This document shows, piece by piece, positions 1 to 64,000 of a DNA stretch of 64,000 nucleotides. Position numbers and translations under genes: made by a program. Source of the DNA: Lentinula raphanica (lineage: Eukaryota; Basidiomycota; Agaricomycetes; Agaricales; Omphalotaceae); NCBI GenBank assembly GCA_027919835.1, contig JANVFP010000002.1, positions 1,612,001 to 1,676,000 on the forward strand. Reading direction: 5' to 3'. Positions within the stretch are counted from its first letter, which is position 1, and each line of letters starts with the position of its first letter. The notes beneath the pieces are model-generated. The model did not search any database and had not been told where the DNA came from. It was given only the letters and a program-made list of their open reading frames with translations.

Positions 1-1088
1 AGCATGAGTGATCCAGGTTCTGAGAATTTTGGAGTGGCAAATATGCAAACAGAGATTAGACAGCATCTTGATCCCAGTTTGCAAGGTACACTTCAGCATA
101 GATTCATGCGAAAGAAAAAGAATATCAAATCAGAAATCAACTGGTGAGTTTTCCTATCTTTGAATTTGTAGACTTTGACTGTAATCATATTAGGTCTGTA
201 TATCGGAGGGATTTTGCTCCTGGATTTGAAGATCTATTCAACAAAGGTGTACTTTCTGGTTTATATGATCCTGATGTAAATCTCGAATAGTAAGTTTGCC
301 CAATCCAGGATTACAATCTGATTTCATAGATCCAAATTCATAGCCTTGTTTTCCGTCAGCTAGCCATCCCATTCATGCAAAAAGAATGTGATGCCTGGGC
401 AAATCGACGAAATCACTCAAAGCCTCGTCCAGACCGTCATAAAGTCCTTCCTCATGGAATCCCTGCACTTATTCAAAAATTCCCGCATCAATATGGTGCA
501 GTAGATTTCAAGGTAGGATTAACAGAATTTTAGCAGTAAAACAAGTTTTTGATATAATGTATATTACAGATTGGTGTAGATGAAGACCTTCTTCAGAAAA
601 TGGAAGCAAAATATGCACCTCCCGATCATCCAGTTTTTCAGTTGACACCACCTGAATTCAACCAACGAGCTTTATATTTCCTAGAACATGAGCTCCATTC
701 CCCTGATATCACTATACACACATTCTGGGATGTATACACCAGTCTTCTTCAGCTCTTTCAGTCTGAAACTCAGAACAACATGACTCTTAGTCATGAAGTT
801 CAAGAGTTTTTGGCAAATGAAGAGCTGATCAATTCTGAAATGGTCAATTTGATGGAAGGCCAGGCAGAGCTGCGCTACAATGGCAAAGTTATTGGTGAAG
901 AGGGTTTGACTGATCAGGAAATTGCAAATCCATTTTTCCGCCAAGATAGTGAAAACTATTTTGAAGTTGATTTTACAGATGAAGAGGAGGAGGAAAAGGA
1001 GATGGATGGTGTTGACTCCGACAGGTCAATGTTGTCTGTTGATTTTACTGACTCAGAAGAAGAGGTCGAAGAATCATTAGCTGTGTAA
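1..1088 (+). CDS. Integrase-core-like protein, 3' part (runs off the left edge)
   Basis: The frame is open from base 1. Four exons join cleanly (introns 144-193, 290-343, 513-569) and the stop is at 1086-1088. The translated part reads SVYRRDFAPGFEDLFNKGV, then a stretch with FRQLAIPFMQKECDAWANRR and KPRPDRHKVLPHGIP, and ends in an acidic tail (runs of E and D). I recall this pattern from the C-terminal third of the integrase-catalytic-core proteins common in Agaricomycetes, where a residue block on a DDE-type core is followed by an Asn-rich, proline-containing stretch. The catalytic core itself would lie to the left of the window, so activity cannot be judged. The family is thought to derive from transposons and is often multicopy. 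The 3' end is 149 bp from the convergent alpha-kinase gene. Family assignment is from memory of the pattern; the exon structure is seen directly. Confidence 0.5.
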
Positions 1089-1237
1089 TAAATTGTTCTC
1101 TACTAGTAATGGGTATATAAATTCAAAGTGATGTATTCTAACTATTGCAAAATGAGTGAGAAGTGTAAAGGAGACTATAGTGGATATCAAGAAATTTCAA
1201 ATGAGTGTAGATGCATTGAAAGAAATGGTATATTAGA

Positions 1238-3564
1238 CTAGGCGGAGTCAGGTGCAGTAAAATTAGATCTAGAAGGCTTATAAAATTCACAAAACTCATT
1301 GCCAGAACAGATGTGTGTAGTCAAAAGCATATCAAAGGCAACATTTCCACGTGCAAAGAGCTGGGTACCAAGAAGGCTATGAAGACTTGAGCAAATGTAA
1401 TAGATGAGAACATCAATAATGACACTTACGGATCAGTGATTATTTGAGGATCAGTCAAAAGATGGTTTGCGCCCTGAAAGTCACTTGTGAAAGCAAGTGA
1501 TGAGGTCTGAATGTATTGGATATGCTGTGCAAAAGAAAGGAAACGAGCACAGAGATTTCTTTCTGCAGTATGTCGAGACTCTAGATTATTGGATAGCAAT
1601 GGCACCGCAGAGTTGTTACATATATACTTGGTGAAAGACCATCCATGATTCTCTGGAATAAGCTCTTCGATCATGTAAAACTCTTCACGTCCATCAGCTG
1701 CAGTTACGACAGCAAGAGCAGCATCAACGAAACGTAGTTTCGGAATGGAAAATGGAGGAACCGATCCGGAGCTTTCGTTTGCACTGTCAATATAATCATA
1801 TACAAGGCGAAGCATGATTCTTGCCCAAAGCAAGCAGTTCAGCTCTCGGGAAAGCTCTTCGAACTGCTTGTCCTTGCAGTACATGAGCTTTTCACCGTTG
1901 GTGACATCACGATCGAAGCAGCGTTTGAGACAAACTCTGGTACCTTCACCCACGACGATCTTCGAAGTGGAGCAATGTACCAAGGCCATCTTGAAGGAAC
2001 CTTCATGAGCTGTCTGCTTTGGATCGTATATCACTGTCGTCTCTATACCGGGAAAATTTTGGCGCAAATTCTGAGATTTCGTTGGATTCTCAATCAAGTC
2101 TGACCATGAGAAATCTGGAAGACAATGAACGACGCATTTCAATGAAACAGGAGCTAGATAGATTGAGACCGATATCTAGTATCAACAGGGGCAATACTCT
2201 TACCTGAATTTTGGCGGAGAACAGTTTGCTGAATAAGCGCCTGACGAATGTCAGCCCTTGAGACAGAAGGTGAAGGCGAAGGGATCGAGATGGGATTATC
2301 GATAGTAACGGGCACAACGAAAGAATCTTGAGTAAGTTTGGATTTCTTGATTGCAACCGGTCCATCCCCAGCAGAAGAATCATAGAAGGAATCGGTAGAA
2401 CGACGACGTTTTGTGGAAGTCGTAGCTGATCTAGTTACAGTCTGGTCCTGAAGTTAGATCAAATAATTTGCTCATAAATATGAAAGCGCACATATGTCGT
2501 CACCGAATCTATATCTGGAGCCTCATCTTCTGTGAACTGGACACGTCGAAAGTCTGCCTCATTCACAAATTTGGCATCAACGTGGAGGAAAACTTTGATG
2601 GGCTTGTTACGAATGAGAGACTTTGTTTTGTTTCGCCCTTTGACCTCATAGCACTTGTCCTTGATTACGTCAATATCAGGAGTCTTTGCAAGCATTGCCG
2701 CGTGAAGGTCATTGCAGAGGACAGTATCGGATTGAAGGAGCTGAACGTTCCGGGAATACTTCAACCAGAGTGGAAGAAGGTAGATGTATAGAACACTGTA
2801 GAGATCGTGATATCCGACACGAACATTGATATGTGGAATTATTGCAGTAACATCCTGTCAAACATCTCTTGAGCAAGACGCAACACTTGAGGAGGACAAA
2901 GACATACCCCAACCGCTTTGAACCTACCACCCTTTGCATAAACCATTGTTGCACTCAAAGTAACGAGTTCAGTATTACCGGCACACATTGCTCGGTCATG
3001 AAAGAACTGATGACATGAAGAATATAATTCATGAGCAGAGCTATAGCCTGTGTGACCGCCAATCCTACTCCGGAGATGCTCAGGAAAAGGAATCTTGACA
3101 GCAAGAGGAATATTGGGAGGAGGTGCCATAGGCTTGCGATTTGATACAGCCTTGACTATGCGTTGTCCTTCGAATTCTACATAGACGTTAGTATATGAGG
3201 TCCAAAAATCCCTAACGTATCCTACGTACCTCCTCGCTGAGCCTTATTAACATCTTTTTGAATCCTAGCTGAGGTACTTTGTGTGTGGATTATGCTCATA
3301 CTACCACCTGAGCAGTTTCATTTAGCGTGCTTATAATATGAATCATATGCAGATATTACCTGCAGAAGCAGCTACCGAGTTCTGTCTATCCTTTTTCTCC
3401 ACATAGTGTTGGTAACAGTTGCTGCACACTCAACGACTCGGACCATTCTTGCTTGATTTCACGAAGTAATGTTTTCCTTCAATAGGACAGACATTACAAC
3501 GTTCACATGATACTGCTTGAGCATTGGTAATAGATGCAATGACGGAACTCGATGGTCTGGACAT
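1238..3564 (-). CDS. Alpha-type protein kinase with N-terminal zinc-finger-like segment; in-frame stop in first exon
   Basis: Atypical (alpha) kinases phosphorylate Ser/Thr and are greatly expanded in mushrooms. The C-terminal exons carry the hallmarks: EELIPENHGWSFTKYICNN, then FLSFAQHIQYIQT, SDFQG and LLTDPQIITDP, followed across an intron by HSLLGTQLFARGNVAFDML and a Cys-containing tail, stop at 1238-1240. Upstream exons (about 2459-2818, 2839-3129, 3184-3310) encode a conserved linker (KIPFPEHLRSRIGGHTGYSS). The first exon starts MSRPSSSVIAS at 3564 and holds a Cys-pair motif (CERCNVC), then a second pair (VCSNCY). A TGA at 3430-3432 lies between the pairs, in frame, with good coding on both sides. 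Either the gene is a recent pseudogene or translation starts further in (a Met follows the next splice junction). The introns are canonical. Family identity is firm; whether the gene works is open. Confidence 0.75.
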
Positions 3565-3655
3565 CAAGAAGTAAAGAATGATGATATCACAGCATGAAAG
3601 AATAGAGAAAAGAAGTCGAAGCTGAGAGAGAAATTGAAAAAGCGCCCGAAATTCT

Positions 3656-3715
3656 CTGGAGGCCGAATTAGGCAAGGTCGACCTCTGAGACGACCTTGCC
3701 TAATTCAGCCTCCAG
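3656..3715. repeat. Near-perfect inverted repeat, 25-bp arms, 10-bp loop
   Basis: Arms 3656-3680 and 3691-3715 are reverse complements except for one base; the loop is 3681-3690. The core of the right arm reads cgaccttgcctaatt. It lies in the divergent promoter region between the alpha-kinase gene (-) and the GH92 gene (+), 92 bp from the first and 233 bp from the second. No flanking duplication or coding capacity is seen, so it could be a cruciform-forming promoter element or the remnant of a small inverted-repeat element. Confidence 0.85.
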
Positions 3716-3792
3716 GCAAAAAGCTGTGTCAGCGCCTGAAGCGCGCTTGCGGCAATTGCGGCAACACAGTAGCTCAGTGAAACGGCCCTATT

Positions 3793-3803
3793 CCGTATAT
3801 ATA
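3793..3803 (+). promoter_or_regulatory. TATA-like element of the GH92 gene
   Basis: A run of alternating T and A (tatatatatac) lies about 145-155 bp before the chosen GH92 start codon at 3948. A pyrimidine-rich stretch (cttcctttcttcccc) follows just before the start, which is common in fungal core promoters. The assignment is by position only. Confidence 0.4.
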
Positions 3804-3947
3804 TACAAAAGAACACCGGGACTGCAAGCTGGGCCGTCGCTTATGAGGCAGCTAACTCTCGTTTGCGGTATCCACTCACCTTCGGGTGGAGCCGAGTATC
3901 TTCCTTTCTTCCCCACATCTGAAGTTTGTGGAGAATCGTCGAGCAAC

Positions 3948-6900
3948 ATGAAGATACTTCATCCAATTTCCATCACTTTGCTCTATCTTTCTCTGTCCAG
4001 TGCTTCAGCATATCAATGGTCCACCTCCCTTCTTTCCCGCATCAATCCTTTGATTGGCAGCGCTGGACCGGAACCCAACCTTTCTGGGGGTATGATACCC
4101 TCAGTAGCACCACCTTTCGGATCCACGAGATGGGTAGCCCAAAACCAAAACAGCTACGTCTCAGCAACGCCATTCAACTACACAGAGTCGTACATGAACA
4201 ATGGCACTATTCATGGCTTCATGGGTACTCGCCAGCCAGCCATCTGGATGGGTGAAAGTGCTTGGGCTGCCGTAGTTCCTGGAATGTCTTCTGGATCAGA
4301 CGGAGATATAAAGACTGGATTCGAGGAGAGAGGAATGCCAAAGATTGCAGGAACCGAGAAGTTCGGTGTCGGTCTTTACAGTGTCGAGCTGGCTATACCT
4401 GAATCGGGAGGAAGTACGGTCCAGGTCTCGATGAGTGCAAGCTCTCGAGTTGGGCATTTTCAGTTCATCTTCAAACAGGGCTCTGATTCAGAGTATCAAC
4501 CATACATCTTCCTGCCCACTACTCGTCCGGCCACGATCTTCCATAATCCTAGTACTTTCGTCACGACCTATCCCAACGGCACCGTGCAGATCTCTCCTAT
4601 GACGAACGAAATATGCGGTAGTAACACCGAGATGCAAGACTTCATCCTTGCTCCAAACAGTATCAAAGACGCTGCGAGCCATTTTACTAGCTGGTATTGC
4701 GCCACGTTCGATGTGCCTTTCAACGACACTGGGTTTGGAGTAACTGTAGGAAGCGGTGACTCTACCATGCGAAGTGAGCTAGCGGAATCAGGAAGCGGGG
4801 AAGAACTAGGTGCCTATGCTAGATTTCAATTCCCCTCGAACGATACCCAGGACAATACCCGATCCGAGTCCACCACTATGACCGTCAATGTTCGCATTGC
4901 CACCTCTTTGATATCTGCAGATCAAGCAAGGCACAATCTGTATGCTGACACACAAGATGATGTTGGATCTTTTGCTATCCAGGACACACAAACGGTTACG
5001 GAAAACGCTTGGGCGGAGAAGATCGGTCGGTTCCAAGTGGAGACGGATAATTCATCTGAGAGTGAGGACAAACTGGCTGTTTTTCTGACAGGCGTGTATC
5101 ATGCCATGCAGGTACTTGTCTACACATCTGCTTTCTCGCCTCTTTGAAGTCATATCCCCCTTTCAGTATCCATATGAAGTGCATGAAACGATTCCTAGTT
5201 CGACGAATGCGTCTCATTATTATTCCGCTTACGATAACGCGCTTCATGAAGGAGAATCATACAGCGGATATTCCATATGGGTATGTGTCCTCATCGCTCC
5301 CTGATCTCCCATCTCACTCATACTTACTGTACTATGCTTTCGTGATTCATTTTTGTTGTAGGATACCTATCGCGCTGAATGGGCCCTTCTCATTCTACTT
5401 GCCCCCGAACGTATTCCTGCAATGGTCCGAAGTATGCTACAAGATTTCGAAGAAGGTGGATGGTTACCGATGTGGAAGAATATGATTGGTATGACCTTCT
5501 TTCGTTGTATCTCCACCCATTTGAGAATTCAAACTTCACATCAGAAACTAACATCATGGTCGGGACACACGCCGACTCTCTTCTCGCCGAAGCTGTTTTG
5601 AAAGGTTTCGGAGCAGGATCAACAGATGGGTTTGAGGAAACGTTCACGACAGAAGAACTCACGACTATATGGAAGGCGGCGTGGAAAGACGCTTCTGTGC
5701 CTCCGGTAGATGACTCGAGCGTTGTTTACTCCGACCGTGAGGAGGTATGTAAAGACGCAAAGGGTTATGCGCTCATAATGCTTACTATAAGTTTGCGATA
5801 GAATGTTGATTACGAAGTCCGCGCGGGTCTTTCGACGTTCTTCGAGCAATATGCAGGTGGACAAGGGTGGGTCGCGAACGATATTCACTCAGAGAGCGTT
5901 AGCAGGACGTTGGACTATGCATGTGAGTTTTCCGTGTCTATATTTGAGTTTCCAGCCGCGGTTGACTTGTCCTATAACGATATAGATGATGATCATGCAG
6001 TCGCAGCTCTGTCTACTCTTATCCCTTCGGAAATCATACAAAACAACACACCGAACCTTTCCTCTATCACGTCGGATTTCTACCAGAACAAGAGCGAAAT
6101 CGCCGACTTCAATGTCACAACACTACTGACTGATCGCTCTATGGCCAATCCATGGACAGTATGGAATGCTGATGCGTCAGCTCCAGCTGTAGCCACCGGC
6201 GGAGATGATATCAAGGGTTTTGTGCAAGCCAGGCAACAAAACGGGAGTTGGGCAGGTGAAGACGATTATTTTCGATATCAATAATGATCCTTTTTAAATG
6301 ATCATGACTCTGTTCGCTACACAGGGACAACGGATGGTTTTACTGAGGGTGACCGCTGGGTTTATTCTTTCGCGTTCGTTCACGATGTTGCGGAACTTGT
6401 GAAACAACGGGGAGGGAACGAGAGCTTTGTCAAAAGTCTGAACGAGTTCTTTGACGGTGGATGGGTTGATTTCACGAATGAAGTGAGTCTACTCTCTTTT
6501 TGAGTTAGTGCTCTGAACAAGCTGACCATTCTCTCACACCGTTTCCGTAGCCAGCGCACCATACACCTTATCTTTACGCCTTGGCTGGTGCGGCCGCATA
6601 CACTCAAGAACGTGTAAGGGAGATTGCACAGAAGAACTATAACAATACACCCAATGGGTTGAGTGGGGTGAGGTTTCTTAGCTTTTAAAAATCTTCACTA
6701 AGCACGGTTATATAGAATGAAGACTGCGGACAGATGAGCGCCTGGTACGTTTTCAGTGCTATGGGCTTCTACCCGGTCAATCCTGTCTCGGGTGTCTATG
6801 TCGTTGGCTCGTGAGCATTTTCTTTGTTTGACTTTTTGTATATATGGTGACCTAACTTTTTGTCTTAGCCCATTCTTTTCCGCCCTCAATGTTAGCCTAC

Positions 6901-7268
6901 CTGTACCTCCTTTCATGCCGGAATCTCATCCTTCAATCACCTCCAACCCATATTACAACCCTGCAACAAAAAGTTATGAGCTATGCATCCTTGCTCCTGG
7001 AGCGGAAAATAAACTATATGTAAAAAGCTTGAAGATTAACGGTAGGGTCATTGGAGATATGGAAGAACCATTGATTTCTCATGAGGAAATACGGTTTGGA
7101 GGGTTGATCGAGTTCGAGATGAGTGATCAAGTTCAAAGTTGGGGAGGTGGGAAAGGTGCATGGGCGGAGCTGACTACCAAGTTGGATGCACAGAGTCATT
7201 CAACATCCTATTCATTTCATGATCAAAGTCAGACTAACACTGTAAGTATTGATCATGTTGAGCTATGA
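3948..7268 (+). CDS. Secreted glycoside hydrolase family 92 alpha-1,2-mannosidase
   Basis: GH92 enzymes remove alpha-linked mannose from N-glycans or mannans in a calcium-dependent, inverting reaction. Ten exons (introns 5112-5166, 5281-5361, 5489-5544, 5745-5801, 5923-5985, 6256-6324, 6483-6550, 6668-6715, 6811-6868) give 921 residues. Residues 1-20 are a signal peptide (MKILHPISITLLYLSLSSAS). Family landmarks follow in order: a beta-sandwich with NPLIGSAGPEPNLSGGMIPS; HETIPSSTNASHYYSAYDN; YSIWDTYRAEWALLILLAPE; MVGTHADSLLAEA; ESVSRTLDYAYDD; FTEGDRWVYSFAFVHD; PHHTPYLYALAG; NEDCGQMSAWYVFSAMGFYP. Many NxS/T sites fit a secreted glycoprotein. The frame is open further upstream to 3696, but without an ATG and without a signal sequence, so 3948 is chosen. 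It diverges from the alpha-kinase gene. I see no lesion. Confidence 0.93.
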
Positions 7269-8126
7269 TACATCAAGTTTGTTTAGTTCTTGTGATGAGA
7301 TGCTCTGATGCTCTGAGTTGAAGTAGGTGGAAGATGGTGGCTAATTTCTGAATATGTTACATTTCATAATGTGTTTTATGTGCCTTTGCACCTGCTACTT
7401 TCAACTGAGATTGGTTTCTTCACTGCCAGAATGTCTTGGACAGTTGAGAACTTGAGATAGTATGAGGTGGACATTATTCAGAATCAGACCTGCAGGTCAG
7501 ACTTAGGAAAATATTTTATGAGGACAGCCTACAGGTCCAGGTTACCTGCAATTTGCAAATATTGTCAAATTACTCATAGGTATACTAGTAGACACCAGCT
7601 AGTTATCTTATTAGGCTCAATTCTTGGAATACTTACTATTCATGTCACACTACAATAAGTTGGATTCACTTAGCTCTCTTAATCAAAATAGATCATTTGA
7701 TCAAATCATCACATTGATGATTGCAGTTTTGCACAATACCTTACATAATACAAGGTAATTACAAGCACAATATTTATTTCATTTTTACTGATTTGCTGAT
7801 AAATACCCACATGTTGGAGAAGGGGTTCATGATTGGAGCCTCACGAGCAGCAGCAAGGAAAAGAACAGCGTCCAATTGCCCTCAAAGTGTCATCGAGGGA
7901 AGAGGGATAAATGGACATTGGATACAGTACAAAAATTGTCTACACCTAGTTATTTAATTTTCTTATCAAACCTGTGCCCGAAAGACTGACTGGACATCCC
8001 GCAGAAATGCGGAACTCATTGTAGTTGCAACAGCTGGCATGGCCATGTTTTACAACTCCGACACCATACACCATGAATCCATGATACAATGAATGTGAAA
8101 GACATTGATATGTGTCATTGAAATGA
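7269..8126. other. Intergenic, 3' ends of two convergent genes
   Basis: AT-rich DNA between the GH92 stop and the S53 peptidase stop. Short frames at 7467-7658 and 7721-7957 have no family pattern, no fitting introns and no coding bias; I see nothing functional here beyond the two 3' untranslated regions. Confidence 0.6.
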
Positions 8127-10700
8127 TTACTGAGATAAGGCTGCATCAAGGAGAGCTGCATAATTTGGAGTCCCAAGACCTGTGACAGGATCCCCTGCAG
8201 AACAACATCAGATTGATTCAAGTTTAGACAAACATGGCTAACATACATCCAGCGTTGGCTGGGAAACCAGATGTTCCACCTGAGCAAATTTCAATGTTAG
8301 GAAAATATTGGCTATGTATTATATAGGTTGACTTACATCCAGGGTTGCTACCTGAAGCAATATCATGAAATGCATGTGAGTTGTTATACAAACTTCAAAT
8401 TGGACAAATCAATGAGAGCCTCAGTATTTTCAATATGAAGAAAGAACACAAACAATGGGTTCAAGAATCCAAGCTGTGATTTCCCAGAAGTAATAAGCCG
8501 GTCATTGATCAAAGCAACCACACTAGCAAATATAGGACTGGAGCATGATGTTCCATAAACCAATGTAGCTGAAGACAAAAATATCAGCACAACATTGAAA
8601 TTCGGAGAATTCAAATGAAGTTTGCATACGTAATTCCCTGGTAATAATTTCAACCTTACTACCTTGTGCAGCAACATCTGGAAAGCCACGTCCTGAAGAA
8701 TTTGTTTAAGTGATATGTGTTTGTTCTGGAACTGCACAAGGTTCACAAATTACCATTGGCGGAAAATTCACTTGCATAAGTGTTGCCAAGATCAGACAGA
8801 TATTTGGCTACAGAGGCATTCTGATATGATGAACGGGTAAAGTAGTTTGAGAATCCACCACTGCTAAACTGAGCAGATGTTTCTTTGCCTATACAGATAT
8901 TGTCAGAACAAGGCCAAAGTGACTAGGTGAAATAGTATACATTCGGAGTTTAACTGGGTAGCACCAACTGATGTTACAAAAGGACAACTAGAAGGAAAGG
9001 TCGGGATGAATGTTGGACCACAGTTGTCTTGACTTTGTGCACCGGATACACCTCCATCACCTAGCCTCCGGAAATGAGTGAGAATAATACACTGCCATAA
9101 GCCATGATCAGAATTCATTAATGGTTATAAAACCTTACCAGAGGCAAAAAGCACTGATACACCTCGTGAGCCAAGAGTCATATAGGCCTTGCATAATTGG
9201 CTTATAAAATAAGTTGAGATCAGAATATATGAGACCACTGAGGTGTAATCACTCAGCCATTTTGAAAGTGATGGCATTTTCATTGAAACCGTAGCTGAAG
9301 GAAGGATGAATGGAAATGCCAATGAGGTTTTGGATTCAGTGTCACCTAGTAGTGAGCACCTATGATGCAGAATACAGGTTAGAGATAGTTGATGGAATGA
9401 AGGTAAGTATATTTACGCTTGGTGGTACTGTTTTGCTGTTCATAGCATTGATGACATCAAGAAAACCTGAAAGGCCATCTGTGTTTTGTTTTCCAACAGA
9501 GATAAAAGTGGTCTTATCAATGAGTGATACCAAGGTCAAATCATTGGACAAATGATGTTGAGAAAGACCTCACCGGTACACCGGTAGCAAGACCAATTGT
9601 ATACTGAATGTCGAGATTCTATGTAGTCATCCCAAATAAGGGTAGCTCTGCATGAGTCATGACACAAGGTGTTGGGTTCATCATGCCCAGCTTACCGCTT
9701 CAATACCAGCTTGCAAGATATCCTGGGGATTTGAGCCACCATCCAGTGTCTGTAATGTGAAAGTAGTGGACAAAGGAATGTCCTGTCTGAAGAGATACAA
9801 GAAGCTCCTTAAATCCGCCTCCTGTGATTCAACAGGTCATGATAAGAATTGTCCATAAATGCAAAACATTCATACCTGAGCATATTGTCCAATGAAACCT
9901 GTCACTCCTAGTGTAGTTGAGCCTTGGGTAGCATTTGTTGGAATCCCATATAGTTTCTGCAAACAAGCGGGGTACATAGCTGCATCACATGGGATGGAAT
10001 CAAGTTCCCAAGACTGAGCTTCAGGAGTATTATTGAAGCTTAGTGTACTGGCTACGGAATTGATACCAGTATGGACGTGATATTGAGGGCCCGCAATGGT
10101 ACCCACAAAATCTGTCGAAGGGTAAATCAAATTGATGTGTTTCTGGAGATCTGTAGGAATGGAGTAAACCAGTGTCCTCATAATCTGGGTCCCAGAGTCT
10201 CCGGTCTTGTTGAAAATCTGATAGTCAGCGTTGAAGAGTGAGTTGACTGTCGAAATAGGAACAGTGAACAAAAGCCAATCGTTGAACGCGCCAGAGGTGG
10301 TGAAGTTATTGATGTCATTCTCGTTCAACCATGCAGCTACAGCGGACACAGTGTCGGGAGATGGGCTCGCAAGGGCTTTTGTCTACAGAGAGTGTAAAGC
10401 CATGTTTCTTTTGGTATGACGGTGCACACGTACCTCGTCATAGCTCAAATGTTGTCCATACAGAGGATTTCCAGGAGTACTGACATCCCAGAATCTACTC
10501 TCGAGAGTAGGTAGGTCATTGGGAGTGAGCGCAATCCTCAAACTGAGAGGAGTATCGGGATCAGGAGCACCAGCGTGGGCAAAATAGTCAGGAAGCTCGC
10601 GCTGGTCGTGTATAGTCATCGCACGACGACTAGAAACACTTGCAGCCATTGTGAAGGCGAGTTCGAAAGACAGCGCAACAAAAGAGAGAAGGCGAATCAT
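8127..10700 (-). CDS. S53 sedolisin, secreted tripeptidyl peptidase (copy A)
   Basis: A serine-carboxyl peptidase acting at acid pH, secreted or vacuolar, releasing tripeptides or cutting proteins. The protein starts MIRLLSFVALSFELAFTMAA (signal peptide). A pro-domain follows (FWDVSTPGNPLYGQHLSYDE and SAVAAWLNENDINN), then the catalytic domain. The catalytic Glu and Asp lie in GIEANLDIQYTIG, the oxyanion Asp in ASGDGGVSGAQSQ, and the nucleophile Ser in VYGTSCSSPIFASV. The C-terminal calcium-site region reads GWDPVTGLGTPNYAALLDA. About 15 exons are needed, all with plausible GT..AG ends; several introns (for example 9066-9147) are AT-rich and poorly conserved against copy B. Despite the fragmented look of the reading frames, every expected motif is present once spliced. 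It is a paralog of the gene at 15333-17752, and the kinesin gene lies between them. Confidence 0.85.
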
Positions 10701-11295
10701 GGTGAGAAAGATCTCAATCTGGGGATGAGCAGCATAAGAGCAGGGAATTTATACGGATTTTGCTAGACTGGAAACACTCACAATCGAACATCAGGCTAGC
10801 ATTCGGTTAGTGGACTGGCAAGGCAAGTATCGATGTCATACTAGACTTGAGTCCGCAGTTCCGATGCCAAAAACTGATGAAACGTCTCGGTTTCGAATAC
10901 GAGTACGAAGAGAACACTGAGTAGAGCGAGTGTGTTCGGTAGCGCTTGGCAAGAGTTGGCAGGACGTAGCCTCAGGTTGAGTAGAAGAGAAACTTGGGAT
11001 ACGGTATTGCCTGCATGGGTCTTCAATGAATCATCTCAAGCGAACAATCAGCCTGTGTAACAAGTTCAGCCAGCTGCCAGCAATTAGGAGACAGAGAACA
11101 GTACATATACGATACCGTTCAAAAACCATAACACCTCGCCAAAAAATCGCTGCTGGTCTGAAGTGCGTGGTCGTGGATGTGGAATCGGCCGAAGATATTT
11201 GTATGTACATGTTTTCCGATATCTCCGAAAGGGATCTTCTCTTAACGACACGGTCACGCGTGGTTGATTTCGTTTCTCCCTCAAGCATCAACACC
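10701..11295. other. Divergent promoter region, S53 copy A / kinesin
   Basis: About 595 bp between two start codons. A TATA-like site for the peptidase sits at 10746-10753. The kinesin frame stays open back to 11026 but that stretch shows no family similarity, so it is treated as 5' untranslated sequence. Confidence 0.55.
10746..10753 (-). promoter_or_regulatory. TATA box of S53 copy A
   Basis: Reads tataaatt on the minus strand, about 46-53 bp upstream of the start codon at 10700. The paralog at 17752 has a similar element at a comparable distance, which supports it. Confidence 0.5.
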
Positions 11296-14200
11296 ATGTC
11301 GACAAATCCTGGCACATCCAAGGTCGTCCGTCCAACTCCTTTTACACCGAAACGACCAGTAACACACAGCACATCTATGGAACGACTTACACGAGCAACA
11401 GTGACGCCTAATCCCAACCTGCTAGCTTCAACCCACAAAAAGTACAAGGCACCCATCTCAAATGATGTGCGCAGTCGCACTCATCTACGAACGAACTCAT
11501 CCAAGCCTACGACTCTGGCCCCAGTGGCGGGCTCAAGGCCGAACTCTCCAACGAAGAGTGACAATGGCCGGCCAAGGACACCCGGTACGCCCAGGCGTGG
11601 TACCACTCCTGATCCATCTATGGAGAGATCCACCAGCGAAATGGATGTCAGTAATGTGGATCCTGAGGAAGTCTTGGTAGACTACCAAACGGTCGAGCAG
11701 GCAGACGTGTCATTGGGAGAAATGGACGAAGCCTGGTTGAAAACGATGCAGGCTGATCATGGCAAAGAGGACAAGGTCATGGTTTCCGTGAGGTCAGTAT
11801 TCACTTTCATCTTATTCGTATCATGATTGAACTCTATACAGAATGAAACCCGACGCGAAATCTGCCTGGAAGCCATCTGTAAGCACCAATACCATCGAAC
11901 TTGACCCAGCACATGCCAGACAGCCAACCTCGTTCACCTTTGACGCTATCCTCACTGGCTCAGCAAATAAGCCGATCTTCACCACCGTCGCCCGCTCACA
12001 TGTCATCGCTGCCATGGAAGGATTCAACGCAGTCATATTTGCCTACGGACAAACTGCTTCGGGTAAAACGTACACGCTCTCTGGAAGCGAGGCTGAGCCC
12101 GGTATTATACCTCGTGCCATGCGTCAAGTGTTCAGCTACATCAAGCGGACTGAGACTCGCGAATACCTTCTTCGCTGCTCGTACTTGGAGATCTACAACG
12201 AACAGATTCATGATCTCCTTGCACCTCCAGGTGCCCCGAACAAGGTCGAACTACAAGGCGGTACCGTCACTGGAGAAATTATTCTCGCGCCGCTCAGGGA
12301 AGAGGTCGTGACTTCTATCAAAGCAGTGAAGGATGTCCTTAAACGAGGCGAAAGCCATCGTCGTACAGCATGTACGGACTGGAACGAACGCAGTAGTCGA
12401 AGTCATTCCGTCTTCAGGCTCGTCATTGAGAGCCGAGAACGAGCTGACAGTTCGAGCAACTCGTCACCGTCACCAGCGAATGGCCGGGCAACCCCCAGCG
12501 GTCGACAAACTCCTGGTCTCGGTGCCAACCATGCTGGTCCACGACTCCAATCTCGAGACGGAAGGAGTGTACAAACGAGTGTGCTTGTAAGTGTCCAAGT
12601 GAGAAACTTCGTGTTATCTACTCACTCCTCTTGCAGAGCTTGATCGATCTTGCTGGTTCAGAAAAAGCCACGTCCGACAAGGAGCGAACACGGGAGGGAA
12701 AGTATATTAATACGAGGTCTGTTAACATGACACTTGTCCATTGTACATCTTGACGAACGTTCTTTAGTCTGCTCACCCTTGGCACTGTCATTGGAAAACT
12801 ATCAGACAACGCCACTAAGCAGAAAAAGTAAGCGCCTTTTGTATTAGATTCTGGGGAATCATCTAACGCAGGCCACCTAGTGACCATATCCCCTTTCGAG
12901 ATTCTAAATTGACAAGACTTCTCCAACCTTCCCTCTCAGGGAACGCTCGTATCAGCGTCATTTGCACCATCAATCCAGATCCTTCCGCCATCGCCGAGTC
13001 AACTTCGACACTCTTATTCGCGAAACGTGTCAAGGGCGTCAAGCTGCACGCTCAGAAGAAGGAGATTGTTGATACTGACGCACTTATCGAGAGATACCGG
13101 AAGGAGATCGATGATTTGAAGAGGAGGTTAGAGGAGAAAGAAGATATGTTGGGTGAGGGTAAGCAGGCAGAGAAAGAGAAATTGAAGAAGAGAAGAATGA
13201 GTGCGCAAGAAAAGGCGGACGAGTCACAGGCGATGCAGGACCTGCAATCAAGGATTCAACAGCTCACAAAGCTGATCCTAACCAGTCAGACTTTGACGGA
13301 TGAGGCTGCAGGTGGTCCTGCAGGAGAGTCTAGGCCTGTCAGTCCAGTGAAGATGGATTTTGATATGACTCCATATCAGGTTTGTTCGAGTCTCTGGTCC
13401 ACTTCTTAGTCCTAACTGGGCCATTCTTTTTAGCTTCAACAAGAGCTGCTTACTGCTCGGCTTCAAATTTCCTCACAAGCCACCCAAATCCTTTCCCTCG
13501 AAGCTGCGCTAGAGGCAGCCCGAGGAGCCGAAACGACTGCTCCATCAGACGCCGCTGATAAAGATAGAATTATCCAAGACCAAGCGAAAACGATCGAGGA
13601 GCAAACCAGAAAAATCCACGAGTTTGAGAATGTCCAATTTACTCGCGCGTCCTCTCCTTCCCGAGAGGACCTTGACCGGGAACAGAAGGATTTGTCTTCC
13701 AGACTTGAAGAAGAAAAGAAGAAGCGGGAGGAAAAGGAACGATGGGCGGAAGAGCTAGTAAAACAACTCGAGAAAGAGAGGTGGATCCGTACGAAACTGG
13801 AGGACGAACGACGGGCTTTGGCTGCCTTTGTATCCAAGTTTGATTCGCTAGGGATGGGATCGACACTTCCCTCCTCGAATGCATCCACACCGATCTCGTC
13901 TCCGGCAGGAAGGAGGAGAAGTAGTGTCGGACTCGGCGGTATTGGTGCAGGACGGAGGAGGAGTAGCGCATTTGGATTCGGAGGCAGCAGCGCACTCCGA
14001 AAACCACTTTATCCATCTACCTCCGAGTCCTCCGGTCTCTCTTCGTTGTCCTCCTCCACTTCGACCTTCCTTTCTTCTTCCTCGTCCCGTACCTCCCTCA
14101 CCTCAGCCACTTCCGCTGGGTCTTTGCCCTCCATGACTGCCCCTGTATCCAAACCTGATAACGCAGAGGAACTCGGAATACATATCACAGGCGTCAGCAG

Positions 14201-14480
14201 CTTCGGTGATCCGACCACTTCTTCTACCTCTAGTCCGCTCCGCCTTCCTGAGGGACATATGTACGCTGGTGTACCAAGCCTGTTAGAGCAGATGCCTGAG
14301 GAGGCATGGGTATTGGGAGATGTGAGTTTCGATGACGAGACGATATCCATGGCGGGGACGGAAGAGAAGGTGTCGAGTGTAGCGGGTGGTATGAAGAGCC
14401 ATGTCAAAGGGGCTGGTACGGTAAGGTTCGCGACGAATGTGGATGTTTTTGGTGGTAAGGAAAACGTCGATCCACTATGA
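11296..14480 (+). CDS. Kinesin motor protein, kinesin-7 (CENP-E/Kip2-like)
   Basis: An ATP-driven microtubule motor. Six exons (introns 11793-11841, 12587-12636, 12717-12767, 12828-12871, 13380-13433) give 978 residues. Residues about 1-165 are a Ser/Thr/Pro-rich N-terminal extension. The motor starts near VMVSVRMKPD; it carries the P-loop GQTASGKT, switch I NERSSRSHSVF, switch II DLAGSE, and HIPFRDSKLTRLLQPSLSGN. Ala in the P-loop (GQTASGKT) is usual for the Kip2/CENP-E branch. A neck and coiled coil follow (KEIVDTDALIERYRKEIDDLKRRL), with a second coiled coil around SSRLEEEKKKREEKERWAEE and a Ser-rich tail. A low-complexity insert (SSSNSSPSPANGRATPSG) lies within the motor after switch I. 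The frame is open back to 11026, but 11296 (MSTNPGTSKV) has the better start. The gene is intact and lies between two S53 paralogs. Confidence 0.92.
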
Positions 14481-15332
14481 ACAACTGTTAGGCTTCATGG
14501 ACATTGAAACGGATTTCTCTGCTCGAGCAGGACTTGGACATTCGGGAAATTCATTGATATGATATAGGAAATATTGACCCCGGGGGTTCATTAGCATTTC
14601 GAATCTCATTACTCAGTCTTCTTGCTTGATTTCATGATTTCTTCGTCCCAAGGTTTTCAAACACTGTACAATCGATGAGTAGCAAGTATTTATGATCTCA
14701 ATGCTCACAACTTTGTGTTACCTTTGGCATCAAGGTCAGAAAGTGAAGAATTCAGATCTGCAAAAGTGGATGCTCTACACATTGTCATTTATCCCAAATG
14801 CTTTGTTCTCTAGTACTACTAGTTCAACTCGAAAGAGGTCGTCGGCGTGAGCCAGGGTGAACGGTCCACGTGCTACGCACGAACAAGTTCTTCATCCAGC
14901 AATATATCTTCTGGTCCTAGTAGTACCAACTTGGTAGAATCAGAAATTGGTTGGCAAGTTTCTCCAGCTTCACTGCATGGATCGGTATGCTCCGTTGACA
15001 CTGAGATCGTATATGCAGACTGCTACCAGGACTGGGTAGGACTGGGTTTGTCCATTCATTTTGGTATCGTGAGTTCATGTTTTTTGTTATAACTTATGAC
15101 CATCCGGTACAATTGTTGCACTAGTAGAGTACCCTCAACATCTACTATCTGCCAGTCACACCTCATCACACTATCAAGCAAGCTCGGCGCTCAAACTGTT
15201 GCAGGAAATTTGCATCATTGCGGATATCAACCCGGCGAGATGTTCCTTGATACACATATCTTCCTTCGTTCTTTCGTAGTAGTATGATACTATGTATCTA
15301 CTATGTAGGTACAATTTGTCTTGAGTCATCGT
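14481..15332. other. Intergenic, convergent 3' ends (kinesin / S53 copy B)
   Basis: About 850 bp. A Ser-rich frame at 14847-15092 is open but has no family pattern and no upstream promoter-like sequence. I see nothing else that can be supported. Confidence 0.55.
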
Positions 15333-17752
15333 TTAAGCTCCCGCGGCAGCCAAAAGACTTGCGAAGTTTGGTGTTCCCAATCCTGTGACAGGATCCCCTT
15401 TGAAAAAACTTCAGTCTAACGCGAAACCCTTGACAGAGAGATCAACTTACATCCAGCTCTAGCCGGGAAACCATTGGTCCCACATCCAGGATTGTCACCA
15501 GTTGTGATATCGAAGAAAGCACTCGGGTTCGCATACAAGCTTAAAAAGTTTCATTAGCTCCCATTCTTGATATATGAGGAAAAGGACATACAATGGGTTC
15601 AAGAAGCCGAGAGGCGATTTGCCAGCAGCGACAAGTTGGTCATTGATCAAAGCAATCACACTAGCGAAGATAGGACTGGCACATGAAGTACCGTCAACGA
15701 GACCCGCTAAAGGACAAGGTAATGAGATTTGGAGCTTGAACAAATATTCTGTCCTACCTGAGCCACCGTCGACGATTTCTACATTGACACCTTGTGCGGC
15801 AACATCAGGGAACGCACGACCTTGAGATTAATTTGAGCGTGTATGGACTTCAGGATCTTGGAGAAAGCAACTAACCAGTGGTTGAGAATTTGCCAGCATT
15901 GGTACTGCCAAGAGCAGTCAGGTAGGTCGCAACAGGTGTGGTTTGATATGATGGACGAGCAAATATATTGGAGAAACCACCGCTGGAGAAAGAGGCAGAA
16001 GTCTCGGTGACATCTGGAAGTATTGTGGGATCAGAATGTATGGAATGGCATAGCAGCGGGAAAATACCTTGCGTTGCACCGACAGATGTCAGGAAGGGGC
16101 AACCGGAGGGGAAGGTGGGGATGAACGTCGAGCAGCTCTGACTTTGACTTCCGGATACACCACCATCACCTTTGGGTCCATGCATCGTGAGTACACACTG
16201 CAATGAATGGTAAAGCTGAGAACTCACCGGATGCGAACAGGATTGATACACCACGAGTACCACTGGTCATATAGGCATTGCAAAGCTGACTGAAAGAGAA
16301 TGTCAGAATCGACGGACTGATAATGATGTTAGTGCGTACTTCGCCATGGCACTGGTAAGATCTGGTTCATCGAAACCATAACTAGAACAAATGAGTAAGC
16401 AGCTGTACTGTCGATACCAGAGCTGATACAGCATACCTGGTTGTAAGAACCTGACAGTCACATATCAGTCAGCAAAAGAAGCATGATTTTTTGCGATGTC
16501 ATACTCACATGAGGAGGGGCAGTTTGAGCATTGATATTGTTCATAATGTCGAGGAAGCCATCGATTCCGTCTGCGTTATTTTCTCCTACGGAGATGAAAG
16601 TAACCTTATCAACAGAACGTTAGTCAAATTATGTGGATGGCGTAGAATCGCTTGATCTTACAGGAACGCCAGTAGCGACACCAACGGTGTATTGGACATC
16701 AAGGTTCTGTACTTCTGTGTTAAACTATCTTTGGTATCAGGAATAGAGTCGATCGCTCACGGCCTCAATTCCGGCATCCCTTGCAGATTGCGGGTCTGAA
16801 CCTCCATCCAGGGTTTGCAACGTGAACGTTGTTGTGGAAGAAATATCGGGCCTGAGGCTACCCAAGAAAGTTCTAAGGTCTGCCGTCTTTAAAGCGTCAG
16901 GAATGATACGAGGGTAGATTGTTCAGAGGTCATCCTACCTGAGGCCATTGATCAATGAAACCGCTCACACCTAACTTGTTAGATGATTGGGTAGCAGCGG
17001 TTGCCGGGATACCGTAGAGGTCTTGCAAACAGGTAGGAGTGACAACCGAATTACATGAGCTAGGTGCCCCGAGTGCTCGTGCAGTGTTGTTGCTCAAGCT
17101 TGAACCCGGTACTGAGGCACGGAATTTGGGTCCTTGGATATTGCGCACGAAATCAGTTGATGGATGGATCAAGTTGATGTGCTGTTGCAAATCCACGGGA
17201 AGGGAGTAGGCCAAAGTCCTGACCAGTTGTGTAGAGCCTCCAATCTCACTGAACGTCTGATAATCAGCGTCAAAGAGAGAGTTGGCGGTTGAAATGGGGA
17301 TGGTGAAAGCGAGCCAATCATCAAAGGCGCCAGTCGTAGTAATGTTGTTGATGCCATTCTCATTCAGCCAGGCAACGACAGCAGACACAGTGTCTTGGGT
17401 AGGAGCCGCAAAGACTTTGGTCTATAAAATGATATGCCAATCAATCCACACAGATATGGAAACTTTAATGACCTCGAGCGCTTACCTCCTCGAAACTCAA
17501 ATGTTGACCGTACAGAGCATTTCCGGGAGTGCTAACATCCCAGAATCTTTGCTCAAGGCCCGCCATGTCGCTCGCAGTGAGCGCAATCTTGAGATTGATA
17601 GGCGTATCTGGGCTTGGTGTACCAGAGTTAGCGAAATGAACTGGGAGCGTCCGCTGCTCGTGAACGGCCATCGCACGACGGGTGGGTATACCAGCCGCCA
17701 TGGAGGATGCAAGCCCAGAGAGGAGAACGGCACAAAACGAAAGGCGAACCAT
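15333..17752 (-). CDS. S53 sedolisin, secreted tripeptidyl peptidase (copy B)
   Basis: Same family and role as the gene at 8127-10700. It starts MVRLSFCAVLLSGLASSMAA (signal peptide) at 17752. The pro-domain has FWDVSTPGNALYGQHLSFEE and SAVVAWLNENGINN. Catalytic Glu and Asp are in GIEANLDVQYTVG, the oxyanion Asp in ASGDGGVSGSQSQ, and the Ser nucleophile in VDGTSCASPIFASVI. The C-terminus is DPVTGLGTPNFASLLAAAGA, with the stop at 15333-15335. Exon borders match copy A almost one for one, including the very short exons around NLDVQYTVGVATGVP, so the pair arose by duplication after the intron pattern was set. Copy B keeps the more typical GTSCASP around the serine (copy A has GTSCSSP). No lesion is seen. 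Confidence 0.9.
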
Positions 17753-18619
17753 GATGCTGGCTGTGAGCAGATCGGGGAGGCCAGTTGGGTAGAAAAAAAG
17801 AAAAATACCCAAGAGCTTTTATACTACTATGGGAGTGCTCGGAGAATCCAGCTATCGGTATCGCGATAACAATCAATAGAAAATTGGTGTATGTTGATAG
17901 ATACCGGAATGTGGAAAGTGTGGCCATGCTACAAGCGCTGTGTGGCGGTTCAAGGACCACAAGATGGATAGAATGTCAGCAGAAGACAAGCAGAAGGATG
18001 GTCCGGGACGCGCCAGCGGTACTGCACCAATCCCAATAATAATCTCAAGGACCCGAGCAGGAACGCAAGCAGATGCGGACGACTGCAAATCATGGAGCAC
18101 GTATGAGACGCGTGCATATGTGAACATCATTCTGCATTCTGTGTCGGTTTACCTTATGGTCCCACGAGTATGTGAATTCTAGATCTCTTGGGGAAACAAA
18201 TCACGATGATGTTCACTCTGCTACTGAATGTCCCAAAAGGTCCCAACCTAGTTCGAGTATGCTCGTGAATAGTTCATATCGGTCGGCAGAGGCCTCGAAA
18301 CGAAATTACCATGTGCATCATAACGTGGTGAAACGGGATTTCGAAATGTTGTTTTCTTGCAACTCTAGGAAGAGACCTTCGATCCCTCGGCTTGGCACTG
18401 GACCAGATGATACACCTGACTATAGAAGAAGGTCAATTCGATGGATGAGAATAGAGTATATTGAGACGAAGATAAACCATACTGCTAAGGACGCTACATC
18501 ACCATGTGCTTGACAAAGAACTTGATACCGTGCATCTGGCAAAGTTCAGAAACTCTCGGAGAAGACTTGCGTCGAGATCAGCATATATTCAGCTGTAATG
18601 CGATAAGAGAGTGCTTCTG
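17753..18619. other. Upstream region of S53 copy B
   Basis: Contains the promoter of the peptidase (TATA at 17816-17823). Frames on both strands around 17785-18513 show no recognisable family and no consistent splice signals. Nothing else is supported. Confidence 0.5.
17816..17823 (-). promoter_or_regulatory. TATA box of S53 copy B
   Basis: Minus-strand tataaaag lies about 64-71 bp before the start codon at 17752, a spacing similar to that of the paralog's element. Confidence 0.55.
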
Positions 18620-19746
18620 TTAGTGACACTTGAAATTAAGATAGAACTCATGAAGAGCCGTCCTGTACTCCGGTAAACCTCCGTCAAATTGTGCAGAAAC
18701 AAGGCATATCACCCCTGTGTGAGAAGAAATACAGGCATTTGTAAGAGTCCGCCACCATGCGTGATTCTTTAACGATGGTAATACTGAGATCCTGTTTGAG
18801 GCAACACATTCTCCTTCCCGCCTGCAGTGGACGACGCAAAACTTCTCTAAGAGCAAACCTCAGGTCAATTGACACATGAACAGAGGGTGCGTACCTTTCT
18901 CGAGCTATGTCTACGAAACCAATCCTGAACCATTACCTCACCCATTGGATCTTCAACAATCTTGTCCAAAAGGTCGTCCAATCTCTTGTTGTTCCTAGAG
19001 TAGAGTTTTCCACGATATTGTGCGCTTCTTGGATTCGTCACGTCAAGCATCTCTGTCAAGAACTCTACTGGACTGATCCTTCCTGCGCGCAGTATGTCCA
19101 ACGACGACTGTATTCGATTCGTGCGGCTCATCCCGCGTTCGACAGAAAGCGACAAATTAAGGTCTTCGGATGCTGTTGGATCGCAGAAATTAGCGTTGGT
19201 GGGAGTTGCAGAGTCCAGATTGGACATTGGCATGTCGAGTGACTCGGACGTCTTGTCATGTTCGTGTTCATAATCGAGCGTGAACGGGTTAGGTATGAAC
19301 GCGTCGTCATTTTCAGGGACGAAGCCAAAGGAGAGTCCACAGGAGTAGTCGATGAGCTGCAGAGGCATGGGAACTTGCATTGGTTGTTCGAATTCTTGCT
19401 GAAGAGAAATTGGAGAAATGAATTCGGAAGAACTCGAGAGGTGTGACGCGTCGCCTAGCCCGGTTGGATCCTCCAGTACGGTATCGCCTTGGGGTGAGCG
19501 TGATAGCCAAGCCAGAGATTCTGAACAGAGATGAAATGAGTTGATAGCTTCTGTATCGTGATCTTGAGGAGTCGGCAGCAATTCTTCGCTACCAGTGTCT
19601 TGAGCTTGAAAGTTTTCGCATTGATCGTCATATTCTTCTGTTGAGACTGAGAAGGTCGGATTTTCATCAGCAGTAACGTAGCTTGAACGGGAAGGAGCTG
19701 CGCGCTCATGGCTGTAGAGAGGTGCTCGCCAGTTATGAAGCGACAT
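18620..19746 (-). CDS. Hypothetical protein resembling the N-terminal region of DUF6589 proteins
   Basis: The main exon starts at MSLHNWRAPLYSH (19746) and runs to about 18912. It is acidic and Ser/Pro-rich, then holds a conserved-looking block: RISPVEFLTEMLDV, RGKLYSRNNKRLDDLLDK and GEVMVQDWFRRHS. I recall this block from the N-terminus of basidiomycete proteins whose C-terminal part is DUF6589; an analogous block occurs in the large protein at 24895-28203 (ENILRVISEESWTVGEFL). A 50-bp intron ending in tcttagag joins it in phase to a last exon (KFCVVHCRREGECV ... ALHEFYLNFKCH, stop 18620). The large C-terminal domain is absent, so this is probably a truncated relative, possibly decayed. The second exon is a best guess. 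Confidence 0.35.
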
Positions 19747-20365
19747 GGAGGAGAAAGAACGAGCCTGGACGTGGGAATCATAAATGAGGAACACAAATCA
19801 ACGACGCGACGAGCTAATAGTAAACCCAGTGAATTGATGATTGCTCTAACAATTCCTTTTATGAGCTGCAGCCGCTATGTAGATCACAGGCAGTGCATAC
19901 AGTACAGAGTAGAAGACAGCCATATTCAAGCTCAGAGATGCGAGTTTGAAGCAAAGTCTTGCGCAGACCGACAACCCTAGACAATGGCTGGATTACGATC
20001 ATGACAAAAACAGCCTATATTGCAAGCTATAACCTATAATAACCAAGATAGATTGAACAGTACTCAATAGTCAAGAGGATTCAGGAAGGTGAAAACTGGG
20101 AATTGTAACTTGCACTACTATCTAGAAATCCATCATAGCCCGAAGGCATTAGAGTTGCTAGCGAAAGCGAAGACATCACAGGATGAATCCCTCTGCGACG
20201 TTTGTGAATTGGGAAGACCCGTCCGAGCGCAAGTAGGCTGAAATGGATGGGGGGCAAAAACGTCGTTGAGAGGAAAAAAAGAAAACAACGTAAGCTGGGT
20301 TTATAAGCTAGTCACGTGTCCATATCTTATCTCATCATTTCTCGCACTGCCACTAGATTCACCTC
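19747..20365. other. Intergenic between divergent frames
   Basis: About 620 bp between a reverse-strand hypothetical gene and a forward fragment. No gene, repeat or RNA is recognised. Confidence 0.5.
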
Positions 20366-20845
20366 TTGAGTCTTACGATGAGTACGAAACAAATGGTTGG
20401 AGTGATCAAAAAGGCAGACTTTCTGACATCCATTCTCCCTTCTTTACTACCCAGTCTCTCGAACCGTGTCAATGACGTGGTCGCTTTACTCAAGGAAAAG
20501 CGCTTTTACAACGAGGAGCGGTCGCTTTGGAAAGACTTTGCTGAACATCCTGACCAGGAGCCAGATAAAGAGGCAATAGTTTATGCCCCCGTCGCCGTTA
20601 TTGCGAACGCAGTAGTCGACGTTGCGCGAGAGATAGACCCCAATCTGAGACGAACGTTTACCGTGAAAATTCTTGGGTCTGCTGTGATGACCAACCCACA
20701 TACTTCTTCGAGAGTCCACAACTTTTGCCCTGATGATTGTTTGGAAATAGCTGAAGAGGCGCTCAGCAAAATTGCCACAAAGCTTCCCATTCCAGAACTC
20801 GTTAAGTGCCGCTATGGCGGCAGTCTACCTTGCTTGTTGATTTGA
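20366..20845 (+). pseudogene. Fragment resembling the N-terminus of a FunK1-type kinase
   Basis: 159 codons without an intron. The pattern LKEKRFYNEERSLWKDF, then a segment ending DVAREIDPNLRRTFTVKILG, then an Arg-Asn-Pro-Asp motif region and KLPIPELVK fits the N-terminal domain of basidiomycete FunK1-type proteins, which normally continue with a conserved VxxPGEVK-like stretch and then a full kinase domain. Here the frame stops after YGGSLPCLLI and I find no kinase motifs (no HRD, no DFG) in the next 1.5 kb. It is therefore read as a truncated copy. Family assignment rests on recalled pattern only. Confidence 0.4.
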
Positions 20846-22362
20846 ACTTACTTATTCACAAAGGAAATGTAAAATCTTTTCATAAGACAGAAAATGTATG
20901 TATGTTCATTTCATTGAGCAGTTACATTTGCTATGAGAATTGAAAGAATGTACTACAGTTAATTCCTGCCTTTGGCCATATATTCATGAGTAATGAATAT
21001 TGAGGCTGCTACAACTCTCTCATTACTGAGCTCTACCCATTGAGCAGCTGCCAGCTTGAGAGATGGTGGGAGGCATGCATTGATGACATGACCCTGTTCC
21101 TCAAAGGGGCAGGGATTAACAAGATGTGAAATCCTCCTTAGGTCGGGACTCGGTACAGCTGTAATCCAAGTTTAATCTTGCAGTTTGAGAGAAGTATTCC
21201 AGGGCCAAAGGAATATGTATGGGAGCTGAGCAAAATCAAGGGAAGTCAATCGAGGGGTTGGAGTCTAATCCTGAGGGTACAGGAGGTCAAACACACGTAG
21301 ACGAGCCGGAAAACAAGGGTTGAAGACAAGACAAGGCCAAACAACAGATATATGGGCTGGGTATGACAAATTCAGAAGGCTGGCAGATGACCTATCGCGA
21401 CGTAGATGACATGGGAAAGGCATACAAAGTTTGAAGGGATCAAGATGCGAGTTGCCAGGGTTCAGCTGGCGTGCAAGTGAGCAGAGGATGACAGCGACAG
21501 ATTGACAAACAGAGAAATGGAAAAATGGGAGGCCAACAATAATATTGTCATGGTGGAACCGGGGCAATGCGAGGGAGCGGGGCCAAGATGTTTCTGGAGT
21601 TTCATAGATCCGGGATGCATGCAGGAGAGTCACGACTCACGAGGCGTCAAGTCATCAAGTGTCTAGCTGCAGAACTTCACATTAGTGTTGAAGTAATCCA
21701 TTGAGGGTTGTAGTCAACATACCGAGAATCAAGTGAACAGATTCAAGGAAATCTCTGCAGATTTGCAAGTTTTCAGTAGCATAGGCAAAATGCTGACACC
21801 CTGGGGAGCGCAAAGCCACGATGACATAGCGAGAAAACCCACACACTACTGAAAAAGTACATGAAGAAAATCTCTGCAGATATGCACCGGAAAGATACTC
21901 GCAGGCAGACCGTGTCTTCGTGGTCTCCAGCCCTCTAAGCCCCTTCCTCGTAGTTCCTAGTAGCACTACGACATTCTTTGGTGTTCCCTTACATTGGTCC
22001 TGTGGTCCTATCGCGTCGAGATGGTGTTGGGAGACAATGAGATAGAAGCGTGAGAAAAAGCAAAGGCCTAGCGCTTAGGCGTTCAGATAAGCGCCTACTC
22101 GACGAAGGCTCGGCCCATGAGAAAACGAGTGTGCTAGCTTGTAAAGGTGGTTTAGGGTTGAGAAAATACGGAAAATTTAGGAAAAGTCCAAAGAATATTG
22201 AGAAATCTCATGGGGGGTCAGGGACTCATGATATGCTTCATAACACATGCTATTAACTACGTTGATATATGTAGGACCTCTGAAGGACAAAACTAATTGA
22301 CAATGTTCATAACATCCTGGGCCAAGACTTCTTCACTGCACCCTGATTAGAGACCTGGAGGC
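20846..22362. other. Gene-poor stretch left of the RecQ/DUF6589 unit
   Basis: About 1.5 kb with no supported gene. Reverse frames at 21265-21633 and 21682-21966 lack any family pattern. A short direct repeat (aaatctctgcagat) occurs near 21750 and again near 21867. The A/G-rich stretch 22040-22220 holds no coding signal. Confidence 0.5.
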
Positions 22363-22373
22363 ACAGGAAGGTT
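22363..22373 (+). repeat. Left copy of 11-bp direct repeat (candidate target-site duplication)
   Basis: acaggaaggtt, exactly repeated at 28424-28434 in the same orientation. It directly abuts the left end of the inverted-repeat-bounded unit (next bases agactg). Confidence 0.7.
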
Positions 22374-22410
22374 AGACTGATTGCAAGGGCTTGAGGGACC
22401 TTCATGGGTC
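22374..22410 (+). repeat. Left terminal inverted repeat of the RecQ/DUF6589 unit
   Basis: Begins agactg directly after the 11-bp direct repeat. Positions 22386-22410 match the reverse complement of 28330-28354 with three substitutions; the first 12 bases match 28366-28355 at 7 of 12. Weaker similarity continues inward for about 20 bp. Confidence 0.7.
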
Positions 22411-22533
22411 CCCCAGTTCAAACTCCGCCATGCTGCCGAAAACGTTCCGTCGTGGGAATCATGCCTTCATTGCAGCGACGCGTTCGCGTCGTTGATTTGT
22501 TTAATCAAATCCTTTCGCTCACGTATTTATTGG

Positions 22534-24867
22534 ATGGTGGAAGACGATTTCTTCCATTGTACTCAGGACTTTTCATCTCCAGAGAATCGCGCTCGGATCC
22601 GGCGACTGATTCGACCTTGTTTCCCTCATGATATCCATGATTACGCTCTGGAAGGAATCTGTAGAGCTTTGGATGGCTTCCATGTCATCTCAGTAGTCAA
22701 GACAGGTGGTGGAAAGACCACTTACTTTTCGGGATTCATGGTAGCGCTTCAGGAGCTCGAGAAACTCCCAGATTCCGATGACTTGAAGCAGTGCTTATGT
22801 CGTCCTATACCCCAGAATGCAATCAGTATTATTGTATATCCTACTAAAGGTTTGGAGGAGGAAATGGTGCGTCTCCTATGTTCAGACATTTTCATCCTGA
22901 CTGACTGTAGCTGAGAACAGGCTCAGACCTTCAATAACTTAGGAATTCCCTCACTAGCAATTAATGAAGACACATTGAAGGCTGCTCGTACCGAGCGCGT
23001 CGATTTGTGGGCTCAGGCCATACAGCCTCACCTCCGGTGCCTGCTTCTCTCTCCAGAACAACTCTCGTCACAATCATTCACTGCCACACTCTCTAATATC
23101 TCGTTCTACTCCCGTATAATTGCCCTTGACGTTGATGAAATCCACTTGATCCTTACATGGGGTGCTCCTGGATTCCGCCTCTCATTTCGTGATATTGGGA
23201 ATGTCCTTATGCGATTACCGCGTTGGACTACCCTCACAGGTGTCACCGCTACCCTTCCCAAGGACACCGACACCAACACTATCATACAAATCCTTGGTTT
23301 GAAACCAGGGTCCTTTGCTTTTTCCCGCCGCTCAAATCGAAGACCTACGCTACAGCTCATCTTCCGCGTGCTCAGACATGGCTTCACAGGGTTGGGCATT
23401 TCCAGACTTTGACTGGGTGATTGCTGGTCGCAGGAAAACCATCATTTACTGCCGCACGATTTCGCTAGCTTTCCGTCTTTTTGTATACCTATGGCACAAG
23501 GACTCTCCATCAAACTCAATAGCCCGACGAAAACGATTCCGATTGTACTGCTCCCTCTATTCTAATCAGTATAATAAAACCTCTCGGGATGTATTCGTGA
23601 ACAATCCGCATTGCCAAGTCCTGATATCAACAGATGCACTCAAAGTTGGTAACGACTTCCCGAATATAGATGATGCCCTTGTCATTGATGCGGAAGATCC
23701 ATCCGACATCCTGCAAAAAGGTGGCCGTGCAGGACGAAGACCACCTTATTCGAATCCCGGTCCTCGTTGTATCTGCTACTTCACACAGTCTACAATGGAA
23801 CGTGCTAAGACAGTTGTTGCGAGTGGGAAGGATGAAGATCTGAATGGCTGTTCTGGAAAGATGACTGTTCACATGGCTCGTCTTCTTACCGCAAAATGCA
23901 TTGTGCGGGAACTCGATGTTCAGTTCGATAATCCCGTTGATGAGGTTCCATGCACCTGCGAGACCTGTGGGAAACTGCCTCCCCCTTCTTCTGATACCAA
24001 CTGTCAGTGCAGTGGTTGCAAGCCTGAGGTCTCCTTACCAGCTCTTCCTCGACAGAACGCTGCATCTCGTCCGGGTCGAGGTATTGTAATGGCCAATCAC
24101 CTCAGCAAAGAGATGCGGAAATATGGTCAACACGCTCTTAAAGAATTTCGTTACCGAATCTGGGAAGAAGCAGAAGAAGCAGAGATGGAATGGTTTCACC
24201 CACTCGGCTTGCTCACTGACACAAGTGTTAACGATATTCTCGATGAATTCTTGAGACTCGAAACCATCGATGATCTCTTGCCCTATGTCAATGAGTTTCT
24301 TCATGGCCATGAACATGCTCTCTTGGAAGAAATCCAGACACTATGGAAGAAGTTTCGCCGAATGAATATTGGATTGGATCCCGATGAGATGTACGTCCCT
24401 ACTCGTTCCACTTGCTAACTCAAATTGATATTGCTATATTGTAGCCCGGTCAATGAAAATCCTCGAAACAACACACAGCTAGTGCCAACGGCATCATACG
24501 ACACATTCTTCTCATCATTACAGGCCTCAGATGTATCCCAGCCTCTACAATCACGGATTGTGCTCAGAGAAAAGTGCGCAGTATTCTATACTTTCTGACC
24601 ATAATCTTCGCTGTACTTAAATGAATTCATTTTGAACAGTCCGGGCGCACCCAGAAAAGCCTCAACAAACGTTGTATCAACGTCAAGCCCTGGAAAACGA
24701 AGCCTTCCCCCCAATGCCCCATCCAAAAGCCCCGCGAAACGTGTCAAAGGGAACAGGCTCCCAGTATGTTATTCACTTTCTATACTTTTTCGCATGCCAA
24801 CGTTTTGAAGGTCAAGACTATCAAAATCAAGGAGAATGTTAGACTCAACATATACCCGTATACCTAA
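22534..24867 (+). pseudogene. RecQ-like DEAD/DEAH helicase with a +1 frameshift
   Basis: A SF2 helicase of the RecQ-like group expanded in Agaricomycetes. The ATG at 22534 (MVEDDFFHCTQD) is the first in frame. Motif I is KTGGGKTT, motif II is DVDEIHLI (DExH) and motif III is GVTATLP; domain 2 has RKTIIYCRT, STDALKVGNDFPNIDDALV and motif VI QKGGRAGRR. A Cys-rich segment follows (CTCETCGKL ... CQCSGC), then a helical tail. Introns are about 22867-22920, 24391-24445, 24575-24640 and 24765-24811; the stop is at 24865-24867. The two helicase domains are in different frames: the upstream frame ends shortly after RVLRHGFTG and the downstream frame takes up at WAFPDFDWV. One extra G in the run 23389-23391 explains it, and no intron can. 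Either the copy is dead or this is a sequence error. Confidence 0.75.
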
Positions 24868-24894
24868 TGCTATTGTGATATAATCTTTCTCGAT

Positions 24895-27800
24895 CTACTC
24901 TTTGTTTTCTTGCTCCGATTCACCAAAGTTGATATCTGAGTCCTGTTCGATTGCACTATCCGGATCGAAGGCAAAACCATCCTTCCTGAGCTGGTCATTA
25001 TTAAGCATCGCCTGCACTGGAGCATCGAAGATATGGATTTCGGTATGTGACATATTCTGATCTTCTAGGTGCTCTGTCGCCTCATTGAGATTTCTGACCC
25101 AGCATGTATCGTGGATCCATTTCTGTAACCGGCCTTGTGCAAGGCTAGCTATACCGCGCCCAAGATCGTCTGTGCGATCCGGATCTGCCTCTCGGTATTG
25201 TCGCCCCTTCCGGAAAAGATGGAGCTCCTCCAGTTGGTAACGCGTTGTCAGTTTCCGAATCTCTGCTATCCGAGATGGCGCTAGATGATTCCCGGCTCGA
25301 TTAGCAAGGCCCAAACTAGCGTGGTGAACCTTCTTTGTCTGCCTGAAGCGATAGACATTCGGTGATAATCGCTCGCGAGTGTGAAAGTTGTCAAAGCCTT
25401 GATCGTGGTTGACGTGCTCATACAGTTCTTCTTGCAGCTGCTCCTGGAATAGATCTCCTGCTTCGAAAGAATGACCGTTTGTACTGATAAGCCAATTCTC
25501 AAAGAAGAAGTCCCTGAGCTGGGGACTTGATTCAAGCTCTAGGTTACAGATCATCTCGAGCAGATACCCTGTATACTTCGTATGTGATGATCCAGCAAAA
25601 GTGAATGTCATCATCTAACTCACACAATTAGGTTATAGATCATATACAATCTCGATATGAACATACCTTCAAACACTCCCAGACACACCCGACATCTCCT
25701 CGATGAATTCCTTCTGTGGCGAGTCGTGAAAGTAATCCATCACAGATGAACTGCGTGGATCTGGCAAGTGTCTCGTCCCCTACAAAAACCTCGTTCTCTG
25801 ATTCTTGGTCTGCCTTTTTGGTCTTCTTCTTTTTGCCTTTGCTCTCACTGGGAAGTCCTATGTTGATCAAGCTTTTGTCGGTCCTTGGAACCTTCCATTC
25901 ACTGCCTTCTTTATAACCAGTGCCATGCCTCATCAACTTCGTGAATGCTTTTGGTGACCCAAATCTGTGGTGAAGGCTCACGGCAACTTTATGTAAGTCA
26001 TCGAAAGATGGGAACTGTCTGGTTTCTGAGAGCATCTTCAGATGCTCGAGTAGATCGTCTGCATCAAATTCCATTCTATCACAAAGTCAATGATGCTTAC
26101 ATTTCGAACACAAAGCAAACGAACCTCCAGATATCCAAAACACGGGCTTCGACTTGTGTTTCTAGCAAGTCCATGTATCGATAATAGTCAACTTTACTGA
26201 CATTGCCTGGTGCTTTGCGTTTCAAGGTGTTGGCTCCAAAACCGAGCGTCGATGGATCAGCGCTAGTAAGTCCAACCCAGTGAGCCTCATATATCCGGCT
26301 GAGATTTGTCCAGACAGTGTGCCAAACTTCGAGAAAGGGTTCAAGCAACTCCATGCGTTCAAACTCGTTCTCTTGGAATTGAAGGTAATTCTTCAGTTGA
26401 ACCATCCTTTCGTAACTGAGCCCATCTCCGCCTGCCAGAATCAAGCGCTTGACAAAGTTATTGGGTGACTGTCCGAGTTGTGCGAAGAAGTCCTTCAATG
26501 CCTTCAGCAATTCCGATGTTGTTGTTTCGTTGTAGCCGTTTGACTTTAATGGATATATCTGATTCTTTCGCGGTGAGACTTTTGATTTAGTGCCGATCTC
26601 TTCATATGTTTTCCGAAGGGAAGCTGAATATTCCTGAACATTTGGGATGTTCATTGTGTAATCGAATAGGATATCTAGCCACAGCAAAGGAAGAGCGTTG
26701 TTCAGGAAGGGGTGATCTACTAGCTTCCAGAGTGCCGGAAAGGTCAATGTTGAACGTAAGTCCTTCTTCAACCATTCACGCTTTTTCTCAAGGCTGAGAG
26801 CATCACCAAGCTTGCCCTCTGCCTTGACGTATGTTCCAGCACACCCAATCATCATGCGCGCTTCGCGTCCAATCCGTTCAAATCGCGCGTGGACTTGCTT
26901 TTGCATATTGTCGAATCTGAGTACACCAGACTCGTCTGTGCTACGAGCGATCTTCAGTATTGCTTGATGGTCAGCTTTGGCATATCGATCAAGTGCGTCA
27001 AGTACTGTTGTGTAATTTGTCAATGCACCAATACGTGATTCGTGATCGAACAAGTAACGGTTGGCACCACAGGCAAATAGAAGCAGACCTTTCTCTGCAG
27101 GTAAGAGGTTCGCATTCCGATTCTTCGAGAATAACAGAGATGATATAGCATATGTAGCAACCTAATACACAAAGATCAAGTTTCTTGGAACATGTTTGCA
27201 CTGGGGACAATCGACTCACAGTTTCAGGTGGGCGATAATTTCTTGATATGGCGCGCGTACCAGCAGGTGCATCCTTCGCGCGACTGACTCGGTTTCGACT
27301 CTGAGGAGTTGCCAACATTACGCAATAGTGCCACAGTAAGGGATGTCCAACACGGAGCAGATTTTGTGCAGTATGAAATGTCTCTGCACCAAATGTTTGC
27401 TCGTTGGATGAAGATTCCGGCACATCAGATTTTGAAGTATGTAGACCACCTTCAGGCGACGACAGCTCATTGAACTTTTCCAATAGGTGCTCTGCCACAA
27501 GCTGTGCAGCGAAAGACGTGAGAGCAGGACGTGCATGCCGAATCCTTTCAAAAGGAGTGGTGACAGAAAACATCAAATCTCGCTCATCTACTTCAGTCTG
27601 GCCTGGTTCAAGACCATCTGTCTCTAGCTCTTCATTTCCTGAACCACATCTGTTTGACCGAGGAAGTCCCATGGGATGAATGACCCACTCTTTCAGGATG
27701 CGCGCCAGTGGATATTTGGGATCCTTGCCCCTTCCCATGAAGAGGGAGAGTTCATGGGCATGTTTGCGAGAGCGTCCTTGGATTTCAGATCCATCTTGAT

Positions 27801-28203
27801 CTCTGACCCGAGAGAAATAGTAAAGAAACTCTCCCACTGTCCACGACTCCTCACTTATCACACGAAGGATATTCTCCAGCTTGATAGCAACAGGATCGGT
27901 AATAGTTGACCCTTTGCCAAATCCAGTGCGCGAAGATGGTTTCCGTGAAGAAGGATAGTTGATTGACATTGGACTCGGAGTGGATGGAGTATGAGATGGC
28001 TGAGACTGGTGAGGGTATGGACCCAGAGGATTGAGCGTATACATCAGGATAGGTTGCATCAATGGAGGGGGGATAGGGTAATGCGGCATGTAAGGTGTTA
28101 CTGGTGTTGATACACTTCCAGGTGTACAGGAATGTATTGGAAGAGTATTTTCTTCGGTGTCTTCGGTGTCTTCGTTGTCTGACATTGAACTTCTGGTGCT
28201 CAT
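24895..28203 (-). CDS. DUF6589-domain protein, intact, 1,049 residues
   Basis: Four exons (introns 25615-25666, 26076-26124, 27162-27219). Residues 1-90 are Pro/Ser-rich and low-complexity. The next 200 include KLENILRVISEESWTVGEF and ARPALTSFAAQLVAEHLLEK. The conserved core, which I recall as DUF6589, includes RFDNMQKQVHARFERIGREA, FVKRLILAGGDGLSYERM, LEPFLEVWHTVWTNLSRIYE, AHWVGLT, FTFAGSSHTKYTGYLLEM and RGIASLAQGRLQKWIHDTCW; it ends in an acidic tail. No function is established for this family to my knowledge. Invariant acidic residues (the Asp in AGGDGLS, Glu in EVWHT and YEAHW) could form a nuclease or transposase-type active site, but that is only an inference. It faces the RecQ-like helicase, 27 bp from its stop, inside inverted repeats. 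In contrast to the helicase the frame is undamaged. Confidence 0.8.
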
Positions 28204-28329
28204 AAATGAAACGCACAAAATACTGCAATTTTTTCGTGCAAAAGCATAGAACTCATAGGGATCGGTATTATGTCATCGATATTACATGAGCGGCAATGCA
28301 ACGGCTTCAAGGTGGACTTTCAAATCTTT

Positions 28330-28366
28330 GACCCATGAGGGTCCTTCGAGCCCTAGCCACCAGGCT
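28330..28366 (-). repeat. Right terminal inverted repeat of the RecQ/DUF6589 unit (inner copy)
   Basis: Reverse complement of the left terminal repeat as described at 22374-22410. Outside it lies a 57-bp segment (28367-28423) that ends in a second, partial copy of the terminal sequence (ctagccaggct against ctagccaccaggct) and contains an 8-bp hairpin (ttcacaaa ... tttgtgaa). Confidence 0.65.
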
Positions 28367-28423
28367 TATTTCACAAACGAGTTTACTCTTTTTTTTGTGA
28401 ACATCAAGACGGCTAGCCAGGCT

Positions 28424-28434
28424 ACAGGAAGGTT
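28424..28434 (+). repeat. Right copy of 11-bp direct repeat (candidate target-site duplication)
   Basis: acaggaaggtt, identical to 22363-22373. It directly follows the terminal sequence ccaggct. Confidence 0.7.
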
Positions 28435-28624
28435 GAGGAGAGGACGCCGGGGGAGATAGGGCATCGGCCACAGGATACTGCCGGATCCGGTGTTTGGTAC
28501 TATTTGCGAAAAGAGTGTGGGAAAAAAATAATTTCATACCTGGAAGGACCTTGACAAGCAAGGTAATCGCTCAGTCGACAGGCCCAAGACTCTTTGGTAC
28601 GAAGACAGTAATTCACACCATACA

Positions 28625-30411
28625 CTAATTCAAAGCACCTTTTGCGGTATCTTCAATCTTCTCCTCTATCTCCTGTACCTTTTCTTCGACTTTCTGCACC
28701 TTCTCCACTACCTTCCCAACTCCTCTCTGAGCCCTGACCATCCCAAAGCCCCAACTGAACCCGAAACTGACCCCGGCACCGTCAGATCTGATATGATTAT
28801 CCGAACGATTGAATGCTCCTTGTTCCCATCTCTCAGTCTCCTTCTCGTGTGCATCCCACGTCTTCCATAGACCTTCTAGCGTCGTGTATTTCGGCTTATA
28901 CCCCAAACCACCCAGATAAGGGTCTAGCCTCGCTCTTGAATCATCGAATATAAGATGTACCATGGTAAGATTGAACAAAGACGGTTGGAGGTTCACTAGA
29001 TCCTTGTTCACGGATGGTAGAAACGAGAGTTTCAGTTGATGGCGGAGAAGATAATACACCTCGATGATGTATGCCAAGATGAGCATAAGCGTGGGGGATA
29101 TTTCTGGGAAGAACGTCTGGCCATTGGTGAGAGTTTCGAGTGTGACATAGACGTCTCCGTAGGTAGGAGGGGGACCAGGATCAGCGATTGTGAATGCTTG
29201 GCCCCCGATATCTGGGAGACGAGCTAGTGAAGAATCACTCCGGTTTCGTTCTTGTTCCTCCACTTCAATCAGCCTCTTCTCGTAGCACAAATGCGCGTTC
29301 GCGCAATTCTCTACATAAACGAAGTGGGAGACAATATTCGATATCCACGTCGGGTTTGTCTTGCGTACAAGATAGGCCCCGCATAGCATGTCTCCGCCTG
29401 GACCAAAGACACCGTTACCAGGTCGGATACAGCCCGTACGGAGACGACGACGGAGAGATGTGGTTTCTGTCTGTACAGTGGCGTTTGACTTCGGAAGAGA
29501 CTGGGCTTTATCTGCCTCCCGAACGCGCTTCTCCGCCAAAAATTTGGAGTACGCGTAATTTGAGAAAAACTGGGAATGTTTCGTTGGCATTGACGGGCTA
29601 TCGTCGTCGTCGTTTAGACATTGTACGAAATTCTCCGGCTCTGCCTCCCAAGGCCAGAGTAAGAACCTCGATGCACGGACACCCACAGAGCCGGAGGAGG
29701 TGTATATCAGAATAGTCGAATCTGAATGATTAGAATCCGAACGAGTAGCGGACGCGTCTATTTCGAGCGCAGCATCGATAACATTCTGTGTGCCGTCCAC
29801 GTTGACTCTGGTAGAATTCGGAAGAAGCCCAGACGAGCGTTCGTAGAAACGGATGTTGGCTGCAGTATGAAAGACAGTCGTGGGTATATGCTCCGATGAA
29901 GTTGAGCTTCCTGGCCATTCAGCCTTGAACGCCTTCATGACAGCTTCTCTATCGCTGATATCCACCACCATATACTGAACATCTTTGCCTATTCCGTACT
30001 TCAGATCGTGTCTGGCTGGTAAGCGGATATCGATAACACGGATGTTCTTGGGGTTTTCTCCACGCTGTAGAAGTTGAACGACTATCCAGCCTCCGAGGAA
30101 TCCAGCCTGGGAGGTGATCGGGATGAACTTCAAAAGTTGTAAATGGTTTCGATCTAAAGTTTGCTCACTCCTCCGACAACAATATATCTCCTACCCGTCT
30201 TTTCCGTTTCACCTTTGTCCTCCTCGTTTCTCTCACTCATCCGTTCCTTGAGTTCCGCCACATCTTCCTCTGTAACCCTTCTCGGGGACACCTTCAACGC
30301 TCTCTCGGGTATACTCCAGAGTTTTCTGTCATTGATTCGGACATATGTATACAAGCCAGCAATAAGGGTGACAAGGAGTGCGCAGAGAGACCAGCTCATG
30401 CCAGCCAGCAA
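28625..30411 (-). CDS. Membrane-anchored extended SDR, 3-beta-HSD / sterol C4 dehydrogenase type
   Basis: An NAD(P)-dependent oxidoreductase of the 3-beta-hydroxysteroid dehydrogenase / sterol-4-carboxylate 3-dehydrogenase class. Two exons (intron 30107-30168). Residues 1-23 (MLAGMSWSLCALLVTLIAGLYTY) form a membrane anchor. The Rossmann signature VVGGAGFLGG spans the splice site. VFHTAANIRFYE and the catalytic YAYSKFLAEK (YxxxK) follow, then RPGNGVFGPGGDM and HFVYVENCANAHL. A hydrophobic segment (LILAYIIEVYYLLRHQLKL) precedes a C-terminal coiled coil rich in VEEKVQEIEEKIED. The C-terminal helix and Asn/Ser-rich inserts make it longer than typical ERG26, so substrate is uncertain: ergosterol-like C4 demethylation is possible but other hydroxysteroids or polyketides are not excluded. 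No damage is seen. Confidence 0.8.
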
Positions 30412-30550
30412 CTGCAGGATAACACGGGTGGATGGAAGTAAGAAAAGAAAAGATCGGGAACAGAGCGGGAAGTTGTTAAGTAACTTATGTAAGTTTCTAC
30501 TATGTAAGTACTAAGTACTCGCTATCGGTCGCCGGTCGGAGACAATCATC

Positions 30551-31871
30551 TCAGCTAGCATCCAAAATATCCCTGAAAACCTTCATAGTCTTTTCAGGCT
30601 CATCCCAATGCATCTAATAGACGATAAGATCGAGTATGCCACTTGCAGAACGAAAGAGTCACTCACAAAATGATTCGCGCCGTCAACGACAACAAACCTA
30701 AAGAACTTCCCCTTCTCTCCCTTCCCATACTTCTCATCATCATCTTCCATCTCCCAAAACGTCGGCAAGATGAGCGAAGAAGTCTTGTCTCCAACAACCT
30801 CCCATACCGCGCCGTGATTTTTCATATTGCGTAAAGCAGGAGTTGTCCTAAGTTGTTCATCAAAGCACGCCTTGAGATACGCTTTCCTCAACTGCCTCTG
30901 AAGCACCCTAGAGTACGTTATATCGACACTAGACTCCGGTGTCACGATGACGATCTCATCATACTCAGCCTTGGTGAACGTGTATATCGTGGGCATTGGG
31001 GAAATGTCTGGAGCGATAACGGTCTGGATAGCGTCCGAGTCGCGGTGAGCAAAAGCGTCTTTGGGATATGAGAAGTATCCAGTGATGAGGTGAGTGAAAA
31101 GCGGTCCGCGAGAAACAAGAGGTATGGTAGGATCAAAGAGGGGGGACCATAGGCCAGGAGGAACAGGTAGACCGATGCTTGTCAGAGAAGGTTCTGCAAT
31201 TGAAGATGGAATCAATGAAAACGAGAATCATACTAAAGAGGCTCTTCTCCTACGATCAACTCACCTAACATCACATGAGTCCTCAGGTACTTCCCCAACC
31301 TATCTCGCATTTCCTCAGAAACAAGGGGAGAATCAACATTCGCCATCGCCGCTGTTGTGAAGGTAGTTCCCAAGGACCAACCGATGAGAGCTATGCCCCC
31401 CTTACGCTTTCCATCACCACCATTCTCATCTTGTACCGGATGAAGCCCCAGCTGTTGGATAATCCCATCGACGAACTGTAGTATTTCCACGCCTCGGAGC
31501 TCCAGAATCGCCTCCTTGCGAGCATTTACGGCAGGATCATCGCTACCCTCGTCTTTGGCGAAGAACGTTCGTTCTTCCTCAGTGAACGGCGTTGACCCGG
31601 GAAATCCTCGTCTGCTTGGCGCTATGACTCTTATGTTGTACTGAGTACTGAGAGGTAGGAGTCGTTTGAATATACCTGGGCGAAGGAGAAGGGTGTGTCA
31701 GCAAGCAGGGCAGAGATTCAAGGCAGTGGAACTCGTACTGTTGCTGAACGAATTACCATGGACCAATATGATAGTCTCGTATGGAGATTCTGATGCTGGC
31801 GGACCACTATCCAAGTATGAAAGGACGACGTTGGATGTAGAGCTCAACTGAACCTGGCCAGAGAAAGACAT
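30551..31871 (-). CDS. Alpha/beta hydrolase
   Basis: A serine hydrolase-fold protein; substrate unknown. It starts MSFSGQVQLSSTSNVVLSYL at 31871. The oxyanion-loop pattern TIILVHGNSFS, the nucleophile elbow IALIGWSLGTTF and the catalytic-His region DGANHFMHWDEPEK are all present; the last spans an intron and is followed by MKVFRDILDAS and the stop at 30551-30553. An insert of about 150 residues between elbow and His (a lid: SYPKDAFAHRDSD ... TFTKAEYDEIVIV) carries an acidic stretch (EMEDDDEKYGKGEKG). Four or five short introns have standard ends. It sits 139 bp beyond the start of the SDR gene on the same strand; a shared pathway cannot be inferred from that alone. Confidence 0.75.
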
Positions 31872-32084
31872 GGTAAGGAAGAAGGCTCATACATAACCCG
31901 CACTCCCACAGATCGTGTTCACGAATCGAACAAATACGATTGATTGATGCTCGTTGTATCATGTGTGCTCTTGAAGTAGCCTAGAGAAGCCTGCGCTCTT
32001 GATCGGAATCCAGAATGACACTGGGCGTTTAGTAAAGGTAAGAACACAAGCTGGATTCAGTACGAAAGTCACATCGTAGAGCAA

Positions 32085-33160
32085 CTAAACGAGTTTCTTA
32101 ACCTCCTCCTTCTTTGTAGCATTTGTCTCCATATCCGGCCCAGTCTCTTCGAGCTTCTGCTCTATAGCTTTCGCAGCTTGCAGGACCTGTGCCTCTATCT
32201 TTTCCTCTACCGCTTTCGATATCTCTACAACCTTTCCATCTTCATCCTTCAAAGCTTCGATGACTTTCTCCTGTACACCCTTGACAGATGATTCCTTCTC
32301 CTTTGCGCCTAACCTCCATACCTCTCCAATCTTCAACCCAGTAACCTCCTCGACTTTGCCTACGCCTCCTACGACTCCACCTTCAAAGTTATTCCTCGCA
32401 CGTTGAATCATTTCCTTCGTCCTCTCCCATGTCATCTCACTATGCGCCTTCGCTATGTCGTGCTTCTCTGCGAGACTAGGTAGATACCTATCTTCTAATG
32501 AGCCAAAATACGAGGTGACGTTGGTCGTAGTTTTTGGTAGGAAGTGGTATGAGGAGACAGCGAAGAGGAGGGGAGGGAAAGTCAAGCGAAGAGGAAGCGA
32601 GCGAGAGCGAGTAAGGATAGAGCCAGTGAGAGTTGCAACACCGATGTATAGCACAGAGGGTGTAAGAGATTCCTCTGAAGACATGAGTGACTTTACACGA
32701 TCTGAGGAGAATACATAGACGTGAAATCAGCGAGTGTCAGATGAAATTGAAAGACTAAGAGAAGACATACTCTCGACCGCCATCTCAATTCCTATCCACC
32801 TATCCACCAACCCTTGAACTTTCTTGTACCCATCTCTGTACGTCGCAGTCACCTGTTTGCGCACGACACCGATTTGTTTTTCGAGCTCTGAAGGGACTTC
32901 TTGGAGAACGATCTCTTGGTCCTGGTAGGGATATATTGGGAGCTACTAGCACAAACATGAGCGCAGATACTGATGGTTGTTGCAACAGCACGACCTTCTC
33001 TTTTGATGGACCACCGGGTGATGAGAGTAGCACACTGGTGGCACCAAGAGATAGAGAACCCAAACCTGCGCTTTTGAGCTATGTGTTGACTTGTGAGTAA
33101 GACAGAGCGACTTTCGAGAGGACGAGAGCAACATACGAGGCGCTGCCTGGCAAAGTTCAT
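32085..33160 (-). CDS. MICOS complex subunit MIC26/MIC27 (apolipoprotein O family)
   Basis: A mitochondrial inner-membrane protein that helps form crista junctions and binds cardiolipin. Four exons: MNFARQRL, then KSAGLGSLSLGATSVLL, then (after a 52-bp intron) KLPIYPYQDQEIVLQEVPSE. The last exon has SLTPSVLYIGVATLTGSILT (first membrane helix) and LPLRLTFPPLLFAVSSYHFL (second helix), followed by TTNVTSYFGSLEDRYLP. The KLPIYP start and LEKQIGVVRKQV helix are typical of the fungal family. The N-terminus is short and basic/aliphatic, fitting a mitochondrial presequence. The C-terminal third is a long Lys/Glu-rich helix (KGVQEKVIEALKDEDGKVV), longer than the yeast proteins and common in basidiomycetes. 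MIC26 against MIC27 cannot be decided from sequence alone. Confidence 0.78.
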
Positions 33161-33617
33161 TGAAGAAAGTTTTGACCGGAAAATGTCGGCGATTCGGCGT
33201 AAGAGCACCGGCGTCAATTGAGCGTCTATTACAGGTTCGACCAAGGACGTTCAATTTCAACAAATCTCTTCTTCCTCTTCCTCTTCCTCTTCATTACACG
33301 ATTCTTGGCCCTGTATTAATATAAGTACTCTCGAGGTATGAAGTTTGAACACTTCATATTGACCCCTCGAGTTTTGGCCTTCATACTTCTTTCTTTGAGT
33401 AAGTCTCTATCCGCACCGCGCGGGTCCGCGCCCCTCAAATTCGCCAGATTCAAGTTCCCTTTGCAAGCCTTTGCATGTGAACGTCATGCTTACCTATTGA
33501 AGGTGAATCTACCTTTAATGACCTGGTGAAGATCATGAACATCATCGCAGCATGTTTCTCTGGGTCTCGAGCAGACGTATATCGTATTCAGCGTGAAGCG
33601 ATGGCACATCTATGGAA
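33161..33617. other. Intergenic; CTTCCT microsatellite
   Basis: Holds a short repeat of cttcct units at about 33267-33292, upstream of the MIC26/27 start. A 63-codon frame at 33338-33529 starts with a hydrophobic segment (LAFILLSLSKSLSA) but has no relative I recognise; not called as a gene. Confidence 0.5.
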
Positions 33618-34493
33618 TTACAACCAGACATTAGACATCTTCGGGTTGCTCTGACCGCCCCCGGGCTTCTCTGCTTTCCTGATCTGCTCGTACTCGCTGT
33701 ACAACTTCAAATCCGACTCACTCTTGACGGTGAAACCCGCCGCGGAGCCCCGTTTATCAAGCATCGGATCGAAATAAGTGTTCTTCCATTCCTCGACGTG
33801 GAAGGAGCCTTTTGTGAAACTCTGCGGATCCTCTCGTGAGAGTTCGTCCGCGACTTCCTCTGCTATCATTAGGCTGCGGAATTGGAAGAGGGCATTGGGC
33901 AATTCGGAGTATTTGTTGGAGGAGATTCTTGCCTTCACCCGGGCTATGTACGTGGTCATCGCATGTGGTTCCGTCACTGTCACAGTTCCGACAACAAAGC
34001 TGTTGGGATAGGTTTTTTGGTAGATCGTCCATCCATTGAAATCACGATGTGCTCGATCGCTTCGGGTCGCGACCTCCCATTGTTGTGTTCCAGGAGAAAG
34101 TCGAGTTCGATATCCCGTAACCGTTGCTTCAGGTCTGGCCGCTGCGCATAAAGCCCATGTCCAGATCTCAGTGACCTCGATGGGGCCATTCTTGCTGATG
34201 CTAGGACCCTTTCCTTTTTGGATATCTACCGTCCTCTTACGCAAGAACTTCAGGTAGTGCGTCTCGCCTGTCAAGGTCCATCATGGCAGTTAGTGTATGT
34301 TGCAGGTTTTAACTGGAATCCTTCCTTCCTCACCGTTTACTACTGTCACTTGCTCGGAAGCTGAAGCACTGTCTGGTGCCGGCGGCACGGGTGACGCAAT
34401 CGAAGCGATCATCATCGAAAGGAAAAGCACATTGGCAACAAGCCATGATGATGTAGAGACTTGGAATAGATGCATGAGCGAAGCAAACTTCAA
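33618..34493 (-). CDS. Predicted secreted or membrane-anchored protein, unknown family
   Basis: Two exons joined across an intron of about 67 bp (donor gtgagg in the VVNG codons, acceptor cttgacag). The N-terminus MKFASLMHLFQVSTSSWL with VANVLFLSMMIASIASPVPP is a signal peptide or signal anchor, followed by PPAPDSASASEQVTVVNGE. The body (about 220 residues) is rich in Tyr, Trp and Arg: EIWTWALCAAARPEATVTGY, FNGWTIYQKTYPNSFVVGTV, RVKARISSNKYSELPNALFQ, SFHVEEWKNTYFDPML. There are only two cysteines, unlike classic small secreted effectors. No domain is recognised. Overlapping frames on the opposite strand are shadows of its codon pattern. It may be a lineage-specific secreted protein. Confidence 0.55.
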
Positions 34494-35311
34494 GAATGAG
34501 TTGAAGTGAGTAAGAGATTTACTTCCAAAACAGCGATCTTACCAATTGACTCTTGAATTTGACCAGCAAATTTTGGGTCAGGTGAAAACAAAGGAAACAC
34601 CACTTTGAACAGTATAGCGTGAGTTGAAGAAATCTCATACTAAGAACAAAAGGCCTCACCGAAAGGTTTTCGAATTCGACCAGCGAATCTTGGGTTGGGG
34701 AAAGAAGTTGAGTGGGGGGCCAGCGTTTGAACCGAGGGCTTTATACATAAGTGAATCGTTTCCAAATCGTTTCATAGTCCTTTTTCAGCCTTTTTCAGGA
34801 ACGGAGCACTGCATGAGCATAAACATTTATCCACTTCACCCGATGGTTGTTCCTATATCCAAAGCTCGATGCCTGCGCAGACGCATTCCCATCTGCTCTT
34901 GCAGGCAGGAAATTTTGAGCAAGAAGCGATAGGTAGCCTCATACCAGCCTGAGCTCAAGTCATCCTTGGGCAGATTTGTACAGCAGTGAGGCAGGTATTG
35001 GACACTCAGGTGCAGTTGATAAATTCAAAATTGCCTCTAGAGTCCGAGCACTGCATTTTTGATATTTATCTGGCACTTCGCCCGATGGCTAGTAGTGGCT
35101 AGTCTCCCCTATAGGCGGACACTCGCAAGACAAGCTTGCGTTAATTAGATATCGAAAGCTCATCCCAGCAGGAGTGAATAATGATAAAATAGATTCATGA
35201 ACTGAAAACGTGTGCTAAGAAATATGGCAGCATACGGATAATATCGAAAATCATTTGTTAAACTCTTCCTACCTGAGAGGTAAACCAGATTTCAGGCATC
35301 ACCATCCATCA
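34494..35311. other. Intergenic with two pairs of imperfect direct repeats
   Basis: 34553-34578 and 34670-34695 match at 22 of 26 positions (core gaccagc). 34802-34846 and 35045-35088 share gagcactgcat at one end, ttatc in the middle and cccgatgg at the other. The order is A-A'-B-B', not alternating, so this is not one simple tandem duplication. No gene is supported. Confidence 0.6.
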
Positions 35312-37308
35312 TCACACCCCGACACGCGACCGTGAGCGCGAGTGCCTGACAATACCACGACCAGGCTCGAAAGGCGGTGCCCGACTGGACAACGTGGAAC
35401 CGGTCGTACTAGGCGTAGATACCCCGGAAGAAGACGTGTAACCCAAGCCAGGAGGGGGCGATGAATTGCTCGAAAGGTGCTCCAAAGAATCAAGAGTGGA
35501 AGAACTAGATCCTCCACCTGAGCCTCCGAGGTTATTCTTCAGACTCTGCCGATTCGGGTTCATCAGAATCGTCGTCGGGTTCGGAGGGTGCGGTCGAGGA
35601 GGAAGCGTATGGTGCGTATTCGGATGTTGATGGGAGTGAGAGTGAGAATGCGAGTGCGAATGATGATGCTGAGATTGCTGAGAGTGGTGAGGAGCATGGT
35701 GAGGATATGGGATGTTCCCCTGTAGGTTAGGCTGGGGAAGAGAGGAAGATCGTTGATTGATGTGGCTAGGGAGCTGCTGCTGCTGATTGTGTTGAGGTTG
35801 TCGAGTTGATATCGGGGTCCAATGGGCGTTCGACATTGAAAGGGAATTGGGGGTATGCCCGATACCGTGAGGGCGTTGTTGTAAGGCTGAAGGGTTGGAC
35901 AACATCGACATGTTTGGCGAAGGCCTGCCAATCGTGCCTGGATCGTAGCTCATGGGAGCCTCGTCTTGGATGTGATTCCGGGGAGCAAGACCTGGAGGTG
36001 CCCAATTATTTCCAACGAATGGTGGATTCGACGGTTGGGTGGCAGGCTCATTAGAAAGCTCTGCCTGTTCTTCTCTCTGCAGCCTTTCCATTTCCCTCTC
36101 GATATTCTCCAGCTCCTCCTCTAATTCCTTGACGGTACCGTTCTCGAGCTTGTCCTTCTTCATATCCAATTTTTCCAACTGTTTCGTCAACGTACCCAGT
36201 TCAGTCTTCATAATCTCAACTCGTTTTCGCTCCTGCTCTTCCTGCTCTTCCTTCGCTTTACGCACTTTGTTGGCCGCCTCTTTCACCTTCTTGTGCTCCG
36301 CTTCCCTCTTCCGTTTCTCTTTCTCCAATCCTGGTATTTCGCCGTTGACCTCCGCCATCTTGGCCTCCATCTCCTTCGAAGTGACCTGCGCACGTTTGAC
36401 TGCCTCCTGCAAGGCAAGCAGTTTCTGCTTGGACCGCTGCTCTAGAGACACATAACGCTCCGATGCGCGCTTCAGCACGTCGATTTCTGAACGTAAGTTG
36501 GCATCAGCCTTCTGAGCGTCCCGACGTGAGGCCTTCATTGTCGCAGTGAGAGTCGCTTGCTCTGTATTCAGATCGGAGAGTATGTGCTGAAGCTGGTTTA
36601 CTCGATCTTCGAGTGTAAGAGGGGCAAAACCGTATCCGGAAGACGAGCTAGATAGAGTGCTGTTTGCGCTATCTGGAGGAGTACTGGGTTGAGAAGAGAT
36701 ATTGACACCATTGCTATCAACGGATGCGAGGGTTGCTGTGGATCGGGCTGCAGGATCGTCTGGAGCATGAGGGAGGTCTTTGCCATCGTGCTCTGATGAA
36801 CCTCGTAAGAACAACGTAAACAGAGAGCAGTACCACAGCAAAAAGACACACCTTCCGTGGTGACTTGTTGTCGTATGCTGTTCATTTGTCCAGCTTGGAC
36901 AAGCTCAAGTACGATTTCGTATTGGCGCCCTGGTAGCAGCCCGTAAACTATGATAACCGCCTCATCCGCTTTTTCGTCTATTCGTATGTACACTCTCCTC
37001 CACGAGCTTCTATCTACCTCCACAGATAAACCACCATTCAGAGCGCTGTTGACCACAGACAAAGCCTTTTTAACTTCCGACTCTGAGGCACTCGTGTCTT
37101 CATCATCAGGACCATCCTCGTCTTCATGAAGATCCTCGCTCGAAAGACCAAGTCCGGCAAGTGAGAGGTCGGTTTCTGAGCCCGGATCTGAACTGGTTGC
37201 AGACAAAATGAAGGTGACAGAGACTGAAGTTATCTCGCGGACTGAAAGCGAGAGTGGTGGGATCCATGGTCGAATCGACGACCAGCCAGCAGGAGTGATA
37301 GTGTCCAT
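35312..37308 (-). CDS. Large coiled-coil protein with N-terminal beta-rich domain
   Basis: Two exons (intron 36802-36851). Residues 1-150 read MDTITPAGWSSIRPWIPPLS, SVTFILSATSSDPGSE and IVYGLLPGRQYEIVLELVQAG, which fits a fibronectin-III-like fold. Residues about 230-420 form a long coiled coil (LSDLNTEQATLTATMKASRR, KKDKLENGTVKELEEELENI). The rest is low-complexity, Pro/Ser/Gln-rich, with a His-Ser run (QHHHSHSHSHSHSHQHPNTH). The domain order is reminiscent of fungal proteins annotated as ubiquitination-network signalling (AcrB-like), but I cannot separate that from other coiled-coil proteins. No lesion. Confidence 0.65.
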
Positions 37309-37885
37309 GTATAATTTCTATTTGTAGACAAGAACGTTGATCCAGGAATCATAGAGAGTGGCAATGAAGCCGCGAAGGAGTTGAATATTGAGACGTAAGC
37401 TCAAGCTCAATCGCGGGTCAAAATATGGGCGTTAGAAATTTAAGCGCCGAAAATACGCGAAACGATCAAAAACGCATGTTGGCCGCTGGCGGCATGGTGC
37501 ATCGGGTGAGGACTTCCACAAGTTCAAAACAAGGAGTCAGTGTACACTGTACAGTATCTTTTAGTGACTATGCCACAAGATGGCCAAAATATCATATACT
37601 GGACATTTAACAAAATCATGTAGTAATATGTATCTATCTTTTGAATACTTGTCAGAGTTCAGAATCGCGGCCCATCTACGACATGCAAGATCACTCTTGA
37701 GATCCACAACATCCCTGGCCCCTTTTGAATTAAGTCGGAACAGCCAGCATCTTCGTCGAGGGAGCACTGTATGTTTCACCAAGCATTCTACACGTTAAGA
37801 ATTCTAGGGTCTGCACAGAGAACGAAGGGCGTGTCAGTCGTCGAGTGTGTAAGACTAGGACTTCAACCGTACCAATGCTGCTTGT
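37309..37885. other. Intergenic
   Basis: About 575 bp between two minus-strand genes, holding the 3' region of the Nudix gene and the promoter of nothing on the plus strand that I can recognise. No supported feature. Confidence 0.5.
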
Positions 37886-38875
37886 TCAGAGAGTACTTTC
37901 TGTCCCTTCCAACGCACCAAACCACCATTTACTCGGGAGCAATTTCCCCCCGTCCACTGGTCGATAATCAGCTCTCCCTCGAAACGGTTTGTTCGCAAGA
38001 AGGAGCGGAAACCAATGGAGATCTGTCTCCCATTGCTGATCAAAGGGTATCGGAGGTGCCGTATCTGTGTCTCTAGACTCGGACTCAAGGGAGAACCATT
38101 TTGGGCGCATTTCGTCGGATCTGATAAACAAGAAACGAGCATGTGAGTTAATGGGCGCCCAGATATCCTTGAGCATTCGTCCAGATACAAGCTCACTCGG
38201 TCACAGTGCCTTCAAACCCATCTCCGCGATATACGTCAATGTGAGCAGCGGTCTCCTCGACTTCATTGAACAGGAGCAGGACACCAATATGTTTCAGAGA
38301 GGATTTGATACCTGCTTCTTCCTGAAGGAATTCGACGTTCTCAAAAAAACAGGACTTCAAATCCAATAACATTTCATGAAATCACCTCTAGTTCACGACC
38401 AGCTGCCTGAAGGGCCGTCTCTCCTGGCTCGATCTTACCCCCTGTAGTAGAAAATGTCCGTGAGTCATTTCAATACGCAAGAAGTGACTATTCATGGAAC
38501 GAACCAAAGCCGTTATATCTGTAGTAGTTGAACGTTGAAACCCGATAAGAGTCAGTCGTTTAGCTCATTGAGAACGAGTAAAGAAACCAACTGACTTGTG
38601 TAGACCGACTCCACGTTTTTTGAAACCTAAGAGAATCTACCGAATCGTCAGCAAAACGAACCATTACATCCAGGAAGATGATATGCAAATCAGCGTTGAG
38701 GTTTGGTTGAAGCTACCTTTTTTTCGTGGAAGATGAATGCGTTGGTATAGTACTTGATTTTTTTCATCTCCATCCATTCAAGTGAGGTGCCCCCTGCTGC
38801 AACTTCGCGCAACTGTTCTTGGTCCCTCTCTAAACCAGGTATAGTCTGCATCTCGAATTTGAAGATGGTAGACAA
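37886..38875 (-). CDS. MTH1/NUDT1-like Nudix hydrolase
   Basis: Sanitises the nucleotide pool by hydrolysing oxidised purine nucleoside triphosphates (family role). Six or so short exons join to YYTNAFIFHEKK, ILLGFKKRGVGLHKYNGFG and the Nudix box GGKIEPGETALQAAGREL-EEEAGI, which fits Gx5Ex7REUxEExGU. It continues with GVLLLFNEVEETAAHIDVY and, across an intron, SDEMRPKWFSLES and HWFPLLLANKPFRGRA. The SDEMRPxWF and WFPLLL motifs are specific to the MTH1 branch. The start is uncertain: ATGs at 38875 (MSTIFKFEMQT), 38851 and nearer MEMKKIKYY are in frame. An insert SESRDTDTAPP sits between SDEMRP and the IPFDQQW helix. Intact. Confidence 0.85.
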
Positions 38876-39341
38876 ACTCCAACGCCTTTTCTAACTTTGT
38901 CGCTTCCGAACGCGTGTGAATTTTCTTTGTCACAGCCGATAACAAGCCGAGAAGCCGGTTGGGGATGAGCGTACTCGAGTCTCGAGCACGGTGTTGGCAG
39001 ATTTCCTGTTATGTATGTAGGAACATGTAAACTGGCATAGTCGCAAATCACAGTGATAGGTGAGTCCTTCTTCCTCCGAGAAACAAGTAGATAAGACTAG
39101 GATATGGCAACTCCGTTCTTCAACTCGAGTCCCTGTCGGATTCTGGTTCTTCCACTGGCCCAAACTTCACCCTTGCAACCACCACTTGCTCGCATCGGCC
39201 TGCGTCAGTGTCGATCCTGTTCGAATACTCGAAATCAGCATGTTGCCCATGACTCTCGGCGTCTACCGTATCATTCCGTCAAGCTCGAGAACCTGCACCA
39301 ATAGCATTACACAGTCACAGGTCATATTATACAGTCAATCG
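38876..39341. other. Intergenic
   Basis: Overlapping frames on the plus strand (39060-39347, 39104-39304) have no family pattern. No supported feature. Confidence 0.5.
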
Positions 39342-40759
39342 TTATGAAGCGCCAGTGGTTGACGCAGCTTGAGGCGAAGGAGTCGAAGGAGGTCTCCAGA
39401 ACGTACTAGGAACGTAACCTCTACTGATCAGGTTCTGCACTGCTGCTTTTGCTTGCTTCAACAAGGGTCCGTCCGACACGCTATCCACAGCCTCGTTCGG
39501 AGCTTCTTCTTTCGTCGCTTCGTCAAATCCAGATCCCAGCCTTCGTGCCATATCCTGTACGTTCTTATCGTCCCGTAACCACTGGCCCTCTCGCAGTTCG
39601 GATGTCCAATAACGTTCGGAGACGGCACGTAAAGCTGGATTGCGTGTAATGGCGCCTCGGGCTAGCCGAAGTAGTTGTAGTTTCGTGGTCAAAGACTGGA
39701 GAGTGTGTAGGGCCAATGCTTCTGGAGGGATCTGGGTCGAGTCTCCTTGTGGTAATGATTGCGACAAGGCAATTGCGGAAAGAGGTATAGGAGATGGTTG
39801 GAGTATGAAATGTACCACAATTGGGAGAACGAGGAAAAACATCGACGGGCGAGTAATAGGGCGTCGTGCCACTTTAATCGAACTCAGTCAATCCCTTTCG
39901 AATCAAAGAACAAATTTCATACCATGACTACACCATAACCACCGTAAAGCCTTTCTATCATTCGCCACGCATTATTTGGGTCCTCAAACTCGTTCGGGAT
40001 GTTGATTTTAGCTGTCAGCGTGACGTACGCTTCAAACATCGCCGCAGCCACCAGTGCGCCTAAGCTCAAAGATCGATGCTGCATATGACGCGTTCCTTTG
40101 AGTGTCAAGACACCGATGATTATGGTTTCACGTATATACTCCCAAAGTGCATCGGGAAGAACATACAGCGAGAAGTCATCCCAAGCAGTGCAATATTCGC
40201 AGGAAGCGATTGCATCGTGTCCGAATCTGTAAGTGTTCATCATCTCAGAGATGCTGCCTAGTCTTTGAAATCCAAGCATAACGTACCTGACATAGAGCAA
40301 TCTCATTGTTGCAGACTCTAATCTCGTCAAGACTCTTTCAATCCCACTCGGAAGACCGCTGGCAGGATCGTCCGAAAGCATCAGCAGTAAGCTGCGTATA
40401 GCGTCCGTAGGATAAGACAGTGGCACATCCAAGGCAGTGAAAAGGTTTGTCGGTGGATCAAGGAAGAGCTCATAGAGGATGTACAGCGAATGACAGAGTA
40501 CAAGGACTGTCAGGGCAGGCTGGAGATAGGCTGGTGTGGTTTGATAGTGGTAAACTTTGGGGAAGAGGAGAAAGTAAGATAGCAGGATGGCTGAGGATGT
40601 TACTAGGTAAGCGATGAGTGAGGCTCCAGCTGGTATCATTGAGAGAGAGATGACATGCCGCTTTCGGATCGGAGTGGCGTGGCAATATTTTGATTCTCCG
40701 CGGGCGGCTTGATCTCGGCTTTCACGATTCATGGCAAAGTTGGTTTCCCTCATAACCAT
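39342..40759 (-). CDS. Conserved fungal multi-pass membrane protein of unknown function
   Basis: Starts at 40759. Membrane segments: SLIAYLVTSSAILLSYFLLF, ALTVLVLCHSLYILYELFL, then (after an intron with donor gtacgt and acceptor cttacag) YIRETIIIGVLTL and LGALVAAAMFEAYVTLTA, and FFLVLPIVVHFIL. The sequence between holds FGHDAIASCEYCTAWDDFSLYVLPD, with two Cys in CEYC, which I recall as conserved in a fungal family of unknown role. The soluble C-terminus (about 130 residues) is predicted helical. The second splice junction is ambiguous: the strong donor (gtatga after GTCATG) yields MWHDALLLARR, which fits the family but loses frame within ten codons, while a weaker donor (gtgtag) keeps the long frame. 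A one-base deletion near 39844 is possible. Confidence 0.55.
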
Positions 40760-40872
40760 CGCAAGGAACTATGAATGTTTCTACACACACCATAAGTATT
40801 TTCCAAGAGGACCAACGTACACGCTAAGATCTACACGATAACTTTATCTATTTCCGAAAATACCGACCACAG

Positions 40873-42471
40873 TTACTTCGGATCCGTCAATGCACCTTCC
40901 AAGTACTCGAGAGCAATCTGAGCAGAGCCCCATGAAGCTTGATACCCATTCCCGCCATGTCTGCGTACAAGATGAGGCTCACAGTCAAATGAGAGGTTAT
41001 TGAGGATGCACTAACCCATAATTAAACACCACCGGAACCTTCTTCACTCTATCCTTCAATGGCGAGGAATCCATCCATTCTACGCCGACTCTGACTCCTC
41101 CATGTCGGTAAGGCCTGAAACCCACACCTACATCCTTTATCAACGGACGCAAATCGTCTACGGTAGGTTCACGTTCCGCACGGATTTCCGGAGGAGCAAG
41201 ATCTGGACAAAGCTTAAGCCCTCTAGCCAGAATACGTTCTGTGATTTCTGGTCGAGGGATGGGATACCTATGTTTTGGAAGAAACAGGATCGTTGTGAGC
41301 CACATGGTATATACAAACACCAAACTAACCAATCATTGAAATGAAAAGTCCCTCCGACGATGACCTAGAATTCGAGAACACAGAGCCGGTGAGAACTCAC
41401 ACAACCAGGTTAGAAGCCCACTTACATCTCCCCCCTTCCGAGGAATGACATACGGCGGATTGGCTCCATCCTTTAAGTCTCTTAGAGTAGGCATAACATT
41501 CACCCAAGGTGCCCTCAACAAAACTGTCTGTCCCCGTATCGGAACAACGTCCTGATCTTCGATTCCTCCAAGAGTTCTGGCTCCGAGGCCGACACACAGA
41601 ATGACTGCATCGGGCGGTGTAGGCTTTCTGGACGAATGTGCTGAAAGAAATGATGAGCTCAATGATCGATGCGAGAAACAAATTGGAACAGTAAGTTGAC
41701 TTACGGCTCGCGAAGATGCTAGCTCCACCCTCAAGGACTTGTTGTATATGTCCAACAGTACCGCGAACTATAGATCCTCCCCCGGAGGTGAAACGCCCCA
41801 ATAAGTATGGAAGATAGCGAGGGATGTCAAATGTTATAGCGGTACAAGCAAAGCCCTGGACGGAACCGGGAACGAGCTCGTTGGACGGGAGTTGACGAAA
41901 CTGCGGAAGGGTGCGAAGTTCTGTTATAACCTGATTGGAATCTGGATTGGGAATGCTCACATCAGGCATAAATGCAGTAGGGTAATCCTTTCCATCCGCA
42001 TACTGTTCCTCAGCAGGAAGGTAAGCGTAATCCGTACATCTCAATAAGCACCCTTCTGCGACACCACTCCCCGGCTCCGACATCGCCCATACTACATCAA
42101 AGGTCTCTCGCTCCATCCTTCGTAAGTTCAGGTCCTCGGTACGAGTAGCGACATATTGCGCTCCCTATTAGAGATAAGTGCCTCCAAATCAGCATTGGTT
42201 ACTCAAGTCCAAAATGAAAAGGCTAACAGCCCAGAAGCTCGTGTACTTGATCGTTCTTGGATCTGTGGGGAACGTCTCTGCTATGATTGTTACATTATAC
42301 TCAAAGCCCTTTGCTTCTTGAATCTTGATAGCAGTTGTTAGGCCGATTACACCTACGAGGAGAGTTCGGATTGGGGATTTAGGTAACTGTGAGACTCGAG
42401 AGAATCCTGAGTATGTCCTGATGTAACATACCAGCACCAAGTACGATGATTTCCTTCTTCTGTTCTGACAT
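40873..42471 (-). CDS. D-amino-acid oxidase-like FAD-dependent oxidoreductase
   Basis: A peroxisomal-type flavoenzyme oxidising D-amino acids (family role; substrate not shown). The first exon starts MSEQKKEIIVLGAG (dinucleotide-binding GxG), continued across an intron by VIGLTTAIKIQEAKGFEYNV. TSFWAG precedes the ATRTEDLNLRRME segment. ITFDIPRYLPYLLGRFTSGGGS, DAVILCVGLGARTLGGIED and VPIRGQTVLLRAPW are typical DAAO positions. The C-terminal exons give VGGTFHFNDWYP, LRPLIKDVGVGFRPYRHGGVR and HGGNGYQASWGSA, the second FAD-contact region. It ends ALTDPK, with no canonical peroxisomal SKL tripeptide. About eight short introns, all with standard ends. Intact. Confidence 0.87.
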
Positions 42472-42792
42472 TGTTCAAGGCAGACGAATTTACTGTGAGT
42501 GTGAATGTCCAGAATTCAAGTGCTGCACGTCTTTCTTTCCAAACGTGATAAGAGGATCTACGTTCGGGCCGAGTGGTCGATAACCATTTAGATCTGATTT
42601 TTAACCCCTATGATAAAGAGTTCTGATATATATACTTTCTACTGAAGACTATTTACGACTACATACTGGCAGCTACAAACTTACCGACTAATTCACATAC
42701 GATACAAACAGACCGTGTATCTTTGTCCATCGATGATAGATTTGTCAATCGTGTATCCAAGCCAAAGGTTATAGGTAGTTTTGGATCAGCAA
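42472..42792. other. Intergenic
   Basis: About 320 bp holding the promoter of the oxidase gene and the 3' end of the Gly/His-rich gene. Nothing else is recognised. Confidence 0.5.
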
Positions 42793-43419
42793 TTACCAAC
42801 GAGGACCATCCTGTCCTGGCCCTCCTGGCCCACCTGGCCCACCTGGTCCACCAGGTCCACCAGGCCCCGGAGGTGGACCCTGCACCATAAATCCACCGCC
42901 TCCGCCAAACTGCGGAGGCATGCCCTGTTGGGGAGGACCTTGGTTGAAACCGATGTCACGATACTGACCCGGGCCTCCAAAAGGAGCCTGGTGATGTGAA
43001 TGATGTCCTAGAAGATGAGGAACATGCGGGATAAGGCTAAACGCATTGTGGTGGTGATGATGACGCCGCCCACCTTCAAGCTTTTGTGCGAGCTTGCCTA
43101 ATAGCGAGTGATGTTGAGAGTGATGAGGAGGCCCGTATCCTCCAGGTCCTCCAAATCCTCCAGGTCCCCCTGGGCCTCCCGGTCCACCTCCAAACCCTTG
43201 TCCTCCGTGTCCATGGTGTTGGTTGCCAAAAAATCCTCCTCCCCCTGGAGGTCCACCGTTCGGACCACCTGGAAATCCACCTGGACCCCCAAAGCCGCCC
43301 CCAAAGCCGCCAGGACCACCGTGATGATGGTGGTGTCCACCGAACCCGCGATCGCCAGGTCCTCCAGGTCCTCCGGGTCCTCCAAATCCACCTGGACCAT
43401 CTCCGTTATGATGATGCAT
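42793..43419 (-). CDS. Gly/Pro/His-rich low-complexity protein
   Basis: A single exon of 208 codons, start [14 protein letters not shown], stop at 42793-42795. About half of the residues are Gly and Pro, arranged as repeated GGPGG units, with His clusters (HHHHH near residue 30 and in [11 protein letters not shown]). One less biased segment, [20 protein letters not shown], is a possible amphipathic helix. The repeats resemble glycine-rich fungal proteins that bind metal, RNA or the cell wall, but no family can be named. A TATA-like site lies at 43540-43547. The opposite strand also shows open frames because of the repeated triplets; these are shadows. Confidence 0.55.
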
Positions 43420-43847
43420 GATGATAGATAGGTGTTGTGTGTTGTGGGTAGATAAAACGATGCGAAAAAAATAGTCTGAGCGTTTGCTATTTTCGTGAGT
43501 GATAGAACTTTTGAAAGGGGGCGTGTTTGATTATCGGGGTTTATATAGGCAGCTGGCACTGGTTTGAGACTGCGGAATTTAGCTGCGGGGCTTCTGGAGC
43601 AAGGAGCCCCTATGACGACACGGCCACCAGATACTATAGGTCCAGATTGTTGTCAAATTGACTCAATCATTGTCGTCGTCGTCCAACGTACGATCTCGTA
43701 CGATCCATACAACAACATGCCATTAGAGATACAAGAAATGTTACATGTATATGTTTATGTTATCATGTTCATGCCTGAAAGTATCCGTTCCGTGGAAGAA
43801 TATGCTGGTTCTGCTCATAGAAAGATGATCGACGACAGATTAGTACT
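43420..43847. other. Intergenic; promoter of the Gly/His-rich gene
   Basis: About 430 bp upstream of the Gly/His-rich gene and downstream of the BUR1-like kinase gene (both minus strand). A TATA-like site is at 43540-43547. The forward frame at 43564-43857 has no recognisable pattern. Confidence 0.5.
43540..43547 (-). promoter_or_regulatory. TATA box of the Gly/His-rich gene
   Basis: Minus-strand tatataaa lies about 120 bp upstream of the start codon at 43419. This distance is a little longer than usual, so the transcription start would give a 5' leader of some 90 bases. Confidence 0.45.
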
Positions 43848-46800
43848 TTATCCATAATTCAAGGAGTCATTTCCAGACGAAGAACTTGGTCCTCGTCCGT
43901 TACCATAACCAGCCCCGCCTCTGCTACCTCTGTCACCTCTGTCGGCCGATGTTCCTAGAGGAACGGGTGGACGTGGCGGGAGGCTATCAGCAATCGGCAG
44001 AGAATTGTCATGAAATCTGGGAGGATCACGTCTACGATTGTCACGATATGGCTGACCAGGTCTATAACCGTTTGGATGCATTCCACCGGGGACAGGTGGA
44101 AGGCCATGATTAGATGATGGAGGAGGGGGAGGAGGGAAGTTCTTGTTTCCATGCAAGGAACCTGACGGCGGCATAGCCGTATTTCCGGGACCAGGACCAT
44201 TAGAGAAATGTAGTGGTGGCCCGTGAGGTTGGGGTTGGTATTGATTACGATTATTATGATACTGTCCATGAGGTCTATTGGGATTGGGAGGTGGTCGATT
44301 ACGACGATCGAATGGCATGTTGGGATTGTTGAAGGGTGGGGCTTGAGCGTGAGGCCCAGGTGGACCGTGCGGGGGCTCTTGCTGTCGGTGACTACGCCTG
44401 TCTAACTCGTGTGAAGCTTCGTATGAAGGGAGACTGTTCGAATCGTTCAGATCACTGGAAAAAAAAGAAAATTTGAATTGTATTCATACGTTTTGGGATC
44501 TGCGGGCAATGGATCAGTCCAGAAGTAATCGTGCTCTAATGCTTGCGAGGCTGTGATTCGTTTTTGAGGGTTACATATGAGTAATTGGTCGAGTAGGTCT
44601 ACAGTTTCAGGTCCAATGCTGGGTGTTGTAGAATCGTCAGTCCTCAGTTCACAGACAGAAACTGTCGAACAAGACTGACCTCTCATAAGTCTGCTTGATC
44701 TTTCTCGAAATAGCCGTCGTGAACCTCTTCATACCATCGCACCCAGGCAACTGGTCATAATTTGGCCACGTATGCTGGTTCGGCGTCCCACACAGTGCCC
44801 AGATTCTGTCCAGTTGGTCGATATCAGAATTCCCAGGGAGGATAGGTCGCCGATGGAACATCTCTCCGAAAACACAGCTGGTATAGCATGATGTTCAACT
44901 TCGAGATCTAAGATGTTATATGAATGAAAAGCAAATCACCCGATGCCCCAAATGTCCACCTCTCCACCATAGTTCCTGGCGCCAAGTAACAGTTCCGGTG
45001 GTCGATACCATCGTGTGACTACGCAGTTAGTATACTTGCGTTCCCTCCTTTCCTGGCCATCGAGCGTTGTATAGGGCAAGCCCTTGTATTCTTGAGCATC
45101 AAATGCCCTGGCGAGACCAAAGTCTGCTATACGAAGAGAGCCGGAGTTACTGATGAGAAGGTTAGCAGCTTTCATGTCTCGATGGAGGATATTGTTCTGG
45201 GTGTGCAATTTGAGAGATGTTAGAGACGATTTTACACAGACACGAAGACAACTTACTCGATGCATGTACTCCGTCCCTTCCAACAGTTGCTTCATATAGA
45301 GTTTGATTTGAGACGGTTGAAGCTTGACACGTTCATTCTCCAACAAACCGGCGAGATCGTGGTCCATGTAGGGAAAAACCATGTAAACGGACATTGGTTC
45401 AGAATGAGTGCCTGATAAAAATGGATGAATAAGAGAAAAGTTCAGACTTCGATACGCACTGTGAACGATAAACATGTCAAGAATGTCGATGATGCAGTCA
45501 TGTTTCAATGCTTTGAGGATCTTGATTTCGCGTAGGGCGGTAACAGGCATCCCCTCTTTTTCATTGTGCATGAGAATACGCTTCAGCGCGACCACCCTAT
45601 TAGTAGCTTTTTGTATCGCCTTGTGGACCTCTCTGCATGAGATAACGATGTTAATTGATAGCGTTCAACCTCGGATAGAACTGACATACCCAAAAGTTCC
45701 TTCACCAAGTTTCGTTGTGGCCTCATAATCTGCTTTCACTCCACAACCCTCAAACACCCTACCGAACGCAACCTTTTCTTCCTCTCGCGTTCTACGCGTG
45801 ATATTCTTACGCTTCGATAGCAACTGTATACGCGGTGGAGGTTCAGGTATTGATTTCCGTGTCGGATCTCGTTGTGGGTCCATCGAGGGAGCCCGGCTTT
45901 TATCATCCTGGTGAACATCACGATCTGTGTGAGCAATCTGGCGTAAGGAAGGAGGAGAGTGGTAGTCAGCGGGAGCGTTCAGACGCTGGAATGCCGGAAG
46001 GTTTGGCTGCGCCCGTGGTTGAGCCTTGGACGAGGAACTGGAACTGAGCGGTATATACAGCGCAGGCCGATCTGGGAGCCCATTGGCTTTTACTCTAGGG
46101 TCTGGAGGTGGGGCAGGTGGTGGCGGAGTTTTTGGTTGAGGAGGTACGTCTCCAGGATACGGTTCAGGTTCCGGTGGGAAAGTGGGGGCATTGGACGAAT
46201 GTGGAGATTGTGGCGGAGGAAAGGGAGGTGTACGTGCATGATCGACAGGTTGAGTCGATGATGTGGGTGGAGAAAACCTAGGTGGAGGTGGAGGAGTTGG
46301 AGATCTAGAACGGTGATTGCTCGGCCTATAACTGTCGTATCGAGGTCGATATGTATCGCCTCGACGAGTCCACTCGCGACTGTCCGAGGTGTGATACGAC
46401 CGGTCATATGGCCTGTTTCGACCTCTATCTCTGTCTCTGTCTCTTTCTCTGTCTCTATCTTCATAGTAACCATCTCTGCCTCTATCTCGGTCCTGGGGAT
46501 ATCTGCCGTATTCGGGTGACCATCGTCTGTATGACCTGGATGGCGACCGCCGGTCAGGGAGACGATGTAGGGTGGGAGAACGAGAAGTTGAACGTGAACG
46601 TGAATTCGAACGTGAATTGTATCCACGGCCGTTTCCTCTGGGCGGGCTGTCCCTCCTGCGACTACTGCCACGACGACTGTGTTCCTGTCTGTTCTTTTCA
46701 TTCGCGCTGCTACCTATCCATTCATCCTCATTCGACCTGACGTAAGCACCTCTTGCCGAAGATGAAGTGGGTGTTGAACCAGATAGTAATGCGGCACTAT

Positions 46801-47095
46801 TGACAGTAGCGGAAGCCTGATTCGACTCATTCTTCTTTGTTTTGAAAGGGAAAGCGACTTTGGATTTGACAATTGGCTTTGGTGGGAGAGAAGAGGGTCC
46901 TGCCAATACCGAAGTCGATGAAAGATTTACATGACTCGGAGGTGGAGGAGGTAGTGGTGGAGCAGAGTCTTCGGTGTCGTCCAATTCGCCTTCTTCTAAT
47001 GATGGAGATGGAGCACGTTTAGCAGGAGGTGCTGCATCTGGTGATTTTGAAGCCCGTCTTTTTGCAAAAGAAACAGGCTTTGAGGGAAGGACCAT
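43848..47095 (-). CDS. BUR1: Cyclin-dependent kinase of the BUR1/CDK9 (P-TEFb) type
   Basis: Phosphorylates the RNA polymerase II C-terminal domain and elongation factors (family role). Residues 1-430 are Arg/Ser/Pro-rich ([22 protein letters not shown]) and disordered. The kinase domain starts [13 protein letters not shown]; its alternative cyclin-binding helix is [12 protein letters not shown], nearest to the CDK9 PITALREI motif. The catalytic loop is [12 protein letters not shown], followed by [11 protein letters not shown] (DFG), an activation segment [20 protein letters not shown], and [20 protein letters not shown]. The C-terminus is an unusually long Pro/Gly/Arg/His-rich tail of about 190 residues, ending at 43848. 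About eight introns in the kinase part, all canonical. An assignment to CTK1/CDK12, which also has an RS-rich N-terminus, is the main alternative. Confidence 0.82.
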
Positions 47096-47183
47096 GATGG
47101 TCGTGCAGAAAGCATTGGATTCAAAAAAGGCGCCTCGGCGCTTGTAAGCAGATCACGTCAGCGGCTAATTAAGCGCTGGTCTT

Positions 47184-47819
47184 CTATATTCCAAGTTGAC
47201 GAAGTACAACTCCAACCCGTTCCTCTAACCACCGACAACTTTCACCTAGCTCAACATACGGAATATTGAGCTCGCGCAGAAGCTTCACGAACATGTCATA
47301 ACAGTGCTCTCCATCTTCCAAGCTTCGGACCCCGTCATCAACCAGCCATCCTTTTATCGGTCGCAGCAGCACAAATGTACTTCGTGGGGAGCGATACAGA
47401 GGCAAAACCGTCTGAAATTCCGGAGAAGCAATCAATAACTGGGTGCTGTTCGACTTGGTTTTTATATCGGAAAGGGCGGCATACACCACTGCGTCCACTG
47501 CAGATCTGTCCGAGACAAGCATCGGCTGCCTAGGTTCAACCGAAGCCTTCAGACGTGCTTCCTGGTCTTTAGCAACTTGTGCCGTCATGATAGCATGCTG
47601 CATCGAGTACGAATCGACATCCGCCCGTGTATATCCCTGTTCCTTCATCACTGTGCGCGCCACCTCGGTTATGTGCATACTGGTTGGGAGACATAGACGT
47701 TTAGCGAGAGCGTTGCAGAGAGTGGTTTTTCCAGTTGAAGACGGGCCAACGATGTAGACTGCCCTTAGTCTGCTCATGTCGGGCTCTATCATCGCGTCGT
47801 GGATGAAGGTTCTCGACAT
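47184..47819 (-). CDS. P-loop ATPase/kinase, AAA_28 or NadR-like
   Basis: A single-exon protein of about 210 residues. Walker A is YIVGPSSTGKTTLCNALA; a Walker-B-like LVSDRSAVDAVVYAAL follows 75 residues on. EVARTVMKEQGYTRADVDSY, near the Walker A, and PRSTFVLLRPIKGWLVDDGVR complete the family pattern that I know from NadR-type nicotinamide riboside kinases and Ttd14-like proteins. The exact substrate is unknown. ATGs at 47819 and 47771 (MSRLRAVY) are in frame; 47771 puts the P-loop nearer the N-terminus and is equally possible. It is divergent from the RdRP-helicase gene with only about 170 bp between the starts, so the two may share a promoter. Confidence 0.65.
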   Translation of the reverse strand: MSRTFIHDAMIEPDMSRLRAVYIVGPSSTGKTTLCNALAKRLCLPTSMHITEVARTVMKEQGYTRADVDSYSMQHAIMTAQVAKDQEARLKASVEPRQPMLVSDRSAVDAVVYAALSDIKTKSNSTQLLIASPEFQTVLPLYRSPRSTFVLLRPIKGWLVDDGVRSLEDGEHCYDMFVKLLRELNIPYVELGESCRWLEERVGVVLRQLGI

Positions 47820-47989
47820 GTACAAATAGGCCAGCTGACTTGCTTCCCTTTTCCAATGATGAACTCTAATTTTCTATTGAAAGATAGGCTTCAGCAGCCT
47901 GGGCAAACAACAAAGTTGCTGCGAGTTGCTGCGAGTTACGGCATGACATTGTTCAAAACCTCCTTGAAGGCACTTCATTCTATACCAGC

Positions 47990-50900
47990 ATGGTGAACAA
48001 CAACGAGTACATCCTACGTGCAAATCCAACTCCAGAGGACGCAGAATGGAGATTCGACAATATCCCCCTTAGATTCTTAGGTAGAAATCCTATCACCACT
48101 GCAGAAGGACGCGAACGACGATTTGCCAAGCTGACCATCTTCACTCCCGAAAAGATCTCTTTACAAGTCGCCCAGCTATCCAGTAACCGCGTCGTCATGC
48201 GCGAGGATCCGTCCAAGCTTGTCATTGCTTCATTTGAGAAATTTAGGTTTCCAGAACAACGGCCGTCTGTAGCCACAGATTATATGATACGGATGTTCAA
48301 ATCTGGATTGTTCCTCAATGGAAGACAATATCGTTTCTTTGGACATGGAAATAGCCAACTAGTAAGTGTGCAGTTGAAGCCCTTCATGCCCCGTTGACTG
48401 TGAATCAACAGCGAGGAAGGGGTTGTTATCTTCGTGAAGCAAACAATGATGAGGAACTGGATAACATCATATATAGTCTAGGTGAACTCAAAGGGATCAT
48501 GAACGTCGCGAAACGTGAGTATGAGTCTCCTTCTGAACATATATACGGCACAGATCAATTCCTCTGCAATCGTAGGTGCAAAGCGAATCGGTCTTCTCTT
48601 TTCCGGTGCAGAAGTCGATTTTCTCTTAAGGTCTGAGTATGTCGGCGACATCGACGATTTGATGACCGGGGATGAAAACTTTTCCGATGGATGTGGACTT
48701 ATCTCAAAGCGTCTTTGGTGAGTCATCAGAACCTGTCCTCACCAAACGGTCATTGACCTTGCCATCCCCCTGAAAGTGTACAGATTGCCAGAAAGAAACG
48801 TGTCGTTTTCCAAGCGCGTAATTACACACCTTGTGTCTATCAGATCCGTTATAAAGGATACAAAGTAGGACAAAGCCATACTTCTCAACCCACTGAACTA
48901 ATCCTCGCCTACCTTCAGGGTGTTGTTATGATCCATCCGGATATGGATCAGGAGAAGAAACATCTCATCGAGTTCCGCAAGAGTATGAAAAAATTCAAGT
49001 CGACAATCGATGACACCTTCGCAGTCGTTGGATACTCTACTCCCTATTCTTTTGGGCGACTGAACAACGATATCGTGGTCCTCCTTTCGAGCCTTGGTAT
49101 CACGAATGAAGTTTTCCTCGCGAAACAGGAAGCCTACTTCAATTGGATCGAGCAGGCTACGTCCGACGTTATCAAAGGGTTCGAATTCCTCGCAAGCCAA
49201 GGTCCAAAGTATTTCGAAGACGCGAACCGTCTTGTCCTCGACGGGTTCACACCGGAGCTATTGAGGACGATCAGAGGAGCACAAAATAGTGAGCTCGCGG
49301 CTTTCAAGAAGAATGATGACTTGAAAAAGGAGAGAGTGAGGATGCTGGTACACAAATCCAGGAGATTATATGGAGTGTGCGATCCTCACCGTATTTTGCG
49401 GGAAGGCGAGGTTCATGTTAGAGTGATGGCTTCCAGGAATGGGTGTAGTACTATTGTTGGGACAGATGTGATTGTGGTTCGGAACCCATGTTTACATCCA
49501 GGTCAGTTCAAAGTAGCCAGTTCTCAATTTAGTTCTCATGTTGATGAATTGGCTTTTCAGGCGATATCCTGAAACTGCGAGCAGTGGATAAACCCGAACT
49601 AAGTCATCTAGTTGACTGCGTTGTCTTCGCGTCTCAAGGAAAGCGGTCTCCGACAGCTATGAGTTCTGGAGGTGATTTAGATGGTGAGCCGACTCTTGTA
49701 CCAGCAAGTTCGCTTTCTGATATTCGCCATGAAGGTGATGAATATTTTGTTTGCTGGGACCCGGACATTGTGCCTAGTAGAGTGTTTGAAGTAAGCTACA
49801 TATAGCATTTCTTCAAGTTCGTTTGCTCATCGATTTCGTATGTTCAAGTCGTATGATTATCCACCGAACAAGGAGATCACACAGAAGACAATCACTCGCC
49901 AGGATCTGGCCCGATATTTTGCAGCGTACAATAGGTACGTCCAGTCTGCAATCCAGCCAAGACTGAGTCATGATGTTCCATCTACGTAGCTCAGGCATGG
50001 CTCAAACCTCCGCGCTACATAACAAATGGGCACGCTACCATCCTCAAGGTGCAATGAGTCCTGAATGCCAAGAGTTGAATGCATTGTATTCCCAAGCTGT
50101 CGACGGTGCACACGTGAAGATACCCGAGCGTCTCAGAAAGCCTCCCGAACCACCCGAAGGCTCACGGTTCGTTCTCACCGAGCTCTTTCAGGCGGCTCAA
50201 ACATGGAGCCAAGGGTTTCTTGTCCGGCAAGGGGTTGCAGAATCTGCCTCAGTGTCTGTTGATGAAGCCGACGAGTTGATCAAACGGCTTTTCTCCGTGT
50301 CGGAGTCAACCGTCTCTGAGTACAAGCTCCTGGAACTGGCCCGGAGGATAGCGCGGAAGCATGATATCAACTTTCGACCTTACTTATCATACATCAATTA
50401 CGGGGCTTTGCAGACGCACGAAAAGTATGAATTGGCACAGACTATGGAGATGAGTCCTGAAGAAGAGGCGTACATGTGGAATAGCTTGTTGAGGTCTGAC
50501 ATCGTCAGTCCCAAAGAGTTGACGGACAAAAAACTATCGGGACCGTTGCGGGTTCAGCGCCTCTACTCTTCGAAAGATGTGGGAATACATGCTTTCTTCG
50601 GTTACCTGGTTCGTGCCATGCAAAATTTCACCAGAAAGCTGGTGATCTTCAAGGTTTTGTTCTCATCGCAGGCTCGAAACTCACACAACTGATTTCAAAT
50701 CTGTTAGCTGGATGATCGTTTCTCTTTTGTTATATTCATGCGAGGCGAAATTCCCCTCAATGAAGATTTTCCGGTGGATGGTGAGCATATCGTGGTGGCC
50801 ACATTCATGCAAGAATCTGCTTTGGAAGCCATCCCAACGTTCACCTCCTGCACGACCGGGTTTCAGCTGTACTGTGGTGACGGAAATCTGCAACTCTTCA

Positions 50901-53244
50901 ATAAACACAGAGCAAACACGTTTATCCACATTCGAAAACCTCCAGTGAATTCCAACGAGGCTTTCATTACAAGTATCGCTTTACAGCAAATTTCCGCGCG
51001 AGTACAAAGGGTGCGAGCACAGTTCTTCTTAGGCGTATTTATAGTAACACAATTACATAGCAAATGGGCAGAATCAATCGAACACCCGTAGCGTCTGTAG
51101 AAATTCACGTCGTTTCAAATCGCGACCGTATTGCTCATGAACTGTTTGACTTGCGCTTTGATCAGTGAGTGCTAAATCATATTCACTTATATCTGTGTTT
51201 GAAGACATCTTCAGCGTCACCACTGAAGAGTTTCTTAAGCGATTTGCTCACGTCGATAAAACTTACCTTCCAAATACCCTTCAAGATGTCGACCTAGACA
51301 GTCTTCCAGAGCCCTTACGTGTCGTATTCGCAGAACCTGCTAACGAGACTCGTGTGAAGAGGCTCCTTTCAATGGAACATATTACCACTCAAGTTCTGGA
51401 CCAGTGTGCCGATTTCGCCTGGATACATCATGCTGACCATCAGCTGTTTTGGATCTTTGACACCATACTTAATCTTCAACCCATGAATCAGGGTCTGGTC
51501 CTGAAATGGCTCGACACCCAGCCTCTTCTCGTGTTTTGCATCTTGAAAAAGTTCATTGCGGACGAATCAAACTCACTCCCTGCTCCATGGACTGTCCTCG
51601 GGCCTACGATTGTTCAACACATCATTCGTGCCGCCCACGCAGTACCGATTGCAGCTTTATACGCGTTGGAAAAGCTGAAGACGACTGTCGCCGCCATTGA
51701 GTTTCACAACTATCTCGAAATCTTGGAACTGGCTATGATCTCTATACGAGCGCCTCAGCAGATAATAGAGACTCTCATGGTGTTGCATGAATGTCGTGAA
51801 GCGGTCAGAGCTGAGTCTCCCGCGAAAGAATACGCACATAAGCAAGCTCTTGCAGTCGCCGTCGACCGTGCTCAAGAAGCGGCGGATGTATGCCCTTGCG
51901 ACGAGGATGGGAAAATCAAACGGCAGCGTTCAGCTCCCGTTGTGGTCCCACTATTCGCTGTAGAGGGAGACGTATTCAATGTCGTTGCACATATTCGTGT
52001 TGACAGCCCGACCACTATTCGTTTGCATTCCCATGTAAGGTTTCGCGCTGCGTCGAAACCTGAAAAGGGTTTGATGGACTCAGAAATATTGGATGGTCTG
52101 GTCACATTATCAGAGAGTGGCGAAATTCGTGTGAAACTAGTGCATCGACCGCCCCCCGAATTTGAGCGCATGGAATGGTATTTGTATGATGTTGGGAGTG
52201 TCGGTGAGTAAACCGTACCTAAGTTCCATGACACCCTAATGATGCCTCTTATTGCAGCGACATTTAGAGCCATGGTGGATGCCATCCGTCGACTTGCCCT
52301 TGAAGGTTCAGAATGCTGCCGCTTTTCGCGCATGATCACGGACGCGTCCTCCGAGGACGACGATGGGGTTGACGCTGGAGAAACTCAAGACGTGGATGCA
52401 ACACCCGCTCCAATAGATGCCGATGCTTTGAATGAAAGCCAGTATGAAGCAATTCGAAGAACTCGGCAAGCACAAGTGTCATTGATATGGGGGCCTCCTG
52501 GTAGGAATAGCTTAGCTACTTGATGAGAAGCTATGTGCTCAACCAACATAGGTACCGGAAAAACAACGGTGGTAGTCCAAGTCTTGCGCGACCTGATACA
52601 GAACCTAGCCGAAGGATCAAAGATACTCATGACTGCCTCAACTCACAATGGTTCGGTTATCCCTCTTATCTCTTTCGTTTTGTGTCATGACATGATAATC
52701 GCCCTGCTAGCTGTGGACAACGTCTTGGAACGCTTTGTCCGTCTCAACGATTCTATCAACATCGTCCCTACAGACAAAATCATCCGATTCGCAACCGATA
52801 GCTTTAGAGTTGGCAAGTCGGTGAAAAGCTTTACAGTAGAAAGTCGAGTTGGTGGAGAGATCGTTCGCGATTCGAGACGAAGAGAAAAGGCAGAAAGATT
52901 GATCCGAGAATCTACTATCATCTTTACAACCTGTGCCAGTGCAGGTCTCGGTGCGCTGAGGACGATAGATTTTGACATTGCCTTGATCGATGAGGCTTCA
53001 CAAATCACTGAGCCGGTGGGACTAATTCCTCTGGTGAAGGGATGTAAGAAGGCTGTGTTAGTTGGGGATCAGTAAGTAACATATCGTCGTATTGATGTAC
53101 CTTGCTCATTAATGCCATAGCGTTCAGCTTCGACCGATGGTCAGAACACTAGGACCTGCTCTTCTATACGACGTATCTCTCTTTGAACGGCTCTACAAAG
53201 GTCCAGATAGGGTTGGATTGTCAAAGACAATGGTGGTCTCATAG
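47990..53244 (+). CDS. Fusion of RNA-dependent RNA polymerase and SF1 helicase, truncated in the helicase
   Basis: Amplifies silencing RNA (family role of eukaryotic RdRPs); the helicase resembles the SF1 group that works with RdRPs in fungi (SAD-3/Hrr1 type). Sixteen exons; the 15 introns sum to a length that leaves 1,479 residues in one frame, with no stop. RdRP part: FSDGCGLISKRL, YQIRYKGYKGVVMIHPDMD, catalytic GGDLDGDEYFVCWDPD (split by intron 49684-49734), RSDIVSPKELTDKKLSGPLR, QRLYSSKDVG and FTRKLVIFKLDDRFSFVIFM. A helical linker of some 400 residues follows (51215-52440). Helicase part: ALNESQYEAIRR (Q-motif-like), WGPPGTGKTT, THNAVDNVLERF, ALIDEASQITEP (DEAS) and LVGDHVQLRPMV. The frame then ends GLSKTMVVS-stop, exactly where homologs would read TQYRM; motifs IV-VI are missing. 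The N-terminus lacks the RRM-like region of longer RdRPs. Confidence 0.85.
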
Positions 53245-53293
53245 AAGCATGATACAGTATACCACAGCAATACAACTTAGAGATGTGATATTC

Positions 53294-53335
53294 TATGACA
53301 TGAAATAATTACATAATGTTCAGGTGCTCCTGCAC
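53294..53335 (+). repeat. Left terminal inverted repeat of the KDZ element
   Basis: Holds tatgacatg at its outer end and gttcaggtgctcctgcac at its inner end. Pairs with 61809-61850 at 34 of 42 positions. The preceding 50 bp separate it from the broken end of the RdRP-helicase frame. Confidence 0.8.
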
Positions 53336-53494
53336 TCATGCTCACTGCCATCAGTGCCTACAACAGGAGACTTAGGAGAAAAATTATGTTACAATGCAAT
53401 CTGATTGGCACAAGATATGATAATTTATAGCTAGAGAGAGAGAGCCACTGTAGCTAGAGATGTCTGACATAGAGCACTACAGACCATCGTCCCA

Positions 53495-56019
53495 TTATTC
53501 ATCATCATCAGAAAACATATCTTCATCGTCTTCGCCACTGCTAGAGCTGGAGCTCGATTGAGCCTCCTCCTCATCGCTGTCAACGATGAATGCTCTGCTC
53601 TTCCCCTTTGAACTTCCCTTAACCTTGCCCTTACCCTTCCCTTTCTCTGACCTAGCCGACGTCTTCGACAATTTTGGCTTACTAGACTTCTGCGAAGAGG
53701 CCTTCTTCGAGCGCTCACCCTTCTTCGAGCTCTCACCCTTCTTCGAGCTCTCACCCTTCTTTGAGCTCTCACCCTTCTTTGAGCTCTCACCCTTCTTTGA
53801 GCGCTCACCCATCTTTCCGGCTGGCTCACTGCGTTTCCCTGTCCGTGCTGACTTGCTTTTCTTCGAGGGTCGAGGTTGGTCACTATCATTCACGTCATCG
53901 TCGGAATCATTGGCGCGACGCTTGTTGTGTGTCTTTCCAGCATCGCTGCGTTGGGGGCGGGGTTGTGGATCAAGCTTTCCACTCTTCTCCAGTTCAGTAA
54001 GATAACGACGGTGTTCAAAAGCAGCCATCCTTTGCCAGTGGGTGATACCGCTGGTGAGAGAGTCAAACAACGTTTTGATTTCTTCAGCGTGAAGCTTGTG
54101 GGGATAGCTGAAGGGGACCTCCTCTGGCCATCCAAAGAGTTTGACCTTGTAGGGAATCACGATGAGTTTGTCGTACTTGTTGTAGCTCATCGCAAGGTTG
54201 GATACGCCAGTAATTTCACCTTGAAACAAAGTGCTAATGTCAATATCCTTAGCCGAAAGAGCGGTGACATACTCACGAAGTCCCTGGGCTATCAAGCGAA
54301 CAATTTCAGTCAGCATTTCTGATTGGTACAGCTTTCGGGTCCCCACTGCAAATCGATGAGAAGTCTGACTATCTCAAGTTAATCAGATACATACTTTTCT
54401 CAGCAGTACAGACATAGGCTTGAAATAAATCAAGAACATCCTGTACGCCCTTGTTAAACGTCTTTCGGAAGAATTCGTCAACAGGGCCATGTCCCCAGAA
54501 TGACGAAGTGACCGTGGACTCAAAACTGCCACGAACAATGAGGCCAAAGCTGGCTACCTCCGCTGCTTCAGCCATAAAGGTTGCCTGGCATTGAGATCAA
54601 CAAAAGGCAGCTCAATGCTCAATTATAAAACTCACATTTTCCTGAAGCTCATTAATTTTGGATGCGACCATCCTTGCCTGTGCGGTTTTGCTGATCCGAA
54701 TGGACTTGAGCTTTTTCTCCTCCTGGTATTGATCATACCGCTCTCGAAGCTCGGCCATGGCATCTGAATCCTCAGCCATCTCCTGAAGGTCGCCATCCTC
54801 TTTCACAAGCTCATGTAGACGTTTGAGCGGCTCCCGAGAGCCCTTTGCACGGCCTGAAGATACGATCATGAAAATGAACAACGATCTTGAGTATGAGAAA
54901 CACACCAGCGTTCACTTCTTGAGATTTGATGAACACAAGGACGTTGTGGTCACTTGCCTTCTTCTTCTTGGATGACTGCGTTGTATGATATACCAGACGC
55001 TTGACTCGCTGAACAGAGATATCATTATCCTCCGCAATCTTGGCTATCGCTGATTCTTGCATCTGGTGAAACTCCTCAAGATCAGCATTCAACTTCTCCG
55101 CGCGCGCAGCTGACGCTTTGCGATACGCAGCCCTTTCTGCTGGACCCATTTCTGAGCGCTTTTTTTTGGGAGGAGGGACAGGAGGGACATCCGATCCAGC
55201 CACAGAGTTGCCGCTAGCAGGCAGGCCATTAGATTCAGTGAGAGCTGCTGAAGGGCCGAGAGTCTGGCTGGCCGACGACTGGGCAGTATCAACGGCGACT
55301 GGGGGAGCAGAGGAAGAGCTAGAGGTTTGTCCATTGATGCCAGCAGATGGCTGAACGGCGACGCTAGAAGACGAAGAATCTTTATCCTCAAGAGCCAGCG
55401 ATGAGCCAACAGTCTGCCCATCCTTGGTGGCAGACGAACAGACGACATCAACACCAGCAAGCTGATGATCGGTGTTGCCAGGAATTAGGGAAGATGCGGA
55501 AGTTTGGCAGTTGCTACTGTCAGGCGAACAAACAGCGTTGGTGCTGGTGGGCAATTGATTGGCATGACCAGAGCCTAAGGAGGGCATGAACGTCTGATTG
55601 TTGCTGTCGAATGTCTGATCAGCGCCTTGCTGATTAGCCTGGGTGGAAACGTTGGCGGAATCGGGAGTGGCTCCAGAGCTGCCCTGATTGCTGCTGTCGA
55701 ATGAGCGAGCGGCGCCTTGCTGATTAGCCTGGGTAGAAGCGCTGGCGGAAGCGGGAGTGGCTCCAGAGCTGCCATTGCTTCCAAACAAGAACGAGCTCAT
55801 TGAGCTCTGTGCCGGTGCATAGTTTGGACGCGGAAAATTTGGAGGTGGATAGGCAGCTAATAAACAAAAATCTGAGTCAAAGACATGCTCAATTCAGAGC
55901 ACCAAATGCTCACAGATCAATGCAGAGGTTTGTGTCGATGGCGGGGGCTGTAGCTGCGCCTCAGGTTCTACAGGATGGCCCACAACCGGCTCCTGGAACT
56001 GAAAGTGAACATTGGGCAT
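53495..56019 (-). CDS. KDZ-associated partner protein, unknown function
   Basis: Five or so exons; start MPNVHFQFQEPVVGHPVEPE at 56019, stop 53495-53497. Order: a proline-rich N-terminus; two near-identical repeats of about 30 residues (SSGATP[AD]SA ... FDS[SN]NQ) at about 55600-55780; Ser/Pro-rich region; a basic stretch (PPPKKKRSEMGPAERAAYRK) that may be a nuclear signal; a helical core (REPLKRLHELVKEDGDLQEM, EVASFGLIVRGSFESTVTSS, KLFGWPEEVPFSYPHKL, GITHWQRMAAFEHRRYL); then a Lys/Ser/Glu repeat tail and an acidic end. I recall the core (GWPxxVPF with a DVV or KLI segment before it) from hypothetical proteins found next to KDZ transposases in mushrooms. Role unknown: chromatin or DNA binding is only a guess from charge. 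Confidence 0.6.
53715..53804. repeat. 18-bp tandem repeat, five full units
   Basis: Unit tcacccttctt[ct]gagc[gt]c repeats in frame and encodes KKGESS or KKGERS on the minus strand. Variation is in silent or near-silent positions (c/t in the Lys codon region), so the array has diverged little and may vary in copy number between strains. Part-units flank both ends. Confidence 0.85.
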
Positions 56020-56614
56020 CTTTTTGCTAGATGAAAAAAAGTGAAAAGCGAGCAGCTGCTATAGTGGATTTTTCAGTAGAGATTGGTGATCGTTTTGCAG
56101 CAAAACTAAGGCTTCAACGTGCGTGAATCCGAGACCTGTATAGGCAGAGAAGCACTTAGTGGCGGTGGCTGTATCACGAGACATGAACTTTGACCAAGTA
56201 CCTTTGAATGCCGCCATTCCCTGTCCTGATTCTCTACCGCCGCCATCTGCTCTCAACCAAGCTCAACGCAGCGGCTCGTAGACTCCGAAGACAAGATAAT
56301 CTTGATGACGGAGTTGTAATACACCACCTAAAACTCCTCTTGACAATGCGATGCAATTCCTGCTTTTCTATGAGGATTAGACTTAGACATTGACGAACAA
56401 CAAACCTTGATGAGCCACAAACCTCGACAACCTCGCTTTCTCCCTCGCTGAGTTAGAAGTGAGGCAAGGCGAAAGCAAGCAGCAGGCGATCGACAGTAAG
56501 TCCCGGAAGCACACGGAGTAAATTAAGCAATTCAGGAAAGCGATTGCAAGGTCTAGCATTATGATGGCTTTGTCGTACCTATGTACCTGCAGCTAACCGT
56601 CTCATATATACAAA
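56020..56614. other. Spacer inside the KDZ element
   Basis: About 595 bp between the start of the partner gene and the end of the TET/JBP gene. A forward frame at 56208-56393 has no family pattern. No supported feature. Confidence 0.5.
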
Positions 56615-58384
56615 TTACTGAGGCTGCAAGAGCTCCAAACCAACCTGCCAAAGCTTGGAACGCTGCTCCTTCCATGCTTGCAGCTGTTTGGCTGAGGCTT
56701 GGGACTTGAAATCCTTGTCTGACATGTACCCATTTTGATACCAGCGACCTAGCCCTGAAGACGTGAAGAAAGCGATGGACGAACGGTGCTGGTTCTCAGG
56801 AATGGGGGTGTTTGCGTGAGTGACAGATGCAGAGGGAACGAAGACCGCAGTTCCTGGGGGAAACTGCGTTACTAGCCCAAGCGACCACGCAATGAAGTGC
56901 CCCGCTCGAGCGTAATCATATTGGCCGCTAGCGTATACTGCACACATTGAAAATAGAATGTTGAAGAAGTCCTCATGATTGCGAGTAGCTACGTTATGGA
57001 GGTTTAGATGGCATGCGCCGTAGCAGCACCCTTCGAACATGCGATGAATGCCTGGGTTATCCTTCAGAATCTTGCTGAGAAGGTTTGAGAGAAATCGATG
57101 CAGACCAGGAAGGAAGGCCGCAAGGCCGCAGTCAACGTAGCGTGCGACGCGTTGGACAGCTGGGTCATCGAGGGCTTGCTGGACCAGTTCAGCGTTGTGC
57201 GGAGAATTGGCGTAATTGCTAGGGCGCAGCTTTCCCCCACCAAACCCACAACCAGCAGGAAGCGTTGCGTACTCACCCCTTCGGTGGGAAGCAGAGGCTC
57301 GAGCATGTTCATGAACCCACTCGAGCCGTTGGTCCACCCTCGCCATATTCTCAGCCCACCCATTACCACGAGGGCGAGCCAGCAGCAGCATTAGCCGATG
57401 CCCAGCTGCAGTTCGGACAATTCGGCTAACGTCCCCATCCCACTCGATGAGACGCAACCCAGATAGAGCAAAAACGTCCTTGCTGGCGATTATGTGAGGT
57501 CCTGGAACATAGGTTTTGCGGGATGCAGACCATGTGTTCCGTCCAAGAAAAACGAGAGAGGGGGCTACTTCAACCTGAGCCTCAGCAGCTCGGCGACGAG
57601 CAACAGCCTTGACAACAGAGCCTTGAGCCTTTTGCTGAGAGAGTCGGACGCCAAAACGTTTGGCTCGATACTTGGCTTTCTGACGCTCCTTCCCCGACAT
57701 CGAGGCGAATGAAGGTGGGGTCAGAAGGGTAGCAGGGTTGGACAGCCTGGCGCGTTTGGACAAGCGTCCCGAAGAAAGCTCGTCCAAAGACTGTAGCTCG
57801 GGCGGGGAGGAGGCGACAAAAAGTTCGTCCAAAGACTGTAGCTCGGGCGGAGAGGCGACGAAGAGGTTGGAAAATGGTTGAGGGCAGCGAGACGCGCTTG
57901 ATTTGCAAGGTTGCAGGTCGTATTCCGCCGGTGGGACAGCTTCGTCGGTGTCGCTGAAAAGATAGGCCTCCTCCTGCTTTTGCAGACCAGAGAAGAGGAG
58001 CTGTGGGACGCTAATGCCTTCAAGAACCACGTCTGGGGCGCAAGAAAAGGAGCTATATTCCTTCTTGCTTCGAAGAACCCGGAATCCAACTGAACAGAAG
58101 TCGTTAGCGCCGTGCCTGAAGATCCCGAAAACCTCGGAAAACGGCCCAAGCTCTACTCTGGTCGACTAGCTCGTACGCGCGAACACCTTCCGCTTCCCCA
58201 AGGACGGGGTGGCGGCCATTCGAAACACCAGCTCTCGAGCTGGCTCTAGAGCTGGTGAAGTTGTTGGCAGAGAAGAAGAGCCAAGTGTTGCAAGGGCAAG
58301 GATTATAAGCAAGAGAGGAAAGAAATGCTTACATCCTGAAGCTTTATCCAAACCCTCCCCCCGCATCCTTTTCCTACCAGCCAT
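56615..58384 (-). CDS. TET/JBP-family 2-oxoglutarate/Fe(II) dioxygenase
   Basis: Oxidises 5-methylcytosine (or thymine) in DNA using 2-oxoglutarate and Fe(II) (family role). Three exons (introns 58090-58176 and 58252-58332) give 533 residues, start MAGRKRMRGEGLDKASG. The N-terminal 170 residues are low-complexity and contain a duplicated block (SPPELQSLDEL, twice) and a basic region (GKERQKAKYRAKRFGVRL). The double-stranded beta-helix core has IHRMFEGCCYGACHLNLHN, then the metal HxD motif in TRNHEDFFNILFSMCAVY, GHFIAWSLGLVTQFPPGTAV, the distal His in SVTHANTPI and an Arg (HRSSIAFF) for 2-oxoglutarate. All predicted ligands are present. It is divergent from the KDZ transposase with 188 bp between starts. 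Basidiomycete TET/JBP genes are often linked to KDZ transposons. Confidence 0.88.
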
Positions 58385-58572
58385 CTCGAAATAAAAATAA
58401 AAGAGAGTGAAGATGTAAGAAGAGAGCGAGAGAAGAATACATAAAGCCGCAGAATCTCATGATTTTGTTTGTTGAAATAATGATTTGTCATCGCGCGTGA
58501 CCTCACTTATCAACGCTGAGCGTTGAACTTAAATTCAACCTACATCGATCTCTCTAAAGTCCCTTAGCCTCC
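58385..58572. promoter_or_regulatory. Shared divergent promoter, TET/JBP and KDZ transposase
   Basis: 188 bp between two start codons, enriched in A/T-rich and GAGA-like stretches (aaataaaaataaaagagag). Its shortness means the two genes probably share regulatory DNA, which would tie dioxygenase expression to transposase expression. Confidence 0.5.
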
Positions 58573-61500
58573 ATGTCAAATACTCGAAAACTTAACCAAC
58601 GGGCTCAGGCGTTGCGTGTCAAAAATGTAAGGTTGCGGACCAACAACCATATCCGAGCGCCAGCACATGGTCTTCTTGGTGACACTCACTCTCAGCTCCA
58701 ATCATCGAAATCCCGCCGGAAACCCGTGGTGACGCTTCGTCAGTCCCAGCAAAATGCCCTTCGACAAAAGGGTGCAGCAGCTGAGGTGCAGAATGTTTTC
58801 AGCCAGCCGCTCCAAGATGTGGATACGCTGGCCTCCTCATCTCACCCCTTCATACCACCTCTGCACGATTCAGAACGAGACGTTCCGATGGATTTCACAA
58901 CGCTAGACAGCTCTGATGACGGGTGGGATACGGATGAAGATTCAGAGGCTGATCCTATCGAGAAGGAAGAACAAACTGCTCAGGGAGCATGGGTCGAGTA
59001 CCGGGACTTCAGGAAGCGCCGTAATCGAACAGACCTCAGGAATGCACACTGGGGCGATCAAATGGAGGAGCTCATCGACGCATATGTTGACTGGCGACTC
59101 GAACAGCAGAGGGGCAAAAGCAACGCTGCTGATGACCATCCAGCGAGTGGGGATTTCATGCTTGAAGTTATTGATGTCTTTGGTGAGTCTCTTTCTGCTT
59201 CAAGAGCTCTTGCATTCAACTTACAGATGTCAGGGTCTTCATATAGGGCCATTCCTCCCTCCAATGACCGCTGGCAATCAGCGAGGCTCGTTCGATCCGG
59301 CATAATCCCTACCTCGCCGCTCAAACATTCAGTCGGGTTCACCCTCCGCACAATTTCACTTTATCACAAACTGTTCGTTCGATGTCCTCGCCTTGGCGTT
59401 CAACCCTTTTCCAAAGCAATATGCGATGTCGAAGGCGTTGCATTCAGACCCCACCTTTCCTCCCAGCTCTACGATGCTCTAGATGTCTACCTTGCCATTG
59501 TTAGGGGGGTCCGAAAACGAACTCGCGAAATGCTAGGACGAAGCAGTCGCGATTGGCGGATGTTGAACTCTTGTCCGGCCTGCCAATACCAGCTGAAGGA
59601 GGATCCAAAGCTTGCCGTTCGGATGATCGTAACGATGGACGGGAACGACTCTCTGAAACGGGTTGAGCGGAAATCTGATGCTCTACAGGAGAAAGAAGAA
59701 AATGGTGTTGAGATATTGCCTCGTTCGCGAGAGAAGATTGATCGCCGGGTCGCTGGAGTTGAATACTTTCTTTCGAGAGCAGAGACAGATGCTTGGAATG
59801 AGAGTCGCTGGGAGGCTTTGGCAGCAGGAGCACCTGAGCTAGCCAGCTCATCCAACCACACATGGCTTGAAAGCCAGTGCGAAGAACGATGGCACAACAT
59901 GCAGGAGAAGAACACCGTCAAGTCGAGCGCCAAATTCTTCGAGAATGGATGGTTCGTTCTTCTCTGCCGACACATGATTTTTTTGCTGGCTTGTGATATG
60001 ATCAAGAGCGGTGAGCGGTAAGCTATTTCCCAAAGTCCCGTCTACTCTTGTACTCATAACCAATTCTCAGCGCCGAGTATCCATTGGCTATCCTACACTC
60101 CTACATGTCTGCTGAACGAGACGAGCGTATCAAACAGGGTCAAGAATCACCCAATGGGCAACTTGCTGTTGTCTATGATATCGCGTGCAAAACCTCAAAG
60201 ACAATCGCTAGAAGCCCTCTTGCTGCCCTCGCGCGGTCATCGTTGTATCTCCCTGTTATCGGAACCATGCATGGCTACGCCCATGAGCGAGCATGTCAGC
60301 TGCTGTTTCTCATGCTCTATGTGGTTGGGGTTGGCCTGGAGGATGGGGAGGGCTGCGAGCGATACTTCAACGTCTCCAATGCGCTGGCTCCTGTCACACG
60401 CTATCAATCTGCCTTTCATCGCCGACAAGCCATCGAGGAGTTCATCTACTACAAAGACTTAGAGACGTATTCGAACATCAGCAAGTTCATATATAACAAC
60501 TATAAGCAGGCTCTCGGCGTTATTCGCACCAGAAATACCCTTCGAAACAGCATGATCGCAGCAGGAATCTCATCTGCAGATGTGTTTTATGATTGGCTTG
60601 TAGAGGAGGGGCAATATCTGCAAAACCTTTCGAAGGTGCCGCCGAAGGAGACGTTAGAGATGGAGTATTTTCTCAAGCTGGTCGCCCTCCATAGCTGTCG
60701 AGATCACCTTCAACAAGCTCGATCGGCATGGCTTGCTTATGCGCCAGAAAAGGACACTGCTGCGGCCAGAAGAAAGATCAATGCGACTGAAGCTGCTGTT
60801 CGCAATGAGCAAGAAAATGAACGCAAACTCATCGCTGACATTCAGGCCCTAGAGCAGAAGCTGGAAATTTCGGTGCGATGGGTGCCCGGATGCGAAGAAT
60901 GGGAGTCAGCTAGGAAGGCAGTGAAGGAGGCTGAATACCGGAAAGCGTTAGACAGATTAGAGCAGCTTCTGGTGTCTCGAATCTTCGAGATGTCGAGGCT
61001 CAATGTTGCGGGAACTGGTGAGTAGTTTTGAGCATATGTCGCATGGGTGTTTCTGACGACAATGGCAGGGTATAAAATGCGGAAAATGATTGCTACCTCC
61101 CTCAAGACCCGTTCGAAATCCCTTCAAGCTGCAATTGCTGCATACAATACTGCTGCGGCTGCTCTTCGTCCTCCTCGTCGCGCCATCAGCTGGGAAGAGG
61201 TTGTGGACTACTCATTCTTGAGTGAGTTCGATATCCTACGAGATACACGGGAGGACGTTCGGGAAAAGAAATGGGCAACCCCGAGCAATCGCCTTTTGAT
61301 GTTTCGATTTTTCAAACTCATTCGCGCAGAGGAGGAGCTGGGCCGTCTGCATATGGAGATCAAGAGGCTCCTCACATACATCCGAGATGAGGAACGTCTT
61401 TTTTGCAGCAAGGCTGATGAGATTGAAGACACAAACCCAGCTTTGGCGTTACAGATTCGACTACACTGGAAGGAGAGATCGCGATATAACGACTTGCACA

Positions 61501-61721
61501 GACAACGGCTACATGCTATCAAAAGGCTAGATGGCTTTGATCCCACCAACTGTCACCACTTCTTTCCAGGGACTCCAGTGGGTATGGAGGATGTTGTACT
61601 GCCCACAGAAGAAAATGGGGAGCTGAATGGCTGGATGGAGTCGGATGATGGGGACGATGAGGAAGATGAGGCTTTTGCACATCGTGTTGATATAGCTATG
61701 GACCTCACAATAGATGATTGA
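58573..61721 (+). CDS. KDZ (Kyakuja-Dileera-Zisupton) transposase
   Basis: A DDE-type RNase-H-fold transposase. Three exons (introns 60018-60070 and 61018-61068) give 1,014 residues. Order: basic N-terminus (NTRKLNQRAQALRVKNVRLR); an acidic, disordered part; helical EYRDFRKRRNRTDLRNAHWG; the conserved block SGIIPTSPLKHSVGFTLRT, FVRCPRLGVQPFSKAICD, LYDALDVYLAIVRGV; CPACQY; then the first catalytic Asp region RMIVTMDGNDSLKRVER. The second Asp is in LAVVYDIACK, followed by HGYAHERACQLLF and a Glu in EDGEGCERYFNVSN. A long helical C-terminus with an acidic tail completes it. The CxC zinc module of the longer 'CxC' transposases is not seen at the N-terminus. No stop or frameshift. Confidence 0.88.
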
Positions 61722-62075
61722 ATTCTGAATATGTATCTACTATATAGCTATAACATCTCAACCATTGTGGTTCAAAGAGCAAAGAGTGTGAACATTATTG
61801 ATGGCGGTGTGCAGGAGCACCTGAACAACCTGTGATCACCACATGTCATAATCTCTCTAAGAGAACCCTATTTTACCCTAAGTTGACCTCCCTTTACCCA
61901 CTAATCGTGACTTGACCTTATCCACTTCTGCACAAGGCATTGTACATACGGTACACCGCTTCTGTATAAGCTTGCTTTAGGGCTGTACAGGTGGGATGAT
62001 ACGTTCCGACTACATACTTTTTCCCATACCTCCTTGGATCTCTCTGGTCTCATCGTTATCTTCGAAATATTCTCG
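61722..62075. other. Right end of the KDZ element and promoter of the dehydrogenase gene
   Basis: Contains the right terminal inverted repeat (61809-61850). Outside it, 61851-62075, I find no remainder of the SF1 helicase (no TQYRM, no motif V or VI), so the lost part of that gene is not simply on the far side of the element. Confidence 0.6.
61809..61850 (-). repeat. Right terminal inverted repeat of the KDZ element
   Basis: Core gtgcaggagcacctgaac at 61809-61826 is the exact reverse complement of the left core; catgtcata at 61842-61850 pairs with the left outer block. Confidence 0.8.
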
Positions 62076-63716
62076 ATGGAAGCTGTCTACTATCATGGGG
62101 TGAGTCTTTTCTCCGCTGATACGACTTGCCTGACAAAAATTCCAGATACGCAATTTTGAAATTCTCCAAACAGAAATTCCTCGTATCGGAGACCATGAAA
62201 TCCTAATCAAGGGTAGCTCAATCACGATTCACGATACATCATCCCAAATCTCACTGCTCTTTCTTCCAGTATCTGCCTGTGGAATATGTGGCACAGACCA
62301 TCATATCAGCGAGGGTAAAACTGAGTTCATCACTCTGGATACAGCTAGATGGCTGACAGTCTGATTCGTCGATCCACACTTGTAGGAGAGTTTATTGCCA
62401 AATTTCCTGTTCGTGTTTTCTCTCTTGAGTTTGGCTTTGCAAGACTGATATATCTTATCTAGCTAATCCCAGGCCATGAGATAGTTGGAACGATCGCAAA
62501 GCTAGGCAAGGATGTGAAATCTAGCGAGCTCCAAGTAGGAGATAGATGTGTTATAGACCCTAGCCTTACGGTGAGTGCTGATTAATTAAATCTCACTATA
62601 TACTCGCTCATGGATACAATCCAGTGCGAAACCTGTTTCTTTTGTCGAAGAGGCCAACCGCTCTTGTGCGAGAACTACGAAGGTCTTGGATGTACAATGC
62701 ACGGAGGATTTGCCGAATACGCAGTTGCGTGAGTTTCAATCCACATCGGTGGCCATCGATGATCCTCACGATACAAACTAGTCGAGCGAACAAAGTCTAC
62801 AAACTTTCCAATCTCACAGACGAAGAAGCGACCTTGATCGAACCTGCTGCCTGTGCGGTTCATGGCGTCGACAAACTTGCCTTGCCCGTGGGAGCAGAGG
62901 TTCTCATTCTGGGTGCTGGACCCACTGGTACGTTCGTTTAGATGGACACGAAAGGAGATGTAACGCATCTTTCATGGGCAGGCCTCATTCTGGGCCAGCT
63001 TCTCAAACTTAACGGTGCATCTCGGATAGTGATCGCGGCGAACAAAGGTGTAAAGACAGAGATTGCGCGTCAACTCGAAGTGGCTGACGACTATATCGAG
63101 ATCGAAAGAGATAGCGGAGTTCAAGATGCCCAATGGGCTAGCATCAAGGAGAAATATCCTTACGGATTCGATGCAGTAGTGAGTTTCCTATGTACCATTG
63201 CTCGCCCCCATTCTCACCATCTCCTGGTACTGCCAAGATTGAAGCCACCGGTTCGGAAAAGATCGCAAATCTGTCTATTCAATACGTTCGACGAGGTGGA
63301 ACGCTGATGGTGTACGGTGTTTACGCTAACGATGCTCTTGTCCATTGGAGTTTACCGTACATATTTTCCAATGAGATCAAGGTCTGTACCCTCCATTGTC
63401 CAACCCCCAAAATGTTCGAGCATTTCAAAAGTCGTCCTGATCGATTCCTTGTTGACAGATCATAGGCTCCTTCGCCCAGATGAACTGTTTCCCTCGGGCG
63501 CTTGCCTACCTCGATTCAGGCAAGGTCAAAGTGAAGGGAATGGTCAGCATCTCTCCATTAATTTCAAACGGCACGGTCTTCGTAGCCCATTCTTGATCAT
63601 ACTCATTCAGTCCTATATTGTAGGTGACCGACGCGTTCACTATCAAGGAATACCAGCAAGCATTGGAGAAGCTGACCAGTCGAACAGCTCTGAAGATAGT
63701 TGTCAAGCCTGCATAG
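62076..63716 (+). CDS. Zinc-dependent medium-chain dehydrogenase (polyol/alcohol type)
   Basis: Interconverts alcohols or polyols and carbonyl compounds with NAD(P). Eleven exons (introns 62100-62145, 62213-62269, 62315-62385, 62409-62462, 62571-62624, 62729-62781, 62928-62981, 63179-63237, 63382-63458, 63543-63623) give 344 residues. The catalytic zinc ligands are in [11 protein letters not shown] (Cys), PGHEIVGTI (His-Glu) and [10 protein letters not shown]. The structural zinc uses [17 protein letters not shown] (four Cys). The nucleotide site is [32 protein letters not shown] and [14 protein letters not shown] complete the fold. It resembles sorbitol or D-arabinitol dehydrogenases of fungi more than class-III ADH; substrate not determined. 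Intact. It lies directly right of the KDZ element. Confidence 0.88.
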
Positions 63717-64000
63717 ATGAGCATAGATGCCTTCGGAATATCCTTGAAGATACGAACAATGAAATCAAGTATGATTGTCCGATATCGGTACTAATTATAG
63801 CCCCTATCTACAAACGTCGTCCGCTCTTGTAAGTGAATGATCGGAGGGGGGACCTTGGGCCTGAGGCCTGAGGCCCGAACATTGTAAACGGTAAATCTCT
63901 GAATCTCGATGGGCATGACTCGTTAGCGCATATCAAGTCCACGATAAGCCAAGATAATCAAGGGTTCAATTTGAGAGGGTCCTCATCGAATATACGCTTA
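63717..64000. other. Intergenic to window edge
   Basis: No gene, repeat or RNA is recognised between the dehydrogenase stop and the right edge, apart from a short direct repeat (gcctgaggc twice near 63862-63877). Confidence 0.45.

Follow-up and report, generated by a model that had tools for sequence, protein, structure and literature searches.

A bounded DNA transposon in Lentinula raphanica, very probably of AcademH type, pairing a likely DUF6589 transposase with a RecQ-type helicase

A gene for a RecQ-like helicase and a gene for a DUF6589 protein face each other between repeated sequences in the genome of Lentinula raphanica. This raises the question whether the two form a transposon, and if so, which gene would move it and to which known group it belongs. 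The locus lies in a window of 64,000 nucleotides (C2:1612001-1676000), the whole stretch of DNA that was analysed, in a 49 Mb genome of 75 contigs. An earlier note had proposed a new class of transposon with an 11-bp target duplication, DUF6589 as the transposase or nuclease and RecQ as its helper. We consider it very probable that the locus is a two-gene DNA transposon of the AcademH type, in which DUF6589 would be the DDE transposase and the RecQ-type helicase an accessory. Its borders were placed as follows:

22373..28424, no strand assigned: whole transposon, 6052 bp, TAGACTG...CCAGGCTA, ends fixed by copies sharing them
22364..22372, + strand: left 9-bp target site duplication, CAGGAAGGT
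28425..28433, + strand: right 9-bp target site duplication, CAGGAAGGT
22386..22410, + strand: left subterminal inverted repeat, 22/25 to the right arm, candidate transposase binding site
28330..28354, - strand: right subterminal inverted repeat, partner of 22386-22410

A search of the genome with the window element revealed many loci that carry its ends only. Twenty loci with matching ends were fetched from the same genome, and both ends could be placed in 14; in the other six (L047, L049, L054, L055, L056 and L058) the left end was not found with the window query. All 14 two-ended copies end in CTA and 13 start with TAG, the left end of L046 being altered. A 9-bp direct repeat of its own flanks 13 of the 14 (12 exact, and L041 with one mismatch), and these sequences are all different. 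Both ends of L046 were placed, yet it has no flanking duplication.

These copies decide the length of the duplication in the window. The exact 11-bp direct repeat that had been seen outside both ends is present, as ACAGGAAGGTT at 22363-22373 and 28424-28434. However, since the other copies share the terminal TAG and CTA while their flanks differ, the target duplication is 9 bp and not 11; the T at 22373 and the A at 28424 are the end bases of the element, by chance equal to the adjoining host bases, which adds one base per side. The 25-bp inverted repeat likewise stands as a repeat but not as the ends of the element. The stretch 22386-22410 and the reverse complement of 28330-28354 share 22 of 25 positions, and when both 110-bp ends were shuffled none of 200 trials reached 22 matches (best 18). 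Its right arm sits 70 bp inward of the right end, so that it is subterminal, whereas the actual termini carry a short, imperfect repeat (TAGACTG / TAGCCTG).

The short copies fall into families. Seven (L039-L045) are 555-567 bp long, and six of them match L043 at 88-98% over its full length, a similarity that would be expected of non-autonomous derivatives. A second family comprises six copies of 578-597 bp beginning TAGCCTGG. The ends thus recur in copies of 555-597 bp, so that they can be mobilised in trans. Thirty matches in the genome are confined to roughly the final 40-90 bases at the right end (C19, C12, C9, C4:87804, C51, C42 and others); six of these are the second short family, and the other 24 point to further families of short elements with this right end. 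The locus L056 (C8:99500-102000) carries two right-end-like sequences, oriented alike and separated by about 80 bp.

Large elements with both genes were delimited as well. Borders were studied at nine of the 18 DUF6589 loci in the genome, giving eight complete elements including that of the window, and one (C7) with one end only. Seven of the eight have an exact 9-bp duplication and one has an 8-bp duplication. The closest to the window element, an upstream relative about 63 kb away edge to edge (C2rel, C2:1565468-1571553), is 68% identical in DNA where aligned; an automated scan showed that its ends are of the same type and that it has a 9-bp duplication of its own, CACGCCTTC. For a second group (C26, C5, C27 and C7) the borders were set where mutual similarity stops, using longer stretches and mutual alignment. 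C26, C5 and C27 have TAGTCT ends, and their duplications are GTGCTGAGG, CAAATTTGT and the 8-bp TGTATTCC. Viewed as single sites, C26 and C5 would also fit shifted borders with repeats of 8-10 bp; the 9-bp borders were chosen because they yield the shared TAGTCT...AGACTA ends. The C7 copy is 99% identical to C27, and a search of the 501 bp retrieved, made only for GAGACTA, did not locate its right end. In a third group, C13 has the end CAGACTCC, a perfect 189-bp inverted repeat and the duplication ATGCTATAT, and two more copies, whose border stretches were picked from the C13 geometry, have the same ends and exact 9-bp duplications (TACCTGTGC and GGAGTTACG).

In the stretches of C26, C5, C27 and C7 taken first, the automated scan detected no convincing duplication, and those of C26, C5 and C27 had left one element end outside. 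It returned three chance pairs of 8 bp in C5, and one mismatched pair each in C27 and C7 that proved internal. In the window and in C2rel alike it reported the true pair together with a single chance pair of 8 bp.

Unoccupied relatives of the targets also exist. Nineteen joined flanks were made and ten sites were searched, with 40 of 101 candidates scored. Matches running across the joint were found elsewhere in the genome for at least six of the ten sites, the window's among them, C26 having three such matches at 96-97% and L039 one at 97%; among the scored candidates, C5, C27, C13 and L040 had no match across the joint. For the window target the relative lies at C11:364477; it is identical at 214 of 215 aligned bases and has the target once, as CAGAAAGGT, with one mismatch to CAGGAAGGT. 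Over 11 joint alignments the 9-base target is exact in six, has one mismatch in two (the window's and L075) and 2-4 mismatches in three (L079-L081). For the window an unoccupied relative with a single copy of the target thus exists, where the earlier note had asked about empty sites in sister strains. It and the other unoccupied matches are, rather than alleles, most likely further members of the repeats in which the elements landed. The C11 relative (L072, C11:364350-364870) has about 58 extra bases beginning ten bases to the right of the target.

The stretch is thereby confirmed as a real and well-bounded transposon. The contrary reading, that chance repeats flank two ordinary genes, is of vanishingly small likelihood: it is refuted by the unoccupied relatives of the target and by 21 duplications of different sequence, in large elements (seven exact 9-bp and one 8-bp) and short ones (12 exact and one mismatched).

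Inside the borders the two genes are arranged as had been described, convergent, with a Helicase_C domain on the forward strand and DUF6589 (PF20231) on the reverse:

22534..24867, + strand: RecQ-type superfamily II helicase gene, outer limits approximate, with a frame change near 23381-23391
23429..23737, + strand: Helicase_C domain (PF00271)
24895..28185, - strand: DUF6589 gene, presumed transposase, 1043 aa, four exons (28185-27220, 27161-26125, 26075-25667 and 25614-24895; coordinates by arithmetic from the splice model)
26910..26912, - strand: candidate catalytic D1, DN motif, D235 of P0001 (coordinate by arithmetic)
26424..26426, - strand: candidate catalytic D2, GGDG motif, D397 of P0001 (coordinate by arithmetic)
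25441..25443, - strand: candidate catalytic E, QE motif, E691 of P0001 (coordinate by arithmetic)

The 27 bp proposed earlier between the two stops hinges on the last exon of the helicase. Relative to the C2rel helicase (C2:1566-1568 kb), the window helicase shifts frame near 23381-23391, which may be an inactivating mutation or an assembly error; in the former case the window copy may rely on the helicase of another copy. The helicases of C2rel, C26 and C13 match both TIGR00614 and TIGR01389, and that of the window matches TIGR00614 only and weakly (E 5e-4), in all cases well below the curated cut-offs. Other helicase models score almost as well as the RecQ ones for C26, and the C2rel helicase matches human BLM at E 5e-10. 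A related helicase with 29% identity lies at C13:830687-831379; it has no DUF6589 match in its vicinity and is possibly a remnant or a host gene.

The pairing recurs throughout the genome. We grouped 37 DUF6589 matches into the 18 loci, and at 15 of these a facing Helicase_C match lies within about 4 kb, the exceptions being C21, C14 and a fragment on C72. The 49 Mb contain 90 Helicase_C matches, for which we estimate fewer than one such pairing by chance. Measured against the refuting conditions of the earlier note, the outcome was mostly in its favour: apart from the window, 14 of 17 loci have the helicase and seven more elements were delimited, whereas three of the 17 lack a neighbouring helicase. 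The earlier proposal is supported in that a helicase is the usual partner of DUF6589, and of RecQ type in the loci checked, where it would act as a helper. In Paramarasmius palmivorus a single gene model (P0116) holds DEAD, Helicase_C and DUF6589 together.

The reading frame of DUF6589 is open across the four exons of the splice model, and a database protein of Lentinula raphanica, P0001, is 100% identical across the 671-aa query region. Between a 310-codon DUF6589 exon and the upstream relative, codon positions 1, 2 and 3 differ at 27, 19 and 58%, a pattern of selection at the protein level. The residues D235, D397 and E691 are conserved in DUF6589. When the predicted fold was compared with known structures, the first 30 VIA rows were transposases or RAG1, with a warning from VIA on helical models, but plain Foldseek gave no match at E up to 0.001 (best E 0.21). 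A sequence profile of DUF6589 had no match in the PDB at E up to 1. The families of hAT (Hermes) and of the P element make 8-bp duplications and are not known to have a helicase; DUF6589 is about 9% identical to their transposases. A transposase fold with D-D-E in DUF6589 is supported but not proven, and DUF6589 probably contains a DDD/E transposase with an RNase-H fold. That it is the transposase of this element, one of the two roles suggested in the earlier note, is likely, given the retained D-D-E and a predicted fold that ranks, with moderate support, nearest to DDE transposases.

It could instead be speculated that a transposase encoded at another locus moves DUF6589 and the helicase, which would then be cargo or host genes, and mobilisation in trans is indeed possible in view of the 555-597-bp copies. 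We regard this as very unlikely. The pair recurs in bounded elements of three groups with different ends, in which DUF6589 is 16-35% identical to that of the window, no other transposase domain was found in the seven window-element ORFs scanned, and the predicted DUF6589 fold ranks with transposases.

The published accounts of AcademH offer the closest description. AcademH is placed within the Academ superfamily (Kojima 2020, Mob DNA 11:15, as given in citing papers). AcademH is described as making 9- or 10-bp duplications and AcademX 3- or 4-bp ones, with a relation to helicase and nuclease, respectively (PMC10045372); AcademH is present in Basidiomycota, Ascomycota and Mucoromycota (PMC10799480), and most fungal Academ copies have recognisable domains, such as PF00270 and recQ_fam (PMC6416283). 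The elements studied here resemble these accounts in encoding a superfamily II RecQ-type helicase, although the RecQ models were matched below curated cut-offs, in having it beside a putative DDD/E transposase in a basidiomycete host, in the 9-bp duplication of seven of eight large elements and 13 of 14 two-ended short copies, and in their terminal inverted repeats (TAGACTG/TAGCCTG plus the subterminal 22/25 in the window, and the perfect 189 bp of C13). The 8-bp duplication in one of the eight departs from the 9-10 bp described. As helicase, duplication length and host agree closely with what the accounts say, the window element can be called AcademH-type from its described traits and is most probably a new member of that group. 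The proposal of a new class of transposon is not supported, the helicase, the 9-10-bp duplications and the range in Basidiomycota having already been described for AcademH or for fungal Academ copies in the three papers just cited. AcademX, which by name belongs to the same superfamily, was considered and rejected; it is described with a 3-4-bp duplication and a nuclease, whereas here there are 9 bp, a helicase and no nuclease domain in the seven window-element ORFs scanned.

An alternative that we consider unlikely is a separate, mushroom-wide superfamily of RecQ-carrying transposons, distinct from Academ and undescribed in print, with DUF6589 (PF20231) as its transposase; its helicase and duplication length would be AcademH-like, but the transposase would not be an Academ one. 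In the literature searched no paper mentions DUF6589 by name, and the sole match for PF20231 is an optics paper. Nor did any paper there connect Academ with XPG and a transposase. Among the DUF6589 homologue matches listed there is no XPG nuclease domain, as AcademX might have. The source-named homologues among them all bear the names of Agaricomycete genera, in three protein searches that reach only relatives sharing exact words and of which two scored a limited set of candidates. Marasmius oreades is of the same suborder as Lentinula. In that species putative non-autonomous Academ elements are reported as widespread (PMC8290104), which speaks against a separate superfamily, as does the agreement of helicase, duplication length and host range with the AcademH accounts.

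The Kolobok transposons target TTAA. Descent from a Kolobok lineage was weighed because KolobokH is a fungi-only group whose RecQ helicase lies downstream of the transposase domain, and because in one red-alga Kolobok the RecQ gene sits on the complementary strand, like that of this element (PMC9587614). Such an origin is extremely unlikely: in this element the helicase is a separate gene on the opposite strand, facing DUF6589, and 9-bp duplications of varied sequence contradict a TTAA target.

For an AcademH-type element, transposition could proceed as follows. DUF6589 would bind the subterminal inverted repeats and cut the element at TAG.../...CTA, and the ends would be joined to a target whose strands had been cut 9 bases apart; gap repair would then leave the 9-bp duplication. 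The RecQ-type helicase would act as an accessory, most likely unwinding the ends or helping to process or repair the product of transposition.

Naming DUF6589 as a transposase is possibly new. It would assign a likely role to a Pfam family without known function, of which this genome has many copies. Many mushroom genomes list its members as hypothetical proteins, so that a transposase role bears on gene counts. Furthermore, as one genome has the large elements along with short derivatives and unoccupied targets, it provides a ready system for asking why some DNA transposons carry a RecQ-type helicase.

Beside the element, a neighbouring gene at 28628-30133 of the window (- strand) encodes a protein of the 3-beta-HSD/NAD-dependent epimerase family. 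Elsewhere in the window, diverged direct repeats at 8140-8560 and 15343-15698, 7.1-7.2 kb apart and 71-79% identical, are perhaps a gene duplication. A tandem array with an 18-bp unit occupies 53683-53826, and a 42-bp inverted repeat (53294-53335 and 61809-61850, 81%, 8.5 kb apart) could represent the ends of another element.
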